Assembly: GCF_022482365.1 (NCBI RefSeq)
Contig: NZ_JAKVPE010000001.1
Coordinates: 1,178,001-1,242,000, forward strand
Source: Limosilactobacillus sp.
GTDB lineage: Bacteria > Bacillota > Bacilli > Lactobacillales > Lactobacillaceae
Reading direction: 5' to 3'
Length of the DNA stretch: 64,000 nt
The position numbers were made by a program, and so were the translations under genes. Under the pieces are notes generated by a model, which was given only the letters and a program-made list of their open reading frames with translations, was not told where the DNA came from and made no database searches. This document shows, one piece after another, positions 1 to 64,000 of this stretch (position 1 is the first letter of the stretch; the number at the start of each line of letters is the position of its first letter).

Positions 1-1023
1 GAGCAGGGCGGGCGCGGACTGGAAGGTGTTGGTCGTCCCGTCCGTTACCATCGCCGACCCTTCAGGCAGACCGAAGAGCGAGTTTTCCAGCATCAGTTCG
101 GCATCGGCGGTCTTCCCCTGACCAACCTGGTGGAAGAAGTTATCGAAGGCAATCGTGTTACTGGAATGGTAGATGCTGTCCAGGTTCGGCATAACTTCTT
201 CGCCGTCTTGCTTGTAGTCAATCATGAACTGCTGCAGACTCTCCAGGTGGATGACGAAGATGTTCTTCCCCTTGGCCACGCCCTGGTACTGGATGTTTGG
301 CCCGGCGTAGTTGTGGTGAATGAAGTTCAGCACCGGCTTAAGCTCATTCTGGTTGGCCCGGGCCTTGACGACGCTGTTGTGGGTCGTCTTGACCCCGTCG
401 TAGATCGTGTAGGCCTCGATCCCCAGGTACTTAACGATGTAGTTGTTGTCAAAGGTCCGCGTCAATAATTGTGACCGGTCCGTCTCGGCCATCCCCAGGT
501 TCGCACCGAAGAGGACGAAGCCGAGCATCGTGATCGTCATCGCATAGCGGATCTTGAAGTAGCGCATGTCCACCCGAATGAAGTGGAACAGTAGGATCAG
601 GGCGAGGATGATCACGTCCGCGTAGACTAAAAAGTCCTCGGGCCTGATGATTCCCATCAGACTCTTGCCCAGGTTGTTTGACGCCGCCCCGGAGCCCTTG
701 ATCACGTTGAAGGTGATGAAGTCCGAAAATTCCCGGTAGTAGAGAATGTTGGAAAAGATCCAGGTCGACAGGAGAAAGTTCACGATCAGCATCAGCCAAT
801 ACGAGAGCCGTCCCCTAAAGTACAGCGCAATCCCCAGGAAGACTAAGGCCCCCGGAATTGTATTAAACGCCAGCAGGAAGTGTTGCATGCTTCCCTTGAC
901 ACCAAGGTTGAACTCGTTTTGATACGCCCAGTAACTCTTAATGCAGAATAAGAGCACGACGAGCAGGAAGAACCCAATCTTGGTGTTTAAGCCGCGTCGT
1001 AACTTCTGCAACGCTGTTTTCAT
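1..1023 (-). CDS. ltaS: Lipoteichoic acid synthase LtaS, 5' part (runs off window edge)
   Basis: Polymerises glycerol-phosphate from phosphatidylglycerol on the outer membrane face to build lipoteichoic acid. The first 341 codons are present; the rest lies beyond base 1. The N-terminal half has about five hydrophobic segments. The extracellular sulfatase-type domain then begins with HLESLQQF and reaches FDNFFHQVGQGKTADAE, whose Thr is the catalytic nucleophile of the LtaS family. The start is ATG at 1021-1023 with a GGAGG-like site just upstream (minus strand). The gene diverges from the EamA permease across about 180 bp. Full-length family members are about 650-720 residues, so roughly half is visible. 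Confidence 0.93.
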   Translation of the reverse strand, partial: MKTALQKLRRGLNTKIGFFLLVVLLFCIKSYWAYQNEFNLGVKGSMQHFLLAFNTIPGALVFLGIALYFRGRLSYWLMLIVNFLLSTWIFSNILYYREFSDFITFNVIKGSGAASNNLGKSLMGIIRPEDFLVYADVIILALILLFHFIRVDMRYFKIRYAMTITMLGFVLFGANLGMAETDRSQLLTRTFDNNYIVKYLGIEAYTIYDGVKTTHNSVVKARANQNELKPVLNFIHHNYAGPNIQYQGVAKGKNIFVIHLESLQQFMIDYKQDGEEVMPNLDSIYHSSNTIAFDNFFHQVGQGKTADAELMLENSLFGLPEGSAMVTDGTTNTFQSAPALL

Positions 1024-1205
1024 GTTCGTTCCTCCAGAAAAAAATATCAATACTTACAATAATACACTATTACCGCCGCATGCAATCACAAAAGTTTTAA
1101 TTTTCAAAAAAGTTTAGAAATTCCTGGGAAGGCGCCCCAGACCCTTACCAATCGCGGGTGAACATGATAAGATGTTACGGTTCAAAGAGAGAGAAAGGGG
1201 TAATT

Positions 1206-2108
1206 ATGTCTATTAATAAGAAACAAGCCAACCTGATGCTGCTGGCCGTCGCCATCCTCTGGGGCAGCAGCTACGTCTTCGCCAAGCTGACCGTGCAGGC
1301 CGGGATGCACTCCGGCCTGATCAACGCCTGCCGGGGCACGATGTGTGTCATCGCTGGCTACCTGCTATTTTTCAAGAAGATCAACAAGATCAACCGCAAG
1401 GACATCAAGCTTGGACTGCTGATGGGCACCATCAATTTTCTCGGCTACTACCTGCAGACCGACGCCCTCCGCTACACCACGCCAGCCAAGAACGCCTTTT
1501 TGACCACCCTCTACATCGCGGTGGCCCCGCTGATTCTCTGGCTCGTCTGGCACGAGCGGCCCCAGCGCAAGACTTACTTTGCCATCACCCTGGCCATCAT
1601 CGGCATGGCGATCATCACCAACGTCACCAGCGAAGGACTGCACTTCCAGTACGGTGATCTGCTGACGCTGGTCTCGACAATCTTCTGGGCCCTGCAGCTA
1701 ATCTACTTCGGCAAGTACGCGCCCCAGGTATCCAGCCCCTGGGTGGTCATCTTCATGATTGGTCTCTGCCAGGGTGTCTACGGCTGGATCACCGTCCTGC
1801 TCACCGAACGATCCACCCTGGGGCAGGTCCACTGGCTCCAGGCCCTGGTTCCGCTGGCGATCCTGGCGATCGGGGTCACCTTCCTGGCCCAGGGGATGCA
1901 GATCACGGCCCAGGCCTACACCGACGCCACCTCGGCCGGACTGATCCTGATGCTGGAATCCTTCTTCGCCAGCGTCTTTTCGGTCATCCTCGGCTACGAC
2001 CCGCTGACGCCGCGGCTCGTCGTCGGCGGCATCATCCTGCTCTTGGCCAACGCCGTTATGCAAGTCGACCTGCGGCAGTTGCCGTTCTTTAAGAAAAGGA
2101 GTGCATAG
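1206..2108 (+). CDS. EamA/DMT-family permease
   Basis: A 300-residue integral membrane protein of the drug/metabolite transporter superfamily with two EamA repeats (about ten membrane segments). It starts with a typical AILWGSSYVFAK helix and the second repeat contains LVSTIFWALQ and a late GMQITAQ segment. Substrate is unknown; amino acid or metabolite export is common in the family. I chose ATG 1206 because AGAAAGGGG lies directly upstream; an in-frame ATG at 1158 has no such site. The gene is monocistronic and is followed within 6 bp by palindromic repeat copy A. Confidence 0.85.
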   Translation: MSINKKQANLMLLAVAILWGSSYVFAKLTVQAGMHSGLINACRGTMCVIAGYLLFFKKINKINRKDIKLGLLMGTINFLGYYLQTDALRYTTPAKNAFLTTLYIAVAPLILWLVWHERPQRKTYFAITLAIIGMAIITNVTSEGLHFQYGDLLTLVSTIFWALQLIYFGKYAPQVSSPWVVIFMIGLCQGVYGWITVLLTERSTLGQVHWLQALVPLAILAIGVTFLAQGMQITAQAYTDATSAGLILMLESFFASVFSVILGYDPLTPRLVVGGIILLLANAVMQVDLRQLPFFKKRSA

Positions 2109-2113
2109 AAAAA

Positions 2114-2235
2114 GTGAGTGGGAAACAACCATCTGAGTGGGGCGTATGGCTAACCTAGGACGGGAGTCGGCGCTGAAGGCGTCGGCTTTCGTCCGTAGTT
2201 AGACACTAGCCCCACGGTTGTTTTCCACGTTATCT
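2114..2235. repeat. Intergenic palindromic repeat, copy A
   Basis: About 122 bp, nearly self-complementary. The outer arm GTGGGAAACAACC pairs with GGTTGTTTTCCAC, GTGGGGC pairs with GCCCCAC, and the centre forms GTCGGCGC-TGAA-GGCGTCGGC. It lies between the convergent EamA and helD genes, in the opposite orientation to the other five copies in this window. Confidence 0.85.
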
Positions 2236-2254
2236 TTTTAATGTCCAAAAACCA

Positions 2255-2293
2255 ATAGAGGCTAGGAGAACTTTGCTTTCTCCTAGCCTCTTC
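2255..2293. terminator. Hairpin at the 3' end of helD
   Basis: AGAGGCTAGGAGAA and TTCTCCTAGCCTCT form a 14-bp perfect stem around a short loop. The helD-side tail has a modest U-rich run (GGTTTTTGG) after a gap, so termination strength is uncertain. Confidence 0.6.
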
Positions 2294-2295
2294 AT

Positions 2296-4614
2296 TTATT
2301 CTTCAATCAATTCGTATTCGTCCTGGGGCACGCCCGCCAGCAGCGGAGTCGACTGGCCGATTGCCGTCAGGGTCAGCGCGTGCATTGCCCGGGAACAGAT
2401 CGTGTAGAGCAATTGCCGCTCGTCGTCGCCCTGGTACTGGGTCGCATTGGCGTTCCAAACGATTACCGCGTCGAATTCCAGGCCCTTGGCGAGGAAGGAC
2501 GGCACGATGATGACCCCATTGACCAGCCGCTGGTTCTCGGTCCGGATCAGGGTCGTCTTGACGTTGCGTTTGGTCAGCTCCTGGTAAAGGCGTTCACTGT
2601 CCTCCAGGGTCTTGCCGATGATGGCAACCGCGTCGTGCTCCTGCTGGTACTTTTCGAGGACCCGCACCACCGCGTCGACGCTGTGGTCCATGTCCGGGCT
2701 GACAATCACTTGTGGCCGCTCGCCGTTCCGATCGAAGGCCCGAATCTCCTCGCCGTCCAGCAGGAGGTGCTTGGTGAAGTCGGTGATCTGCTTGGTCGAC
2801 CGGTAAGACTCGGTCAGCTGGACCACCTTGGTCTTCTCCGGATCGAACATCGTCCCCAGCTGGTGGAGCAGGGTGTGACTGTTCTCGTGGGTGAAGATCG
2901 CCTGGTTCAGGTCCCCCAGCAGCGTGTACTTGGCCCGCGGGAAACGGTACTTGAGGTAGGCCAGCTGGTAGGCGTCGTAGTCCTGGACCTCGTCGACGAA
3001 GACGTAGCGAATGCTGCGATCACCGTGCCGCCCCATGATCAGGTCGTAGAGATAAAGGTAGATCGTGATGTTGCTGGCGCTGATCTTGCCGTGCCGGAGG
3101 TCTTCCTTGAAGCGATCGACGTATTCCTGCCACTGGGCATCGGTCAGGTCATAGTCCGCCAAATTGATCAGCTTGGGGGTCACCCGCAGGAAGTGGAGCA
3201 GCTGGCCGTTGATGTTGATCCAATTGTTGTGGTTGATCGCCCGCTTGATGGGTTCGAAGGCCCGCATGACGATCTTGCGCGCCAGAAAACGGAACTCCTG
3301 GTCCTCGCTGTCGAATTCGCGCGGCTCGTTGCCGAAGAGGTTGTCGATCTCCTCCTTGCTCAGGGACTGAACGCGCTGTTCGACCCACTTGCTGCGCATT
3401 TCGGTGCTGACCCGGTGATTGAGGTACTTGATCAGTGCCTCCTTGGTCCCGTCAAGGCGGTTGCCCAAGTTGTAGTTGTTGTTGAAGGAGTAGTAGATCT
3501 CTTTGATCTTGTCCTTGGCAATAAAGACCTTGTTGTTGAACATGATGTTGCGGAAACGCATGTCGGCGTGGCCGAGGTGCTTGGCGTAGCGGCCCGTCTC
3601 CTTAAAGTAGCGCAGGCTGATCAGCAGGCGCTGGATGTTGCGGGACTGCTTGGTCTGGCCGGCCGCGAATCGCTGGGCCAGCGTCTGGACATGGAGGCGT
3701 GGGACCCGCTGGTTGACGAATTGGAAGTAGGTCATCTGGACCATGTTGTGTTCTCCCAGTTCCGGCAGCACCTGGTCAATGTAGTCATTAAAGAGCTGGT
3801 TGGGCGAGAAGAGAACCACCTGGGACGAGGAGAGGTTGCCCCGGTAACGATAGAGCAGCCAGGCCACCCGCTGCAGGACCGCGGCCGTCTTTCCGGAGCC
3901 CGCCGCCCCTTGGACGAAGAGCAGGTCGCTTTCGGTATCCCGGATGATCTGGTTCTGGGTCCGCTGGATGGTCGTGACGATGCTCTTCATCTTCGTGCTG
4001 GAGTGGTTGCCCAGCGCCGACAGCAGCATCTGATCGCCGACCTGCTCGTCGGTGTCGAAGATCGTCACGATGGTCCCGTCCTTGATCTGGAACTGGCGCT
4101 TGAGGGTCATGTTGACCTCCTGGGTGCCGACCGGGGTCGCATAACTGACCTTGCCCAGCTTGCCCTCGTAGTAAACGGAGGAGATTGGGGCCCGCCAGTC
4201 GTAAATCAGGAAGTGGTCGGGACGGTCGCTGAAGGAGGCCAGGCCGATGTAGACGGTCTCGGGCTTCTCGGCGCCCTTCTCCTGGAAGTCAATCCGGGCA
4301 AAGTAGGGCTGCTTCTCCAGGCGCTGCAGGGTCGCCAGGTGCTCGGAAGAATGCTGCCAGCTGTTCTGCCGTTCGTCGAGCATCTGCTGCTGGGCCCGGA
4401 ACGACAGCGCGGTATCCATCATCCCCGAATAGGTGGTGGTGTTGAGGTGGATATCGTTGATCTGCTCGTTGATGCCCCTGATGTCGCGCTTGGCCGTGCT
4501 GATCTTCTCGTTGGCCTTGGCCTCGGCCTTCTTGATCTCATCAAGCACGTGATCAAGGTGTGCCTGCTCGTACTTTCTTACTGAATCTTCAACCACATCG
4601 ATCTTCCTTTCCAA
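2296..4614 (-). CDS. helD: HelD-like RNA polymerase recycling helicase
   Basis: A 772-residue UvrD/Rep superfamily 1 ATPase matching Bacillus HelD in length and layout. HelD binds stalled or post-termination RNA polymerase and removes it from DNA. An N-terminal charged coiled coil (about residues 1-100) corresponds to the arm inserted into the polymerase secondary channel. Walker A GAAGSGKT is at 236-243. DEVQDYDAYQ (Walker B, Q-motif region) is near 540, and the C-terminal helicase domain has the QLTESYRS and KGLEFDAV motifs. Start ATG 4614 is preceded by a GGAA-type site. The gene is transcribed alone and diverges from dedA. Confidence 0.9.
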   Translation of the reverse strand: MERKIDVVEDSVRKYEQAHLDHVLDEIKKAEAKANEKISTAKRDIRGINEQINDIHLNTTTYSGMMDTALSFRAQQQMLDERQNSWQHSSEHLATLQRLEKQPYFARIDFQEKGAEKPETVYIGLASFSDRPDHFLIYDWRAPISSVYYEGKLGKVSYATPVGTQEVNMTLKRQFQIKDGTIVTIFDTDEQVGDQMLLSALGNHSSTKMKSIVTTIQRTQNQIIRDTESDLLFVQGAAGSGKTAAVLQRVAWLLYRYRGNLSSSQVVLFSPNQLFNDYIDQVLPELGEHNMVQMTYFQFVNQRVPRLHVQTLAQRFAAGQTKQSRNIQRLLISLRYFKETGRYAKHLGHADMRFRNIMFNNKVFIAKDKIKEIYYSFNNNYNLGNRLDGTKEALIKYLNHRVSTEMRSKWVEQRVQSLSKEEIDNLFGNEPREFDSEDQEFRFLARKIVMRAFEPIKRAINHNNWININGQLLHFLRVTPKLINLADYDLTDAQWQEYVDRFKEDLRHGKISASNITIYLYLYDLIMGRHGDRSIRYVFVDEVQDYDAYQLAYLKYRFPRAKYTLLGDLNQAIFTHENSHTLLHQLGTMFDPEKTKVVQLTESYRSTKQITDFTKHLLLDGEEIRAFDRNGERPQVIVSPDMDHSVDAVVRVLEKYQQEHDAVAIIGKTLEDSERLYQELTKRNVKTTLIRTENQRLVNGVIIVPSFLAKGLEFDAVIVWNANATQYQGDDERQLLYTICSRAMHALTLTAIGQSTPLLAGVPQDEYELIEE

Positions 4615-4730
4615 AGCGGTCAGCGCCGCGAAATCGTCTTACCATTATAGCATTATCGCCCGCTTGACCGCTAATATTTGCCCTGATCGCCGGGCTGATT
4701 ATAAGGATTGGTTAATTTCGCCCAAATCAT

Positions 4731-4760
4731 TAGACACTTTCTTTTCGTTAGGCCTACAAT
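4731..4760 (+). promoter_or_regulatory. Putative sigma-A promoter of the DedA gene
   Basis: TAGACA (4731-4736) and TACAAT (4755-4760) are separated by 18 bp, 36 bp upstream of the dedA start. Both hexamers are close to consensus. Confidence 0.5.
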
Positions 4761-4796
4761 GATACTAATAACACTGAATTTGAAAGGAGACTGTTT

Positions 4797-5447
4797 ATGG
4801 CCCATCTCTTCTACATCCTCACCCACATTGCAGAAGTTTTAATTCCCATGTTCCAATGGCTCGGGCCGTGGTCTTACCTGATCCTCTTCACCCTGGTCTT
4901 CATGGAAACGGGGTTGGTGATCTTTCCCTGGCTGCCAGGGGGATCACTCGTTTTTTTAACCAGCTCCTTTATTGCCGTCAAGCCGGTCCTGAAAATGGAA
5001 ATCATCATTCCGGTCTTCTTCTTTGCGGCCTTCATCGGTGACACCGTCAACTACTTCATTGGCCGCGGCCTCTCCCATTGGCCCTGGCTAAAGCGCCAGC
5101 TCGAGGGCCCACGGCTAATTGAGGCCGGCCAGTTCCTGGACCGCTACGGTTTCTGGGCCGTCGCCTTTGGCCGCTTCGTCCCCTTCATCCGTTCCTTCAT
5201 TCCCCTGATCTCCGGTATCATGGGTTACCCCTTCCACCGCTTTACCGTCGCCAACATGATCGGCGTGGCCTCCTGGGTGGCCCTGGGCGCGGGGTGTGGC
5301 TACTACCTCGGCTCGATCCCGTTCGTCCGGAAGCACTTCTCGCTGCTGATCCTTGGCTTCGTCCTTATCGGCGCGGCGATCGGCGGGATCACCTTCGGAA
5401 TCAGACAGCTGCGTAAGAAAATCATTCGGCGAAACCGGATGCTCTAG
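4797..5447 (+). CDS. DedA-family membrane protein
   Basis: A 216-residue polytopic membrane protein of the DedA/VTT (SNARE-associated) family. These proteins act in lipid (undecaprenyl-phosphate or phosphatidylethanolamine) flipping and membrane homeostasis. The family signatures are clear: ETGLVIFPWLPGG in the first re-entrant segment and FGRFVPFIRSFIPLISG in the second, with the two conserved Arg residues. The C-terminus is a short basic tail. AAAGGAG precedes ATG 4797. The physiological substrate cannot be read from the sequence. Confidence 0.88.
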   Translation: MAHLFYILTHIAEVLIPMFQWLGPWSYLILFTLVFMETGLVIFPWLPGGSLVFLTSSFIAVKPVLKMEIIIPVFFFAAFIGDTVNYFIGRGLSHWPWLKRQLEGPRLIEAGQFLDRYGFWAVAFGRFVPFIRSFIPLISGIMGYPFHRFTVANMIGVASWVALGAGCGYYLGSIPFVRKHFSLLILGFVLIGAAIGGITFGIRQLRKKIIRRNRML

Positions 5448-5520
5448 TTGCGATCCCCCCGCCATTTCATGGTAAAATAAGATCAGTATTCTATCTTATT
5501 AAAGGGAGTGTTCGCACACC

Positions 5521-6177
5521 ATGGCAATTAACGTTTATTTCGTTCGTCACGGTCAAACATACTTAAACCGCTACAACCGGATGCAGGGCTGGTCCGACGC
5601 CCCGCTCACCGAGAAGGGCCAGGCCGATGCCAAGCGGGCCGGCCAGCTCCTCTCCAAGATCCACTTCGACTACGTCTTCAGCAGCGATCTGGCCCGGACA
5701 ATGGCGACCGCCCGCCTGCTGCTGGCGGCCGATCCGAACACCGACATCACCGAACCGACCCCGGAGCCAGCCTTCAGGGAAGAGTTCTTCGGTTCCTTCG
5801 AGGGCCAAAATGGTGCGGAATTTGCCGACTTTCTAGGCGGCGCCGAGGGCTACCACAGCTTTGCGGCCATGATCGGCGGCTGGGGGCCCGACAAGCTCAA
5901 GGACAAGATTGCGGCCGCCGACCAGTACGGTGACGCCGAGGACAGCACCCGCTTCTGGGAGCGGATCAACAAGGGCTTTGATCACCTGCGTGCCCTGCCC
6001 GACGGCTCAACCGTCGTCGTCGTTTCGCACGGGGCCGCAATCCGTTCCATCGCTTCCCACTTCTCCGATCAGATTGACCCCGGCGAGTCGCCACGCAACG
6101 GCAGCATTACGAAGCTGACCCTCGATGGTGACCGGACCAGCGTCGATTTCTACAACAAATTGGAAATTCCTGACTAA
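5521..6177 (+). CDS. Histidine phosphatase superfamily protein (phosphoglycerate mutase-like)
   Basis: A 218-residue branch-1 histidine phosphatase. The RHG motif FVRHGQTYLN gives the phosphorylated His near residue 10, followed by SSDLARTMATA, the acidic EEFFGSFEG loop, and the second catalytic His in VVSHGAAIRS. It lacks the length and insertions of cofactor-dependent phosphoglycerate mutase, so it is more likely a phosphatase on a small phosphorylated substrate. AAAGGGAG lies upstream of ATG 5521. It sits 32 bp before hflX and is probably co-transcribed with it. Confidence 0.85.
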   Translation: MAINVYFVRHGQTYLNRYNRMQGWSDAPLTEKGQADAKRAGQLLSKIHFDYVFSSDLARTMATARLLLAADPNTDITEPTPEPAFREEFFGSFEGQNGAEFADFLGGAEGYHSFAAMIGGWGPDKLKDKIAAADQYGDAEDSTRFWERINKGFDHLRALPDGSTVVVVSHGAAIRSIASHFSDQIDPGESPRNGSITKLTLDGDRTSVDFYNKLEIPD

Positions 6178-6209
6178 TTAAATCCGTAAAGGGGGAAATT
6201 CTTCTTCAT

Positions 6210-7493
6210 ATGGATACAAACATACAAGCAGATGAACGGGTAATCATTACCGGCCTCGACACCGGCCAGGAGGACTTTGATTACTCGATGACCGAATTGG
6301 CTGAGCTTGCCCAGGCCAACCACATGGACGTGGTCGAACGAATCGACCAGGTGGTGGACCGCCCGAACCCGGCCACTTACTTTGGCAAGGGCAAGGTCCA
6401 AGAAATTGCCGACGTTGCCTCCGCAAACCACGCCGACACCATCATCACCAACGACGAGCTAACGCCTAGTCAACTGCGTAACCTGGAGGAGGAGACCGGC
6501 CACCGGATTCTCGACCGGACGGCACTGATCCTCGAGATCTTCGCCACCCGGGCCAAGACCAAGGAAGCCAAGCTCCAGGTCCAAATTGCCGAGCTCCAGT
6601 ACCGCCTGCCGCGGCTGCAAACCAGCGCCAGTCAGCGTCTCGACCAGCAGACCGGTGGTGGGAGCGGCTTCACCAACCGTGGTGCCGGTGAAACCAAGCT
6701 GGAAATGGACCGCCGGGTAATCCAGCACCAGATCACCCACCTGCGGCACGAACTGGCCGCCATCGACAAGTCCGAGGAGACCAAGCGCAAGCAGCGGGCC
6801 AAGAGCGAGATTCCGACGGCCGCCCTGGTCGGCTACACCAACGCCGGCAAGTCGACTTTGATGAACGGCCTGGTCCGCAAGTACGGCAAGGTTGAGGACA
6901 AGACGGTCTTTGAAAAGAACATGCTCTTCGCCACCCTGGACACCAGCGTGCGGCGGATGACGCTGCCGGGCAAGAAGGAGTTCCTGCTCAGTGATACCGT
7001 CGGCTTCGTCAGCAAGCTGCCGACCCAGTTGATCGAGTCCTTCAAGTCGACGCTGGCCGAGGCTGCCAACGCCGACCTGCTGATCCAGGTGATCGACTAC
7101 TCCGATCCGCACTACGAGGAAATGATGGAAACCACCAAGAAGACGCTCCATCAGATCGGCATCCACGACATCCCGATGATCTACGTCTTCAACAAGGCCG
7201 ACAAGACCGAGAACGAAACCGAGTACCCGGTCCTCGAAGGCGACGACCAGCTGGTCATTTCGGCTAAGCAGGACGCCTCGCTGGACCTGCTGGTGGACGT
7301 CATCCGCAAGCACCTCTTCCAAGACTACGTGCAGGCCAAGCTCCTGATCCCGTTCGCGGACGGCCAGGTCGTCTCCTACTTAAACGAGCATTCCAACATC
7401 TTGGACACCGAGTACCAAAGCAACGGGACCCTGCTGACGATGGAGGCCGCCCCGCAGGACTACCAGCGTTTTGCCCGGTACGAAGTCAAATAA
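6210..7493 (+). CDS. hflX: GTPase HflX
   Basis: A 427-residue ribosome-associated GTPase of the Obg-HflX family. HflX splits stalled or heat-damaged 70S ribosomes. The HflX N-terminal domain includes the PNPATYFGKGKV segment and a basic coiled coil, with the glycine-rich TGGGSGFTNRGAGETK linker before the G domain. G1 is GYTNAGKST at 208-216, G3 is SDTVGF, and NKAD is the G4 base-recognition motif. AAAGGGGG upstream supports ATG 6210. It ends at a strong terminator and probably forms a two-gene unit with the upstream phosphatase. Confidence 0.95.
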   Translation: MDTNIQADERVIITGLDTGQEDFDYSMTELAELAQANHMDVVERIDQVVDRPNPATYFGKGKVQEIADVASANHADTIITNDELTPSQLRNLEEETGHRILDRTALILEIFATRAKTKEAKLQVQIAELQYRLPRLQTSASQRLDQQTGGGSGFTNRGAGETKLEMDRRVIQHQITHLRHELAAIDKSEETKRKQRAKSEIPTAALVGYTNAGKSTLMNGLVRKYGKVEDKTVFEKNMLFATLDTSVRRMTLPGKKEFLLSDTVGFVSKLPTQLIESFKSTLAEAANADLLIQVIDYSDPHYEEMMETTKKTLHQIGIHDIPMIYVFNKADKTENETEYPVLEGDDQLVISAKQDASLDLLVDVIRKHLFQDYVQAKLLIPFADGQVVSYLNEHSNILDTEYQSNGTLLTMEAAPQDYQRFARYEVK

Positions 7494-7501
7494 ATGCTAT
7501 A

Positions 7502-7533
7502 ATCGATCTGTAACGATTACGGATCGATTTTTT
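7502..7533 (+). terminator. Rho-independent terminator of hflX
   Basis: ATCGATCTGTAA pairs with TTACGGATCGAT (one G-U) around a tight loop and runs into TTTTTTATTTT. Confidence 0.85.
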
Positions 7534-7552
7534 ATTTTAGGAGGCTCTCGCA

Positions 7553-8104
7553 ATGCCTGAAACAATTCCCTTTGCCGATAACAGCTACGTTCAATTTCCA
7601 ACCGGCCGGGTCAACCTGGCCGAGGTCCACGCCATCTTCAAGACGATGCCCTACGAACTGGACTACGTTGACGCCAACGACCAGTACGTCTGGTACTCGC
7701 CAAACCCATGGCGCGACGATGACCGCCTCCAGCAGCGACTGACCCACTCCGTCTTGGGCTGCCATCCCGACCGGGTCGTGCCGATGGTCAAGCAGGTCCT
7801 GAAAATGCTGCACACCGGTGAGCGCGACATGGTCGAATCGCCACAAGTCATGGACGGTCACCGCACGCTGATCCGCTACTACGCGATCCGCGACCAAGAC
7901 AACCATTACCTCGGCGCCCTCCAGGTAACCGAGGACGTCGAGCACATCTGTCGGTTGTGCGAGCAGGACGTCTTCGCCCACGGGATCGTCGAGGGTCAGG
8001 TCGTTGATGGAGTCACAACGGCCTCGATCACCGGCGAAGACCAATCACTGGAAAAGTCCACCAAACCCGACGCAACGACGGGTGCCTCGAAGAAAGATGA
8101 ATAA
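7553..8104 (+). CDS. Single PAS-domain protein (DUF438-type C-terminal PAS)
   Basis: A 183-residue soluble protein. Residues about 20-130 align in pattern with the C-terminal PAS domain of DUF438 proteins: MPYELDYVDANDQYVWYS, then LGCHPDRVVPMVKQVLKML, GERDMVESPQ, and IRYYAIRDQDNHYLGALQVTEDV. The hemerythrin-like N-terminal part of DUF438 proteins is absent. Directly after the PAS fold is a CRLCEQ (CxxC) pair, which could bind metal or be redox active. The C-terminal 40 residues look disordered. An AGGAGG site precedes ATG 7553. It is probably a small sensor; ligand and partner are not apparent. Confidence 0.75.
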   Translation: MPETIPFADNSYVQFPTGRVNLAEVHAIFKTMPYELDYVDANDQYVWYSPNPWRDDDRLQQRLTHSVLGCHPDRVVPMVKQVLKMLHTGERDMVESPQVMDGHRTLIRYYAIRDQDNHYLGALQVTEDVEHICRLCEQDVFAHGIVEGQVVDGVTTASITGEDQSLEKSTKPDATTGASKKDE

Positions 8105-8106
8105 CG

Positions 8107-8152
8107 AAAATACCACCCGATAAATCTGTAAATTTATCGGGTGGTATTTTCT
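8107..8152. terminator. Bidirectional terminator
   Basis: AAATACCACCCGATAAAT pairs with ATTTATCGGGTGGTATTT, with T-runs on both strands, between the convergent PAS and dehydrogenase genes. Confidence 0.9.
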
Positions 8153-8166
8153 TATTTGGTGAAATT

Positions 8167-9159
8167 TTAGATCCGAACCTCGTTGCGTGAGTGCTCGCCG
8201 TTGACGACCTTGACCACGTCGTCCAGGCTGATGTGGACCATGTTGCGGATCGAGGTCTTGGTGAAGAAGGCCACGTGCGGCGTTACCAGGACGTTCGGCA
8301 TCTTGGCCAGCTCCTGGTAGTCCGCCGGCGTCTGGTCAAACGGCACTTCCTGGTTGAAGAAGCTGAATTCGTCGGCCAGGGTGTCGAGGCCGGCCCCGCC
8401 CAAGTGCTTGCTCTTCAGGGCATCCAGCAGGTCGGCCGTGTTGATCAGGCCACCCCGGGCCATGTTGATGACGATGGCGCCCTTCTTCATGCTGGCAAAC
8501 TGTGGGGCCGCCAGCATGTTCTTGGTGCTTGGCAGAAGCGGCGTGTGGAGGGTAATGATGTCCGCGGTCCGAATGATCGTGCTCATGTCGGTGAACTCCA
8601 CGAACGGTGCGTACTCGACATTCTTGTTCGGGTCGTAAGCCAGGACCCGGGCGCCGAGGGCCTTGTAGAGCTGGGCGGTGGCCCCACCGATGTTGCCGAG
8701 GCCGATCACCCCGACGGTCAGGTTGTAGATTTCGTTGCTGATTAGCTCAGGGTTCCAGCGGAAGTCGCCCTGCTTTTCCCGGGACTCGTACTCACCGATC
8801 CGCCGCAGCAGGTACATCGCCTGGGTCAGACCCATTTCGGCAATGGCCCGTGGGGAGTAGACAGCGACGTTGGTAACCGTGATCCCGTTGGCCTGGCAAG
8901 CCTTAAGGTCGAGCATGTCGTAGCCGGCGGTCCGGGTCGAGATCTGCTTGATCCCCAGCTCAGCCAGCTGACGGTAGAAATCGGCGTCCCCCAGCAGTGA
9001 GGTCTCCTGGATCGAAACACCGTCGAAGCCCTTGACCATGTCGAGCGTCTCGGGGGTCAGGTTTTCGCTAACCAGCTTGACCTCGTTGCCGGTCATCTCT
9101 GCCCATTCCTTGGCATACGGCCGCTCGGCGGTCTTGGTACCGAACATAATAATTTTCAT
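8167..9159 (-). CDS. D-2-hydroxyacid dehydrogenase (D-lactate dehydrogenase type)
   Basis: A 330-residue NAD-dependent dehydrogenase that would reduce pyruvate or a related 2-oxoacid to the D-hydroxyacid. Features are the Rossmann motif VGVIGLGNIGGATAQ, the substrate Arg in MARGGLINT, the acidic partner in GLDTLADE, and the catalytic His in VTPHVAFFT. Overall layout matches lactobacillar D-LDH and D-hydroxyisocaproate dehydrogenases. MARGG replaces the more usual NxSRG, so the exact substrate (lactate versus a bulkier oxoacid) is uncertain. It is monocistronic, converging with the PAS gene. AAAGGAA lies upstream of ATG 9159. Confidence 0.85.
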   Translation of the reverse strand: MKIIMFGTKTAERPYAKEWAEMTGNEVKLVSENLTPETLDMVKGFDGVSIQETSLLGDADFYRQLAELGIKQISTRTAGYDMLDLKACQANGITVTNVAVYSPRAIAEMGLTQAMYLLRRIGEYESREKQGDFRWNPELISNEIYNLTVGVIGLGNIGGATAQLYKALGARVLAYDPNKNVEYAPFVEFTDMSTIIRTADIITLHTPLLPSTKNMLAAPQFASMKKGAIVINMARGGLINTADLLDALKSKHLGGAGLDTLADEFSFFNQEVPFDQTPADYQELAKMPNVLVTPHVAFFTKTSIRNMVHISLDDVVKVVNGEHSRNEVRI

Positions 9160-9261
9160 TTGAATTCATTCCTTTTCTGAAAGCTCTTACATTAATAGGA
9201 TAACATTAATTTTATTCATCGTCAGCAATCATTTCGCATACTAAGTTTCATTTGCTAAACA

Positions 9262-9300
9262 AAAAATCCCCACGCCGCAAAACGTGGAGATTTTTTTATT
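9262..9300. terminator. Terminator of the YhgE gene
   Basis: On the minus strand AAATCTCCACG pairs imperfectly with CGTGGGGATTT followed by T residues, immediately after the yhgE stop codon. Confidence 0.8.
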
Positions 9301-9301
9301 G

Positions 9302-12019
9302 TTACTTGTTATCGTCGTCCGAGTCAATTCCCTTGGTCTGGGCCTTGTCCATGAACTTTTGCTCACGGTCAAGACGTGGGAAGAGGTTCAGTGCATGAGA
9401 GTGAATCCCCTTCATTGACAGCCAGAGCAGGAGGAAGAAGGCAACGGCGATGCCCAGCAGAACTGAATTGCAGAACATTGCGTAGTGCGTTCCTAAGCCG
9501 CTGCTGATCGACTGCCGCAAGCCCTGAATCGAGTAGGTCATCGGCAGGAACCAGTGAATGACGTTGTAGAACTTCATCGTGATTTCCATCGGGAAGGTCC
9601 CACCAGAACCACCAAGCTGCAGCATCAGCAGAACCATGGCGACGAACCGACCTGGGTTGTCGAAGGTCATCGACAGGAACATCACGATCGCCATCGAGGC
9701 CCACCCGAAGAGGATCGTCGTCAGGAAGAACGACGGTGCGTGGTCAACCGTCAGGCCGCAAGCCATCATGATACCACATTCAACGACGGCCATCGTGGTG
9801 GCAGCAGTCAGGCCGATAACGACCTTACTAAGCCACCAAGCGGTAGCGGAGTGGCCAGGCATTGCTTCACGCCGGATTGGGTAAACGAAGTTGAAGACCA
9901 GCATCCCGACGTAGAGGGCAACGGACAGAACGTACGGTGCTAATGCGTGACCGTAGTTTGGTACGTAGCTGTAGTGCTTGTGGTGAAGCGTCGTTGGTGC
10001 GGCGAACATCTTAGCATTCCGGCCACTGACCTTGATGCCGTTGATCGTCTTGGCACCCTTGCCCAGAGCCTTCGACAGCTTCGTTGATCCAGCATTCAGC
10101 TTGGCAATCCCGGAAATCAGTGCCGGTGAGTTGTCTTGCAGCTGCTGGGTCCCGGAAGCCAGTTGGTTAATCCCGGCAACCAGGGTTGGAACCTTAGCGT
10201 TGAGCTGGGTCAGGGCTGATGCCAGCTGGGCCGCACCGGAGTTCAGCTGACCGCTGTTGGCGTTCAGCTGGCTAACCCCACTGCCGACCTGGCTGACGCC
10301 GGCCGTGTACTGACTGATTCCGGCAGCAAGCTGGTTGGCACCGGACTGTAAGGTTCCGGTGCTGGCGGCTAACTTAGCAGAACCAGCGGCGGCAGTGTGG
10401 ACACCAGCAGTATACTCATTAACACCAGAATTCAGTTGATTCGTGTAATTAACAAGTGAGCTAGTTGCACTAGTCAATTGACTGCTAATATTGGATAGCG
10501 CTTGATTGCTGCCGGTCTTCATACTATTCAGGCTTTGTTCTAAGCCATTTGCAGCAGTCATAACCTGCTGAGCATTCTGACCAGAAGTTGCAGCAGATTT
10601 ATCAACAGCCGCTTGAAGTTGGTCAACCTCAGATTTGAGTTTTCCAATGTTTTGAGCAAGATTACTATTAGCGTTGTTATTAGAGCTAGTAGTCGTCGTC
10701 TTGGAACTTGTATCGGCCCCATTCAAATCATTGATTGCGCTGGACAACTTTGTCTTATCAGCATCACTCATATTTGAGGTATCGATCCCACTAAGCTGAC
10801 TCTTTGCCGCATTAATGCTTGAAGCAGCACTATCATTAGTTGTCGTTTGACTTGTAGAAGATTGCGACTGTCCTTGACTAGCAGCCTGTTGTAATTGTCC
10901 CAGCTGTGATGAAAGCTGACCAAGTTGTGACGAAAGCTGCGTAAGTGAACTTGTCGAACTAGCCAGCGGTGCAAGTGCACTCTTAAGAGCGTTGGCATTT
11001 TGTTCAACATTTCCGGACATCTGAGTCATCTGACTTTGGATTCCAGGAAGCATGCTGTTAACTTGGCTATTAAACTGACTTGCACCAGTTGCAATTCTAC
11101 CAGCACCAGTATTTAACTCTTCGCCCTTACTATCCAGCGTCCCCAGTCCAGAGTTTAGCGAGTTGACCCCGCTGGAGAACTGGCCGATACCAGAACTCAA
11201 CTGCCCGGCACCGCTGTTCAGCGTGCCGGAGTTGGCGATTAATTGGCTCACCCCGCTGCCGAGCTGGCTGACCCCAGCCGTGTACTGGAGAATGCCGCTC
11301 GCCAGGGTTTGACTGCCGCTGGCCAGCTGGGCCGCGCCGGATGCCAATGGGGTCACGCCGACCTTCAATTGTTGAACACCGGCGTTGACTTGGCTGACCC
11401 CGACGACGTATTGGTTAACCCCGTCGCTTAAGCTGACCATCCCGGTGCTCAATTGCTTGGCACCGCTGGCCGCCGTGTTCATCCCCTTGCCGACGACGTG
11501 GAGTTCCTTGAACATCGCCGAAGCGTAGGCATTGGTAACCGCGGCCCGCACCTTGGTGTTCAGCCGGGTCATCCCGGTTTCGGAGATAACTTCCCCGATC
11601 ATGTTCAGGGAGTCGTTGGTCTCGTACTTGAGCTTCATCGTCTTCGGGTGCTTGTCCATCACCGTCGTGGCGTTCTTCGAGAAGTTCTTCGGGATCGTGA
11701 CGACCGTGTAGTACTTCCGGTGCGTCATGCCCTCGTGCGCCTTCTTGGCAGAGACGAACTCCCACTTCAGGGAATGGTTATGCTTCAGGTTGTCGACCGT
11801 CTGATCGCCGACCGCCATTGTTTTGCCCTGGTATTCCACCGGGACATCCTTGTTTACCACAGCAACTGGTAAATCTCCTGTACTCCCATAAGGGTCCCAG
11901 ACAGACTTCAGGAAGAAGATACTGTACAGGAAGGGAATGATACAGATTACCACGGTTGATACTAGCAGGATTTTGTTGTGGTAAATATTCTTAAATTCCT
12001 GCTTGATCATTTCCCACAT
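9302..12019 (-). CDS. YhgE/Pip-domain membrane protein
   Basis: A 905-residue protein with one N-terminal membrane helix, a very long extracellular region and about six C-terminal helices of the ABC-2 permease type. The N-terminus (LLVSTVVICIIPFLYSIFF then VWDPYGSTGDLPVAVVNKDVP) is the pip_yhgE signature. The extracellular part holds many LxSGxxQLxSG-like heptad repeats with coiled-coil character. Its middle (about 10430-11140) is Ser/Thr/Asn/Gln-rich and visibly more AT-rich than the ends. Homologues serve as phage receptors (Lactococcus Pip) or in type VII-related export, but the role here is not determined. It lies 24 bp after a TetR gene and is probably co-transcribed with it. Confidence 0.88.
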   Translation of the reverse strand: MWEMIKQEFKNIYHNKILLVSTVVICIIPFLYSIFFLKSVWDPYGSTGDLPVAVVNKDVPVEYQGKTMAVGDQTVDNLKHNHSLKWEFVSAKKAHEGMTHRKYYTVVTIPKNFSKNATTVMDKHPKTMKLKYETNDSLNMIGEVISETGMTRLNTKVRAAVTNAYASAMFKELHVVGKGMNTAASGAKQLSTGMVSLSDGVNQYVVGVSQVNAGVQQLKVGVTPLASGAAQLASGSQTLASGILQYTAGVSQLGSGVSQLIANSGTLNSGAGQLSSGIGQFSSGVNSLNSGLGTLDSKGEELNTGAGRIATGASQFNSQVNSMLPGIQSQMTQMSGNVEQNANALKSALAPLASSTSSLTQLSSQLGQLSSQLGQLQQAASQGQSQSSTSQTTTNDSAASSINAAKSQLSGIDTSNMSDADKTKLSSAINDLNGADTSSKTTTTSSNNNANSNLAQNIGKLKSEVDQLQAAVDKSAATSGQNAQQVMTAANGLEQSLNSMKTGSNQALSNISSQLTSATSSLVNYTNQLNSGVNEYTAGVHTAAAGSAKLAASTGTLQSGANQLAAGISQYTAGVSQVGSGVSQLNANSGQLNSGAAQLASALTQLNAKVPTLVAGINQLASGTQQLQDNSPALISGIAKLNAGSTKLSKALGKGAKTINGIKVSGRNAKMFAAPTTLHHKHYSYVPNYGHALAPYVLSVALYVGMLVFNFVYPIRREAMPGHSATAWWLSKVVIGLTAATTMAVVECGIMMACGLTVDHAPSFFLTTILFGWASMAIVMFLSMTFDNPGRFVAMVLLMLQLGGSGGTFPMEITMKFYNVIHWFLPMTYSIQGLRQSISSGLGTHYAMFCNSVLLGIAVAFFLLLWLSMKGIHSHALNLFPRLDREQKFMDKAQTKGIDSDDDNK

Positions 12020-12043
12020 TATTCTCTTTCACCTCGAATTGCT

Positions 12044-12610
12044 TTACTTACTTGACTTTAAGATCGGCCGATCATCGTCAGATAAGATCCGAACGGTTTG
12101 GCGGGCGTAATGAATCATGTCCTCAACTGGCACATCATAATTCTTCGTCTGCCACCATTTGAAGGCGCCAAGAATCGAGCCGCTCAACGTGTAGGCCAAA
12201 AGCTCCGGATTGTCGGATTCCTGCAGCGCCTGAATGATCGCGTCCTTGCTGGACTGTTCAGACCGTTCCAGGAAAATCTGCGTCAGGATCTGCAGCATTT
12301 CCGAATAAATCGAGCTGCGCGAATTGCTGGCGGCCAGGTGCCGAATTACGTTACGGTGCTCGTCAATATAAATAATCAATTGCTTCATAATATCTTCTTC
12401 GGAGTCACCACTGTCCGCGATTCGGTTAATCTGGGCCTTCAGTGTCTGTTCCAACAGGTCATACTTATCGTTAAAGTAACGGTAGAAACTGCTCCGGTGC
12501 AAAAGAGCTTCCTTACAGATCTGATCAACCGTCAGATGGTCAAACGAATTATTCTCCAATAACACCAGGAGTGCGTTTTGAAAATCACGAACTGTTCGTG
12601 TTACACGCAT
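12044..12610 (-). CDS. TetR/AcrR-family regulator
   Basis: 188 residues. The N-terminal helix-turn-helix contains LTVDQICKEALLHRSSFYRYFNDKYDLLEQ, the TetR recognition helix, followed by an all-helical ligand domain with a conserved-looking C-terminal GAFKWWQTKNY helix. It is upstream of and in line with the YhgE gene, an arrangement common in lactic acid bacteria, so it likely regulates that gene and itself. A near-palindrome at 12645-12662 in front of it is a candidate operator. AGGGGAGGAA precedes ATG 12610. Confidence 0.88.
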   Translation of the reverse strand: MRVTRTVRDFQNALLVLLENNSFDHLTVDQICKEALLHRSSFYRYFNDKYDLLEQTLKAQINRIADSGDSEEDIMKQLIIYIDEHRNVIRHLAASNSRSSIYSEMLQILTQIFLERSEQSSKDAIIQALQESDNPELLAYTLSGSILGAFKWWQTKNYDVPVEDMIHYARQTVRILSDDDRPILKSSK

Positions 12611-12644
12611 CTACTATTCCTCCCCTCTGTCCCTAATTTACAGA

Positions 12645-12662
12645 GAACACTATATAACGTTC
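12645..12662. promoter_or_regulatory. Candidate TetR operator
   Basis: GAAC-ACTATATAAC-GTTC is an 18-bp imperfect palindrome (14 of 18 positions symmetric), 35 bp upstream of the tetR start. Assignment to this regulator is inferred from position only. The rest of the 282-bp gap to galM shows nothing further that I can name. Confidence 0.4.
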
Positions 12663-12892
12663 TGAATTCAAACAACAGGACTATTTGAATATGTTAGTAT
12701 ATAAATGAGACATAAGGTTCAAAACGTTCCAATAGTTTTTCCATGATTCATTTTGGGAATTGTTAATGGAGCTTCGATAAGAAAACGACTTCTTTTCCTA
12801 TATTTGGATTAAAATCAGGCAAAACAGGCCGGCCGAGTGTCCATTTATGCTACAATCACAATGAAAACAATTATCGCAGGAGGCGTTTATTA

Positions 12893-13939
12893 ATGAAGAT
12901 TTCAAACGAAAAATTTGGCAGCTACCAAGACACCGACGTCATCAAGTACACCCTGACTAATGACAACAACGTCAGCATCAGTATCCTTAACTTTGCCGGG
13001 ATTTGGCAGGCCTTTATGGTTCCAAATACCCATGGTGGCCGGGTCAACCTCCTGCTGGCTGCCGATAGCTTCGAACCGTACGTCGAATACGCTAGTCTCT
13101 ACGCGGGCCGGATCGTCGGCCGGGCCGCTGGACGGATCGCCAAGGGCAAGTTCGACATCGACGGTGAAAGCTACTCGGTCCCAACCAACGAGGGGAACAA
13201 CCTGCTGCACGGTGGTGCCAACGGTCTTCCCCAGCAGTTCTACCAGGTTGAAACCAAGCAGAACGGTGACAGTCTCCAGGCCATCTTGACCACCAGCATC
13301 GACACCGCTACCGACAACCTGCCGGGCAAGGAGGACGTCAAGGTTACCTACACCCTCTTCAATGACAACAGCGTCACGATTGACTTCGACGGTCAAACCG
13401 ACGCCAAGACCCTCTTCAACCCGACCAGTCACACCTACTGGAACCTGTCCGGTGAAGCCAAGACCATCCAGGGCCATGTCCTGAGCCTGAACTCCACCTA
13501 CCACCTGCAGCTGGACGACGAGAAGATCCCGACCGGCAAGAAACTGCTGAACAAGGACACGCCGTACGACTTCAAGTACCCAACGGTTCTCGGGACCGCC
13601 CTCCAGCACCTTCAGGAGGAACACAACCCCGAGGGCGGCTTCGACGATGTCTTCGTTGTCCTGCCAAGCAACCGGCTGGCCCACGAACCCGTCGCAACCC
13701 TGATGGACGCCGCAACCGGCCGGAAGATCAAGATGTACTCCGACCGCAACGGCCTGGTGGTTTACACCGCCAACGGCGTCCAGGTCGACGGCTACAACCG
13801 GCCATCCGCCAGCTGGTTTGCCATCGCTCTGGAGGGACAGACCCTGCCCGACTCTCCACACCACTCCCAATTCGGTGACATCGCACTGCGGCCGGGGCAC
13901 CCGGAGCACTACGAACTGCGTTACGAATACTTTGCCTAA
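12893..13939 (+). CDS. galM: Aldose 1-epimerase (mutarotase)
   Basis: A 348-residue beta-sandwich enzyme interconverting alpha and beta anomers of glucose/galactose, the first step of the Leloir pathway. Expected features are AGRIVGRAAGRIAKGKF, NEGNNLLHGG, the catalytic His in FNPTSHTYWNLSG, GGFDDVF, and the catalytic Glu in ALEGQTLPDSPHH. GCAGGAGG precedes ATG 12893, and TACAAT at about 12851 could serve as the -10 box. No other galactose genes lie nearby, so it is a stand-alone galM. Confidence 0.92.
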   Translation: MKISNEKFGSYQDTDVIKYTLTNDNNVSISILNFAGIWQAFMVPNTHGGRVNLLLAADSFEPYVEYASLYAGRIVGRAAGRIAKGKFDIDGESYSVPTNEGNNLLHGGANGLPQQFYQVETKQNGDSLQAILTTSIDTATDNLPGKEDVKVTYTLFNDNSVTIDFDGQTDAKTLFNPTSHTYWNLSGEAKTIQGHVLSLNSTYHLQLDDEKIPTGKKLLNKDTPYDFKYPTVLGTALQHLQEEHNPEGGFDDVFVVLPSNRLAHEPVATLMDAATGRKIKMYSDRNGLVVYTANGVQVDGYNRPSASWFAIALEGQTLPDSPHHSQFGDIALRPGHPEHYELRYEYFA

Positions 13940-13996
13940 GCGGATTGTGGTATAATTTACTTAGTAAGATAGCATTTTGGAATGGGGGTCATCTTT

Positions 13997-14230
13997 ATGA
14001 AAAAGCGTTTAACAAAGTCCAAGAACAAGGTTTTCCTCGGTGTCTGTGGTGGGCTCGCTGAGTACATGCACGTTGACCCGACGGTGATTCGGCTGGTCGC
14101 CCTAGTTCTGCTGGTCCTGACCGGCTTCTTCCCGGTCGGCCTGATCTACATCGTAGCGGCCCTGATTATGCCGGACGCCGGCTCGCACGACGACCACGTG
14201 GTTGAGGGCGAGTTCGAAGAGAAAAAGTAA
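13997..14230 (+). CDS. PspC-domain small membrane protein
   Basis: A 77-residue protein: basic N-terminus, the PspC core GVCGGLAEYMHVDPTVIRL, one or two membrane segments (LVLLVLTGFF and LIYIVAALIM) and an acidic tail. PspC domains occur in phage-shock/LiaF-linked envelope stress proteins. ATG 13997 is preferred to ATG 13982 because GGGGGTC lies at the right distance. A TATAAT at 13951-13956 in the short gap after galM suggests its own promoter. No other psp/lia genes lie nearby. Confidence 0.85.
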   Translation: MKKRLTKSKNKVFLGVCGGLAEYMHVDPTVIRLVALVLLVLTGFFPVGLIYIVAALIMPDAGSHDDHVVEGEFEEKK

Positions 14231-14242
14231 TTTAAACCTGAA

Positions 14243-14280
14243 AAAAGCACTTCAGCGAATCGTTTGCTGAAGTGCTTTTC
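14243..14280. terminator. Bidirectional terminator
   Basis: AAAAGCACTTCAGC pairs with GCTGAAGTGCTTTT around a 9-nt loop, between the convergent pspC and the next gene. Confidence 0.9.
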
Positions 14281-14296
14281 TTGTCTATTGAGATTG

Positions 14297-15139
14297 TTAT
14301 TTTTGCCGGTCGCGGTAGGCCACCTGGGCGTTGAGGCTGTAGTCGGCGGTTGTCATGATCGTCGAACCCCGCCGTCCCGGAATCTTGTTTGGTCCCCCGG
14401 TCACGGCCAGGTTAGCCAGGTAGATTTGGTAGCGCCGGTGGGCGGCCGAGGCATCCGTCAGGCCGATCTTGACGATGTGACCGACAGCGCGCCGTTCCAT
14501 CTGGTTGACCCCGATGTAGATCTCCAGGCGGTGGCGCAATTCGTCGTGAACCAGCTCGAAGTACGGCGGTACCGAGCGGGCGTTCAGTGCCGGGATCGGC
14601 TGGTTGGTCTCGGCATACTGGTCAATGATCTGTTGGTCGCTCAGGCCGCTGTAATCGTTGACGAAGATCCCCGCCTCCAGCAGCTCGTCGACGACCTTCT
14701 GCAGGTTGCGCTGCTCATGATCGTCGATCGCCACAACGGCCGGAATCGTCTCTGCATTGGAGAAGACCCCGTTGGAATTGTTGGCGAGCTGTTCAGCCAG
14801 TTGCTGTTGGGCGGCGAAGGACGGCGCCGTCTTCGTAGTGCCGTTATTGAACTTCTGACCGGTGATCTTGGCGAAGCGCGGTGACAGGAAGTCAAGGCGC
14901 GAGGTCCGACCGAGGAAGTAGAAGACGAAGTTCAGGTAGAGGAAGTAAGTGATTGCAAGCATCGCCAGGCAGTACAGGAAGCCCCGCAGCCAGACGTGGT
15001 TCATGAAGAGCCGGAAGGTGACGTAGACCAGGTAGCCGTCCCCGAGCGTCGCAATGATGATGTAGATCCGGCTCTTCAACTTGGCGTCCAGGTTGAAGTA
15101 GCTCAGCGATGAATTAATCATGTCAAGAAAACTAAACAT
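14297..15139 (-). CDS. Uncharacterised membrane protein
   Basis: 280 residues, not recognised as a family of known function. Residues about 20-85 contain two or three hydrophobic segments (IIIATLGDGYLVYVTF, FLYCLAMLAITYFLYLNFVFYFLG). The remaining two-thirds is soluble and mixed alpha/beta, with the repeated pattern VNDYSGLSDQQIIDQYAE and a VGHIVKIGLTDASAAHRRYQIYL stretch. AAGGAGG precedes ATG 15139. It starts 16 bp after the stop of the Ser/Thr-rich protein and is probably co-transcribed with it, suggesting an envelope pair. Confidence 0.75.
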   Translation of the reverse strand: MFSFLDMINSSLSYFNLDAKLKSRIYIIIATLGDGYLVYVTFRLFMNHVWLRGFLYCLAMLAITYFLYLNFVFYFLGRTSRLDFLSPRFAKITGQKFNNGTTKTAPSFAAQQQLAEQLANNSNGVFSNAETIPAVVAIDDHEQRNLQKVVDELLEAGIFVNDYSGLSDQQIIDQYAETNQPIPALNARSVPPYFELVHDELRHRLEIYIGVNQMERRAVGHIVKIGLTDASAAHRRYQIYLANLAVTGGPNKIPGRRGSTIMTTADYSLNAQVAYRDRQK

Positions 15140-15155
15140 CTAGGCCTGCACCTCC

Positions 15156-15617
15156 TTACTGATTGGTCTGGCTGGTAGTGCCACCAGTCGTGGTCGTCGT
15201 TCCCTGACTGGTGTTGCCATTCGTGCTCGTGGTGTTACCAGTGGACTTATTGGTCGTATTATTATTCGTGGTCGTCTGGCTGCTGCTCTTAGCCTGCGTG
15301 CCAGTCGTGTCGTTGTCGTTCGTATTATTGTCGTTATTCGTCTGATTCTTGTTCTCAGTCGTCGTATCGTTATCGTCGTTTGCACGACTAGATGGCTTAT
15401 TGGCATCATTCTTATCGTCGTCGACCTGACTGGAGCTGTGCGAAGCCTTTTGGTCGTCATCATTCAGCGAGGTCGTACGACTAGATGACACTGAGGTCAC
15501 CTTGGCACCTTCACTGGTGTGGGTGGTCTTGTTTACCACCACGTTGGTTGCACCCAACGCTAACACCAGCGACACCAAAGCAAAGGGTGTCACCAAGGGT
15601 GGAATTTTTCCTGCCAT
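15156..15617 (-). CDS. Ser/Thr/Asn-rich exported or membrane-anchored protein
   Basis: 153 residues. One hydrophobic N-terminal segment (TPFALVSLVLALGATNVVV) is followed by about 120 residues almost entirely of Ser, Thr, Asn, Asp, Gln and Lys, with no fold or wall anchor visible. It looks like a membrane-tethered, disordered extracellular stalk. I place the start at ATG 15617 because AAAGGAG is 8 nt upstream; an upstream ATG at 15668 would precede this site. A TATAAT (minus strand) at about 15643-15648 fits a promoter. First gene of a likely two-gene operon. Low-complexity composition prevents any functional call. Confidence 0.7.
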   Translation of the reverse strand: MAGKIPPLVTPFALVSLVLALGATNVVVNKTTHTSEGAKVTSVSSSRTTSLNDDDQKASHSSSQVDDDKNDANKPSSRANDDNDTTTENKNQTNNDNNTNDNDTTGTQAKSSSQTTTNNNTTNKSTGNTTSTNGNTSQGTTTTTGGTTSQTNQ

Positions 15618-15688
15618 ATACATGTCTCCTTTTCTCAGGTCGATTATACCCGCTTTTTTGCGAAACAAATGTTAAAGAAGATTGAAGA

Positions 15689-16132
15689 TTATTGTCCGCG
15701 TTGCTGCTTGGCCTGGCACTGGGCACAGATGCCGTGCAGCTCGAAACGGTGGCCGGTGATCTTGATTCCCGGCAGCTGGCGTTCGAAAAAGGCGTCGTCA
15801 ATTGGCATCATCTTGATCTCCTGAACCCGGCCGCACTGGTCACAGATGAAGTGGTGATGGTGGTAGGGATCGCAGCGGTACTTAACCTGCATCTGGTCGT
15901 TGTGCTGCCGTAATTCGACGATGCCGAGGGACTCAAACTCCTTGAAGTTGCGGTAGATTGTGTTGTGACTCAGCCCCGGATAGGCCTGACGCAGGTATTG
16001 GTCGACCTGGGTAATATCAACGTAGCGCTGGGGATCCCGGCTGACCGCCTCAATCATCATCTTTCGCTGCTTGGTCCAGCGCATGTGATTCTCTTTTAAG
16101 ACGCGCTGGGCCCGTCCTACTAAGTCCTGCAC
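15689..16132 (-). CDS. Fur-family metal/peroxide regulator
   Basis: About 147 residues from the GTG at 16132, which has GAGGGGGG at good spacing; an in-frame ATG at 16177 would add 15 residues and overlap the upstream gene. The winged helix contains MRWTKQRKMMIEAV and LSHNTIYRNFKEFESLGIV. The metal sites include the HHHHFICDQCG and HGICAQC segments, so the structural zinc CxxC pairs are both present. It could be a Fur, Zur or PerR; the sequence alone does not decide. It is the last gene of a cluster with the Nudix and guanylate-kinase-like genes. Confidence 0.88.
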   Translation of the reverse strand: MQDLVGRAQRVLKENHMRWTKQRKMMIEAVSRDPQRYVDITQVDQYLRQAYPGLSHNTIYRNFKEFESLGIVELRQHNDQMQVKYRCDPYHHHHFICDQCGRVQEIKMMPIDDAFFERQLPGIKITGHRFELHGICAQCQAKQQRGQ

Positions 16133-16163
16133 ACTCAATCCCCCCTCACTTGAAGCCTCAATT

Positions 16164-16745
16164 TTAGCACAAGTCATCTGCTTTGGGTACTATTTGATCC
16201 ACCAACTGGTCCAAACGGCGACTGGTGTCCTCCCAACGATCATTCACGATCACGTGGGCAATCCCCCGCAGGCCCTGTGGCAGGACCAGGTCGCGCCGGT
16301 ACTCCCGACTCTTTAGGCGGGAGACGATGGCGGCTGGCCGGTCGCCACGCTGCGTCATCCGTTTGGCCAGGGCGGCCATCTTGGAAACCGTTAAAAAGAT
16401 GATTACCGCCCGGTCGCCCAGCTCCTGGTGGTAGGTCAAGGCTCCCGCGGTGTCGAGAACGATCACGTCGTCGCGCCCCAGCTGCCAACCCTCATTTAGG
16501 CCTTCATAGGAAGATCCGTACTGGGCGCCATCGTAGGTCACCCGTTCCAGGAGGTGGCGGCGGTTCATCGATTCATCAGTCTCGAAATGGTAGTCGACCC
16601 CATCGACCTCCCCGGGCCGCGGCTGCCGGGTCGTGTGGGTGATGACCCGGTGCATCCCGTAGTGCTCCTGAAGGTAGGTGGCCACGGTCGTCTTGCCGGA
16701 GCCGGCCGCCCCGCAGATGATGAAAACGTGTCTCTTTTCTGCCAT
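16164..16745 (-). CDS. Guanylate-kinase-like P-loop protein
   Basis: 193 residues with P-loop GAAGSGKTT near residue 12 and the GMP-binding HTTRQPRPGEVDGVDYHF segment of guanylate kinases, then YGSSYEGL and VIVLDTAGA. The family usually has GPSGSGKGT and a conserved acidic residue in EFAxFxGxxYGT. Here that region reads LLERVTYDGAQYGSS, so activity on GMP is likely but not certain. It is probably a paralogue of the housekeeping gmk. It lies 1 bp downstream of the Nudix gene, implying translational coupling. Confidence 0.72.
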   Translation of the reverse strand: MAEKRHVFIICGAAGSGKTTVATYLQEHYGMHRVITHTTRQPRPGEVDGVDYHFETDESMNRRHLLERVTYDGAQYGSSYEGLNEGWQLGRDDVIVLDTAGALTYHQELGDRAVIIFLTVSKMAALAKRMTQRGDRPAAIVSRLKSREYRRDLVLPQGLRGIAHVIVNDRWEDTSRRLDQLVDQIVPKADDLC

Positions 16746-16746
16746 C

Positions 16747-17160
16747 TTACTTCGTCAGGTGGTCATTGACCTGGTCCAACAGCTCCTTTAAGTTGTCGTA
16801 GGTCAATTGCTGGCGAGCGGTGGCGTAGTCAAACCAGCCGCTGTTCTTGATTTCCTCGGCCTGGAGCTTGATGTCCTCCTTTTGCGTCAGTTCGGCGGTG
16901 TAGAGGGTCATCTGCTTGCGGTTGCCGTTGGGCAGGTCGTATTCGGTGTAGACGTGGAAGCTGGTGTCGATCGGCAGGACCAGCTGGGTTTCCTCCCTGA
17001 TCTCCCGTTCGGCCGTCTGCTTCAGGGTTTCGTCACCCTCGACGTGGCCCTTGGGGAAGCCCCAGAAGTGCCCCTTGTTTTGACTCTCTAATAACAGGTA
17101 TTCAATTCCCTTGTCAGTCCGCCGGTAAACGACGGCGCCACTCGTTACTTCAATTGCCAT
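16747..17160 (-). CDS. Nudix hydrolase (dinucleoside tetraphosphatase type)
   Basis: 137 residues with a complete Nudix box, GHVEGDETLKQTAEREIREETQL (written here as GHVEGDE then REIREE), and the preceding GFPKG typical of Ap4A hydrolases (MutT/AP4A group). It would cleave nucleoside diphosphates linked to another moiety, probably removing Ap4A or damaged nucleotides. It starts at ATG 17160 with GGAGACGG upstream and is the first gene of the Nudix/guanylate-kinase-like/fur cluster. Confidence 0.85.
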   Translation of the reverse strand: MAIEVTSGAVVYRRTDKGIEYLLLESQNKGHFWGFPKGHVEGDETLKQTAEREIREETQLVLPIDTSFHVYTEYDLPNGNRKQMTLYTAELTQKEDIKLQAEEIKNSGWFDYATARQQLTYDNLKELLDQVNDHLTK

Positions 17161-17291
17161 TTTTATCCGTCTCCTTTAAATTTTTATTAATTTTCTCATT
17201 GACTTTTAATATAAGTGCCGTTTATCATTAATAAATAAAAGCGGTGCTCATTGGCACTACCGTTATTATAACAAAGAAAGGTGGTTTATTG

Positions 17292-18686
17292 ATGGGCTTA
17301 CACATTCTCCGCAAAGAAAGCCTTGATCGTTACTTGGGGGCGGATCAGCAATTTGTTAAGTCAATGACTGCCAAAGACTTGATGGCCATTGGGATTGGGG
17401 CCGTCATTGGGACCGGGATTTTCATCCTTCCCGGGACCATCGCGGCCGAGTCAGCTGGACCAGGGGTGACCCTGTCCTTCTTCATCTCCGCCATCGTCTG
17501 TGCCCTGGCAGCCATGTGCTACGCGGAGTTCTCATCTGCCCTGCCTGTTGCCGGGAGTGCCTACTCCTACGGTAACATTGTCTTTGGTGAATTCTTTGGT
17601 TGGATCCTCGGCTGGGCCCTGGTCCTCGAATACATGCTTGCCGTGGCGACCGTCTCGACCGGGTGGGCAGCCTACTTCAATTCACTGATTGAATCCTTTG
17701 GTCTGCACCTCCCGAAGGCGCTGAGCGGTCCCTTCGACCCGGCGCACGGCACCTACGTCAATCTGGTGGCGATCATCATCGTTCTTCTGATTGCGCTGAT
17801 GCTGTCACACGGGATGCAGTCCTCGATGCGGATCAACGACATCGCCGTGGTCATCAAGCTGCTGATCATCCTGGTCTTCATCGGGGTCGGGCTCTTCTAC
17901 ATCAAGCCCAGCAACTACCACCCCTTCATGCCCTACCACCTCAAGGGTGTGATCCACGGGGCCACGCTTGGTTTCTTCGCCTACCTGGGCTTCGACGTCG
18001 TCTCGAGTTCGGCGGCCGAGGTTAAAAATCCGAAGAAGAACATGCCGATCGGGATCATCGGGACCCTGGTCGTCGCCACCGTCCTCTACATGGGCGTGGC
18101 CGCCGTGCTGACCGGGATGGTCAAGTACACCAAGCTGGACGTCGCCAACCCGGTTGCCTACGCCCTGCAGCTGGTCCACCAGGGCTGGATCGCCGACCTG
18201 CTCTCAATCGGGGCCCTGATCGGGATGTTCACCATGATGATCTCCATGATCTACTCCAGCTCCCGGCTGGTTTACGCGATCGGGCGTGACGGTCTCCTGC
18301 CGGCCAAGCTCGCCCAGTTCGACGAGAAGAACCACTCGCCGCAGATCGCCCTCTGGACGGTCTCAATCATCATCGCCGTCATGGGTGGTCTGGTGCCGCT
18401 GGATGAATTGACCAGCCTGGTTAACATCGGGACCCTGCTGGCCTTCACCCTGGTGTCCTTCGGGATCATCCCACTGCGGCACCGGAAGGACATCGGCAAC
18501 CGTGGTGGCTTCAAGGTGCCACTCTACCCGGTTCTGCCGATCATTTCCGGCCTGGCTTGCCTGGGGATGATGACCCAGCTGTCCAAGACGACCTACATTG
18601 GCGCCAGCATCTGGTTTGCCATCGGGATCATCATCTACTTCACCTATGGCTACCGCCACAGTAAATTGAATAAAGCAAGTGATTAA
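17292..18686 (+). CDS. APC-family amino acid permease (YfnA/CAT-like)
   Basis: A 464-residue transporter with twelve or more membrane segments. The first helix carries the substrate motif GIGAVIGTGIFILPG, followed by GPGVTLSFFISAIVCALAA, and the mid-protein FFAYLGFDVVSSSAAEVKNPKK is diagnostic of the cationic amino acid transporter branch. Substrate is likely an amino acid taken up by proton symport, but specificity is not readable. AAAGGTGG before ATG 17292 decides the start; an in-frame upstream ATG at 17244 lacks a site. Monocistronic, with its own terminator. Confidence 0.88.
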   Translation: MGLHILRKESLDRYLGADQQFVKSMTAKDLMAIGIGAVIGTGIFILPGTIAAESAGPGVTLSFFISAIVCALAAMCYAEFSSALPVAGSAYSYGNIVFGEFFGWILGWALVLEYMLAVATVSTGWAAYFNSLIESFGLHLPKALSGPFDPAHGTYVNLVAIIIVLLIALMLSHGMQSSMRINDIAVVIKLLIILVFIGVGLFYIKPSNYHPFMPYHLKGVIHGATLGFFAYLGFDVVSSSAAEVKNPKKNMPIGIIGTLVVATVLYMGVAAVLTGMVKYTKLDVANPVAYALQLVHQGWIADLLSIGALIGMFTMMISMIYSSSRLVYAIGRDGLLPAKLAQFDEKNHSPQIALWTVSIIIAVMGGLVPLDELTSLVNIGTLLAFTLVSFGIIPLRHRKDIGNRGGFKVPLYPVLPIISGLACLGMMTQLSKTTYIGASIWFAIGIIIYFTYGYRHSKLNKASD

Positions 18687-18689
18687 ATG

Positions 18690-18733
18690 AAAACAGCCTA
18701 GGAACGCTGATGTGCTTCCTAGGCTGTTTTTTT
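18690..18733. terminator. Terminator of the APC permease
   Basis: AAAACAGCCTAGGA pairs with TCCTAGGCTGTTTT and is followed by a T-run. Confidence 0.9.
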
Positions 18734-18742
18734 ACTATTGTA

Positions 18743-18860
18743 AAGATAACGTGCAAACAAGCGAGCTCCTAGCATCTAGCTACGGGCGAAAATTGACGCT
18801 TTCAGCGCCAACTTCCGTCCGCGGTTAGCCATACGGCCCGCTGGTCGTTAATTGCACTCA
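18743..18860. repeat. Intergenic palindromic repeat, copy B (divergent arms)
   Basis: Begins AAGATAACGTG and ends GCACTCAC. The centre is related to the other copies but contains several changes, and the arms differ (AGCG...CGCT). It abuts the potD stop codon and the terminator of the APC gene, between convergent genes. Confidence 0.75.
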
Positions 18861-19934
18861 CTATTTTGCAAACATCTTAAATTCCAAAAACAGGTCATTG
18901 TACTCGCCCAAGACGTGCAGCGGCAGGTCGCGGTAGGTCTGGAGGTGCTTCATCGTCTGCTTTGGCGGATAGAAGGCCCGGTTGCTCGTGACCTTCTTCG
19001 GCAGCAGCTGCTTAGCCTTCCAGTTCGGCGTCGCGTAACCGACGTAGCGGGCGTTTTGGGCGGCGTTCTTCGGCTCCAGCATGAAGTTGATGAACTTGTA
19101 AGCGGCGGCCTTGTTGCGGGCGGATTTTGGAATCACCATGTTGTCAAACCAGATGTTGCTCCCCTCGCTCGGGACGACGTAGTGGAGGTGGTGGTTGACG
19201 CTCATCATCTCGCGGGCATCCCCCGAGTAGGTCACCCCAACGGCGGCCTCACCCTGTTCCATGTACATCTTCATCTCGTCGGCAATGATCGCCTTGACGT
19301 TGGGCGTCAGCTTTTTGAGCTTGCCCTGGGCGGACTTGAGCTGGCCGTAATTGGTGGTGTTGACCGACCTGCCCTGGGTGATCAGGGCAATCGCGAAGAC
19401 GTCGCGGGCGCTGTCGATCAGCATTAGGTTGTTTTTCAACCGCGGGCTCCAGAGCTGGCGCCAGTGCTGGACGTCGGCACCCTTAATCTTCTGGTCGTTG
19501 TAGATGATCCCCAGCGTTCCCCAGAAGTAGGGAACCGAATAGCGGTTGCCGGGATCAAAGGACCGGTTCAAGAACTGCTTGTCCAGGTAGCGCATGTTCG
19601 GCAGCTTGCGGTGGTCCAGCGGGGCAATCAGGTGCTCGCGCCGCATCCGCTGGACGGTGTATTCGCTCGGGATCACCAGGTCGTAGTTGGTCCCGCCCTG
19701 ACGGATCTTGGTCAGCATCGACTCATTGCTGTCGAAGGTCTCGTAGTCGACATGGTAGCCGGTCTGGTGCTCGAACTTGGTGATCAGGGCCGGGTCGATG
19801 TAGTCACCCCAGTTGTAGATGGTGACCGTCTTGCGGCTGCTCCCGTTATTGTGCCGGTTGAGGGCGTAGTCGCCCCCGGCCAGCAGGAGGCAGAGGATCA
19901 GGATGCCAATGAAGGCAGACAGCAGCTTTTTCAT
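18861..19934 (-). CDS. potD: Spermidine/putrescine ABC transporter, substrate-binding protein
   Basis: 357 residues. An N-terminal hydrophobic signal/anchor (FIGILILCLLLAGG) lacks a clear lipobox, followed by a periplasmic-binding fold with VTIYNWGDYIDPALITKFEHQTG, typical of PotD. It would capture polyamines outside the cell and deliver them to PotBC. The start overlaps the potC stop by 4 bp (ATGA), so translation is coupled. It is the last gene of potABCD, followed by repeat copy B. Confidence 0.92.
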   Translation of the reverse strand: MKKLLSAFIGILILCLLLAGGDYALNRHNNGSSRKTVTIYNWGDYIDPALITKFEHQTGYHVDYETFDSNESMLTKIRQGGTNYDLVIPSEYTVQRMRREHLIAPLDHRKLPNMRYLDKQFLNRSFDPGNRYSVPYFWGTLGIIYNDQKIKGADVQHWRQLWSPRLKNNLMLIDSARDVFAIALITQGRSVNTTNYGQLKSAQGKLKKLTPNVKAIIADEMKMYMEQGEAAVGVTYSGDAREMMSVNHHLHYVVPSEGSNIWFDNMVIPKSARNKAAAYKFINFMLEPKNAAQNARYVGYATPNWKAKQLLPKKVTSNRAFYPPKQTMKHLQTYRDLPLHVLGEYNDLFLEFKMFAK

Positions 19935-20749
19935 TGCGCATCCCCCTCCTTTACCGTCACGATCCGGTTGTGCCGGCCGGCGTGCTTGCTAATGAAGTAG
20001 TAGCCGATCACCAGCAGCAACGACACGATAAACATCAAAGTCGACAGAGCGTTGATCTCCAGGTTGATCCCCTGGCGTGCCCGGGAATAGATCTCCACGG
20101 ACAGGGTCGAGAAGCCGTTCCCGGTTACGAAGAAGGTCACCGCAAAGTCGTCTAAGGAATAGGTCAGGGCCATGAAGTAGCCGGCGAAGATTCCCGGGGC
20201 GATCGCCGGCAGGACGACCCGCGAGAGGGCCTGCCAGCGCGAGGCCCCCAGGTCATAGGCGGCATCGACCAGGGTCGGCGACAATTCGTTTAACTTCGGC
20301 AGGACCATCAGGACGACGATCGGGATGCAGAAGGCGATGTGGCTCAGCAGGACCGAGGCAAAGCCCAGCCGGACGCCCAGCATGGTGAAGAAGATCAGAA
20401 AGCTGGCCCCGATGATGACGTCGGGCGAAACCATCAGAACGTTGTTGAGCGACAGGAGGGCGTTGCGCCACTTCCGGCGGGAGCCCTTGATGAGCAGGGC
20501 CCCCATCGTCCCCACGATCGTCGCAATCAGGGAGGCCAACAGGGCCACGATCATGGTGTTAATGACGATCGTGATCATCCGGCTGTCGGCGAAGAGGTCG
20601 GCGTAGTGCTGGAAGGAGAAACCGTGGTACTTCTCCATCGTCTTGCCGGCGCTAAAGGAGAAGACCACCAGGTAGACGATCGGCGCGTAGAGGATGATGA
20701 AGACCAGGGCCAGGTAGACCTTGCCCCAGGAAAAACGCTTCTTGCTCAT
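19931..20749 (-). CDS. potC: Spermidine/putrescine ABC transporter permease
   Basis: 272 residues, six membrane helices, with the inner-membrane permease EAA loop (VDAAYDLGASRWQALSRVVLPAIAPGI) that docks the ATPase. It forms the channel with PotB. It overlaps potB and potD by 4 bp each, consistent with a tightly coupled operon. Confidence 0.92.
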   Translation of the reverse strand: MSKKRFSWGKVYLALVFIILYAPIVYLVVFSFSAGKTMEKYHGFSFQHYADLFADSRMITIVINTMIVALLASLIATIVGTMGALLIKGSRRKWRNALLSLNNVLMVSPDVIIGASFLIFFTMLGVRLGFASVLLSHIAFCIPIVVLMVLPKLNELSPTLVDAAYDLGASRWQALSRVVLPAIAPGIFAGYFMALTYSLDDFAVTFFVTGNGFSTLSVEIYSRARQGINLEINALSTLMFIVSLLLVIGYYFISKHAGRHNRIVTVKEGDAQ

Positions 20750-21558
20750 CGGCGAGCGCCCCCCTTCTTCTTCCGGCGATCACCGGTGACGGCCATGACG
20801 ATAAACATCGCTAGGATCAGGATGACCCCGATGGTTGAACCCATCCCCCAGTTCTGGGTGGTCAGGAAGTGCTCCTCAATCGCCGTCCCCAGAGTAATCA
20901 CCCGGTTGCCCCCGATCAGGCGGGTAATCATGAAGAGGGAGAGCGAAGGGATGAAGACCGCTTGGATGCCGGCTTTGACCCCCGGCAGGGACAGCGGCCA
21001 GATGACCTTGGTGAAGGTCTGCCAGTCGTTGGCCCCCAGGTCCTTGCTGGCGTTGATCAGTGACGGGTTGATCTCGGCCAGCGAATTGAAGATCGGCAGG
21101 ACCATGAAGGGAATTTCAATGTAGGCGGCCACGAACATGAAGCTGGCGTCAGTGAAGAGCAGCTGGTGGCTGCCCAGGCCGACGAAGCGCAGGAACTGGT
21201 TGATCGTCCCCGCCTGACTGAAGAGGCCGATGAAGGCGTAGGTCTTCAGCAGCAAATTGATCCAGGTCGGCAGGATCACCAGCAGGAGCCAGAACTGCTT
21301 GTTGGGCAGGCGGTTTAAGACGTAGGCCGTCGGGTAGGAGATCACCAGGGTGACCAGGGTGATCAAAAAGGCGTACCAGACCGAATCGACGGTCATCTTC
21401 AGGTAGACGCTTGAGGTCAGGTAATTCGCGTAGTTGCCCAGGGTGAACTGGCCATCAATGTTGAAGAAGGACTGGTAGAAGATCAACACCAGGGGCGCCA
21501 CGACGAAGAGGATGATCCACAGGGCGTAGGGAACGGCGAAAAAGACTTTTTGACGCAT
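20746..21558 (-). CDS. potB: Spermidine/putrescine ABC transporter permease
   Basis: 270 residues, six membrane helices and the EAA loop (INASKDLGANDWQTFTKVIWPLSLPGV). PotB subfamily character shows in the N-terminal FAVPYALWIILFVVAPLVLIFYQS-type helix. Partner of PotC in the membrane. Its start codon shares its first base with the potA stop, indicating coupled translation. Confidence 0.92.
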   Translation of the reverse strand: MRQKVFFAVPYALWIILFVVAPLVLIFYQSFFNIDGQFTLGNYANYLTSSVYLKMTVDSVWYAFLITLVTLVISYPTAYVLNRLPNKQFWLLLVILPTWINLLLKTYAFIGLFSQAGTINQFLRFVGLGSHQLLFTDASFMFVAAYIEIPFMVLPIFNSLAEINPSLINASKDLGANDWQTFTKVIWPLSLPGVKAGIQAVFIPSLSLFMITRLIGGNRVITLGTAIEEHFLTTQNWGMGSTIGVILILAMFIVMAVTGDRRKKKGGARR

Positions 21559-22649
21559 TATTCACCCTCCTCGTAGCTGTCCAGGCGGGCGTCGAAGTCC
21601 TCCTCGCTTTCGTTGTAGCGCATCACGTGGATGTCCTCGGGGTCAAAGGCCAGGCCGACCGTTGCCCCGACCGTCGTCTTGTGGATCGAATTGATCTTCC
21701 ACTCGTGGTTACGCTGGTCATGGGCCGTGATCTGGTAGTCGACCCCGCGGAAGAGCTGGGTGTCGACGGTCACCGCCAGCTGCCCCTTCTCGACGGTCGT
21801 GATGTCGAGGTCCTCGGGCCGGATCACGACCTCGACCCGTTCGTTGGGCCGCATCCCGGCGTCGACGCACTCAAAGTCCTGGCCGTCAATCGTGACCAGG
21901 TAGTCGGCCTTCATGATTCCGGGCACGATGTTGCTCTCACCGATGAAGTCGGCGACGAAGTGGTTGAGCGGTTCGTCGTAAATGTCCACCGGCGTCCCAC
22001 TCTGTTGAATCGTCCCGTCGTTGATGATCATGATCTGGTCGCTCATCGCCAGGGCCTCCTCCTGGTCGTGGGTGACGAAGATGAAGGTGATCCCCAGTTG
22101 GCGCTGCAATTGGCGCAGTTCGGTCTGCATCTCGACCCGCAGCTTGTGATCTAGAGCTGACAGGGCCTCGTCGAGCAGGAGCAGCTTGGGTCGGTTGACG
22201 AGCGCCCGGGCAATGGCGACCCGCTGCCGCTGCCCACCGGACATCTCCGTGATCTCCCGTTCGCCGTAACCGTCGAGCTGGACCAGGTGCAGGGCCTCTT
22301 GCACCCGCTTGGCCGTCTCCTGCTTGCCAACGCCCTTGATCTGGAGGCCAAAGGCAACGTTTTCGGCCACGTTCATGTGCGGGAAGAGCGCGTAGTCCTG
22401 GAAGACCGTGTTGACCTGGCGCCGGTTAGCCGGGACGTCGTTGATCCTTTTCCCGTCAAAGTCAATTTCACCGCTCGTCGGCGAATCGAAGCCCGCAATC
22501 AGACGCAGGATGGTCGTTTTCCCCGAACCCGAGGGTCCCAGCAGGGTATAGAACTTCCCCGCCTCGATTGCAAAGTCGATGTCCTTGAGCACCACGTTGT
22601 CGCCGAACCGCCGCTCGACGTGGTGGAACTCCATGATGTTTTGTGCCAA
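21558..22649 (-). CDS. potA: Spermidine/putrescine ABC transporter ATPase
   Basis: 363 residues. Walker [10 protein letters not shown] near residue 38, Q-loop [11 protein letters not shown], signature [15 protein letters not shown], Walker [13 protein letters not shown] and switch His in [12 protein letters not shown]-terminal TOBE-like regulatory domain of about 120 residues follows. First gene of potABCD, powering polyamine import. The start ATG 22649 diverges from pepX with 141 bp between, which must hold both promoters. Confidence 0.94.
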
Positions 22650-22790
22650 CTATCTCACCATCTTTTCACTTTAAAATATACAAACACTTCAATTATACCC
22701 TCAAAGCGCCCCGCCGTCGCCCTTAAAATGTCGGCAGCGCGAGCGAGAAGTGGGATAATGAGGGTAAGAAAGAATTGCGAGGTGTTTTTT

Positions 22791-25217
22791 ATGAAAATCA
22801 ATCAATTCAGCATCCGACCAACCAGCACGCCCCAGCGTCAACAAGAGCTGCAGCGTATCCAGCTGCTGCAGAGCGGTGACGTTGACCGAATGTCTGCCAA
22901 GGAGCTGTTGAAAACGCTGCTGACCCGCACCCAGGACCATTGCGCCTCCCCGCTGACCAGCGCGGAATGGCTCCACGACCTGCTGGCCACCCCGGACCTG
23001 GCCGTCGACGAATGGCTGGCAAGCGACCAGCCACTGACTACGGCGATCTTCTACCGGCTGGCCCTCCAGCTGCTGGAGTTCGAACCGGACGTCGACTTTC
23101 GCCTCGAGGACCCACTGGCGACCTGGCACAAGCTGACCCTACCAATGGAGGACCACGAAGCGTGGACGAGCACCGACATGGCCAATGCCTACTACCTGCT
23201 CTTAAACACCCGGGGCAAGGGCGGCCAAATCCTGCTCGACCAGCTGACCGCCCAGGGCTTTTTGGCCTGGACCTACCAGCTGCCGGCCAAGCAGAAGCCG
23301 CTGTTCTTCAACGGCAAGCCCCTGGCCTCCTTTGATCCGGCAAAGTTCATCTGCGAGGTCGTCTACATCGAGACCGACATGGATACTGACTTCGACGGCC
23401 AGGCCGACCTGGTCAAGGCTGAGATCATTCGGCCACAGGACACCGAGGACGGGCTGCGGGTCCCGGCCGTCTTTACCGCCAGCCCGTACAACCAGGGCAC
23501 CAATGACGAGTGGGGCGACAAGGCCACCCACAACGTCAACCATCCCCTCACCCACAAGGAGGCCGGCCAGGAGGCGCCCCATGAAATGGCCTTCCCGACC
23601 GAATTCAAGCGCCAGGCCGTCAACGGCTCCACCCAAAAGGCCACCCAGACCTTCAGCGAGACGCCAGGCTACACCCTCAACAACTACCTGGCAACCCGGG
23701 GCTACGCGATCGTTTACGCGGCCGGCATCGGCACCAAGGACTCGGACGGCCTGCAGACCTGCGGCTCCCCCGAGCAGACCGATTCGATGAAGGCCGTCGT
23801 GGAGTGGCTCCATGGTGATCGGCGGGCCTTCACCGACCGGACCCACGGGATCACGATCACGGCCTGGTGGTGCAACGGCAACGTCGCCATGACCGGCCGG
23901 TCCTACCTCGGCACCCTCTCAACGGCGGTCGCCACGACGGGCGTGGCCGGGCTCAAGGCAATCATCAGCGAAGCCGCCATCTCCAGCTGGTACGACTACT
24001 ACCGGGAGGGCGGTCTGGTCCGGGCAGCCGGGGGCTTTCAGGGTGAGGACGCCGACACCCTGGCCGACGAGACCTTCAGTCGCACCAAGCGCCCCGCCGA
24101 CTTCCGCCGGATCAAGCCCACCTACGACAAATACATCGACCGCCTGGCCCAGGCCATGGACCGGACGACCGGCAACTACAACGCCTTCTGGGACCGGCGC
24201 AACTACCGGAAGGACTTCGCCGGGATCAAGGCGGCGGTCATGATGGTCCACGGCCTCAACGATACCAACGTCAAGCCAAGCAACGTCAAGGCACTCTATG
24301 ACGCCCTGCAGGACCTGCCCGTCGAAAGCAAGCTGATCCTCCACCAGGGACAGCACATCTACATCAACGCCTTTCAGTCACTGGACTTCTCCGAAATGGT
24401 CAACCTCTGGCTCGCCAACAAGCTCTGGGATCTTGACAACCAGGCCGACAGCACCCTGCCGCACGTCCTGGTCCAGGACAACCACCTGCCGGAGACCTGG
24501 AACGCCTACGATCACTGGACGGCGGGCAAGCAGCTGACCTTCCACCTGACCGACGGCGACCTGACGCCAGAAAACGTCCACGTGGCCGAGCAGCTGACCT
24601 TCAACGATCACCAGGAAAAGGACACTTACCAGGATTGGTGCCAGCACCCCGCCAAGTGGCAGACGGCCCTAATCGCCGATCGGGGGCAGTTCAGCTGCCA
24701 GTTCAAGACGGCCCCAGCCAAGCAGGATCTCTTACTGCGGGGAACGCCACGCCTTCAGCTGACGGTGGCCGCATCCCTCGACCACGGATTGGTCAGCGCC
24801 GAACTGGTCGACTTCGGGGATGACAAACGCCTGACGACTTCCCCGGTCATCATTAACCGCGGCGGCCTGCCGCTGGGCTATCACTGGAAGGCCGATGACC
24901 TGCGGGAGTTCAAGCTGCAAAAGCAGGCCAGCCCCTATAAGGTGATTGCCAGTGGCCACCGTAACCTTCAAAACCGCCACGACTCCGCCACCGTCGACGA
25001 GCTCGCCCCGGGACAGCTAGTTGACGTCGCCTTCGACCTTCAGCCGCTCTTCCACCACCTCGCAGCCGGCCACCAGCTGGGTCTGATTATTTATGCAAGC
25101 GACTACGCCTTTACCCTCCGCGGCAACGAGGACGTCGATTACCGAATCAGCCTTGAAAACGCTCTTTTAACGATTCCCGGGGTCAGTTACTTGAATTCGG
25201 GTCGTGCTTTGCGCTAG
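22791..25217 (+). CDS. pepX: X-prolyl dipeptidyl aminopeptidase
   Basis: An 808-residue cytoplasmic S15-family serine peptidase that removes X-Pro dipeptides from casein-type peptides. The catalytic triad is visible: Ser371 in GRSYLG, Asp491 in HGLNDTNV and His522 in HQGQHI. The N-terminal helical domain (about 1-190), alpha/beta-hydrolase core and C-terminal jelly roll match lactobacillar PepX, whose usual length is about 790-810. GCGAGGTG upstream fixes ATG 22791; the frame stays open much further upstream, antisense to potA, but without a site. pepI follows 40 bp later, so both may form a proline-peptide unit. Confidence 0.94.
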   Translation: MKINQFSIRPTSTPQRQQELQRIQLLQSGDVDRMSAKELLKTLLTRTQDHCASPLTSAEWLHDLLATPDLAVDEWLASDQPLTTAIFYRLALQLLEFEPDVDFRLEDPLATWHKLTLPMEDHEAWTSTDMANAYYLLLNTRGKGGQILLDQLTAQGFLAWTYQLPAKQKPLFFNGKPLASFDPAKFICEVVYIETDMDTDFDGQADLVKAEIIRPQDTEDGLRVPAVFTASPYNQGTNDEWGDKATHNVNHPLTHKEAGQEAPHEMAFPTEFKRQAVNGSTQKATQTFSETPGYTLNNYLATRGYAIVYAAGIGTKDSDGLQTCGSPEQTDSMKAVVEWLHGDRRAFTDRTHGITITAWWCNGNVAMTGRSYLGTLSTAVATTGVAGLKAIISEAAISSWYDYYREGGLVRAAGGFQGEDADTLADETFSRTKRPADFRRIKPTYDKYIDRLAQAMDRTTGNYNAFWDRRNYRKDFAGIKAAVMMVHGLNDTNVKPSNVKALYDALQDLPVESKLILHQGQHIYINAFQSLDFSEMVNLWLANKLWDLDNQADSTLPHVLVQDNHLPETWNAYDHWTAGKQLTFHLTDGDLTPENVHVAEQLTFNDHQEKDTYQDWCQHPAKWQTALIADRGQFSCQFKTAPAKQDLLLRGTPRLQLTVAASLDHGLVSAELVDFGDDKRLTTSPVIINRGGLPLGYHWKADDLREFKLQKQASPYKVIASGHRNLQNRHDSATVDELAPGQLVDVAFDLQPLFHHLAAGHQLGLIIYASDYAFTLRGNEDVDYRISLENALLTIPGVSYLNSGRALR

Positions 25218-25257
25218 AATTATTCTTAATATTTGGTTAATAAATATTAAGGGGATT

Positions 25258-26175
25258 ATGAGATTGAAGCAAGGAACAAAGATTATTACATTAGATAACG
25301 GCTACCACCTCTGGACCAACACCCAGGGCGAGGGTGACATCCACCTGCTCGCCCTCCACGGTGGCCCTGGTGGCAACCACGAATACTGGGAAGACGCCGC
25401 CGAACAGCTGGCCAAGCAGGGCCTGAACGTCCAGGTCACCATGTACGACCAGCTGGGTTCCCTCTATTCCGACCAGCCGGACTACAGCGATCCGGAAATC
25501 GCCAAGAAGTACCTGACCTATGACTACTTCTTGGACGAGGTTGATGAAGTTCGCCAAAAGCTCGGCCTCGACAACATCTACCTGATCGGCCAGAGCTGGG
25601 GCGGCCTGCTTGTCCAGGAATACGCCGTCAAGTACGGCCAGCACCTCAAGGGTGCCATTATCTCCTCGATGGTTGACGAAATCGACGACTACGTTAAGCA
25701 TATCAACGAGCTGCGGGAAAAGACCCTGTCGCCGGAAGCGGTCGCCTTCATGAAGAAGTGCGAAGCCGCAAACGACTACAGCAACCCGAAGTACCAGCAG
25801 TACGTTCAGGTGATGAACGAAAACTACATCGACCGGCGCCAGCCATCCCGCCTCTACCACTTAAAGGACCTCGGTGGGGACGCGATCTACCACGTCTTCC
25901 AGGGTGACAACGAGTTCGTCATCACCGGGAAGCTCAAGGATTGGCACTTCCGCGATCAGTTGAAGAACATCAAGGTGCCGACCCTGATTACCTACGGGGA
26001 CCACGAATCGATGCCGGTGCCAACCGGGAAGAAGATGGCCGAGCTGATTCCAAATGCCAAGTTTGTCACGACTCCCGGCGGTGGCCACCACCACATGGTC
26101 GACAATCCGGACGTTTACTACAAGCACCTCGCCGACTTCATTCGTTCCGTTGAAGCGGGCACGTTTAACAAGTAA
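25258..26175 (+). CDS. pepI: Proline iminopeptidase (prolyl aminopeptidase)
   Basis: A 305-residue alpha/beta-hydrolase of family S33 releasing N-terminal proline. The oxyanion HGGPGG motif is near residue 35, the nucleophile Ser113 lies in GQSWGG, the acidic residue in GDHESMP and the His in GGGHHHMVDNP. Length and motifs match lactobacillar PepI. ATG 25258 is chosen because AAGGGG lies upstream; an earlier in-frame start would overlap the end of pepX. With pepX it completes proline-containing peptide breakdown. Confidence 0.9.
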   Translation: MRLKQGTKIITLDNGYHLWTNTQGEGDIHLLALHGGPGGNHEYWEDAAEQLAKQGLNVQVTMYDQLGSLYSDQPDYSDPEIAKKYLTYDYFLDEVDEVRQKLGLDNIYLIGQSWGGLLVQEYAVKYGQHLKGAIISSMVDEIDDYVKHINELREKTLSPEAVAFMKKCEAANDYSNPKYQQYVQVMNENYIDRRQPSRLYHLKDLGGDAIYHVFQGDNEFVITGKLKDWHFRDQLKNIKVPTLITYGDHESMPVPTGKKMAELIPNAKFVTTPGGGHHHMVDNPDVYYKHLADFIRSVEAGTFNK

Positions 26176-26179
26176 AATC

Positions 26180-26226
26180 AAGCCACCAACCAGCGCCACG
26201 CGGGCGTTTTGGTTGGCGGCTTTTTC
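26180..26226 (+). terminator. Terminator of pepI
   Basis: AGCCACCAACC pairs imperfectly with GGTTGGCGGCT around a 19-nt loop, then TTTTTC. Confidence 0.85.
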
Positions 26227-26325
26227 TATTTCCGAATTTTTCCTTAAGGCGGTTAAAGATTGCTTAACAACCGCCCTTTTGCCGCCCGCCTATGATATCC
26301 TGTTCTTACCAAAAACAAGGAGGAT

Positions 26326-26427
26326 TTGAAAAGCAGTAAATTAATTGGCTTCATTGAACCGGCCGGGAAGTGGAAAAGGATCCCCGGCCCTGCTGCAGGC
26401 ACACAATCTCAACCAGAAACAAGGTGA
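26326..26427 (+). CDS. Possible 33-residue leader peptide upstream of the P-type ATPase
   Basis: AAGGAGGA at 26317-26324 is followed by an open frame from TTG 26326 to TGA 26427, 3 bp before the ATPase start. The predicted peptide is basic and Pro/Gly-rich. Within it, GGCCGGG and CCCCGGCC form a hairpin (about 26361-26389). The distance from AAGGAGGA to TTG is very short, which argues against efficient initiation, so this may equally be a structured untranslated leader. Confidence 0.25.
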   Translation: MKSSKLIGFIEPAGKWKRIPGPAAGTQSQPETR

Positions 26428-26430
26428 ATC

Positions 26431-29112
26431 ATGAACAAACAACTCTACCAACTCAGTACGGATGAATTAAAAAACAAGTACCAACTGGCGGACCCGACAG
26501 CCGGGCTGACCAGTACCCAGGCCCAAGCACGGCTGGCCCAGGACGGTCCCAACGTGCTGGAGGTCAAGACGACCCCCAAGTGGAAAATTTTTCTGCGCCA
26601 ATTCAATAACATCGTGATCTATATCCTGCTGGCCGCCGCCGCACTGACGATCCTGATCGGCCACTACACCGACGCGATCGTCATCCTCGCCGTGGTGCTG
26701 CTCAACTCGCTGATCGGTTACTTCCAAGAGACCAGTGCTGCCAACGCCCTGGCCAAGATCAAGGAGCTGATGGCGCCGCGGGCAACCGTCTACCGTGACG
26801 GCGTTCGCCAGGACATCGACGCTAGCCAACTGGTTGCCGGCGACGTGGTCTTCCTCGAGGCGGGCGACAATGTCCCTGCCGACCTGCGGATCATTTCCGC
26901 CGACAACCTCCGCGTCGAGGAGTCGGCCCTGACCGGCGAGACCAATTCCGTCGCCAAAAATTCCGCCGTCCTGAAGACAGCCCAGGTTCCGCTGGCGGAG
27001 CGGACCAACGTGGCCTACGCGTCCACCCTGGTGACCAGCGGGAGCGGGACCGGGATCGTCGTGGCCACGGCCGGGGCAACCGAAATTGGCAAGATCTCCC
27101 AGGAGGTTGCCCACATCAAGCCGCAAAAGACGCCGCTGACCCGGGAAATCGACCAGGTCGGCAAGGTCGTCTCCTACATCACGATCAGTGCCTCGGTCGT
27201 CGTCTTCATCGTCGGCTTTGCCCTCCAGATCTACTCCCTACCGGCCCTCGCCCTGGCGGTGGTCGCAATGCTAGTGGGTTCCATTCCGGAAGGGCTGCCG
27301 GCCACGACCTCGGTGATCCTCGCCTTCGGGGTCAGCAAGATGGCCAAAAAGTACAAGACGATCATCAAGTCGATGCCAGCCGTCGAAACCCTTGGCTCAG
27401 TTGACGTGATCGCCACCGACAAGACCGGGACACTGACCAAAAACGAGATGGCCGCCAGTGAGCTCTGGGTCGGTGACCGGCGCATTGACGTCACCGGAAC
27501 CGGCTACGCACCCGCGGGCCAATTGCTCGACAACGGTCAGCCCGCGGAACTGACTCCTGAACTGCGGCTCTTCGTCGAGGCCGGCTACCAGGCCAACGAC
27601 ACCATCCTCACCGAAGAGGACGGGCGCTGGCACATCAACGGGGAGCCGACGGACGGTGCCTTCTTGACCCTCTACCACAAGGCCCACGGCGCCGCCTTCC
27701 AGTCGCCATACCAAAAACTGGACCTGCTGCCCTTCGACTCCGACTACCGCTACATCGCCGAGCTCGTCCAGGACATCCAGAGCGACCAGCAGATGATCTT
27801 TGTCAAGGGCTCACCGGACAAGCTCTTTGAGATGGCCGCCAAAATGGATGCGGCATTTGACCTTACCAAGTGGGAAAAGCGGGTCAACGCCTGGTCCAAG
27901 CAGGGGAAACGAGTAATCGCTGTCGGCTACCGGCCGGTGACTGGCACTCCCCTGAAGACGGTTGACCACGCGGACCTCTACCAGGGCATCCACCTGCTGG
28001 GCCTCGCCGCCCTCCAGGATGCCCCACGCGAAGAGGTAATCGCCGCCCTGGAAAAGATGAACCGGGCCGGGGTGGCCGTCAAGATGATCACCGGGGACGA
28101 CCCGCAGACCGCCCGGGCCATCGGGCAGCAGCTTGGCCTCACTAATGGTCCAATCCACGCCATCACTGGTGAACAGTGGGACCAATTAACCCCCGCAGAA
28201 CGGGGCAATGTCGCCATGAACACCCAGGTTTTTGCCCGGACGACCCCACAGAACAAGCTTGAGATCATCGAGGCCTTGCAAGAAAGTCAGCAGGTCACGG
28301 CCATGGTCGGCGACGGGGTGAACGACGCCCCCGCCCTGAAGCGCGCCGACATCGGAATCGCAATGGGGATCAAGGGAAGCGACGTCGCCAAGGACGCGGC
28401 GGACATGGTCTTAGGCGACGACAACTTTGCGACGATGGCCGCCGTGATCAAGGAGGGACGGCGCATCTACGACAACATTAAGAAGAGCATCCTCTTCCTT
28501 CTGCCGACCTCGTTCTCCGAGGGGCTGGTCGTCGCCTTCTCCATCCTGACCGGTCAGGAGGTGCCGCTGCTGCCGGTCCAGCTGCTGTGGATCAACCTGA
28601 TTGCGGCAATCACCATCCAGTTCGCCTTCGTCTTCGAACGGGCGGCGGACGGGATCATGGAGCGGGCACCGCGCCCCGTCAACCAGCGCCTGATGGACCG
28701 CCACGACCTGGTGCAGATGGGCTATGTTTCGGCACTGATTGCCGTCTTCTCGCTCGCCGGCTACCACTGGTTCGTGGGTGCCGGTGCCAGCCCGCTCAAC
28801 GCCACGACAATGATGATCAACACGATCGTCGTCTCCAAGGTCTTCTACTTCTTCAGCATCCGGACCGACCAACCGGGGCTCGGTCAGCTGAAGACGATCA
28901 GCACGAAGGCCTGGGGCGTGATCGCATTAATGATCTTCTTCCAGCTGGCCCTGACCTACCTGCCGTTCATGCAGGAGGCCTTCCATGTGACAGCGATCAG
29001 CCCGCTGGAATGGCTGGCGGTCATCGGTATTTCCGCGCTGATCATGCTCTGCACGGAGTTTGATAAGGGAATCCACAACCGCCGTCAGCGGATGGCCGTT
29101 GTTAAAAATTAA
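26431..29112 (+). CDS. Cation-transporting P-type ATPase (P2, calcium/sodium-type)
   Basis: An 893-residue E1-E2 ATPase. N-terminal cation-ATPase domain, TGET actuator motif, M4 motif SIPEGLPATTS (the PEGLP of Ca/Na/K-type pumps), phosphorylated Asp330 in DKTGTLT, nucleotide domain with KGSPDKLF, hinge TGDDPQTA and VGDGVNDAPALK, then six C-terminal helices. The PEGL motif and lack of heavy-metal domains place it in the P2 group, probably Ca2+ or Na+ export, though the ion cannot be proved. CAAGGTG precedes ATG 26431. Monocistronic, preceded by an unusual leader and closed by a strong terminator. Confidence 0.9.
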   Translation: MNKQLYQLSTDELKNKYQLADPTAGLTSTQAQARLAQDGPNVLEVKTTPKWKIFLRQFNNIVIYILLAAAALTILIGHYTDAIVILAVVLLNSLIGYFQETSAANALAKIKELMAPRATVYRDGVRQDIDASQLVAGDVVFLEAGDNVPADLRIISADNLRVEESALTGETNSVAKNSAVLKTAQVPLAERTNVAYASTLVTSGSGTGIVVATAGATEIGKISQEVAHIKPQKTPLTREIDQVGKVVSYITISASVVVFIVGFALQIYSLPALALAVVAMLVGSIPEGLPATTSVILAFGVSKMAKKYKTIIKSMPAVETLGSVDVIATDKTGTLTKNEMAASELWVGDRRIDVTGTGYAPAGQLLDNGQPAELTPELRLFVEAGYQANDTILTEEDGRWHINGEPTDGAFLTLYHKAHGAAFQSPYQKLDLLPFDSDYRYIAELVQDIQSDQQMIFVKGSPDKLFEMAAKMDAAFDLTKWEKRVNAWSKQGKRVIAVGYRPVTGTPLKTVDHADLYQGIHLLGLAALQDAPREEVIAALEKMNRAGVAVKMITGDDPQTARAIGQQLGLTNGPIHAITGEQWDQLTPAERGNVAMNTQVFARTTPQNKLEIIEALQESQQVTAMVGDGVNDAPALKRADIGIAMGIKGSDVAKDAADMVLGDDNFATMAAVIKEGRRIYDNIKKSILFLLPTSFSEGLVVAFSILTGQEVPLLPVQLLWINLIAAITIQFAFVFERAADGIMERAPRPVNQRLMDRHDLVQMGYVSALIAVFSLAGYHWFVGAGASPLNATTMMINTIVVSKVFYFFSIRTDQPGLGQLKTISTKAWGVIALMIFFQLALTYLPFMQEAFHVTAISPLEWLAVIGISALIMLCTEFDKGIHNRRQRMAVVKN

Positions 29113-29123
29113 CAGAAAAAGCG

Positions 29124-29171
29124 TGATGCCGAGAGAAAACAAGTTTTCTCTCGGCATCATTTTCTTTTTTG
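29124..29171 (+). terminator. Terminator of the P-type ATPase
   Basis: TGATGCCGAGAGAAAAC pairs perfectly with GTTTTCTCTCGGCATCA (17 bp) followed by TTTTC and TTTTTT. Confidence 0.93.
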
Positions 29172-29180
29172 AATATTAGA

Positions 29181-29303
29181 AAGATAACGTGGAAAACAAC
29201 CGTGGGGCTAGTGTCTAACTACGGACGAAAGCCGACGCCTTCAGCGCCGACTCCCGCCCTAGGTTAGCCATACGCCCCACTCAGATGGTTGTTTCCCACT
29301 CAC
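29181..29303. repeat. Intergenic palindromic repeat, copy C
   Basis: Starts AAGATAACGTGGAAAACAACC and ends GGTTGTTTCCCACTCAC, with GTGGGGC/GCCCCAC as the second stem. Nearly identical to copy D. Located between tandem genes (ATPase and HAD), just after a terminator. Confidence 0.88.
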
Positions 29304-29356
29304 ACGCTTCTTTGTTACAATGGTCCTTATAAGTTGGATGAAAGGATCCGATTACC

Positions 29357-30001
29357 ATGACAGAACAGATGGAAAACTTTATTTTCGACATCGACGGCAC
29401 CCTGATCGACACCTTCGACATGTACATGCCACCGATGATCAAGCTGCTGCGCGAACACGGCTACCCGGTTGCCCCTGAAGACGAACAGGCGGTCATGCGC
29501 AAGCTCTTCGGCATCACCGGCGCCGACGCCCTGCGGATCTACGGGGTCAAGAAAGAGGACGTCGCCCCGATGGTTAAGGAATGGTTTCAGCTCTCCTACC
29601 AGCGTGAGGACCGGGTGACGGTGCTTGACGGCATCCCCGCGGCACTGCAGGGGCTCAACGCTGCCGGACGCAACCTGGCCGTGGCCACCTCCAAGGTCCA
29701 GGACGAGTACGAGCACTTCCGGCAGGAATTCCCCTTTGCCCAGCTCTTCGACGTGGCAATCACCGAGAAGGACACGGTCAAGCACAAGCCCGACCCGGAC
29801 CCGATCCTGGCGGCGATGGAGAAAATGGGGATCACCGACCCGGCGCAGACCGTTTACGTGGGCGACACGATCAATGACCTCAAGGCCGCTAAGGCAGCCG
29901 GGGTCAAGTCCGCCGCGGCCCTCTATGGCTCGGCCAACCCGGCTTCCATCATGGGGGCCGACTTCCTGCTGCACGAACCGGCCGACCTGTTGAAAATTTA
30001 G
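29357..30001 (+). CDS. HAD-superfamily hydrolase
   Basis: 214 residues of HAD subfamily IA. Motif I FDIDGTLIDT supplies the nucleophile Asp, motif II is ATSKVQ, motif III Lys lies in KHKPDPD, and motif IV is VGDTINDL. A small helical cap is inserted after motif I. The pattern resembles phosphoglycolate phosphatase/PpaX-like enzymes, but the substrate is unknown. AAAGGA precedes ATG 29357. Transcribed alone, converging with the DHH gene. Confidence 0.87.
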   Translation: MTEQMENFIFDIDGTLIDTFDMYMPPMIKLLREHGYPVAPEDEQAVMRKLFGITGADALRIYGVKKEDVAPMVKEWFQLSYQREDRVTVLDGIPAALQGLNAAGRNLAVATSKVQDEYEHFRQEFPFAQLFDVAITEKDTVKHKPDPDPILAAMEKMGITDPAQTVYVGDTINDLKAAKAAGVKSAAALYGSANPASIMGADFLLHEPADLLKI

Positions 30002-30008
30002 TGAACTG

Positions 30009-30056
30009 AAAAACGCCTCGCAAGCAAGCTCGAGTTGCCAGCGAGACGTTTTTTTG
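30009..30056. terminator. Terminator between HAD and DHH genes
   Basis: AACGCCTCGC pairs with GCGAGACGTT (one mismatch), followed by TTTTTTT on the plus strand. The opposite strand also has a short T-run. Confidence 0.85.
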
Positions 30057-30061
30057 ATTGG

Positions 30062-31144
30062 CTACTTGCTCTTCCCAAACAGCGCCGCCATCTTGGCTGC
30101 CACTTCCGGATCGAGGTTGTCCGCCAGGGTGCTCTCTTCCTGATGGTCCTCCTCCTGGCGATTCTTCACCGTCTGGGTGAGGTCATCGATCACGGCCTGC
30201 TCGCCGACCTTGACCGGATTAACTGTCAGCCGGCCGCCCGCCGCATCGGCATGGCCGCCGCCGTTGAAGTACTGCTCGGCAAACTTGGCCACGTCCAGCT
30301 TGCCGTTGCTGCGCAGGGAAACGCTGACCGGGCTGACCACCAGCGCAGCGTCGACGTCCGGGTTTTGTTCCAGCAATTCGTGGGCGATCTCGGACTTGTA
30401 GTCGTCGGCATAGACCACCCCGAACTGGTGCCCGGCGATCTTCGTCTTGAGCATGTCCTTGAGGTGGCTCTTGAGATACTTGGCCCGCCGCTCGTTGAGG
30501 GTGTGGATCAGCAGCTGATTGTCCTGCCGGTACTGCTCCCAACCGGCCGCCAGCACGCCCTCAACGAAGGAGGCCGAGTCCTGGAGCGGGTAGAACCAGA
30601 AGAGCTGGTCGAGGTCATCGGCCGCCCGGCGCTCCGTTTCGGCCATGTCGGGATCGTTTTGCCAGTCCCAGGTATCGTAGGCCCGGATCAACTCGACCAG
30701 GTAGGCCAGGTCCTGGCGCCGCTGCTCGCTCAGGTCGGTAAAGTGCGGCTGGGTCTGCAGCCAGTCCCAAACCAGGCTAGCCGCGCTCGGGTTGACGTCC
30801 GGGTTGGCCGGGGTGATGCTGTTGGCCGCGTACTTGTTCCGCTGGGCCTCCTCGCTCTCGTGGTGGTCAAACACCAGCCAGTGATTGGCAAAATTGTCGT
30901 TGAGCTGCTGGAAGGTGTAGTCGCTGTCCGGAGTCATGTCCATGATGTAGACGTCGGTGAAGCGGCTGGCCTCGGGCGTGCGCATCCAGCGGGCAAATTC
31001 ATCGTCAATCCGACCGGCCCCGCAGTTGGTCATGTCAAAGTCGGTGTCGTCAAACATCGTCGGCTGGACCGCCTTTAGGAGTAGCGGGGCCCCGAAGCCG
31101 TCCAGGTCATTGTGGGAAAATAGTTTAATCGTTCGTTTTGCCAT
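30062..31144 (-). CDS. DHH/DHHA1-family phosphoesterase (NrnB-like)
   Basis: 360 residues. The DHH domain starts with FSHNDLDGFGAPLL (metal-binding Asp pair), then MDMTPD and the name-giving VFDHH. The C-terminal DHHA1 domain ends with FNGGGHADAAGGRL. The SHNDLDG start and length resemble Bacillus NrnB, an oligoribonuclease that finishes RNA decay, but members also cleave pApA and cyclic dinucleotide products. It contains no membrane or GGDEF-like parts, so it is not GdpP. Monocistronic; starts at ATG 31144. Confidence 0.82.
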   Translation of the reverse strand: MAKRTIKLFSHNDLDGFGAPLLLKAVQPTMFDDTDFDMTNCGAGRIDDEFARWMRTPEASRFTDVYIMDMTPDSDYTFQQLNDNFANHWLVFDHHESEEAQRNKYAANSITPANPDVNPSAASLVWDWLQTQPHFTDLSEQRRQDLAYLVELIRAYDTWDWQNDPDMAETERRAADDLDQLFWFYPLQDSASFVEGVLAAGWEQYRQDNQLLIHTLNERRAKYLKSHLKDMLKTKIAGHQFGVVYADDYKSEIAHELLEQNPDVDAALVVSPVSVSLRSNGKLDVAKFAEQYFNGGGHADAAGGRLTVNPVKVGEQAVIDDLTQTVKNRQEEDHQEESTLADNLDPEVAAKMAALFGKSK

Positions 31145-31287
31145 CTTGTACTCGCCTCGTCTTGATTAATCGTTACTACCGACCATTATACTAGATTTTT
31201 CTCCCCAATCGGTGACCTTTCCAACTGACAGCGACCCGGGTTGTTGTTATCATGGAAGTAGTGACATTTAGGAAAGGAACGAACATT

Positions 31288-32544
31288 ATGCAAATCTATG
31301 ATTACCGGCAAGATTTGATCGACTTGCTTCAAAATACCGGTGACGATCCGCGCAGCCTCCAGCAGACCTTGCGCAGCCTCACCACGATCATCAATATTCT
31401 CAACCACTATGACGACGGAACTCCCGCTAAGGACAGCGCCCCGGTCAAGCGGCACCACTACCAGACCCACACCCGGCACGAGCAGCCAATGTCCCCAGCG
31501 GCCCGGCACACCCTGCGCTCCCTTCTGACCGGGCCATCCAGCAGTGCGGCCAAGCCGGCAGCCAACCGGCCGGCCCAGAATACCGTGGTCAGCCGACCAA
31601 CCCCGGTCGAACCCGCGGCACCCAAGGAAATCAGCCAGGAGGAACGGTTGGCCGCCGACAACCTGTACCTGGTCCACCGGAAGCTCAGTGGGGCCGAGAT
31701 CAACCACCGCTACTATTCTGAGGCCATCCTGCACCACCTCCACTTCCCAGTTGAGGACGGTGACGTGGTTGAGCTGGACACCCAGCAGCAGGTCCGCGGC
31801 TTGCCGGCAATTCGCCGGGTCACCAGCGACCGGATCGACGACTACGAGCCAACCAAGATCAGCGTGATTGAGTACGCCGAATTGAAGAGCGTTCCCGGAT
31901 CCGACGTTCTCCAAATCGCTAGCACGATGAAGGGCGATTCGCTCCTCGACCAGGCACCGGCCAACACCGTCGTGATCGACCCGTTCAAGTACCCGGGCCG
32001 CGACCTGAAGCCGGGGATGGTAATTGACTTTGCCTACTACGACCGCGGCAACGGGCTCAAGGACGCCAGTGAGGGCAGCATTCGCTGGATCCACGAGAAA
32101 CAGGACTACGACACCACCAAGCAGCCGGCCAAGCCGAAGCAAGTCAAGAAGGTCACCAACACCCGGCACGACTACGAAAAGAAGCTCGACTACGACCTCA
32201 AGCAGCGGACCGTTCTGGTCATTACCGGCGTTCGTGACAAGGTCCAGGGGCTCAAGCCGGTGATCGCCAAGCACCACGGGGTCTTCCACGGCCTCGACGC
32301 CTCGGCGGAAGAGAACGTCTCCTCCAGCAAGCTCAAGCGGGAGATCCGTGACGCCGACTTCGTAATTGTCTGCATCGACGCCATCCACCACCGGATCAGC
32401 CAGCTGGCCAACCACCACGCCAAGCGCTACGAGAAGCCGCTGGCAATTGCCAACGTGACCTCCAACACGGCGGTCGAACGGGCGGTCGGCCGGGCTTTGA
32501 ACGGTGACCCGGCATACGCGGTTTCCAGTGAAAAGATTGATTAG
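31288..32544 (+). CDS. DUF2325-domain protein with long disordered linker
   Basis: 418 residues. Residues about 50-130 are Pro/Ala/Ser-rich and probably disordered; about 135-270 form a mixed-charge middle domain; about 310-405 match the DUF2325 pattern: VLVITGVRDKVQG, HHGVFHGLDASAEEN, LKREIRDADFVIVCIDAIHH, then KRYEKPLAIANVTS. DUF2325 proteins are small Rossmann-like proteins of unknown role. AAAGGAA upstream fixes ATG 31288 rather than the in-frame ATG 31252. Transcribed alone; the brnQ T-box leader follows. Confidence 0.8.
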   Translation: MQIYDYRQDLIDLLQNTGDDPRSLQQTLRSLTTIINILNHYDDGTPAKDSAPVKRHHYQTHTRHEQPMSPAARHTLRSLLTGPSSSAAKPAANRPAQNTVVSRPTPVEPAAPKEISQEERLAADNLYLVHRKLSGAEINHRYYSEAILHHLHFPVEDGDVVELDTQQQVRGLPAIRRVTSDRIDDYEPTKISVIEYAELKSVPGSDVLQIASTMKGDSLLDQAPANTVVIDPFKYPGRDLKPGMVIDFAYYDRGNGLKDASEGSIRWIHEKQDYDTTKQPAKPKQVKKVTNTRHDYEKKLDYDLKQRTVLVITGVRDKVQGLKPVIAKHHGVFHGLDASAEENVSSSKLKREIRDADFVIVCIDAIHHRISQLANHHAKRYEKPLAIANVTSNTAVERAVGRALNGDPAYAVSSEKID

Positions 32545-32619
32545 CTTAAATAAAATTAAGATATTCCTTGACTTTTATTAAAAAGAGCTTAGAATATGAA
32601 TCAACAATTTAATTATTCG

Positions 32620-32886
32620 ATCGCAATGAGAAAGAAGAGTAGGTTGAATCGACCACGACAGCGAGTCCCGTTTGGTGTGAGGGGACAGTGAGTTCGACCA
32701 ATTGAAAATCACTTTCGAGTCCGGGGCTTAAGTTCAGTAAGTTCAGGTGGGAGCACCCATTACCGTGCCAGCGTATCGCCTGCGGGCCGTACGTGAAGGT
32801 CTTGTCCATCATGACGAGACGAAGATAGGGTGGTACCACGCTCAAGCGTCCCTTAACCAATTGATTTTGGTTAAGGGACTTTTTTG
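32620..32886 (+). promoter_or_regulatory. T-box leader, probable isoleucine (AUC) specifier, controlling brnQ
   Basis: The antiterminator T-box AGGGTGGTACCACG is at 32827-32840. The following terminator pairs GTCCCTTAACC with GGTTAAGGGAC (32848-32879) and ends in a T-run. In stem I, GAAAG pairs with CTTTC and GGTTGAA with TTCGACC. The loop between holds AGTA on the 5' side and, on the 3' side, ATC at 32708-32710 followed by A. That makes Ile the best specifier reading, consistent with a branched-chain amino acid importer downstream. Uncharged tRNA-Ile would permit read-through. Confidence 0.85.
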
Positions 32887-32936
32887 TTGGGATCGGCGCA
32901 ATTATTTTTAATTTTATCCTGAGGAGGAGTATTTTT

Positions 32937-34316
32937 ATGCAAGATCTCACATCACGTAAATTAACGTGGAAACAATATCTGGTCGTCGCCTCGCTGCTAT
33001 TTGGCCTGTTCTTCGGTGCCGGAAACCTGATTTTCCCCCTGCACCTGGGCCAGCTCGCCGGGGCACACTGGGGCACCGCGGCGGTCGGCTTCCTGCTGAC
33101 CGGGGTGCTGCTGCCGCTGCTGTCGGTCCTCGCCGTGGCCGTCACCCGGGCCGAGGGGGTCTACGACATTGGTCGACCGCTTGGCGCCGCCTTTGCCCTG
33201 GTCTTCATGGTCCTGATCCACGCCACCATCGGTCCCCTCTTCGGGACGCCGCGGACCGCGACCGTCTCCTTTACGGTCGGGGTGGCACCGTTTCTGCCTA
33301 AGCGGTACGAATCCGTCGCCCTCTTCGTCTTCTCGACCCTCTTTTTCCTGGCGGCCTTCGCCTTTTCCTACCGTGAAAACAGCATTCTGGCCAACGTCGG
33401 CAAGGTCTTGAACCCCGTCTTCCTGGCGCTCTTGTTCCTGGTCTTTGTCGTTGCATTTGCCAACCCGCTGGGTAATCCGGCTACCGCGCCCGTTACCAGC
33501 GCCTACACTCACAGCGCCCTGTCCAACGGTTTTTTGGAAGGCTACAACACGATGGACGCCCTGGCCGGCCTGGCCTTTGGGGTCACCGTCGTCACGGCCG
33601 TCCGCTCCATGGGGCAGCGCCGGGCGAGTGATGTTTCCAAGGTCGTTGCTAAGTCCGGTGTCCTAGCCGTTTCCGCCATTGCCGTTATCTACCTGCTGCT
33701 GATCGTCCTCGGTGCCATGTCACTCGGGCGCTTCAAGGTTTCCGCTGACGGTGGGGTGGCCTTCAACCAGCTGGTTAACGCCTATGCTGGGGCCTTTGGT
33801 CAGATCGTCCTCGCCTTCCTGCTCACCGTCACCTGCCTGACGACCGCCGTTGGTCTGGTCGCTGCCTTTGCCCAGGACTTCCACAAGCACTTCCCGAAGG
33901 TTTCCTACCACACCTGGCTGGCCCTCTCCTGCCTGGCCTCGTTCTTGACCGCCAACTTCGGGCTCGACACGATCATCTCCTGGTACACGCCAATGCTGAT
34001 GTTCCTCTACCCACTGGCAATGGTCCTGATCCTCTTGTCCGTCACCTCACCGCTCTTCCGGCGTGACGGGGCCGTCTACTTCTTCGTCGTCCTCTTCACC
34101 GTTGTGCCGGCCCTGGGCGACATGGTGGTTGCCTTCCCCGCCGTCGTCAGCCAAAGCCACTTCGGCCTGATGGTGGCCGCTTGGCGGAGCCACCTGCCGC
34201 TGGCCAGCATGGGCTTGTCCTGGCTGGTACCGGCCCTTGTTGGTCTGGCGGTCGGCCTGCTCTACCATTGGTTCAAGCCAGCCGGTGCCGTTTCCACCAA
34301 GACGGAGCTCAACTAA
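32937..34316 (+). CDS. brnQ: Branched-chain amino acid:cation symporter
   Basis: A 459-residue LIVCS-family permease with about twelve membrane helices. The N-terminal FLFGAGNLIFPLHLGQLAG-type segment (here FFGAGNLIFPLHLGQ) and GPLFGTPRTATVSFTVGV are family signatures. It imports Ile, Leu and Val with Na+ or H+. GAGGAGGAG precedes ATG 32937. The upstream T-box makes expression respond to isoleucine supply. Confidence 0.93.
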   Translation: MQDLTSRKLTWKQYLVVASLLFGLFFGAGNLIFPLHLGQLAGAHWGTAAVGFLLTGVLLPLLSVLAVAVTRAEGVYDIGRPLGAAFALVFMVLIHATIGPLFGTPRTATVSFTVGVAPFLPKRYESVALFVFSTLFFLAAFAFSYRENSILANVGKVLNPVFLALLFLVFVVAFANPLGNPATAPVTSAYTHSALSNGFLEGYNTMDALAGLAFGVTVVTAVRSMGQRRASDVSKVVAKSGVLAVSAIAVIYLLLIVLGAMSLGRFKVSADGGVAFNQLVNAYAGAFGQIVLAFLLTVTCLTTAVGLVAAFAQDFHKHFPKVSYHTWLALSCLASFLTANFGLDTIISWYTPMLMFLYPLAMVLILLSVTSPLFRRDGAVYFFVVLFTVVPALGDMVVAFPAVVSQSHFGLMVAAWRSHLPLASMGLSWLVPALVGLAVGLLYHWFKPAGAVSTKTELN

Positions 34317-34338
34317 CAATTAAATTTTTCAGCCATTA

Positions 34339-34376
34339 AAAAACGGGATCGTCTCAACCGAGGCGGTCCCGTTTTT
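34339..34376 (+). terminator. Terminator of brnQ
   Basis: AAACGGGATCGTCTC pairs with GAGGCGGTCCCGTTT (one mismatch) and is followed by TTTTT. Confidence 0.88.
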
Positions 34377-34385
34377 GATTAATTT

Positions 34386-34507
34386 AGATAACGTGGAAAA
34401 CAACCGTGGGGCTAGTGTCTAACTACGGACGAAAGCCGACGCCTTCAGCGCCGACTCCCGTCCTAGGTTAGCCATACGCCCCACTCAGATGGTTGTTTCC
34501 CACTCAC
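34386..34507. repeat. Intergenic palindromic repeat, copy D
   Basis: AGATAACGTGGAAAACAACC to GGTTGTTTCCCACTCAC; almost identical to copy C. It lies between the convergent brnQ and glucosaminidase genes and stops 2 bp before the latter's stop codon. Confidence 0.88.
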
Positions 34508-34509
34508 TT

Positions 34510-35100
34510 TCAGTCATATTTATCCAAATTAAACTTCTGAATCGCGTAAATCAGCTTGCTGGCGTAGTCCGGATCGGTCGCGTAGCCGTTCTTCTGCAAC
34601 GCGTAAGCTGCCTCACGGTAGTTTTTCGCCTTCTGCACGCTGCGGAAACGCTTGTGGTTGTCCGCCGTTCCGTTGACGATCAGCAGGGTGTGGGCCTTAA
34701 TCGAGGCCGCCCAGCTGTTGTAAACCTGGAAGTACTGCTTGACCTGCTTGTTCTTACCGTTGATGTTTTCGGTCGTGTACATCCGCACCCGGTTGTGCTT
34801 GCTGTTGGCCTTGATGCCAAAGAGATTGTTGTATTTGTAGGCGAGCTTGCTGCGGCCCCAGTTGGATTCGATGCCGGCCTGGGCAATCGTGATGCTGGCC
34901 GGGATGTGGTACTTCTTTTGTTCCCGCTGGGCCGCCGGGGCAATCTGCTTGATGAACTTGCTGACCGTGATGTCCTTGGGGTGGGTCTGCCGTTGGGGTT
35001 TAGTTGTCTTGTGCTGCAACGAGACGATGCCGAAGACCGCCGCCGCGATCAGCACCACGACGAGCAGGCTCCCGATAATGATCTGCCATTTTTTCTTCAT
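34510..35100 (-). CDS. GH73 N-acetylglucosaminidase-type wall hydrolase
   Basis: 196 residues. An N-terminal membrane anchor (WQIIIGSLLVVVLIAAAVFGI) is followed by a glucosaminidase (FlgJ/LytG-like) domain. The catalytic Glu is in AQAGIESNWGRS and the family motif NNLFGIK follows. The C-terminal QKNGYATDPDYASKLIYAI motif is typical of the family. It would cut GlcNAc linkages in peptidoglycan from the outer face. No wall-binding repeats are present. Start ATG 35100 has GGGGGAAG upstream. Confidence 0.88.
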   Translation of the reverse strand: MKKKWQIIIGSLLVVVLIAAAVFGIVSLQHKTTKPQRQTHPKDITVSKFIKQIAPAAQREQKKYHIPASITIAQAGIESNWGRSKLAYKYNNLFGIKANSKHNRVRMYTTENINGKNKQVKQYFQVYNSWAASIKAHTLLIVNGTADNHKRFRSVQKAKNYREAAYALQKNGYATDPDYASKLIYAIQKFNLDKYD

Positions 35101-35157
35101 GTTCTCACTTCCCCCTCATCTTGGTTGTTGTCCACCATTATAGGGGGTGGCCAAATA

Positions 35158-35202
35158 AAAAAGCGAAGGTTTCGCTCAATCTTCAGGAAATCTTCGCTTT
35201 TA
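35158..35202. terminator. Terminator of the ABC-F/permease unit
   Basis: AAAAGCGAAG and CTTCGCTTTT with T-runs on both strands. On the minus strand it follows the stop codon of the downstream-most gene directly. Confidence 0.85.
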
Positions 35203-35203
35203 T

Positions 35204-35986
35204 TTACTTGCTGTGCTTCAGCAAATCTTGTTTCATTTCGTTAAACCGCTTGGCATCCAAGACCTTCAACCGTGGGAAGCTCTTGACCAGGCGCCGTTCG
35301 TTCCAGTTTAATAGGCGCAAATCCATTTCGGCACGCCGGTCCAGCATCTCCGCACGCCAGTTGTCCAGCTGCTTGGCCAGTGCGGGTTTTTCTTCCGGCA
35401 GGGCGGATTCCAGCCGTTTGCGCAGGCGTTCGCGGTAGGCCTCGGCCCGTTCGTTCCACATCTTGGTCGTGGTGTGGAAGTGCTGCACGCTGATGATTGT
35501 CAGGACCGTGTCGGTGCCCATCACGAGCACCACCATGAGGGCCAGCATCCCGTGGGTGTGGGCCTCCTCCCAGTTGATCACCCGCTGGACGGCGGGCTGG
35601 ATGAAGCGGACCAGCACTACCACGCCGATTGCCCAGAAGAGGGAAATCTGTGGTGCCACCCGCCCCTGGAGGTTGCCCCAGAGGTGCGAGTAGTCCCAGA
35701 GCTTCATGTGAAAGACCTTTTCCAAGAAGAGGCTGGCGACGTACTCAAAAATGCTGGCGACGACAAAGCCCACCAAAAAGAGCAGGATCAGGTTGTCGGA
35801 GACGCGAAATGTCGTGATCAAAATCGTGGTCACCGCAAAACCGTAGACCGGACAGTAGGGGCCGAAAAGAAAGCCCCGGTAGGCAAAGTGGTGGTCTTTG
35901 ATGGAACAGTAGATTGTCTCCCACACCCAGCCGATGACGGCGTAGGTAAAGAAGAGAACGATGATCTCGGATAGGCTGTAGGGCAT
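35204..35986 (-). CDS. Putative ABC transporter permease (CmpB-type membrane protein)
   Basis: 260 residues with five or six hydrophobic segments and a basic, coiled C-terminal tail of about 80 residues. The N-terminal pattern (FTYAVIGWVWETIYCS, GFLFGPYCPVYGF, FEYVASLFLEKVF, LWDYSHLWGNLQGRV) is diagnostic of the ABC_trans_CmpB family. The family's naming as a permease is by annotation only. It begins 11 bp after the ABC-F stop and is very probably in the same operon. Confidence 0.78.
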   Translation of the reverse strand: MPYSLSEIIVLFFTYAVIGWVWETIYCSIKDHHFAYRGFLFGPYCPVYGFAVTTILITTFRVSDNLILLFLVGFVVASIFEYVASLFLEKVFHMKLWDYSHLWGNLQGRVAPQISLFWAIGVVVLVRFIQPAVQRVINWEEAHTHGMLALMVVLVMGTDTVLTIISVQHFHTTTKMWNERAEAYRERLRKRLESALPEEKPALAKQLDNWRAEMLDRRAEMDLRLLNWNERRLVKSFPRLKVLDAKRFNEMKQDLLKHSK

Positions 35987-35997
35987 GTTTTCCTCCC

Positions 35998-37539
35998 TTA
36001 TTTCAGGCTGAGTTTTTCGACGTTGAGAATCTTATCAAGCCACCCGGTGTAGAAGCTTTCCTCGTGGCTGACCAGGAGCAGGTTGCCTGGAAACTCTTGC
36101 AGGGCGGTCTTTAGCCCCTCCTTGGTCTCGTCGTCCAGGTGGTTGGTCGGTTCGTCCATGATCAGGAAGTTGCACGGCGTCAGCTCCAGGATAGCCAGCT
36201 TGACCTTGGTCTGTTCACCCCCGGACAGGAGCTGAAGCGGCTTTTGGGTGTTGGCGGCATTGATTCCCGCCCGGGCCAGCTTGGTCCGAATGGTCCGCGG
36301 CTGCATGGTTGGAAAAAGATTTTGGATCGTCTGCAACGGCGTCAGTGACGGATCGTCCCAGACCAGATCCTGGTCAAAGTAATTGATCTTGGCCGACGGG
36401 GAGAAGGTTGCTGTCCCGCCCAGCGCCGGAATTTTTTTCAGGATCGACTTGATCAAAGTCGACTTACCGACCCCATTGAAACCGGTGAAGAGCAGCTTCT
36501 CCCCCATCGTCATCGAGAAGGTCACCGGCGCCAGCAGCGGCCGGCCGTAACCCACCGACAGCTTTTCGACCCGCAGTGCGTTGGCCGAGCCGGTGTTTTC
36601 GTATGGGAAGTGGAAGGTGGCCTTGAGGTTGTCCTCCGGCGGATCGATCCGCTTCATCCGGGCCAGCATCTTCTCCCGGGACTTGGCCATCGTCGACTTG
36701 GATCCGGCCTTGTTCTTGCGGATGAATCGCTCGGCCTTTTCGATCACGACCTGCTGCTTCTCGTATTCGCGCTCCTGGAATTCCTTGCGTTCCTCCTTTT
36801 GACGCATTGCCTGCTGGAAGCTGCCCCGGTACTTGGTAATCTTGCCAAAGGAGACGTCACAGATCGTGTTGGTGACCTTTTCGAGGAAGTCGTAGTCGTG
36901 GGAAATGATCATCGCCGCCCCGTCGAAATCGTTGAGGTAGTCGATCAGCCATTCGATGTGGGCCGTATCCAGGTAGTTGGTCGGTTCGTCCAGCAGGATC
37001 ACGTCCGGGTTCTCCAGCAGCATCTTGGCCAAGATGATCTTCGAGCGTTGACCGCCACTCATCTCCGAGACGACGTGATCCTTGCCGATGTCGGTCAGCC
37101 CGAGCCCGTTCATGACCCGTTCGACCTGGGTCTCAATATCGTAAAAGTTATTGGCATCCAGTTTTTCCTGAATCCGGCCGGCCTTGGTCAGCAGCTCATC
37201 ATCCATCTTCGTCGCGTATTCCGTGTAGTAGGCGTTCATCTGGTCGTTGAGCTTGTACAGGTCCGCAAAGGCGGTGTGTAAAAACTCAATCAAAGTCATC
37301 CCCTGGGGAATGTCCACGTACTGGTCGAGGTAGCCGATCTTGACCCCCTTCTGCCACTTCACGCTGCCATCGACGGGCAGGACCTTGCCGATCAGGATCT
37401 TAATCAGCGTACTCTTGCCGGCCCCGTTTTGGCCGACGATCCCCATGTGTTCGTGTTTTTCCAATTGAAAGCTGGCGTCCTCGTACAATTTCTTGTCGGC
37501 ATAGGACATCGTCAGGCCTTCAACATCTAACACTGCCAT
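35998..37539 (-). CDS. ABC-F family ATPase (translation factor type)
   Basis: 513 residues with two ABC cassettes and no membrane part. Cassette 1: Walker A GQNGAGKST, signature EMSGGQRSK, Walker B LLDEPTNYLD. Cassette 2: GFNGVGKST, LLSGGEQTK, MDEPTNHLD. The linker (about 240-310) is charged and coiled, as in YkpA/YbiT/EttA proteins that act at the ribosomal E site. LSGG in the second cassette and the short linker favour the YbiT-like housekeeping group over an antibiotic resistance protein. Start ATG 37539. Confidence 0.9.
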   Translation of the reverse strand: MAVLDVEGLTMSYADKKLYEDASFQLEKHEHMGIVGQNGAGKSTLIKILIGKVLPVDGSVKWQKGVKIGYLDQYVDIPQGMTLIEFLHTAFADLYKLNDQMNAYYTEYATKMDDELLTKAGRIQEKLDANNFYDIETQVERVMNGLGLTDIGKDHVVSEMSGGQRSKIILAKMLLENPDVILLDEPTNYLDTAHIEWLIDYLNDFDGAAMIISHDYDFLEKVTNTICDVSFGKITKYRGSFQQAMRQKEERKEFQEREYEKQQVVIEKAERFIRKNKAGSKSTMAKSREKMLARMKRIDPPEDNLKATFHFPYENTGSANALRVEKLSVGYGRPLLAPVTFSMTMGEKLLFTGFNGVGKSTLIKSILKKIPALGGTATFSPSAKINYFDQDLVWDDPSLTPLQTIQNLFPTMQPRTIRTKLARAGINAANTQKPLQLLSGGEQTKVKLAILELTPCNFLIMDEPTNHLDDETKEGLKTALQEFPGNLLLVSHEESFYTGWLDKILNVEKLSLK

Positions 37540-37733
37540 TTATTTTCACCCCATTATGCATCAATATGATTGTTTTCCATGGTATCACAATCCGCGCTGC
37601 TCCAGCAATTGCTTGCCTTTATTACAATCAGCTAACATTATTTGTCATTTTTCTTTTGGAAAGCCTTCACATTTTCTTCATATCGTCCGTTTAAGGTAAA
37701 AAGCGTAGTCTTAAGCAAAAATTAACAGATGGA

Positions 37734-38762
37734 GTGATTCTTATCATTAAGAAGAAAATTGTTTCCAAGACACTGATGGCCGCATTGGGGGCAGCGAGTG
37801 CCCTGGCCGTCGCAACCACGGCCAACGCCGACACCCAGGTGCAGGTCAAAGCGGGTGACACCGTTTGGAACTACGCCCAGGAATACAAGACCACGGTCAA
37901 CGCGATCGTCCAACGCAACCAGCTGGCGAATCCAGACGTCCTGCAAGTTGGGCAAACGCTGATCATTCCTGACTCCGCAACGAGCGCCACCAGCCAGGCC
38001 GACACGACCAGCGCGGCAGTCGCAAGCATCGTCAACCCGCTGAGCACCAGTACGGCCGCCTCGAGCAGCTCAACGACGGCGGTTCTTGCCACCAGCGCCG
38101 CTAGCCAAAGCAGTCTGACCACTAGTCAGAGTTCGACGGCAGATAGTACGGCCCTGACCAGCGCTAACGCCCAGAGCCAAGCGGGTTCCGCAACGACGAC
38201 CAACAATTACACCCCAGCCAGCGGCACCCCAACGACCTACGCCGCTAATTCTGCCGCCGCTTACCAGGCGATGAGCAACTACACCATCAGCTACGGCAGC
38301 GCCCAAGCTCGGACCGCCGCGGCCTACACACCACAGACCAGTAGCCAGAGCTATTCTAGTTCAAGCACGGCGCAAACCACTAGCACTGCTTCGCAAAGCA
38401 GTACCAGCACCACGACCTCAAGTGCCGTAGCAACCGCCAAGTCGATGATTGGGGTTCCGTACGTTTGGGGTGGGAACACGCCGAGCGGCTTCGACTGCTC
38501 CGGCTTGGTTCAATACTCCTACAACCTGGGGTCCAACTACCGGACTACCTACCAACAGGCCACCCTTGGTCAGCACAAGTACGACGTAGAAAACGCCCAG
38601 AGCGGTGACCTCTACTTCTGGGGGACCGAAAGCGCACCGTACCACGTCGCCATTGCGGAGGGGAACGGAAATTACATCCAGGCCCCAACCCCTGGTCAAA
38701 CCGTTCAGGAAGGTAATATTCAATACTACCGGCCGAACTACTACATCAGCATGAACCAGTAA
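37734..38762 (+). CDS. Secreted LysM - NlpC/P60 peptidoglycan hydrolase
   Basis: About 340 residues. Signal peptide (KKKIVSKTLMAALGAASALAVATTANA, cleaved after ANA; written here in part), one LysM repeat (VKAGDTVWNYAQ to LIIPD), about 170 residues of Ser/Thr/Ala-rich linker, and an NlpC/P60 domain with catalytic Cys in FDCSGLVQYSY, His in YHVAIAEG and the third polar residue after YIQAP. Such enzymes cut D-Glu/diaminopimelate stem peptides. The start is unclear: GTG 37734 has no site upstream, while GGAGTGA at 37731 would suit ATC/ATT at 37743-37748. Transcribed alone. Confidence 0.88.
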   Translation: MILIIKKKIVSKTLMAALGAASALAVATTANADTQVQVKAGDTVWNYAQEYKTTVNAIVQRNQLANPDVLQVGQTLIIPDSATSATSQADTTSAAVASIVNPLSTSTAASSSSTTAVLATSAASQSSLTTSQSSTADSTALTSANAQSQAGSATTTNNYTPASGTPTTYAANSAAAYQAMSNYTISYGSAQARTAAAYTPQTSSQSYSSSSTAQTTSTASQSSTSTTTSSAVATAKSMIGVPYVWGGNTPSGFDCSGLVQYSYNLGSNYRTTYQQATLGQHKYDVENAQSGDLYFWGTESAPYHVAIAEGNGNYIQAPTPGQTVQEGNIQYYRPNYYISMNQ

Positions 38763-38789
38763 AGATTAAATTTTTCTAATGAAAAGAAT

Positions 38790-38818
38790 TGACAGCTTGC
38801 CAGACCTTGGGTATACTA
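38790..38818 (+). promoter_or_regulatory. Consensus sigma-A promoter of the trp leader
   Basis: TTGACA (38790-38795), 17-bp spacer, TATACT (38813-38818). Near-perfect vegetative promoter, 32 bp before the leader ATG. Confidence 0.85.
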
Positions 38819-38850
38819 AGAGCAATTAATAACCAAGGAGCAAGCAACAA

Positions 38851-38901
38851 TGAAGAAGTTTCAATCTCACAACGTGAATATTCGTTGGCAAAGCCGGTAG
38901 A
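38851..38901 (+). CDS. Leader peptide of the trpXYZ operon
   Basis: A 16-residue reading frame, MKKFQSHNVNIRWQSR, with AAGGAG 9 nt upstream and a consensus promoter before that. It has one Trp codon (TGG 38887-38889), three codons before the stop region. The AGCCGG overlapping its end can pair with CCGGCT at about 38948-38953, so ribosome position at TGG would decide which downstream structure forms. This is inferred as ribosome-mediated control of the tryptophan transporter; no similar peptide was compared. Confidence 0.65.
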
Positions 38902-39052
38902 CGGGTTGTTTCGGTATCGATGCAACCTGACAACAGATTGCATCTGTGCCGGCTGAGATTGTTATTTCATTCAGTCCGCATGGATCCACATGCGGGCTTT
39001 TTAATTTGCTTAACCAGCGAGGGTCCTGCATGCGGACGCTCGCTTTTTATTT
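38892..39052 (+). promoter_or_regulatory. Attenuation region with tandem terminators before trpX
   Basis: Alternative helices are possible: AGCCGG with CCGGCT, GGTTG with CAACC, GATGCAA with TTGCATC. Two terminator hairpins follow: CCGCATG-GATCCA-CATGCGG plus TTTTT (38976-39002), and AGCGAG...CTCGCT plus TTTTTATTTT (39016-39052). Both precede trpX, so transcription must pass them. The remainder of this 311-bp gap is the promoter and leader peptide. Confidence 0.7.
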
Positions 39053-39073
39053 TAGAAAGGTGTGAATCATCAC

Positions 39074-40063
39074 ATGAAGCGCATGTATAGCCTCATTGCA
39101 ATTATTCTTGTTTTCCTGGGCTTCGCCTTCTTCAAGGAAAACGGTGGTTTGGTCAAGCAGCAAACGCCTAAGATCGGGGTCCTGACCCTGATGCACCACC
39201 CGGCCCTCGACCAGATCTACAAGGGCTTTGTCGATGAGTTGGCCAAGGAAGGCTACCACAACGACAAGAACATCAAGATCGAGTACCAAAACGCCAACGG
39301 GGACCAGAGCAACCTGAAGACGATGGCCTCCAAGCTGGTCAACGACAACTGTACCGTCATCTACAGCATCACCACCCCGGCGGCCCAGGCGGTTGCCAAC
39401 TCTACCACCAAGACGCCAATTATCCTCGGTGCGGTCACTGATCCAAAGGGTGCCGGCTTGGTTAAGGACAACAAGCATCCCGGCGGCAACATCACCGGGG
39501 TCTCCGATCAGGCCCCAATCAAGGAGCAGATTAACCTGATCAAGGAATTCATGCCAAACATGAAGACGCTCGGGGTCATCTACACCTCTAGCGATTCCTC
39601 AGCCGTCGCCGGCTACCACCAGATCGTCCGTGAATGTAAGAAGCAAGGAATCACGCTGAAGGCCTACTCAATCGCCAACAGCAACGACCTCAACCAGGTT
39701 TCCGAGCAGATGCTCAGCCAGGTCGACGCCGTGATCGTCCCGACCGACAACACCATCGCCGGGGCCATGCAGACCCTGGTCAAGAACGCCAACGCGGCGA
39801 AGAAGCCGGTCTTCCCGGCTGCCGGAACCATGGTCAAGCAGGGCGGGGTTGCAACCTACAGCGTTAACCAGTACGACCTCGGTGTCCGGGGCGCCAAGAT
39901 GACCGTCAAAGTTCTCAAGGGCAAGAAGCCGGCAGAAACACCGATCCAGTACGTTCGCCACGGTGAACCGGTCCTGAACCTCAAGCAAGCTCGCAAGCTC
40001 GGCCTGACCGTTCCAAAGCATTTCCAAAAAGAAGCACAGCAAGAAGGAGTGATCTACAAATGA
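39074..40063 (+). CDS. trpX: Tryptophan ABC transporter substrate-binding protein
   Basis: 329 residues of the ABC-type sugar/amino-acid-like binding family that includes TrpX. A short N-terminal hydrophobic segment (MYSLIAIILVFLGFAFF) anchors or exports it, followed by KIGVLTLMHHPALDQIYKGF and GAVTDPKGAGLV motifs typical of this group. ATG 39074 is preferred to the GTG at 39062, which is too close to AAAGGTG. Its stop overlaps trpY by 4 bp. Specificity for tryptophan is inferred from family layout and the Trp-containing leader. Confidence 0.87.
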   Translation: MKRMYSLIAIILVFLGFAFFKENGGLVKQQTPKIGVLTLMHHPALDQIYKGFVDELAKEGYHNDKNIKIEYQNANGDQSNLKTMASKLVNDNCTVIYSITTPAAQAVANSTTKTPIILGAVTDPKGAGLVKDNKHPGGNITGVSDQAPIKEQINLIKEFMPNMKTLGVIYTSSDSSAVAGYHQIVRECKKQGITLKAYSIANSNDLNQVSEQMLSQVDAVIVPTDNTIAGAMQTLVKNANAAKKPVFPAAGTMVKQGGVATYSVNQYDLGVRGAKMTVKVLKGKKPAETPIQYVRHGEPVLNLKQARKLGLTVPKHFQKEAQQEGVIYK

Positions 40064-40956
40064 ATCTTATCGTTTCCTCAATCGGGCAAGGGCTGCTCTG
40101 GGCACTCCTCGGGCTCGGCCTCTACCTAACCTTTAGAATCCTCGACTTCTGCGACATGACCGTTGAAGGGACCTTCCCGCTGGGCGCGGCCACCGCGGTT
40201 ACCGCCATCACCCACGGGGTCAGCCCGCTTCTGGCCACCCTGCTAGCGGTCGGGACCGGGATGATCGCCGGCCTGATCACCGGCCTGCTCTATACCAAGG
40301 GCAAGATCCCCAGCCTGCTCGCCGGGATCCTGACAATGACCGCCATCTACTCGGTCAATCTGCGAATCATGGGCAAGTCCAACATCTCGCTGCTGGGCAA
40401 GCCGACCCTGTTCAACGGGGCCCTCACGAACTTGCCCCAGTACTTCGATAGCGTCACGCTGGGATTGATCGTGATCGCCATCGTCACCATCCTGATGGTT
40501 GCCTTCCTCGCAACCGACTACGGCCAGGCCTTCATCGCCACCGGGGACAACCCGACGATGGCCAAGGCATTCGGGATCCACACCGACAAGATGGTGATCG
40601 TCGGTCTGATGGTTTCCAACGGGATGGTCGGCCTCTGTGGCGCCCTGATCGCCCAGAACAACGGGTACGCCGACGTCAACATGGGGATTGGGACCATCGT
40701 TATTGCCCTGGCCTCAATCATCATCGGTGAGGTGGCCTTCGGTGAACTGACTCTCAACCAACGGCTGGTTGCGGTCACCCTGGGTAGTATCATCTACCGG
40801 CTGATCCTGCTGGCGGTTCTGCAGCTTGGTTTTTCCGCCAACGACCTCAACCTCATTTCGTCGATCGTCCTCGCCATCAGCATGATGATTCCGCAATTCG
40901 AACAGCACCTCAACATTAAGAAGCCAATTCTCAGGGGGGTTCAGCCACATGAGTAA
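40060..40956 (+). CDS. trpY: Tryptophan ABC transporter permease
   Basis: 298 residues with about eight membrane segments, of the BPD_transp_2 family (branched-chain amino acid-like permeases). Typical segment DFCDMTVEGTFPLGAA near the N-terminus and TDYGQAFIATGDNPTMAKAFGI in the cytoplasmic loop. It starts inside the trpX stop (ATGA) and overlaps trpZ by 8 bp, so all three are translated together. Confidence 0.88.
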   Translation: MNLIVSSIGQGLLWALLGLGLYLTFRILDFCDMTVEGTFPLGAATAVTAITHGVSPLLATLLAVGTGMIAGLITGLLYTKGKIPSLLAGILTMTAIYSVNLRIMGKSNISLLGKPTLFNGALTNLPQYFDSVTLGLIVIAIVTILMVAFLATDYGQAFIATGDNPTMAKAFGIHTDKMVIVGLMVSNGMVGLCGALIAQNNGYADVNMGIGTIVIALASIIIGEVAFGELTLNQRLVAVTLGSIIYRLILLAVLQLGFSANDLNLISSIVLAISMMIPQFEQHLNIKKPILRGVQPHE

Positions 40957-41713
40957 GCCAATTTTAGAGTTAAAAAACGTTCAGACCGTCGTTAACAAGG
41001 GCACTTCCAACGAGACGATGATTTTGAAGGGAATCAACCTGGAGATCAACGACGGCGACTTCATCACCATCGTCGGGACGAACGGGGCCGGGAAATCCAC
41101 CCTCTTCAACGTCATCGGTGGCAACCTGCGCGCCGACAACGGCCAGATCCTGCACAACGGCAAGGACATCACCTCTTCCAGCGAGGAGGACCGGACCGCC
41201 TTCCTCTCGCGGGTCTTCCAGGATCCTAAACTGGGGACGGCACCGCGGATGACGGTCGCCGAAAACATGCTGCTGGCCACCAAGCGGGGCGAGCGGCGCC
41301 ACCTGATTCCACGAAAGCTCAAGCAGAACATGGCCCGCTTCACCAAGCTGGCCGCCACGATGAATAACGGCCTGGAAGACCGGATGACCACGGCGACCGG
41401 GGCCCTCTCCGGTGGTCAGCGTCAGGCCCTGAGCTTCTTGATGGCCACCCTCAAGCGGCCGGATATCCTGCTACTGGACGAACACACCGCCGCCCTGGAC
41501 CCTCACACCAGTTTGAACCTTCTCCACGCTACGAACGAGCGGATCACCCACGACCACCTGACGGCCCTGATGATCACCCACCACCTGGAGGATGCTCTGA
41601 CCTACGGCAACCGGCTGATCGTGCTAAAGGACGGTCAGATCAAGGCCGACTTCAGCGGTCCGGAAAAGGAACAACTGACCGTGGACAAGCTGTATCAGTA
41701 TTTTGAAGATTAA
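40949..41713 (+). CDS. trpZ: Tryptophan ABC transporter ATPase
   Basis: 254 residues. Walker A GTNGAGKST, Q-loop VFQDPKLGT, signature LSGGQRQAL, Walker B LLLDEHTAALD and switch His in ITHHLEDAL. The DEHTAALDP wording is usual for this transporter group. Last gene of trpXYZ, followed by a terminator. Confidence 0.9.
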   Translation: MSKPILELKNVQTVVNKGTSNETMILKGINLEINDGDFITIVGTNGAGKSTLFNVIGGNLRADNGQILHNGKDITSSSEEDRTAFLSRVFQDPKLGTAPRMTVAENMLLATKRGERRHLIPRKLKQNMARFTKLAATMNNGLEDRMTTATGALSGGQRQALSFLMATLKRPDILLLDEHTAALDPHTSLNLLHATNERITHDHLTALMITHHLEDALTYGNRLIVLKDGQIKADFSGPEKEQLTVDKLYQYFED

Positions 41714-41715
41714 TA

Positions 41716-41758
41716 AAATCGGAAGAGCCAGCATTTCTGCTACCCTTCCGATTTTTAT
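41716..41758 (+). terminator. Terminator of trpXYZ
   Basis: AAATCGGAAG pairs with CTTCCGATTT across an 18-nt loop with a small inner hairpin, then TTATTTT. Confidence 0.82.
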
Positions 41759-41792
41759 TTTATCTTTATAAAGCTTTTTTCACAGTCAAACT

Positions 41793-42062
41793 TTATTCCG
41801 CTTGCCATTTTCCGAGGCGCCGCAGGTTCATCCGAAACCCACGAGCAGCCCAGGCAACCCAGTGGCTGATCCACTGCTTGCCCATGCTCAGCGGCCGCGA
41901 AATCTCTTCGTCATAGTCATCCAAATACAGGTTGTCATACCGATCGAGGTGACCAAACGGCTGGTGGTTGATCGCAAACCGATAGGTGGTCTCACCGCTC
42001 GTCGCCGGTTCAACCTCAACCCGCTCTTCCTTCATTACCTTCAACAAATCCTTGTCCGTCAT
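41793..42062 (-). CDS. Small conserved-looking hypothetical protein
   Basis: 89 residues, not recognised. It starts MTDKDLLKVMKEERVEVEP, has a short beta-like middle (TTYRFAINHQPFGHLDRYDNLYLDDYDEE) and a Trp-rich basic C-terminus (QWISHWVAWAARGFRM). AAAGGGG lies upstream of ATG 42062. It diverges from the 78-residue gene with 113 bp between. Codon use matches its neighbours, so I judge it real; no membrane segment or motif is evident. Confidence 0.6.
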   Translation of the reverse strand: MTDKDLLKVMKEERVEVEPATSGETTYRFAINHQPFGHLDRYDNLYLDDYDEEISRPLSMGKQWISHWVAWAARGFRMNLRRLGKWQAE

Positions 42063-42175
42063 TTATCAGCGCCCCTTTCATTCATTCTTCACCTCCATTA
42101 TAGGGGGATTGGCCGGCCACGTTAAATTGCGCGCTCTGCTTAGGCCCGTTATGATAGTAATCAGAGGTGAAGAAT

Positions 42176-42412
42176 ATGGAACCAAATACCTACCAAGAAT
42201 TGCTCAACTGGCTGCACGGCCGGCATTACGAGCTGCAGGCCACTGACGGCCGCTTGCAGCTTTTGCGCCAGGGCCAAGTGATCGCCGTGGTAACCCCGCC
42301 CGATCGCTACCAGGTACAAAACCTTGACCTGAGCTTTAACGACTGGGTGGAATTCAACAAATGCCTGCGCAACGTTCGCCACTACCTGGTGGCCACGGGC
42401 CAGGCAAAATAG
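42176..42412 (+). CDS. Small hypothetical protein
   Basis: 78 residues, not recognised. It begins MEPNTYQELLNWLHGRHYELQ and reads as a compact alpha/beta protein with LRQGQVIAVVTPPDRYQV. AGAGGTG six nt upstream fixes ATG 42176; an in-frame GTG at 42167 is inside that site. It is divergent from the 89-residue gene and ends at a terminator, so it has its own transcript. Confidence 0.6.
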   Translation: MEPNTYQELLNWLHGRHYELQATDGRLQLLRQGQVIAVVTPPDRYQVQNLDLSFNDWVEFNKCLRNVRHYLVATGQAK

Positions 42413-42430
42413 GACATTCTTAAGCATCAT

Positions 42431-42470
42431 AAAAAGCCCCGGGCCATTTCCAGATGGTCCGGGGCTTTGT
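42431..42470. terminator. Bidirectional terminator
   Basis: AAAGCCCCGGGCCAT pairs with ATGGTCCGGGGCTTT (one mismatch), between the convergent 78-residue gene and ppsA. Confidence 0.9.
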
Positions 42471-42506
42471 AATCAAAATCAAGGAAATTGACAAAGTACT
42501 ATCTTA

Positions 42507-44915
42507 TTACCATTCGTAGTCGGTTGGGTCCTGAATTCCACGACCCGTGGCCTTGTCGAGCAGGATCCGCTGTTCGAAGTGAGCGACGTTGCGCTTCGTG
42601 GCCTTGACCATGTCAGGGTTGACAGAAACGTAGTCGATCCCACTTTGAATCAGGAAGTTCGTGAATTCTGGATACTCGGACGGTGCCTGCCCACAGATGG
42701 AAACAGTCCGACCGTCCTTGTGAGCGGCCTTGATCAGGTGCCGGATAGCCCGCTTAACGGCCAGGTTCCGCTCATCGAACAGGCTGGAAACCGTGTCGTT
42801 GTTCCGGTCACAACCCAACAGAAGCATCGTCAGGTCGTTGGAACCGATGGAGTAGCCATCAACGAACTGGTTGAACTGGTCAGCCAGGATAATGTTGGAC
42901 GGGATTTCGGCCATCATGTAAACCTTGAAGTCGGCGCCCCGAACTAATCCCTGGTCGTGCATAATTGCCGTGACCTTCCGAGCTTCGTCAACGGTCCGGA
43001 CGAATGGGATCATGACGTTCAAGTTCTTCAGGCCGAACTCTTCACGAACCTTCTTAACGGCAGCCAGTTCCAGCTTGAAGGCTTCCACGTACTTTGGGTC
43101 GTAGTAACGGGAGGCACCCCGCCAGCCCAGCAGGTCGGCTGGTTCGTGTGGCTCGTACTTCTCGCCACCCTTGAGCTTCCGGTATTCACTGGACTTGAAG
43201 TCGGACAGCCGCAGGACAACCGGCCGTGGTGCCATGGCCCGGGCAACCTTGCTTACCCCGTCGGCCAGCATGTCGACAACCTTCTCCGGGTGTCCCTGGT
43301 CAATCAGGTAAAGCGGGTGTTCGTGAATGTAGGTGGTCCAGAGGAATTCTTCCCGCATCAGGCCAATCCCGTCGGCTGGCAGGGTTGAGTACTTCTCGGC
43401 CAGCTCTGGGTCCCCAAGGTTCATCATAACCCGGGTAGCGGTTGGTGGGAAGGTCTCGGCAGCAACGACTTGGCCACCGGCAGCGGCCTGGGTCGTCGTT
43501 GGCTTCTTGAGCAGGGATTCAACCTTGCCCTTGTAGACAACCCCGTTCTTGGCGTCAACCGTAACAACGTCCCCGGTCTTGAAGACGTCGGTTGCGGCCT
43601 TGCCCCGACTCTTGGTCCCGACGATACATGGGATCTCCATTTCCCGGGAAACGATGGCGGCGTGACAGGTCATCCCACCGTTGTTGGTGATGATCCCGGC
43701 AGCCTTCTTCATTGCTGGAACCCAGTCAGGTGAAGTCATCAGGGTAACCAGCACTTCGCCGTCCTTGAATTCATCGATGTCCTTTGGGCTGTCGATGACG
43801 TGAACGACACCGCTGGCCACGCCTGGGCTAGCTGGCAAACCACGAACTGCAACCTCGGCATCACTTTCGGCAACCACGTTATCATCTCCTGCTGATTCTT
43901 CCGACTTCTTATTCTTGTTCCGCTGTGACCAAACCGTCTCTGGACGAGCTTGAACTAACCAGAGCTTGTTGGTGTTGGCGTCAAGGGCAAATTCCATGTC
44001 CATGTAGCAGCCATAGTGCTGTTCTATCTGCTTGACGTAGCCCGCCAGCTCCAGAACCTGGTCATCGGTCAGAACCGGCTTGTCTGCCAATTCGGCAGGA
44101 ACCGGTTCTTCCTTGGTACCACCCTCAGGCAGCCGAACCAGCTCGACCGGCTTGGTGGTGATGTTCTTTTCCACGATCTTCATCGACTTCTTGTCGACAA
44201 CGAAGTGATCCGGCGTCACCTTCCCTAAGACGATGTATTCACCGAGACCGTAGATGGTATCGATCACGATCTTGGTGTCATCCCCGTTGGTAACGTCGAC
44301 GGAGAACATGATCCCCGAGGCCTTAGAGAAGACCATCATCTGAACCGCGGCCGACAGGGCAACCTTTTCGTATGGGAAGTTCTGCTTGTGCCGGTAGTAA
44401 GTTGCCCGATCCGTGAAGAGTGAGGCGTAGCACTGCTGAACACGGTTAACCACGTCGTCAGCCCCGTGGATGTTCAGGTAGGATTCCTGTTGACCCGCAA
44501 AGGAAGCATTTGGCAGGTCCTCGGCCGTGGCAGACGACCGAATAGCAACGAACGGATCCTCCTGATTCATCCGCTTGGCCAGGTCGGCGTAGGCCTGCTT
44601 GATGTCAGCAGCTAAGTCATCCGGCATCTTGGCCCCGGTAATCAGGTCACGGATCTTGGTGCAGGCGTCGTGAAGCTCGTCGGCATTTTCGTAGTCCTTG
44701 ATCTGGTCCAGCAGGGCGTTGACCTGGTCATTTAGGCCGGTCTTTTCCATAAAATAACGGTAAGCGTGGGCCGTAGTAGCAAAGCCGTACGGGACAGGCA
44801 CGTTCATCGACGAGGTCATCTCCCCCAGTGAGGAAGACTTCCCACCGACCAGGTTAACGTCCTCTCGGTGGAGCTCATCGAACCATAATACATTAGCAAC
44901 ATCGCGATTTCCCAT
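42507..44915 (-). CDS. ppsA: Phosphoenolpyruvate synthase
   Basis: 802 residues. Converts pyruvate, ATP and water to PEP, AMP and phosphate. The N-terminal ATP-binding domain carries GGKSSSLGEM and IRSSATAEDLPNASFAGQQES. The swivelling phosphohistidine domain has catalytic His418 in GGMTCHAAIVSREM. The C-terminal PEP/pyruvate barrel includes MREEFLWT, GSNDLTMLLLG and SICGQAPSEYPEF. A Lys/Glu-rich linker near 330-350 is slightly longer than usual. GGAGGTAG precedes ATG 44915, and a perfect cre lies 26 bp upstream, implying CcpA control. Confidence 0.94.
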   Translation of the reverse strand: MGNRDVANVLWFDELHREDVNLVGGKSSSLGEMTSSMNVPVPYGFATTAHAYRYFMEKTGLNDQVNALLDQIKDYENADELHDACTKIRDLITGAKMPDDLAADIKQAYADLAKRMNQEDPFVAIRSSATAEDLPNASFAGQQESYLNIHGADDVVNRVQQCYASLFTDRATYYRHKQNFPYEKVALSAAVQMMVFSKASGIMFSVDVTNGDDTKIVIDTIYGLGEYIVLGKVTPDHFVVDKKSMKIVEKNITTKPVELVRLPEGGTKEEPVPAELADKPVLTDDQVLELAGYVKQIEQHYGCYMDMEFALDANTNKLWLVQARPETVWSQRNKNKKSEESAGDDNVVAESDAEVAVRGLPASPGVASGVVHVIDSPKDIDEFKDGEVLVTLMTSPDWVPAMKKAAGIITNNGGMTCHAAIVSREMEIPCIVGTKSRGKAATDVFKTGDVVTVDAKNGVVYKGKVESLLKKPTTTQAAAGGQVVAAETFPPTATRVMMNLGDPELAEKYSTLPADGIGLMREEFLWTTYIHEHPLYLIDQGHPEKVVDMLADGVSKVARAMAPRPVVLRLSDFKSSEYRKLKGGEKYEPHEPADLLGWRGASRYYDPKYVEAFKLELAAVKKVREEFGLKNLNVMIPFVRTVDEARKVTAIMHDQGLVRGADFKVYMMAEIPSNIILADQFNQFVDGYSIGSNDLTMLLLGCDRNNDTVSSLFDERNLAVKRAIRHLIKAAHKDGRTVSICGQAPSEYPEFTNFLIQSGIDYVSVNPDMVKATKRNVAHFEQRILLDKATGRGIQDPTDYEW

Positions 44916-44940
44916 AATACTACCTCCTCTGGATAGCTTG

Positions 44941-44954
44941 TGAAAGCGGTTACA
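44941..44954. promoter_or_regulatory. Catabolite-responsive element (cre) upstream of ppsA
   Basis: TGAAAGCGGTTACA matches the TGWAARCGNTWNCW consensus at every position. Between the promoter region and the ppsA start, so CcpA would block transcription when preferred sugar is present. Confidence 0.8.
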
Positions 44955-45053
44955 ACTACAATTACATTGTACCCTTTATTTATTAAACGTGGGACGTCAA
45001 ATGTGTCTTTTTGTCTCTTCTTATAACAAACTTAATATTATGTTCGATATAAA

Positions 45054-45097
45054 AAAGCTGATGGCCAAATTAATATTTGGCCATCAGCTTCGATTTT
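45054..45097. terminator. Terminator of trxA
   Basis: AAGCTGATGGCCAAAT pairs perfectly with ATTTGGCCATCAGCTT around a 3-4-nt loop; T-rich tails occur on both strands. Confidence 0.92.
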
Positions 45098-45421
45098 TTA
45101 TTCATTTTCGGTCAGTTTGCGGTCAAAATAGTGGGCTAATTTGGCCTCCGGGTAGACCCCGGTGACCTTTTCCTTAGCCTGCCCATCGCGGAACAGGACT
45201 AAGCTCGGAATGCTCATCACCTTGTAGCGCTGGGCAATTTCCTGGTTGCCGTCAACATTCATTTTCACAAACTTGATCTTTCCTTGGTACTGAGCTTCGA
45301 GCCGGTCCATGATCGGGTTCATCATCTTGCAGGGCCCACACCAGGGTGCCCAGAAGTCGACGACCGTCAGTGGCCCCGCCGTCAGTTCGGCGAAGTTTTC
45401 TGCGGTTGCTTCAATTGCCAT
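45098..45421 (-). CDS. trxA: Thioredoxin
   Basis: 107 residues. Active site WCGPC with Cys28 and Cys31, followed by KMMNPIMDRLE, cis-Pro in IPSLVLF and the C-terminal helix. Reduces protein disulfides in the cytoplasm. ATG 45421 has an AAGGAA site; an in-frame upstream ATG at 45460 lies inside the terC gene. Its start follows the terC stop by only 4 bp, so the two are co-transcribed. Confidence 0.94.
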   Translation of the reverse strand: MAIEATAENFAELTAGPLTVVDFWAPWCGPCKMMNPIMDRLEAQYQGKIKFVKMNVDGNQEIAQRYKVMSIPSLVLFRDGQAKEKVTGVYPEAKLAHYFDRKLTENE

Positions 45422-45425
45422 TTGT

Positions 45426-46181
45426 TTATTCCTTCTTTTTATTATTCGAGCGGCGCACAAAGTAGATCACAATCGTCAGCGCGAAGACTATCAGCATGAA
45501 GATCCCAAAGATGCTGGACGGAATCTCGATGTCAATTGCCGGAATCGTCAAGAAAAGCTTGACGGCAATGATGGCGATCAGGCAGTAGGCCATCGGCTCC
45601 AGTTCCGGAATCTTCCGCATCAAGCGCATGATAATCTCGGCCACGCCCCGCATGCAAGCGATCCCGATCATCCCACCGATCAGGACGATGACCGGATTGG
45701 ACGAGATTGCCAGCGAGGCCAGAACCGAGTCGACGGAGAAGATGATGTCCATGAACTCAATCTGGGCCACCACCGACCAGAAACGCTTGCGCCCGGTCAG
45801 GTGGGCGGCCGTGCTGCGGACCTGACGAACCCGTTTGTGCCCGAAATATTTATTTTTGAAAAAGCGGTATACCAGATAGATAAGGTAGGCGGCGCCAATC
45901 ACCTTGATCTCCCAAAAGTTGATCAAGTAGGTCCCGACCCCAATGATCAGGAAACGGAACAGGTAGGAGCCCCAGATCCCGTAGAACAGGGATTCCTCTT
46001 GTTCCTTGAGCGTTGGCAGCACCCGCGTTTGGGCCGCCAGCACGACGGCATTGTCGACTGACAGCAAACATTCGATCATCACCAGGGAAAAGATGATTAG
46101 CCAGTCCTGGCCCGAAGTGATGACAGTTGACCAGTTATGTGGATCGAAGAAGGGTCCATATAACTTTTCTAAAAGTGACAA
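45426..46181 (-). CDS. TerC-family membrane protein
   Basis: 251 residues with seven to eight membrane segments. The TerC motifs are present: IECLLSVDNAVVLA and FMDIIFSVDSVLA, each with the Asp/Asn pair thought to bind metal. Bacillus homologues take part in manganese export or metallation of secreted proteins. First gene of a pair with trxA. GGGGGACAC precedes its ATG 46181. Confidence 0.87.
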   Translation of the reverse strand: MSLLEKLYGPFFDPHNWSTVITSGQDWLIIFSLVMIECLLSVDNAVVLAAQTRVLPTLKEQEESLFYGIWGSYLFRFLIIGVGTYLINFWEIKVIGAAYLIYLVYRFFKNKYFGHKRVRQVRSTAAHLTGRKRFWSVVAQIEFMDIIFSVDSVLASLAISSNPVIVLIGGMIGIACMRGVAEIIMRLMRKIPELEPMAYCLIAIIAVKLFLTIPAIDIEIPSSIFGIFMLIVFALTIVIYFVRRSNNKKKE

Positions 46182-46214
46182 TTAGTGTCCCCCTTTAAAT
46201 TATTTTTTATCTAC

Positions 46215-47129
46215 CTAATTCAACCCATATTTTACCAGATATTGGGCAAAATATGGGGGCAGGGGGGCCGTAATTTGGATTTTCTTAAGGGAGAATGGAA
46301 CGACTAAACGCTGGGTGGCACCGTGCAAAAGCATCTTTTCCGGTGAATTCGGGTTGTAGATCGGGTCACCGACGATCGGGTGTCCGCTGTGCGCCAGGTG
46401 AACCCGGAGCTGGTGGGTCCGCCCCGTCGCCAGGCGCAGGCGAACCAGGGAGCGTTCGGGGCCGGCGGCGAGGCTAGTATAGTAGGTCAGCGCCGGTTGG
46501 GCATGCAGGCCGTCGACGCTGCGCCAACGGGGGTCCCGCGGGTTGCGGCCGATCGGCCAGTTCCATTTTCCCTGGCCGGTGAGCCGCCCTTCGACCACCG
46601 CCAGGTATTCCCGGTGGATTTCTCCCGCGGCGATCAGGCGATTGAGTACCGGCACCACCACCGGGTTCTTGGCGACGATCATTGCCCCGCTGGTCTCCAG
46701 ATCGAGCCGGTGGACCATGTAGGCGCCGTCCCCGGTTCCCCGCAGGTAGCCGGCAACGTCATTCATCACCGTGCCCTCTTCCCCCGCCTGGTTAGGGTGG
46801 CTCTTCTGCCCCCGCGGCTTGTTGACCACCAGGAGGTCCCGATTTTCAAAGAGAACCGCCAGCTGCGGGGCCGGGGTCGGGACATAGTGGTTGGCCCCCG
46901 GCGTCCGGAATTCATCCCCGCAAAAGAGGAGCTGAACTTGATCGCCGGGATAAATGGGCCGGTTCATCGTCTCGTAGCGCCCGTTGACCAGGACGTGCTG
47001 GCGGCGGCGCAGGAAATGAATTAGTCGGTCCGGCAGCAGCCACTGATCGTGCAGGAGCTGGCGCAGTGAAATGACCGGCTGTTCCGGGCGCAGCCGTTCG
47101 GTTAGTTGCCAGCGAATGTCTGCTGCCAC
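46215..47129 (-). CDS. RluA-family pseudouridine synthase
   Basis: 304 residues. An S4-like N-terminal RNA-binding part (LIHFLRRRQHVLVNGRYE) precedes the catalytic domain. The catalytic Asp is in MVHRLDLETSGAMIVAKN, with the family KPRGQKSHPN and GRTHQLRVHLAHSGHPIVGDPIY motifs, the last typical of RluA/RluD. It modifies uridines in rRNA or tRNA; the exact site is unknown. Its ATG 47129 directly follows the stop of the upstream hydrolase gene, so translation may be coupled. Confidence 0.9.
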   Translation of the reverse strand: MAADIRWQLTERLRPEQPVISLRQLLHDQWLLPDRLIHFLRRRQHVLVNGRYETMNRPIYPGDQVQLLFCGDEFRTPGANHYVPTPAPQLAVLFENRDLLVVNKPRGQKSHPNQAGEEGTVMNDVAGYLRGTGDGAYMVHRLDLETSGAMIVAKNPVVVPVLNRLIAAGEIHREYLAVVEGRLTGQGKWNWPIGRNPRDPRWRSVDGLHAQPALTYYTSLAAGPERSLVRLRLATGRTHQLRVHLAHSGHPIVGDPIYNPNSPEKMLLHGATQRLVVPFSLKKIQITAPLPPYFAQYLVKYGLN

Positions 47130-48107
47130 CTACTTCACCTCCCGGACGCTCAGCCGGTCCGGCACGTGGTAGACCTTGGGCTTGGTCCAATTCAGCATGT
47201 CGTCGGTCAACTGAAGCTTGGTAATGTCGCCACGGTGGTAGGACTGGAAATAGTAGCTCCGGCTCTCGGCCACCGTCACGGCCCGGTAAACGGAATAGGT
47301 CGGCTGATGGCGGCTGTTCTGCGGGACGGTCACGCTGTCCAGCAGGTGCCACTCGCTGATCAACCCGGTGGCCTCGTCGGCGGGCACGTCCGCCCGTTCT
47401 TTCAGGTAGGCCGCCCGGACAAAGCGGGCACTCGGCGAGTAGTAGCCGGGTGGGTTGGTCTTGCCAGAAAGACGCCCCGTCGTGACCCGGGGTGTGTTGA
47501 GTGGGACCGTTCCTGCCGCAAACGCTGGCGTGAAGTCCACGTAGCGTTCCATCTGGGCTAACTGGCGATCAAAGTCAGGGCTGTTGGTGACCACGCCAAG
47601 CGGGTTCTCGATCACCCGCAGCGGCGTCTGGCTGGGTTCAATCACCACGATCCGGCCAGTCCGGTCGGCCAGGGCAAAGTGCAGCTCCGGGTTGCCGTAC
47701 TTGGTATCGCTGTTTTTCTCACTCATTAATTCGACCTCATCCAGGTGGTCAATTAAGTCCTGGACCGAGCGGAAGTTGCCCAGCACCCAGAAGATAAACT
47801 CGTAGGCCGCCAGCTGGACCTTGGTGCTATTGCGTTCGTCCTGGTAGTGGGCACCGTTATCAAAGGTCAGCTTCTGGGCCATCAGCCCCCACTCGTTGAC
47901 CCCGTCGGACACGTCGACGCGGCGAGCATCCAGACTGCCGCCACCGACCAAGGCATACTTATTTTCATAGACCCGGTGATCGAAGGCCGTCGCCCAGCGA
48001 AAGTGCCGGGGAATAAATAGGGGCGAAACCGCCAGGACCGGCCAGTCCATCGTCCGGGCCAACAGGTGGGTATGGTCCAAGGTCACCTGATAAATACTGG
48101 TACACAT
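47130..48107 (-). CDS. Choloylglycine hydrolase family (penicillin V acylase-like) amidase
   Basis: 325 residues from ATG 48107, which puts a Cys at position 2 (MCTSIYQV) as the N-terminal nucleophile of this Ntn-hydrolase family; an ATG lies one codon earlier with AAAGGGG at good spacing. Catalytic/binding residues by pattern: LARTMDW (Arg, Asp), NEWGLMAQ (Asn), VVTNSPDFD (Asn) and late Arg residues. ARTMD is more usual in penicillin V acylases than in bile salt hydrolases. Its substrate (bile salt, penicillin or acyl-homoserine-lactone-like amide) is open. It precedes the pseudouridine synthase gene with no gap. Confidence 0.82.
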   Translation of the reverse strand: MCTSIYQVTLDHTHLLARTMDWPVLAVSPLFIPRHFRWATAFDHRVYENKYALVGGGSLDARRVDVSDGVNEWGLMAQKLTFDNGAHYQDERNSTKVQLAAYEFIFWVLGNFRSVQDLIDHLDEVELMSEKNSDTKYGNPELHFALADRTGRIVVIEPSQTPLRVIENPLGVVTNSPDFDRQLAQMERYVDFTPAFAAGTVPLNTPRVTTGRLSGKTNPPGYYSPSARFVRAAYLKERADVPADEATGLISEWHLLDSVTVPQNSRHQPTYSVYRAVTVAESRSYYFQSYHRGDITKLQLTDDMLNWTKPKVYHVPDRLSVREVK

Positions 48108-48156
48108 CATCCAGCACCCCTTTCGTGAATTTCTTAATCTTTCCAAATAGCTTTGA

Positions 48157-48298
48157 AAGATAACGTGGAAAACCAAAGGCTAGCTTCGCGTCGTAACCGT
48201 GGGACTAGTGTCTAGCTACGGCCGAAAGCCGACGCCTTCAGCGCCGACTCCCGTCCTAGTAGCCTCTCGTCCCACTTTAGTGGTTATTTCCCACTCAC
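48157..48298. repeat. Intergenic palindromic repeat, copy E (with 24-bp insertion)
   Basis: Starts AAGATAACGTGGAAAACC and ends TTTCCCACTCAC. A stretch of about 24 bp (48172-48197) is inserted in the left arm. The second stem is GTGGGAC/GTCCCAC rather than GTGGGGC/GCCCCAC, with both sides changed. Uniquely, it lies between divergent genes. Confidence 0.82.
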
Positions 48299-48431
48299 TT
48301 TTTTATTTTAGATTATTTCCCGGGAAATTTGCCACTATTTTGTCTTCGCCATCCCCGTCAGCTTTACTTTTGGGAGCAAAAAGAGTTGAATAGTATTTGT
48401 AACTAAAGGCAAGCAACGAGGAGATGAAGTG

Positions 48432-49349
48432 ATGTTAAGTGCCGAAGCAATCAACGACCGGAGTAAGTGGATCAGTGTTTTTGAGCCCCTGCCCCACGAA
48501 CGGGCGGACCTGATCAAAAAGTACGAGGTCACGAAGGAACTCCTCGACTACGCCATCGACCCCTACGAAAAAGCCCGGGTCGAAATCGATCCCGATGCCG
48601 GCGTGACCCTGCTGATCTTCGACGTCTACGTGCCCACCCACGCGGTGACGGCTCCGCAGACCGCCCCGATCGGCATCATGCTGACGGCCAACAACATCAT
48701 CACCTTCACCAACGCCAAGACCAACTTCGTCAACGGGGTGATCGCCAACCAGCTCCGGATCCTCAAGCGTCGCGGACCGATCACTGATAAGCTCAACCTG
48801 GTCTTCCCGATTCTCTACCGGCTCTCCACGAGCTACTTCGGCCCCCTGCGCCGCGTCGACCAGCAGCGGCAACAGATTCAGCGCAATATCCAGCGCCGCA
48901 CCGGCCGCAAGGCGATTGGTGAGTTCATGGAAATTGAAACCGGCCTGGTCTACATTCTGACCTCGCTGAAGGGCAATGTCTCCCTGCTTGAGGAGTTCAA
49001 GCGCCGGTTTGCCGACCAGATGTCGACCCGTCAGAACAACGACCTTGACGACGTAATTGTCGAAGCACAGCAGGGACTGGAGATGGCCCAGATGACCTCC
49101 GACGTATCCGAGCGGGTCTCCAATGCCTATAGCAAGGTGATCGACAGCGACCTGAACCAGACGATGAAGTACCTGACCATCTATTCGATCGTCCTCTCCA
49201 TCCCGACGATCGTCTCCGGTTTCTACGGTGAAAACGTCAAGCTGCCGCTGGCGAACGGCCAGTATTCCTGGGTGATCACCCTGATCATCACCCTAATTTT
49301 GATGATCATTACCATGATCTTCATGATTACGCGAAAATGGTGGAAATAG
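48432..49349 (+). CDS. CorA-family divalent metal transporter with GEN in place of GMN
   Basis: 305 residues. A soluble N-terminal alpha/beta domain and long helices (about 130-240) lead to two C-terminal membrane helices: LTIYSIVLSIPTIVSGFYGENVKLP and the final ITLIITLILMIITMIFMI. Family members have YGMN at the pore mouth; here it reads YGEN. The C-terminal basic residues are as in CorA. GAGGAG eight nt upstream fixes ATG 48432; the GTG 3 nt before is less well placed. Metal and direction unknown because of the changed motif. Confidence 0.83.
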   Translation: MLSAEAINDRSKWISVFEPLPHERADLIKKYEVTKELLDYAIDPYEKARVEIDPDAGVTLLIFDVYVPTHAVTAPQTAPIGIMLTANNIITFTNAKTNFVNGVIANQLRILKRRGPITDKLNLVFPILYRLSTSYFGPLRRVDQQRQQIQRNIQRRTGRKAIGEFMEIETGLVYILTSLKGNVSLLEEFKRRFADQMSTRQNNDLDDVIVEAQQGLEMAQMTSDVSERVSNAYSKVIDSDLNQTMKYLTIYSIVLSIPTIVSGFYGENVKLPLANGQYSWVITLIITLILMIITMIFMITRKWWK

Positions 49350-49352
49350 AAA

Positions 49353-49395
49353 CGAGACCGGAAGAAAACTTTTCTTTCTGGCTCGCTTTTTATTC
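49353..49395. terminator. Terminator of the CorA-family gene
   Basis: CGAGACCGGAAGAAAA pairs imperfectly with TTTTCTTTCTGGCTCG, then TTTTTATT. Confidence 0.75.
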
Positions 49396-49401
49396 TTAAT
49401 A

Positions 49402-49519
49402 AAGATAACGTGGGAAAAAGCGAGCTCCTAGTGTCTATCCACGAACGAAGGCCGACGCTTGCAGCGTCAACCTCCGCTCGCCGATAGCCATACGGAGCTC
49501 TTTAAAGCTTTTTCCCACT
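49402..49519. repeat. Intergenic palindromic repeat, copy F (covarying arms)
   Basis: Outer arms GTGGGAAAAAGC and GCTTTTTCCCAC are perfectly complementary, and AGCTCC pairs with GGAGCT. These differ from the AAACAACC/GGTTGTTT and GTGGGGC/GCCCCAC arms of copies A, C and D. It lies between the convergent corA-like and CDF genes. Confidence 0.82.
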
Positions 49520-49526
49520 TCTAAAT

Positions 49527-50558
49527 TTAGAAATGCCCCTTCACATCCTTATCCGAGAACGAGTGCGGATCCGGCATGAAGGAAATATCAACGTCGATGA
49601 TGCCGAACTTCTTGCGCATCATCCGTTCAATCTCTTCCGACAGCTGGTAGCTCTCCAGGACCGTCATCTTTCCGTTGACAATCAGGGTGGCATCCAGCGA
49701 AACCACGTTCCCGTTGTAGTGGGCCTTGAGTTCGACCACCCGCCGGACGTGCTTGACCTTGCCAATTGCTTCGGCGTACTGTTTTTCGGCCGCCGGATCA
49801 AAGTAGTCGGCCAGGTTCAGGCTGGTTTCAAAGAAAATCTTCAGTCCGGAATAGAGGATGAAGAAACCAACGATGATACTGGTGACCCCATCGAGCCAGG
49901 AAAGCTGAAAGAGCAGGGCCCCGCCGATGGCCACCATCGTGCCAATGCTGGTGAAAGCGTCACTGAGGCTGTCCTGGGCTGATGCCAGCAGGGCCGCATT
50001 TTGCAGCTTGCGACCGGTCTGCCTGTTCATGTACCAGACCACGAGCATGATCACCGAGGCGATTCCGGCACCGATCAGGGCCACCGGATCGGGAACCACC
50101 CGACTGGCCGGATTGAGCAGGGCCCGGATCCCGCTAATGATGACGCTCAGGGCGATGGCAATCATGACCACCGCCGTTACCAGTGAAAAGACGGTCTCGT
50201 AGCGCCAGCGAACAAACTGGATCCGCTGGTCGCCGCCGAGGTGCTGCTGGTACTTGGGTCCCGGCAGCTTGACCCCCGCGATGTCATCATCATGGATGTC
50301 CTGGGCAATGTGGAGCCCCATCATCAAGAGCACCGTCGAGATGATCCCCGACAGGTTGTTGAAGGCGTCGGCACGCAGGGTTTGCGACCGGCTGATGGCC
50401 GCCAGCCAGTATTCAATCACCGAAATGCTACAGTAGGCCACCACGTTATAAATCAGGTGGCGCTGGGCGGCCCGAATCTTGGCCAATTCAGCGGCCTGGT
50501 TGGACTCCCACTGCTTCATCTCCCGGGTAACGTGTTTCTTGAACTTACTCAAACTCAC
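49527..50558 (-). CDS. Cation diffusion facilitator (CDF) transporter
   Basis: 343 residues with six membrane helices and a C-terminal cytoplasmic metal-binding domain (RRVVELKAHYNGNVVSLDATLIVNG). Helix II carries ADAFNNLSG and helix V SAQDSLSDAFTS, the positions of the metal site; DxxxD rather than HxxxD favours Mn2+ or Fe2+ over Zn2+. The start is GTG 50558, but TTG at 50552 has better spacing to GAGGAG and may be used. It is convergent with the CorA-like gene. Confidence 0.86.
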   Translation of the reverse strand: MSLSKFKKHVTREMKQWESNQAAELAKIRAAQRHLIYNVVAYCSISVIEYWLAAISRSQTLRADAFNNLSGIISTVLLMMGLHIAQDIHDDDIAGVKLPGPKYQQHLGGDQRIQFVRWRYETVFSLVTAVVMIAIALSVIISGIRALLNPASRVVPDPVALIGAGIASVIMLVVWYMNRQTGRKLQNAALLASAQDSLSDAFTSIGTMVAIGGALLFQLSWLDGVTSIIVGFFILYSGLKIFFETSLNLADYFDPAAEKQYAEAIGKVKHVRRVVELKAHYNGNVVSLDATLIVNGKMTVLESYQLSEEIERMMRKKFGIIDVDISFMPDPHSFSDKDVKGHF

Positions 50559-50595
50559 TACTCCTCATGCAAAGTTACAGGGCTATTCTACCACC

Positions 50596-50640
50596 AACAC
50601 GAAAAGGCGAGCCGTTTTAGACTCGCCTTTTCGTGTTTTT
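50596..50640. terminator. Hairpin between pepD and the CDF gene
   Basis: CACGAAAAGGCGAG pairs with CTCGCCTTTTCGTG around a 10-nt loop. It follows pepD on the minus strand; the stronger T-run is on the plus strand. Confidence 0.75.
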
Positions 50641-50652
50641 GCTATGAATTAA

Positions 50653-52086
50653 TTACAGGTTGTCCCCACGTTCGAACTGGAACTTAGAATTCAGCAAGGT
50701 CTGGTGAATCAGGCTACTCAAGAGCTTGTGGGTCGCTTCGGTAACGTGAGCGGCCGACTGCTTGTTTTCGGCGGTCAGGTAGTCGATCAGCTCCTGGCCG
50801 GACTTGCCGGCAGCACCGGCCGTGATGGCGTCGACCCGGCCGACACCGTAGCTTTGGCACTGGTCACGGTAGTCGTTGACCTCGTTGATGAATTCGTGGT
50901 AGCGCGGTTCAACGACCACTTCCAGCAGCTTGTGCATCCAGTAGGCACTCTTGGCTGGTTCGGCATCGTCGGTTGCCAGCTGGTAGTTGGCCGGCGTGTC
51001 GTCGATGTTGGTAAAGAATGGCACGTACGGGCTGTAGCAGTAGAAGCCGAAGTCGATCCACTGAATAGCAGCATATTCTGCCGGTACATCGTTGCGGATC
51101 TGCAGGATGCAGGAGCTCTGGTTCCGGTCCAGGGCGATGGAGCGGAACTTGCGCTGCTCTTCCGGCGTCCCGGAGGCAAAGGTGCCCATCGGATCGTACG
51201 GCGTGCCGTTGTAGTGGGAGGTCAGGAATTGTTCGACGTCCTCGACGGCAATCTTCTTTTCGGCATGTTGAATGAACGGAATCTTCTGGCTGGTTGGTTC
51301 CTGCTCTAATGACGGCGTGAAGAGCTTCTGGCCGTACCAGGACCGCGGCGTGTTGTAGTAGGCATCGGCCTCGTCCTGAGTGCCGAAGATGTTCCGGAAA
51401 TTAAAGGTCCCCGGGTTCGGGTTGAGATGGTACTTTTCAACAAAGTCCCGGATGCCGCTGGCAAACATGTAGTTGTCGGGATCGTCAAAGTCGATTTCCT
51501 CGATGCACATGATGTTTGGCGCAATCGCGTAGGCATCGTCAGGAATCCGCTGGGCAACCCACTGGTGACCACCGGCGGTTTCGAGGTACCAAACCTCGTC
51601 GTGATCGCTGAAGGCAATCCCGTTGGTTTCGCCGGTCCCGTACTTTTCAATCAGGTGTCCCAGGCGGGCAACCCCTTCGCGGGCAGACTTGATAAATGGC
51701 AGAACCAGGTAGAGCATCGAATCCTCGTTGACCCCGTTTTTAACCAGTGGATCGTGGCCGAGCACCCGTGGATTAGTCATCTCGGTTTCGGTCGAAGACA
51801 TCGCCACGTTGTGTTCGTTGATCCCCTGCTCGTCCCAGCGGCCAATGTCGGGAACCCCGTTTGGCGTCGCCGTGAACCGGCAGCCCTGGCCTTCGAGGTC
51901 GACGGTCAAGCCGTTGTACTTGGAAACATAGTGTTCACCGGTATAGTCCTTGGCCGGGAAAACCTTGAATGTCTTTGGATTGACCCCGTCCTCGGCATCC
52001 TCGTCCCGGGCAATAATGGTGGAACCATCGATGGTGGCGTTCTTGCCGACCAGCATGGCCGTACAGCTGCTCATCTTTTTCTTCAT
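50653..52086 (-). CDS. pepD: C69-family dipeptidase
   Basis: 477 residues. Ntn-type dipeptidase (PepDA/PepDB family) hydrolysing a range of dipeptides in the cytoplasm. Nucleophile Cys8 is in SSCTAMLVGKNATIDGST, followed by IIARDEDAE, GINEHNVAMSSTE and the long helical C-terminal half. Cys sits a few residues from the start, so an N-terminal processing step is expected. GAAAGGAAG precedes ATG 52086. Monocistronic. Confidence 0.9.
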   Translation of the reverse strand: MKKKMSSCTAMLVGKNATIDGSTIIARDEDAEDGVNPKTFKVFPAKDYTGEHYVSKYNGLTVDLEGQGCRFTATPNGVPDIGRWDEQGINEHNVAMSSTETEMTNPRVLGHDPLVKNGVNEDSMLYLVLPFIKSAREGVARLGHLIEKYGTGETNGIAFSDHDEVWYLETAGGHQWVAQRIPDDAYAIAPNIMCIEEIDFDDPDNYMFASGIRDFVEKYHLNPNPGTFNFRNIFGTQDEADAYYNTPRSWYGQKLFTPSLEQEPTSQKIPFIQHAEKKIAVEDVEQFLTSHYNGTPYDPMGTFASGTPEEQRKFRSIALDRNQSSCILQIRNDVPAEYAAIQWIDFGFYCYSPYVPFFTNIDDTPANYQLATDDAEPAKSAYWMHKLLEVVVEPRYHEFINEVNDYRDQCQSYGVGRVDAITAGAAGKSGQELIDYLTAENKQSAAHVTEATHKLLSSLIHQTLLNSKFQFERGDNL

Positions 52087-52301
52087 TTATTTTCTTCCTT
52101 TCTTTCTACCATATATAAGATTAATAACTTTTAATTATCATACCACGTTATCTCATCAGGCGTTAATATTCTTTCGGCCAGATCAATGAACGTTAGCCAC
52201 ACCCTCATCAACTTATTTCATCAAATCCCGAACGAAACCGTTTTCTATCCTTGCATCCCCCAACTTTTCGTGTTAGGATAAGGCCACTTCAAATTAATCG
52301 A

Positions 52302-52370
52302 TAGCCTATATAATGCCGTAATATGGACGGTAGTTCCTACCCAAAGCCGTAAACTTTGGACTATAAGCGA
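52302..52370 (+). promoter_or_regulatory. Purine riboswitch aptamer (guanine/xanthine class)
   Basis: Core order: TATAAT junction, P2 GCCGT/ACGGT, AATATGG, loop TTCCTAC, P3 CCAAAG/CTTTGG, CCGTAAA loop, and the J3/1 junction ACTA followed by TAAGC. The C in ACTA is the position that selects guanine-type ligands (U in adenine riboswitches). It precedes a purine permease. The 215 bp between it and pepD show no further gene. Confidence 0.88.
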
Positions 52371-52378
52371 ATTGAACG

Positions 52379-52418
52379 AAAGCTCTTTTTGCTTTTTCCA
52401 GCAAGGAGAGCTTTTTTA
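52379..52418 (+). terminator. Riboswitch expression-platform terminator
   Basis: AAAGCTCT pairs with AGAGCTTT enclosing TTGC/GCAA, then TTTTTT, between the aptamer and the permease start. Ligand binding would favour this terminator. Confidence 0.8.
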
Positions 52419-52461
52419 TTTGGCTGTTGATCAAATTCAATTAATTTGGGAGGAAAAATTT

Positions 52462-53793
52462 GTGAAACAACCTATGACTGTTTCGACGCACGTTAACCTG
52501 CGGCACTTTAGTTTTGCTGACCAGTGGAAAAACTTTGTCCTCGGCTTCCAGCATCTGCTAGCAATGTACTCCGGGGACGTCCTGGTTCCGCTCTTGATCG
52601 GGAACTACCTGCACTTCTCGACCCTGCAGATGACCTACCTGGTCTCCATCGACATCTTCATGTGCGGGGTGGCAACCCTGCTCCAGCTCAAGCGGACGCC
52701 GCTGACCGGGATCGGGCTGCCCGTCGTCCTCGGCTGTGCAGTGCAGTCCGTAGCCCCGCTGGAATCGATCGGCGGCAAGCTCGGCATCACCTACATGTAC
52801 GGGGCCATCATTGCCGCCGGGATCTTTGTTTTCTTGATCGCCGGCTTCTTTGCCAAATTAAAGAAGTTCTTCCCACCGGTCGTCACCGGTTCCTTGATCA
52901 CGATCATCGGCTTTACCCTGGTCCCGGTCGGCTTCCAGGACCTCGGTGGTGGATCGGCAACCGCCCACTCCTTCGGTGACCCGTCCAACTTGCTGATCGG
53001 CTTTTTGACGATCGCCATCATCCTGCTCTTTAACGCCTTTGCCAAGGGCTTCATGAAATCGATCGCCATCCTGCTCGGCATCCTGCTGGCTTCCTTTATT
53101 GCTGGCGCCATGGGCTTTGTTTCCCTCAAGCCGGTCAGTGAGGCAGCCTGGTTCCACGCCCCGCAGCTCTTCTTCTTCGGCGTGCCCCGTTTCAACCTCA
53201 GCGCCATGATCACCATGATGCTGGTTTCCCTGACGACCATGATCGAATCAACCGGGGTCTTCTTCGCCTTGAGCGACCTCACCGGGCGGAAACTGACAAC
53301 CAAGGACCTCAAACGGGGCTACCGGGCCGAGGGGATCGCCGCCATCCTGGGTGGTCTCTTCAATACCTTCCCGTATTCGACCTTCTCCGAAAACGTCGGC
53401 GTCCTCAAGATGTCTGGCGTCAAGACTCGCCGGCCCGTTTACTACGCGGCCTTCATGCTGCTCCTGCTGGGACTCTTGCCAAAGGTCGGTGCCTTGGCAA
53501 CGGTCATTCCGACGCCGGTCCTGGGTGGTGCCATGATCGTCATGTTCGGGATGGTCGGCGTCCAAGGCGTTCAAATCCTGCACAAGGTTGACTTCAGCAA
53601 CAACGCCAACCTGTTGACCGCCTCCGTCTCCATCGGGCTGGGACTCGGAATCACTATGTACCCGCACATCTTCCAGTACCTGCCAACGGAAGTGCAGATC
53701 ATCCTGGGCAACGGGATCGTGGTCACCAGCGTTTCCGCCGTTCTTTTGAACCTACTTTTCAACCACCGGTGGGCAAAGCGGTCTGCCGACTAA
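52462..53793 (+). CDS. pbuX: NCS2 nucleobase permease, probably xanthine/guanine (PbuX-like)
   Basis: 443 residues with twelve to fourteen membrane segments. NCS2 signatures: QHLLAMYSGDVLVPLLIG near the start, VVLGCAVQSVAPLE, and the QxxxxxxNxxxxG region around FSENVGVLKMSGVKTRR. GTG 52462 is chosen as start because GGGAGG lies 8 nt upstream. Riboswitch class suggests xanthine/guanine uptake rather than uracil. Monocistronic. Confidence 0.87.
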   Translation: MKQPMTVSTHVNLRHFSFADQWKNFVLGFQHLLAMYSGDVLVPLLIGNYLHFSTLQMTYLVSIDIFMCGVATLLQLKRTPLTGIGLPVVLGCAVQSVAPLESIGGKLGITYMYGAIIAAGIFVFLIAGFFAKLKKFFPPVVTGSLITIIGFTLVPVGFQDLGGGSATAHSFGDPSNLLIGFLTIAIILLFNAFAKGFMKSIAILLGILLASFIAGAMGFVSLKPVSEAAWFHAPQLFFFGVPRFNLSAMITMMLVSLTTMIESTGVFFALSDLTGRKLTTKDLKRGYRAEGIAAILGGLFNTFPYSTFSENVGVLKMSGVKTRRPVYYAAFMLLLLGLLPKVGALATVIPTPVLGGAMIVMFGMVGVQGVQILHKVDFSNNANLLTASVSIGLGLGITMYPHIFQYLPTEVQIILGNGIVVTSVSAVLLNLLFNHRWAKRSAD

Positions 53794-53817
53794 TCTCATT
53801 TTTTTCTCATTTGCGTG

Positions 53818-53846
53818 TTGACTTTCTCATTTCGACACGCTATGAT
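53818..53846 (+). promoter_or_regulatory. Sigma-A promoter of the nhaC T-box transcript
   Basis: TTGACT (53818-53823), 17-bp spacer, TATGAT (53841-53846). Confidence 0.8.
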
Positions 53847-53849
53847 AAT

Positions 53850-54077
53850 TGCAACAATTATCGTTTCAGTAGCTGCTCTGTTGGGTGTCAGAGAGCCGGT
53901 GGTGATGTGCGAACCGGTCAGGCAGGGTGAGTGAATTATCGCGAGGATTTTGATTGTCCGGCCATGATCAGTGCCGTTACCACCTGATAAGAGTGCGCGC
54001 CGAATCGCAGTGCGTAAGTGGGTGGTACCGCGGTAATTATCGTCCCGTTGATTTATTTCAACGGGGCGTTTTTTATT
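53850..54077 (+). promoter_or_regulatory. T-box leader controlling nhaC (Tyr or Ile specifier)
   Basis: Antiterminator T-box GGGTGGTACCGCG is at 54020-54032, followed by CGTCCCGTTG/CAACGGGGCG and a T-run. Stem I contains AGAGAGCCGGTGGTGATGTG and GAACCGGT, with CTGCTCTG pairing to CAGGCAG below. The specifier loop has AGTA on the 5' side and GTGAATTATCG on the 3' side, which reads TAT (Tyr) or ATC (Ile), depending on one base of register. Family reports of Tyr T-boxes before NhaC-type genes, as I recall them, favour Tyr. Confidence 0.82.
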
Positions 54078-54092
54078 GGAAGGAGTATATTT

Positions 54093-55475
54093 ATGAAAAA
54101 AGTCAGTTTCGGTGAGTCAATCACCATCCTAGTCATCATGCTAATCATCCTGGGGACGGCCGTCATTCACTTCGGCCTGTCCCCGCAGATTCCGGTCCTC
54201 TTTACGATCGCACTGCTGATCTTTTGGGCTCGGTTCCGGGGTGCCGCTTGGGACGATATCCACAAGGGAATCCAGGACGGGATCGGCACCGCCATCATCC
54301 CGATCTTCATCTTCATCCTGATCGGGGCCCTGATCGCCGTCTGGATTAAGGCCGGGATCATCCCGTCGATCATGGTGGTCGGCTTCAAGCTCATCAGCAG
54401 CCGCTTCTTCATTCCTTCGACCTTCATCGTCTGCTCACTGGTCGGCCTGTCGATCGGGAGTGGCTTCACCACCATTTCCACCATCGGAATTGCCCTCTTC
54501 GGGATGGGGGTGGCGATGAACGCCAACCCTGCCCTGGTCGCCGGGGCAATCATCTCCGGGGCCGTCTTCGGGGACAAGATGTCGCCGCTGTCCGATTCGA
54601 CCAACCTGGCCTCAGCCATCGCCGGCAGCGACCTCTTCGCCCACATTAAGAACATGATGTGGTCCACCATCCCGTCATTCATTGTTTCCTTCATTCTCTT
54701 CTGGATTTTGGGAAATTCCAACGGCCAGATGAGTGCCGGCAAGATTGCTCGGACCACTGCCGTCCTGCAGGCCCACTTCAGCGTTACCTGGTGGGCGATT
54801 CTACCAATCATCCTAATGTTTGTCTGCGCCTGGCGCCACATTCCGGCGATTCCAACGCTCTTCATCAACATTCTGGTGACGGTCGTTATGATTTTCTGCC
54901 AGGACCCGCACGAATCACTGAAATCCCTGACGAACCTGATTTCCGAAGGCTTCGTCGCCCACACCTCGGACGCCGGGGTCAACGCCCTGCTCTCCCGGGG
55001 CGGAATCACTAGCATGATGGGGACCGTCTCCCTGATCATCGTCACCCTATCACTCGGGGGGATCCTGATGCAGTTCCACGTCGTCCAATCGGCCATGGAA
55101 CCCCTGGTCAAGCGGCTGCAAAAGCCTGGTCCGCTGGTGACGACCACGATCTTATCCGGGATCGGCATCAACCTCTTCGTCGGTGAGCAGTACCTCTCCG
55201 TCATCCTGCCTGGGAAGGCCTTCAAGCCCGCCTTTCAACGGATGGGCCTGGATCCCCTGGCCCTCAGCCGGGTGCTGGAAGATGGTGGGAGCGTCATCAA
55301 CTACCTGATCCCGTGGGGCGTGGCCGGTTCGTTTGCCGCCTCGACTCTGGGCGTGCCGGTGCTTCACTTCCTGCCCTTCGTCTTCTTCAGCCTCTTCTCG
55401 CCGGTCTTCTCAATCCTGAGTGGATTTACTGGTGTTGGATTGAAATGGAAACAGAAACCAGTAATTAAGAATTAA
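54093..55475 (+). CDS. nhaC: NhaC-family Na+/H+ antiporter, possible tyrosine transporter
   Basis: 460 residues with about eleven membrane segments. NhaC features: FGDKMSPLSDSTNLA with the conserved DK and DSTN, and the late LFVGEQYLSVILPGKAF. AAGGAG precedes ATG 54093; a longer in-frame start lies within the T-box and is rejected. T-box control implies an amino acid substrate rather than simple ion exchange. Confidence 0.88.
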   Translation: MKKVSFGESITILVIMLIILGTAVIHFGLSPQIPVLFTIALLIFWARFRGAAWDDIHKGIQDGIGTAIIPIFIFILIGALIAVWIKAGIIPSIMVVGFKLISSRFFIPSTFIVCSLVGLSIGSGFTTISTIGIALFGMGVAMNANPALVAGAIISGAVFGDKMSPLSDSTNLASAIAGSDLFAHIKNMMWSTIPSFIVSFILFWILGNSNGQMSAGKIARTTAVLQAHFSVTWWAILPIILMFVCAWRHIPAIPTLFINILVTVVMIFCQDPHESLKSLTNLISEGFVAHTSDAGVNALLSRGGITSMMGTVSLIIVTLSLGGILMQFHVVQSAMEPLVKRLQKPGPLVTTTILSGIGINLFVGEQYLSVILPGKAFKPAFQRMGLDPLALSRVLEDGGSVINYLIPWGVAGSFAASTLGVPVLHFLPFVFFSLFSPVFSILSGFTGVGLKWKQKPVIKN

Positions 55476-55477
55476 TC

Positions 55478-55526
55478 AAAAATGCGCTATGTGATTACAT
55501 AAAAGTAATTACATAGCGCATTTTTA
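55478..55526. terminator. Bidirectional terminator at the left edge of the AT-rich island
   Basis: AAAAATGCGCTATGT-GATTAC pairs with GTAATTACATAGCGCATTTTT, with T-runs on both sides. It overlaps the stop codon of the tetR gene. Confidence 0.9.
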
Positions 55527-56267
55527 ATTATAGTTATTTTCTGATTTGAATACTTCTTTTTCAATTGCGTATTTGTGCAAAGATCTTAAAAGCTGTTCTT
55601 TTGGCTCTTCAATATTCGAATTTGCTAACAAAAAACTGATATAGTAATCCATAAATTTTTCTACCTGACCGGTAACATCACTAATTTTTTGAAGATTAAT
55701 TTGTTCTGCCATACCAATAACAAGAGCATAAAAAAAGTCTAAGCAATATTTTTTCTTATTACTTTTTACTATGCCCTCTTTAATTAGTGAATCAAAGAAT
55801 AAAGCATCACGTTTGTGAGTACTTCCTGCCCAAACTACTTTATTTAACGTTGGGTCTTGAAATACCGGACTATCAAAAATTTTTAAATACACATCATGTT
55901 CATTAAAAACTTCTTGAGAGTGGGCAGAATAAAAAGCATAGTTATAAATTTCAGGTTGCTGGAAAGCAAAGTAAGCATACCTAGTAATCATGGTAATCCA
56001 CTGATAGTAAGATTTCTGTTCCTTCTTTTTTAAGATAGTTGCCAAATCAGCAAGATACGGACTGATAATGTGTAAGATCGCTAATGATAATAATTGTTCT
56101 GAATCTCTGAAGTAATTATAGATGGAAGCACTATTCTTTCCTGCCTCTTTCGCAACATTCCTTACAGTAAAATTAGCTATTCCTAATTTTTGAATGACTA
56201 AACAGCTTTGTTCAACAAAATACTTTTTCTTTTTATTACGTGTTGCAGGCGTATCTTTTGTTCGCAT
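55524..56267 (-). CDS. TetR-family regulator of the island
   Basis: 247 residues. N-terminal helix-turn-helix with FTVRNVAKEAGKNSASIYNYFRDSEQL, then a helical domain. Codons are AT-rich, unlike the upstream genes. It diverges from the reductase/MFS/racemase operon; palindromes in the 178-bp gap are candidate binding sites. Likely senses the substrate or product of that pathway. Start ATG 56267. Confidence 0.86.
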   Translation of the reverse strand: MRTKDTPATRNKKKKYFVEQSCLVIQKLGIANFTVRNVAKEAGKNSASIYNYFRDSEQLLSLAILHIISPYLADLATILKKKEQKSYYQWITMITRYAYFAFQQPEIYNYAFYSAHSQEVFNEHDVYLKIFDSPVFQDPTLNKVVWAGSTHKRDALFFDSLIKEGIVKSNKKKYCLDFFYALVIGMAEQINLQKISDVTGQVEKFMDYYISFLLANSNIEEPKEQLLRSLHKYAIEKEVFKSENNYN

Positions 56268-56399
56268 TTCTTATTAACTCCTCGTGATTATCTTATATGC
56301 TTTAAGCTGTGCCCAATAAGTAATCGGTTACATAGAGCGTGATTATTTTTTAATTCTTATTGTAATTATACACCAAAAGTTATAAATTAAACATGTGGT

Positions 56400-56423
56400 T
56401 AAAATAAACAAGCGATTATTTTA
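56400..56423. promoter_or_regulatory. Candidate TetR operator (24-bp inverted repeat)
   Basis: TAAAATAA-8 nt-TTATTTTA, a perfect inverted repeat starting 46 bp upstream of the reductase gene. GTGATTATCTT (56284-56294) and GTGATTATTTT (56339-56349) recur elsewhere in the same gap. Confidence 0.5.
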
Positions 56424-56445
56424 TAGTGATGAGGAGTGAAATTAT

Positions 56446-57408
56446 ATGATTCAGGTTTCAGAAAAACAGGTTTCGTCTGTATTGACAGCTAATAAAACTC
56501 TTGAAGCAATTCGTGAAGCATATAAAGATAATGCTAACGGGCAAATTTATATGCCGGACCGAATGTACATGGATATACGTGGAAAGAAGAACATGGGACA
56601 GTGGTTAATCGCTAATGATTTGAAGAAGCCATATTTTGGTGCCAAATTTTCGGCGGTTTTTCCAAACAATCGTAGCAAAAATCTTCCTGTTACAAACTCA
56701 CAAATTAGTTTATATTCAGCAAATGATGGACAACTGCTGGCGTTAATTGACGCTAACTATTTAACTGCTATTAAAACCGGTGGTAGTGCTGCCGTCGCCA
56801 CTGACTTATTAGCAAATAAAGATGCGAACACCTTGGCGGTTATTGGTAGCGGCTTTCAAGCATATGCACAAGTAAAAATGATTCAGCACGTTCGCCATTT
56901 AAACAAAGTAATCGTTTTCGATTTATCTAAAGACCACTACAAGAAATTCAAAAAACAGATCGAAGATGCTCAGGAATATCCATATGATATTGTCTATTCC
57001 TCTTCTGCAGATGAAGCAATAGCTAGCGCAGATATTATCTGCACTTGTACACCATCTCATACACCAGTATTTCACGGTCAAAAACTAAAAGATGGTGCTC
57101 ATATCAACGCAATTGGATCATTTACCCCTGAAATGCAAGAAATTGATACAACAACAGTTCAAAGGGCATCCAAAGTATTTACAGAACACGTTGATGGGTT
57201 GTGGAAAGCGGCAGGCGATATTTTGATTCCATACCAAAATCACGATATTAACAAGGCGAAGGTTAATGGTTCAATCGGCGACATTCTGGTTGGCCAGAAA
57301 ACAGCAAGATTAAACGATGACGAAATCACTTTATATGAAAGCGTTGGTTCAGGTGTACTAGATATTGCACTAGGTATTCTTGTATACGAGTCCCTCACAC
57401 ATAAGTAA
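56446..57408 (+). CDS. Ornithine cyclodeaminase/mu-crystallin family protein (likely pyrroline-2-carboxylate reductase)
   Basis: 320 residues. TAIKTGGSAAVATDLLA is the family substrate loop, AVIGSGFQAYAQV the NAD(P) Rossmann motif, and IICTCTPSHTPVF/GAHINAIGSFTPEMQEID the conserved C-terminal half. Known members include ornithine cyclodeaminase and pyrroline-2-carboxylate reductase. The neighbouring racemase-superfamily enzyme makes the latter more likely, giving L-proline. GAGGAG precedes ATG 56446. First gene of the island operon. Confidence 0.84.
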   Translation: MIQVSEKQVSSVLTANKTLEAIREAYKDNANGQIYMPDRMYMDIRGKKNMGQWLIANDLKKPYFGAKFSAVFPNNRSKNLPVTNSQISLYSANDGQLLALIDANYLTAIKTGGSAAVATDLLANKDANTLAVIGSGFQAYAQVKMIQHVRHLNKVIVFDLSKDHYKKFKKQIEDAQEYPYDIVYSSSADEAIASADIICTCTPSHTPVFHGQKLKDGAHINAIGSFTPEMQEIDTTTVQRASKVFTEHVDGLWKAAGDILIPYQNHDINKAKVNGSIGDILVGQKTARLNDDEITLYESVGSGVLDIALGILVYESLTHK

Positions 57409-58324
57409 GGAGGGAAGATTATTTTGGATAAGCAAATTGATTATAAAGATGCACCAATGGTGAAAGTCGATTGGCAAATCTTTATTGGCTTCTTTCTAGG
57501 CCAGATTGCCTGCAGCTACACATTAGGAGTTGCCGGAACTGCACTTAACCGTGCACAAAATATTCTCAACATTAATAGTTTTTGGATGGGATTACTCGGT
57601 GCCGGAACTTTAATCGGTCTATTTGGAAGTTTATTCGTTGGACACATCGCCGACAACATTGGCCGAAGAAAGCTGTTCTTAGTTGACATGTGGGCATTAG
57701 TTATCATTTCCCTGTTGCAATTAACGACAACGAACCTAACTTTCATATTAATTATTAGGATTTTGCTTGGAATTTGTATCGCAATCGACTACACGGTTGG
57801 TAGCTCTTTAATGACAGAGTGGCTTCCAACAAATAAGTATTCAAAATTTCAAAGTTTTCTTTTGTTATTTTGGATTACCGGTTATGTTGTTGCCTATTTA
57901 GTAGGAACTTTCACACCTAATTTAGGGCCTCATACTTGGCAAATAATCCTTGCTTCTACTTCTATTATCGGATTACTACCAGCCATTCAACGTTTAATAG
58001 TACGGCAACCCGAATCACCTAGCTGGTTGATCAATAAAGGGAGGAATGAGGAAGCTCAGACGCTCATTCATAAATACATTGGTAAGAATTACTTTATCAC
58101 TGACCCCGGTCAAAAGACGCGTAAAAAAGTCTCTTGGAGTGAATTATTTAGTAAACGCCTATGGAAGCACACCGTCGTAGGTGGAATGTTTTATGCTTGC
58201 CAAACTTTCCCATTCTTTGGAATTAGTATTTTTCTTCCAATTTTGATGCAAAACATGCATATTCATAATCCTTATATGTCAGAAATCCTTTATAACCTTT
58301 TTATGATTGTTGGGGTTGTAATTG

Positions 58325-58337
58325 GAATAATTATCTT
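58325..58337. repeat. Left copy of the 13-bp target-site duplication
   Basis: GAATAATTATCTT, identical to 59617-59629; one copy belongs to the original MFS coding sequence. Confidence 0.85.
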
Positions 58338-58369
58338 CCTAAATTTCAAGAATAAGTTAGCCACTGGAC

Positions 58370-59500
58370 TCAAATAAATAATACTGACCAATTGATTATT
58401 GGTTGATGGAGCTGTGATATCTCTTGGTAGAAGGCCTTACGATAGATATCCATTGACGAATGTCCATTAAACATAGCTCGTGGATAGTGATTCATCCAAT
58501 CATTAGTCGCTATGATCTGAGCACTACTATAGTTATTTATAGCTTCACCTTTGGTAATCTCCTTGCGGAGAAACCGGTTATTGATCTCATTGGATCCACG
58601 TTCCCAAGGGGAATACGGATCAGCATAGAAAACATGATCGTGAACTTGTGTTAACTCACTAAATTCTGAACCGTTGTCAGAGGTTATTGTCTTAAAAATG
58701 CGATAGTAAGCATCTGTGCCCATTTTCTGGCGCAAATTTATAAAGAACTGATTTACTGCATGCGCAGTTTTACCAGCAATTTTACTCGTGATATTAACTC
58801 GTGAAAGGCGATCAGTCATTACTAGTACAACACTGTCATTACCGTTTTTCTGTCCCTGAACTGTATCCAGTTCCCAATGGCCAATTTCGGACCGTTGGTC
58901 CGCAGTTTGAGGTCGTTGAGCAATATTAGGCCCTAAGCACCTTTTAGCTTGCGGATGAGTTTGATGATGCTTACGTTTAGGTTTTTCAAAGAGGTCTAAA
59001 TTGGACGTACGAAGCACACCCTCATTAATCCATTGATATAAAGTTACAACCGACTTTGGGATCAGGGTGCCATCATTCATTAAATCTCGAGCCTTATAAA
59101 TAACCGCTTGTGGGGAGTAATGGTGGTCGTCAAACTCACCAAGCATTAGCTGATCAGCTAATCGTAAAAATTGCTTTGAAGAATAATATAAGCGACGACG
59201 ACCAGAATGGCGGTGATGTTCAAGATATGTGGCCTGACCAGCTTCATAACTATAGATGTAGTAAGAATATTCGTAAATCTTACCATTAGATTTTTGACGA
59301 CGAAGTTGGCGGACCGTACCACGGTTGAGCTCGTTATTAATTGTTTGATGATTAACTCCTAATTGGCGACCAATTGCGCGATTGGAAAGTCCTTGCGACT
59401 TTAAAGTCGCAATCATCACACGTTCTTCTTTAGTAAGATGAGCATTCTTTTTATGAGTAGTCAATAAAATAGTAGACATGGTATCATTTAAGTGCGTCAT
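58370..59500 (-). CDS. IS30-family transposase
   Basis: 376 residues. An N-terminal helix-turn-helix (HLTKEERVMIATLKSQGLSNRAIGRQLG) precedes the DDE core: Asp in GHWELDTVQG, Asp in TSDNGSEF and Glu in WERGSNEINNRFLRKE, each in the IS30 pattern. AAAGGATG lies upstream of ATG 59500. It reads opposite to the MFS gene it interrupts and appears intact. Confidence 0.92.
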   Translation of the reverse strand: MTHLNDTMSTILLTTHKKNAHLTKEERVMIATLKSQGLSNRAIGRQLGVNHQTINNELNRGTVRQLRRQKSNGKIYEYSYYIYSYEAGQATYLEHHRHSGRRRLYYSSKQFLRLADQLMLGEFDDHHYSPQAVIYKARDLMNDGTLIPKSVVTLYQWINEGVLRTSNLDLFEKPKRKHHQTHPQAKRCLGPNIAQRPQTADQRSEIGHWELDTVQGQKNGNDSVVLVMTDRLSRVNITSKIAGKTAHAVNQFFINLRQKMGTDAYYRIFKTITSDNGSEFSELTQVHDHVFYADPYSPWERGSNEINNRFLRKEITKGEAINNYSSAQIIATNDWMNHYPRAMFNGHSSMDIYRKAFYQEISQLHQPIINWSVLFI

Positions 59501-59554
59501 TTGACGGACATCCTTTCATATAGGTTTGGTTCACTTAATATGATACCTGATGTC

Positions 59555-59577
59555 ACGCCGAATGGCGTTTTTTATTT
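59555..59577 (+). terminator. Hairpin-T run inside the IS, plus strand
   Basis: ACGCC-GAAT-GGCGT followed by TTTTTTATTT near the right end of the IS. It would stop plus-strand transcripts crossing the element. Confidence 0.6.
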
Positions 59578-59616
59578 ACCACCAACTGGGTGGCTAACTT
59601 CATTCTATAATCTACC

Positions 59617-59629
59617 GAATAATTATCTT
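59617..59629. repeat. Right copy of the 13-bp target-site duplication
   Basis: GAATAATTATCTT, identical to 58325-58337. Confidence 0.85.
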
Positions 59630-60115
59630 TAACCGAATTCCCAGAAGGACATTTTTAATTTCAACATTCTATCTTTCAGCAACACTCTTATTAATTATGA
59701 CTTGCTGGCGTAACGCACCCACAATAGCTACCCTAGTCTTATTTAGCCTATTTTCCGTCACCTTATCTTCTTCATTGGTGCTGGAAAATCCGTACCCGGC
59801 AGAACTGTTTGAAACAGCGTTGCGAGGGTCAGGTGTTGGAATGTGTATTGCAATCAGTCGCATCGGTGCAGCGGCCGGAACATTCCTTTTGCCAATTATT
59901 ACAACAAATTATGGAATTGTAGGAACGCTTGGAATTTGCACCATCGTTCTTATAGTTGGTGGTGTAATTTGCCAGCTTTGGGCTCCAGAAACATCACCAA
60001 AATTTATCAATAGAAAATAAATCAATGCTTTCCTGAAAGGTGGTGGTGCTTTATAAGCACACTTAGAAAGTATTTCGTTGCCTCAGCTAGTTAACTTAAA
60101 AAGGAGATTGTTACA

Positions 60116-61219
60116 ATGGTTAAAGCAAAGCGTACTCTTGAAGCGGTAGAAACTCATTCCGGTGAACCAATGCGGGTTGTTACTGGTGGATTACCTGACA
60201 TTCCAGGCGATTCCGTCTATGAAAAGACAAAGTGGTTGGCAAAACATGATGATCAAATTCGGAAATTAATGCTACGTGAACCTCGTGGCTATGCCCCTCT
60301 TTGTTGTAATCTAATTGTTCCATCTAAAAAAGCTGCAGCCGGCTTTATTGTCATGGAGCAAACAGAATATCCAATGATGTCAGGTGGAAATGTTATTTCC
60401 GTTGCAACTGCATTACTTGAAACAGGTAAGATTCCAATGCAAGAACCAGTCACCAAGTTTGACTTGGAATCTCCAGCTGGTCTGATTGGCATCACAGCAG
60501 AATGTCATGATGGTAAAGTTACCCAAGTTACATTCAAGAATGTTCCTGCATTTGCCGTTTACCTCGACGAAGAAATTGACGTTCCACATTTAGGTAAGGT
60601 CAAAGTGGATGTCGCGTGGGGTGGTATGTTCTACGTCATTGCCGATATTCGTCAATTCCAAAAGCGTGGAATGGATATTGAACTCAAGCCAGAATATGGT
60701 CGCCAAATTGCTAAAGTATTAGCACTAGTCTTAGGTGCAGCACAGGAACAGCTTCCAGTTTCACATCCTGATTATCCTGGTGTTGGCATTACTATTGCTG
60801 AACTCTCTGGTCCAACTGACAATCCTAATGCTGACTGGAAGAATGAAGTTCTGGTTGCCAATGGTAAAATTGATTTTGATGATCCTGCTACCTGGACCGG
60901 TTCTCTTGACCGTTGTCCTTGTGGTACCGGTACTTGCGCAAAGATGGCAGCATTATATGCTAAAGGTGAATTAAAATTAAATGAACCTTTCCGTCACGAA
61001 AACGCTCTAGGAATCGTTTATACTGGTAAGCTGACTGGAACTGCAAAAATTGGAGATCACGTTGCAGTTATTCCTACTGTTGGTGGTGAATCGTGGATTA
61101 CCGGATTTAGTAAATGGATTTTAGACGAAAGCGACCCATTCACTAACGGTTACACCATGGGTGACATTTGGAGCAGTGAAGTTATGGAAGACGATGCTAA
61201 TACAGATGTTAAACATTAA
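60116..61219 (+). CDS. Proline racemase superfamily protein with Ser/Cys pair (likely hydroxyproline dehydratase or epimerase)
   Basis: 367 residues. The first catalytic position, normally MCGHG/MCGHN, reads MMSGGN with Ser89. The second, in DRCPCGTGTC, keeps Cys269. Proline racemase and 4-hydroxyproline epimerase have Cys/Cys, while trans-3-hydroxyproline dehydratases have one of the two replaced. With a mu-crystallin family reductase in the same operon, a route from trans-3-hydroxy-L-proline through pyrroline-2-carboxylate to L-proline is a reasonable inference. GGAG seven to nine nt upstream fixes ATG 60116. The 95-bp gap before it contains GTGCTT-TAT-AAGCAC. Confidence 0.85.
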   Translation: MVKAKRTLEAVETHSGEPMRVVTGGLPDIPGDSVYEKTKWLAKHDDQIRKLMLREPRGYAPLCCNLIVPSKKAAAGFIVMEQTEYPMMSGGNVISVATALLETGKIPMQEPVTKFDLESPAGLIGITAECHDGKVTQVTFKNVPAFAVYLDEEIDVPHLGKVKVDVAWGGMFYVIADIRQFQKRGMDIELKPEYGRQIAKVLALVLGAAQEQLPVSHPDYPGVGITIAELSGPTDNPNADWKNEVLVANGKIDFDDPATWTGSLDRCPCGTGTCAKMAALYAKGELKLNEPFRHENALGIVYTGKLTGTAKIGDHVAVIPTVGGESWITGFSKWILDESDPFTNGYTMGDIWSSEVMEDDANTDVKH

Positions 61220-61280
61220 TTCAAAATCAAATTATTAGAAGGGATAGAGAAATAAGTTAATTTGCTCCCCTACCCGATTT

Positions 61281-61320
61281 AAAAAGACTGGTGAGAATTT
61301 CTTCTCATCAGTCTTTTTCC
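61281..61320. terminator. Bidirectional terminator at the right edge of the island
   Basis: AAAAAGACTGGTGAGA pairs with TCTCATCAGTCTTTTT, one mismatch, T-runs on both strands. Confidence 0.92.
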
Positions 61321-61326
61321 TTAATA

Positions 61327-62448
61327 TTAATCGTACTGGTGCATGTACTTGGACAGGCGCTTCAATCCCTCGCGCAGGGTTGCTTCCGGCGCACAGTAGC
61401 CGAGCCGGACGTGCCCCGGCGTATCGAAGGCATCCCCCGGCACCAGCAGAACCCCCGTGTCATGGAGCAGGTTCTCACAGAAGGTGTGGATGTCCACCGG
61501 CACGTCCAACTTCGGGAAGGAGGTCGAGACGGCCCGCGGCATTACGACGCTGGCCCGGTCCTCATGGTCAATCCAGTCCTTGTAGATGGCCAGGTTGCCC
61601 AGCACCAGCTTGCGATTGCGGGCCAGAACCTGGTCACGATGACGGAGAACATAGGTAGCGAGCTGGTCATTAAAGACCCCGCCACAGATCATCGTGTAGT
61701 CCCGGAACTTGCGGAAGAGGTCCGCCAGCTCGGCATTGGTGGCCGTCCAGCCGATCCGAACGCCCGGTACCGAGTAGGTTTTGGACAGGGAGTTGGTCGA
61801 AATACCCTTGTCGTAGAGGTCCACGATCGGCGTGAAGTCCTCTGGGTGGTCCAGCGGCAGGTAGACCTCGTCGACCAGAACGTAAGCCCCCACGGACTTG
61901 GCAATCTCAACGACCTGCTTCAAGAAGTCCTCGTCCAGGATCGTCCCGGTTGGGTTGTTGGCGTTGTTCAGGCAGATCATCTTGGTGTTCGGCCGGATCA
62001 ACTGCTTCAATTCCTCAATGTCAGGATACCACTGGTCTTCTTCGTGAATGTGCCAGTAGTCGACGTCCGCGCCCAACGACTTCGGAATGTCGTAGAGCTG
62101 CTGGTAGGACGGGTACTCGGCAATCACGTGGTCCCCCCGGTTGATCAGGGCATAGAGGGCCAGGTTGTTGGCTCCCGTGGCACCGTTGGTCTGAAGAATA
62201 TTTTCCGGATCAACGTGCTGGTAGAGTTTGGCAACCTCCTGCTTGAATTCCGGTGAACCCTCGATCCAGCCGTAATTCATCTTCTGCTGGTCGAGCATGG
62301 CGTAGAATTCCTCGCCGCCCTTGCCATCGAGGTTCAGCAGCTCGTGCATCGTCAAAGACGCAATCGTGCTCTGTGAAATATCATAGGTTGCGCTCTTTTC
62401 CCACTTGTTCAACCAGGATTCAACGCCGAATGGTGCAATTTCAACCAT
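61327..62448 (-). CDS. Class I/II PLP-dependent aminotransferase
   Basis: 373 residues. PLP Lys is in NSLSKTYSVPGVRIGW; NANNPTGT and the YVLVDEVYLPLD Asp bind the cofactor; a C-terminal Arg in GHVRLGYC would bind the substrate carboxylate. Such proteins interconvert amino acids and 2-oxoacids; specificity is not readable. It follows the antiporter gene by 14 bp in the same direction, so they probably share a transcript and a substrate. Confidence 0.87.
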   Translation of the reverse strand: MVEIAPFGVESWLNKWEKSATYDISQSTIASLTMHELLNLDGKGGEEFYAMLDQQKMNYGWIEGSPEFKQEVAKLYQHVDPENILQTNGATGANNLALYALINRGDHVIAEYPSYQQLYDIPKSLGADVDYWHIHEEDQWYPDIEELKQLIRPNTKMICLNNANNPTGTILDEDFLKQVVEIAKSVGAYVLVDEVYLPLDHPEDFTPIVDLYDKGISTNSLSKTYSVPGVRIGWTATNAELADLFRKFRDYTMICGGVFNDQLATYVLRHRDQVLARNRKLVLGNLAIYKDWIDHEDRASVVMPRAVSTSFPKLDVPVDIHTFCENLLHDTGVLLVPGDAFDTPGHVRLGYCAPEATLREGLKRLSKYMHQYD

Positions 62449-62462
62449 GATTTAATTCCTCC

Positions 62463-63878
62463 TTAATTAATCGAGATCGTGCCGTTGGCAACCAGGACCA
62501 GTGAAATGATCGCAAAGATCGCGATCAGGACCATCGCCCATTTCTCCTTGGCACTAACTGCGTGATGGTATTCCTTAGCAGCCTGCAGGTAGAAGATGAA
62601 GCCCGGAATGAAGCCGACCGAGACGATCATGACCTGCTTCCAGCCGGACAGGACCATTGCCATCAGTTCAAACAGGGTGGCAATCAGGCCGATGGTGAAT
62701 TGGCCCCAGTCCTGGTGCTCCCAGCTGTACATCATCTGGTAGATTCCCACCAGCAGGTAGGAGATCAGGATGGCCGCCGTACAAAGCGTGTAGGCAAAGT
62801 TGTAGGCGTAGGACGTGAAGAGCAGGGAGAAGAGGAAGAGCGACTGCAGGACACCGGTGATAACCAGCGCTCGGGTCGGTGCCTTCTTGGCGTTGACCTT
62901 GCCCCATGAGGACGGCAGGGTCTGGTCGTCAGCCATCAGCATCAGTGATTCTGCCGGCAGCATCGTCCAGGACAGCCAGGAAACCAGGACGGAGATGATC
63001 AGGCCAATGCTGATCAGGGCGGCACCCCAGTTACCAACCAGGTGCTGCATGATTGCACCCAGTGCCGGTTGACCACCAGCGGCCAGTTCGGCCCGGCTCA
63101 TGACCCCGTATGGCAGGACAGAAACGACGATGTAGATCGTCAGCAGGCTGACCAGCCCCATGATCGAGGCCTTTTCAGCATCGGAACGACTCCGCGCCCG
63201 ACTGGTCAGGACTGAAGCCCCTTCGACCCCGACGAAGAGCCACATCATAACGATGATCGAGGACTTGACCTGACTAAAGACGGAGGTCGGGCCGCCCTTG
63301 ATGTTCTGGGCAACGTTGCCCCAGAAATCCGCGGTGAAGATCCGGGCCTTGAAGCCAAGGATTACGCAGATGACGAAGACGATCAGCGGCACAATCTTGC
63401 AGATCGTCCCGATCGAATTGATGAAGGCCGCCGACTCGATCCCCTGGTTAACCAGGAAGGTCAGAATCCAGGTTAAAATAATTGCAATGATAATCGAAGT
63501 CAGGTTCTGACCATTCTTGAAGACTTTCGGGAAAAAGGTTCCCAAGGCACTCATCGTGATCGTCGCAAAGGCGATGTTGCCCAACCAGGCCGACAGCCAG
63601 TAGGCCCAGCCGGAGATAAATTCACCCAGCGGGCCAAACGCGGCCCCGGCGTAGGAGAAGATCCCGGATTCCAGGTCCGGCCGCTTCTGTGACAGGTTGT
63701 TCAGTGACAGGACCAGCATCAAGACCCCGATGCCGACGATTACCCAGGCGATCATCGCCGGGCCCGGTGCGGCCGCCGTGGCCAGGTCGCTCGTGATCCC
63801 GAACGCCCCGGAGCCAATCGTCGAACCGACGATCAAGAGCGTCAGTTCGGTCGCGGTAATTCCCTTTTTCTCATTCAT
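62463..63878 (-). CDS. APC-family basic amino acid/polyamine antiporter
   Basis: 471 residues with about twelve membrane helices. TLLIVGSTIGSGAFGITSDLA is the first-helix substrate motif of the arginine/ornithine (ArcD-like) and lysine antiporter group, and MWLFVGVEGASVLTSRARSRSDAEKAS is typical of that branch. GAGGTGG five nt upstream fixes ATG 63878; an earlier in-frame start at 63923 lacks a site. Upstream of an aminotransferase. Promoter carries a cre-like site over its -35 box. Confidence 0.85.
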   Translation of the reverse strand: MNEKKGITATELTLLIVGSTIGSGAFGITSDLATAAAPGPAMIAWVIVGIGVLMLVLSLNNLSQKRPDLESGIFSYAGAAFGPLGEFISGWAYWLSAWLGNIAFATITMSALGTFFPKVFKNGQNLTSIIIAIILTWILTFLVNQGIESAAFINSIGTICKIVPLIVFVICVILGFKARIFTADFWGNVAQNIKGGPTSVFSQVKSSIIVMMWLFVGVEGASVLTSRARSRSDAEKASIMGLVSLLTIYIVVSVLPYGVMSRAELAAGGQPALGAIMQHLVGNWGAALISIGLIISVLVSWLSWTMLPAESLMLMADDQTLPSSWGKVNAKKAPTRALVITGVLQSLFLFSLLFTSYAYNFAYTLCTAAILISYLLVGIYQMMYSWEHQDWGQFTIGLIATLFELMAMVLSGWKQVMIVSVGFIPGFIFYLQAAKEYHHAVSAKEKWAMVLIAIFAIISLVLVANGTISIN

Positions 63879-63944
63879 TAAATCCACCTCGCATTCAAAT
63901 TGATGCCCCAAGTTGTCGGCCAAATTACTTGACCCAACGTCAAC

Positions 63945-63973
63945 ATTATATCAACCGTGAAAAGCGCTTTCAA
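63945..63973 (-). promoter_or_regulatory. Promoter of the antiporter operon with overlapping cre-like site
   Basis: Minus strand: TTGAAA (63973-63968), 17-bp spacer, TATAAT (63950-63945). The palindrome TGAAAGCGCTTTTCA (63972-63958) overlaps the -35 box and differs from the cre consensus by one extra T in the right half. Confidence 0.7.
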
Positions 63974-64000
63974 TTTTAAAAAATTAAAGCTTGGCCCCGC

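Follow-up and report, generated by a model that had tools for sequence, protein, structure and literature searches.

The leader of the E. coli trp operon contains a leader ORF with Trp codon, alternating helices and a terminator, and classic attenuation as such is old knowledge. The same components are found in front of trpXYZ in a Limosilactobacillus sp. Unlike in the E. coli leader, the ORF at this locus has one Trp codon, its 3' end is itself a helix strand, and an extra hairpin follows the stop codon. The Rfam model for the E. coli leader (RF00513, Trp_leader) scores 14.1 bits here (E 2.8) and does not reach its cut-off of 41. A T-box 5' of Streptococcus suis trpX likewise senses tRNA-Trp charging and serves an equal kind of transporter (PMC9382623), but differs from the locus in binding the tRNA directly and in having no leader ORF.

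Two further Rfam families are relevant to the region. RF04312, the trpB ncRNA motif, comes from a 2024 survey, where the available text ranks it as a strong riboswitch candidate of unknown ligand, counts over 900 representatives, names Fusobacteria for it, and keeps the classic attenuator as a possibility (PMC11109978). RF02863 (sRNA_2410) is filed as an sRNA, a putative one of E. faecium identified by RNA-seq, with two transcripts on the Northern blot in the accessible part of that report (PMC5593968); it differs from the locus in that the sensor codons of loci matching it are Tyr and Phe. Another riboswitch candidate, the ilvB-II uORF of Corynebacterium, proved to be a leader ORF attenuator, as the available parts of two accounts describe it (PMC10272879; PMC11109978), although its codons are for branched-chain amino acids and it belongs to another phylum. 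For RF04312 and RF02863 no account of a leader peptide was found in the open-access literature, most subscription papers lying outside the scope of the search. The answer offered here is that the trpB motif would sense tRNA charging through a translated ORF that was left out of the Rfam model.

Leader region of trpXYZ

All coordinates refer to the window, the whole 64,000 nt stretch of Limosilactobacillus sp. DNA that was analysed (NZ_JAKVPE010000001.1, positions 1,178,001-1,242,000, forward strand). The features are listed in Table 1.

Table 1. The trpXYZ leader and its genes, in window coordinates
Feature	Position	Strand	Basis or remark
Promoter, sigma-70-type, TTGACA-17-TATACT	38789-38817	+	consensus scan, 11/12 consensus bases
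Leader Shine-Dalgarno AAGGAG	38835-38840	+	sequence
Leader ORF, MKKFQSHNVNIRWQSR, 16 codons, ATG 38850, stop TAG 38898-38900	38850-38900	+	ORF, relatives
Sensor codon UGG, sole Trp of leader, four codons ahead of stop	38886-38888	+	
Segment 1: leader ORF end, 5' side of helix P0, outside Rfam model	38892-38899	+	
Segment 2: directly past stop codon, 5' side of hairpin hp1	38902-38909	+	
Segment 3, left shoulder	38915-38929	+	partners: segment 2 (hp1, 38922-38929) or right shoulder (P1, 38915-38925)
Segment 4, right shoulder	38938-38956	+	partners: segment 1 (P0, 38947-38954), segment 3 (P1, 38938-38948) or segment 5 (antiterminator, 38943-38956)
Segment 5: terminator 1 5' arm, also antiterminator partner	38971-38984	+	
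Segment 6: 3' arm of terminator 1	38989-38998	+	
Terminator 1, stem 38973-38998, T run to 39002	38973-39002	+	consensus scan, covariation
Terminator 2, stem 39016-39044, then T run	39016-39049	+	fold; pairing analysis with terminator 1
RF04312 trpB motif, sub-threshold match, 40.2 bits (gathering 59)	38913-39009	+	relaxed-threshold Rfam search
trpX, tryptophan ABC transporter substrate-binding protein, Ala250/Gln266 pocket (Trp type)	39074-40063	+	
trpY, permease (PF02653)	40060-40956	+	
trpZ, ABC-type ATPase	40949-41713	+	many ABC ATPase families matched, all under cut-off

The promoter, the AAGGAG and the leader with a single TGG upstream of trpXYZ, all claimed in a preliminary description of this DNA, are borne out by their coordinates. 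Its two tandem terminators also stand, with adjusted limits: the first, given as 38976-39002, begins at 38973, and the second, given as 39016-39052, is a stem followed by a T run. The mutually exclusive helices that it proposed are present here and covary in relatives.

The product of trpX passes the NCBIfam TrpX model NF041285 with 468.5 bits (cut-off 390). The closest named relative found is Limosilactobacillus kribbianus, in which TrpX is 98% identical and the leader differs by one residue. An amino acid attenuator carries in its leader ORF codons for the amino acid of the downstream genes, and the Trp codon in front of these predicted tryptophan transporter genes appears to be such a case.

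The RNA from 38824 to 39073 folds with -92.5 kcal/mol, against -62.8 +/- 4.4 kcal/mol for dinucleotide shuffles (z -6.7). The consensus terminator scan reports terminator 1, and terminator 2 is absent from its list. Terminator-like sites are not in excess in the 6-kb region, with 6 found and 6.5 expected from shuffles, so that the evidence for the terminators is their position and conservation rather than the scan.

The 5' half of terminator 2 is similar to the 5' arm of terminator 1, both in the window (39016-39044) and in Lactobacillaceae loci. Pairing of the terminator 1 3' arm with terminator 2 reaches -14.5 kcal/mol at the locus (z -2.3). In the family of the locus the mean z is -2.5 among the 46 loci with a second terminator, 29 of them being below -2. 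This pairing is weak in families f3 (7/28) and f5 (3/12), and does not stand out in f2 (0/13), f7 (0/9) and f9 (1/20). Terminator 2 may be read through when the freed 3' arm of terminator 1 pairs with its 5' half.

A T-box or a TRAP-type regulator could be imagined to govern trpXYZ instead. T-boxes are predicted at trpX of S. suis and S. pneumoniae, with no hit for S. pyogenes in the accessible part of that study (PMC9382623), and a trpE-like gene of the same Limosilactobacillus genome sits behind one. The T-box half of this proposal is contradicted by the trpX leader, which has no RF00230 match at gathering or at E up to 10, against 30 matches elsewhere in the genome, 11 of them over the cut-off. 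With the search covering T-boxes, control of trpXYZ by either type of regulator is judged scarcely conceivable.

The T-box match near the trpE-like gene (L226) is below the cut-off. The ORF that it precedes has trpE as its best family, at 417.6 bits where the cut-off of 517.7 is not reached; it was read to near the end of the locus, and trpA follows about 6 kb downstream in the same orientation. A UGG in this T-box could be its specifier, by our reading. One genome would then have two devices, a leader attenuator and a T-box, for one signal. Within the window there are also T-box matches, both below the cut-off, 5' of a branched-chain amino acid carrier (PF05525; 32617-32856, +, 90.3 bits) and 5' of a membrane-protein ORF (53847-54050, +, 67.8 bits). 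A purine riboswitch above gathering (52286-52383, +) precedes a membrane ORF that reads as nucleobase permease-like.

Conservation of the leader ORF

The locus aligns with RF04312 over the full model, including P1, the right shoulder and the terminator. At 40.2 bits it does not reach the gathering score of 59, and it is treated as a homologue rather than filed as a member. Two congeners with the identical leader type before trpX (L048, L049) are above the cut-off. The Rfam model begins 3' of the leader ORF and is without P0. Matches to it are present in 42 of 50 genomes of the genus and in 160 of 295 genomes of the order, representing 49 of 74 genera. In the phylum 5 of 299 genomes have a match, of which two are inside the order and three look like chance.

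A total of 144 matches, all distinct, were read: 64 loci and 80 stretches spread over genera among the matches listed. An ORF led by a Shine-Dalgarno sequence, with Trp within its last eight codons and a stop in the expected place, is found in 129 of these; among 2880 dinucleotide shuffles, 116 have one. If the Trp must also be followed by Q, H, N, R or K, 123 of the 144 matches and 33 of the 2880 shuffles qualify. These counts are independent of the RF04312 search, because the Rfam model starts downstream of the ORF. The gene behind the leader is of the TrpX family for 123 of the Trp-led loci and trpB for 5. The leader is also found in 28 of 30 trpX loci fetched from the family, the two where it was not found being L023 (G074) and L028 (G101), and in all seven trpX loci on named contigs. 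Most Lactobacillaceae leaders end in WQSR or a variant of it and have one Trp codon; in most loci of families f3, f4, f7 and f9 there are two, in W-x-x-W-R-R or similar. The conserved leaders and their RNA indicate that the device is widespread in many lactic acid bacteria.

Fifteen of the 144 are without such a leader. Six of these are chance-like matches with no Trp leader in the searched place: a second match in the window's own genome (G000:C1:706052, 40.2 bits), three outside the order (L097, L099, L100), and L171 and L181. Another three have Tyr and Phe codons. In five (L082, L105, L122, L126, L136) the Trp is more distant from the stop or the Shine-Dalgarno is weak. The last (L050) keeps the stretch from UGG to stop, with no start led by a Shine-Dalgarno found, and is read as a decayed leader copy. 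L050 is also one of three leader copies whose next gene is not trpX; that of L040 reads as reverse-transcriptase-like, and L042 and L050 are followed by another ORF. Two further RF04312-type leaders (L059, L060) have two Trp codons (WQAWYTFDRI) and lie 5' of a membrane protein. In L060 this protein has no Pfam match over the cut-off, the best being PF03390 at 22.1 bits; it is possibly a Trp-related transporter of a new kind.

Competing helices and ribosome position

Five helices contend for the strands of the leader RNA: P0, hp1, P1, the antiterminator and terminator 1, of which P0 and hp1 are compatible. P0, in which the end of the leader ORF pairs with the right shoulder, is outside the Rfam model. 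Covariation was assessed in 44 Lactobacillaceae sequences out of 54 prepared rows; of the ten omitted, six were cut within the terminator, three were too divergent and one was a near copy of the locus. Paired cells make up 93.8% for P0, 88.1% for hp1, 90.0% for P1, 87.2% for the antiterminator (95.5% in its outer two pairs) and 97.0% for terminator 1. A gapped column of the alignment holds an additional pair of hp1, for which the share is just 35.1%. Every one of the five helices has pairs with both sides changed, and in P0 they are 5 of the 8. The observed covariation score was reached by none of 500 shuffles for any of the three structures tested, although the shuffles ignore relatedness. 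Sliding the helix partners reduces the score by a factor of 2.5 or more. For the antiterminator structure, 25 of 500 shuffles came up to the observed number of pair types.

An alignment-free test compared the duplex energy of each strand with its own partner and with partners from other families. It could be applied to 132 of the 144 loci, one of the others being without a terminator and the rest without a placed leader. P0 is better with its own shoulder than with that of another family in 119 of the 132, and the antiterminator is better with its cognate partner in 109, counting a few loci in which the terminator is misplaced (e.g. L047, L093, L092). The residues after the Trp (SR, SQNR, SH, NWRR etc.) vary by family together with the paired RNA strand. 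This speaks for RNA structure, rather than an arrest peptide, as what determines them.

It is very probable, from these sequence features, that trpXYZ is controlled by ribosome-mediated transcription attenuation that senses tRNA-Trp charging at one UGG codon. A likely form of the switch, less certain than attenuation by the leader as such, has six segments. With no ribosome, or after its release, segment 1 would pair with 4 and segment 2 with 3, so that 5 is free for 6 and the genes are off. A ribosome waiting at UGG, when charged tRNA-Trp is short, would cover only segment 1. Segments 2 and 3 would then pair, leaving 4 free to form the antiterminator with 5, and the genes would be on. A ribosome at the stop codon would cover segments 1 and 2, so that 3 and 4 pair as the P1 of Rfam, 5 pairs with 6, and the genes are again off. 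Most likely, then, the tryptophan importer is switched on by a stalled ribosome. In the cell this would involve translation of the leader, stalling, termination and a response to tryptophan.

An attenuator also has a competing antiterminator and terminator that are able to depend on ribosome position. This is indicated here by covariation and by folding in the three ribosome states, the latter failing at the locus when upstream RNA is included. The ribosome footprint used in folding is general knowledge. Whole-leader folding with blocked footprints does not cleanly separate the states, which are separated when only the RNA downstream is folded. With the ribosome stalled at Trp, the free RNA of the locus ending before the terminator 3' arm folds into hp1 and the antiterminator; P1 is formed at intermediate lengths (38953-38973), and hp1 with the antiterminator wins at 38985. 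With the ribosome at the stop codon the downstream RNA folds as P1, and with no ribosome P0 and hp1 fold.

Among 130 distinct loci, the antiterminator is on, by its five expected pairs, in 120 with the ribosome stalled, in 60 with no ribosome and in 65 with the ribosome at the stop. Nearly half of the loci thus have the antiterminator even without a ribosome, and in 14 of the 130 another state beats the stalled one. The effect is weaker in the Tyr/Phe set (23 stalled, 17 none, 17 stop), of which 35 of 110 loci were usable, 72 not being placed by patterns and 3, by subtraction, being duplicates.

If upstream RNA is included, equilibrium folding with the ribosome at Trp yields P1 rather than the antiterminator at the locus, and only 69 of 132 loci show the antiterminator clearly above the ribosome-free state. 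The fully made terminator 1 wins in every state, and the switch must therefore act during transcription. In view of this weaker picture the broad mechanism is held firmly and the six-segment logic less so.

Leaders with Tyr and Phe codons and their transporters

The three RF04312 matches with Tyr and Phe codons instead of Trp are L179, located 5' of aroE, and L133 and L138, located 5' of TrpX-like genes. A covariance model built from these three, with the ORF end included, has matches in 233 of 395 genomes of the order and in 57 of 80 genera. With strict filters it has no match in the window's own genome at E 0.001. The 120 matches read (30, 80 and 10) are the best-scoring part of the list plus one further genus, and the three founding loci recur among them. 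Each of the 120 has an open frame that stops where expected and contains at least four Tyr/Phe within its final twelve codons. These codons are not independent of the search, because the model contains the ORF end; the start, the Shine-Dalgarno and the downstream genes are. In 113 of 120 (30/30, 76/80 and 7/10) the frame has a start preceded by a Shine-Dalgarno of at least four bases. The gene behind the leader is aroE in 54, a TrpX-like binding protein in 54 and DAHP synthase in 8. The remainder are one each of a 3-dehydroquinate-synthase-like gene, chorismate synthase, a polar amino acid binding protein and a contig end.

RF02863 matches 9 of the 15 Tyr/Phe-type loci tested above its cut-off. 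Termination in the leader would fit the two transcript lengths of this RNA. The sensor codons on the kept scaffold are Trp, Tyr, Phe, or Tyr with Phe. Quite probably, RF04312 and RF02863 are one homologous attenuator family of the Lactobacillales, in which sensor codons swap on a kept scaffold and predict the substrate of the transporter, and in which a Q-L-N stretch may aid stalling. The RF02863 'sRNA' is reassigned on this reading. The leaders would form a natural codon-swap set on one scaffold, much as T-boxes swap their specifiers, except that here the ribosome is the reader.

Direct binding of tryptophan or a related amino acid by the RNA, as a riboswitch, was the first proposal for the trpB motif. 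It has in its favour the strong RNA structure and the publication of the class as a strong riboswitch candidate, although the available text of the same survey has its authors keeping a classic attenuator open (PMC11109978). An ORF with a Shine-Dalgarno and cognate codons upstream of most matches, the ORF end being itself part of the helices, and the replacement of Trp codons by Tyr/Phe where the target genes differ make a riboswitch highly improbable.

An arrest peptide of the TnaC type that senses free tryptophan, or a nascent chain that is needed to hold the ribosome, is very unlikely, if somewhat less so. Q-L-N lies three to five codons before the sensor codon in both types of leader, with varied Leu codons, which points in this direction. 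Counting at most three leaders per genus, 31 of 77 Trp leaders and 57 of 71 Tyr/Phe leaders have L-N shortly before the sensor, where the other frames have it in 0 to 2; Gln, with the codon CAA, follows the Trp in 67 of 77. The residues after Trp nevertheless differ between families along with the paired shoulder, and Trp is swapped for Tyr or Phe. Induction by free Trp would, moreover, turn an importer on in excess. The Q-L-N stretch and the near-invariant CAA after UGG are unexplained by the pairing model, and a contribution of the nascent chain to stalling is possible from the former.

Attenuation at one Trp codon, as the preliminary description had it, is thus supported by the conserved codon, helices and genes and by the lack of a T-box at trpXYZ. 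A stalling motif in RWQSR, also suggested there, is not needed, as the residues after Trp change from family to family in step with the strand to which their codons pair.

The leader codons can be compared with the binding proteins behind them. A quick maximum-likelihood tree with no bootstrap was made of 117 proteins, no more than three from a genus for each leader type; in it 76 Trp-led and 41 Tyr/Phe-led proteins are parted by one branch with an SH-aLRT of 100. In crystals, SP1069 (3LFT), CD0873 (6HNI) and VC_1101 (3LKV) hold Trp, Tyr and Phe, respectively. The accessible part of that structural work ascribes the choice to two residues, which are Ala and Gln in the Trp binder, Glu and Tyr in the Tyr binder, and Ala and Tyr in the Phe binder (PMC6816091). 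These were located by alignment to the solved proteins. At the Gln position the Trp-led proteins all have Gln (122 of 122, a 123rd being truncated there), and all 54 that are Tyr/Phe-led have Tyr (52) or Phe (2). Both kinds of protein are present in 20 genera. The other position is less tidy, with Val 85, Ala 28, Thr 6 and Ser 3 behind Trp leaders and Ser 39, Ala 7, Asp 4, Thr 3 and Phe 1 behind Tyr/Phe leaders; Asp is found only with leaders richer in Tyr. Leader labels for this count came from the search and from reading, the automatic label having misread five Trp loci (L090, L094, L102, L105, L130) because another frame is richer in Tyr/Phe. Three Tyr/Phe-led paralogues scanned with the TrpX model NF041285 score 316-336 bits, below the cut-off of 390. 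By the tree and the Gln position, leader codons track the transporter, and they would predict, in a testable way, the substrates of many transporters whose annotation is just TrpX-like.

Genome G107 has two tandem TrpX-like genes, one with an all-Tyr leader, YYYGYYG (L293), and one with an all-Phe leader, FFAGFFFG (L294). Their pocket pairs are Asp and Tyr for L293 and Ala and Tyr for L294, compared with Ala and Gln in the window TrpX. By sequence similarity both are nearer 6HNI than 3LFT, and the window TrpX is nearer 3LFT than 6HNI. Against a simple reading, the Phe binder 3LKV is, among the three solved proteins, the one that the Phe-led L294 resembles least. The polar amino acid binding protein found once behind a Tyr/Phe leader (L304, G808) belongs to PF00497.
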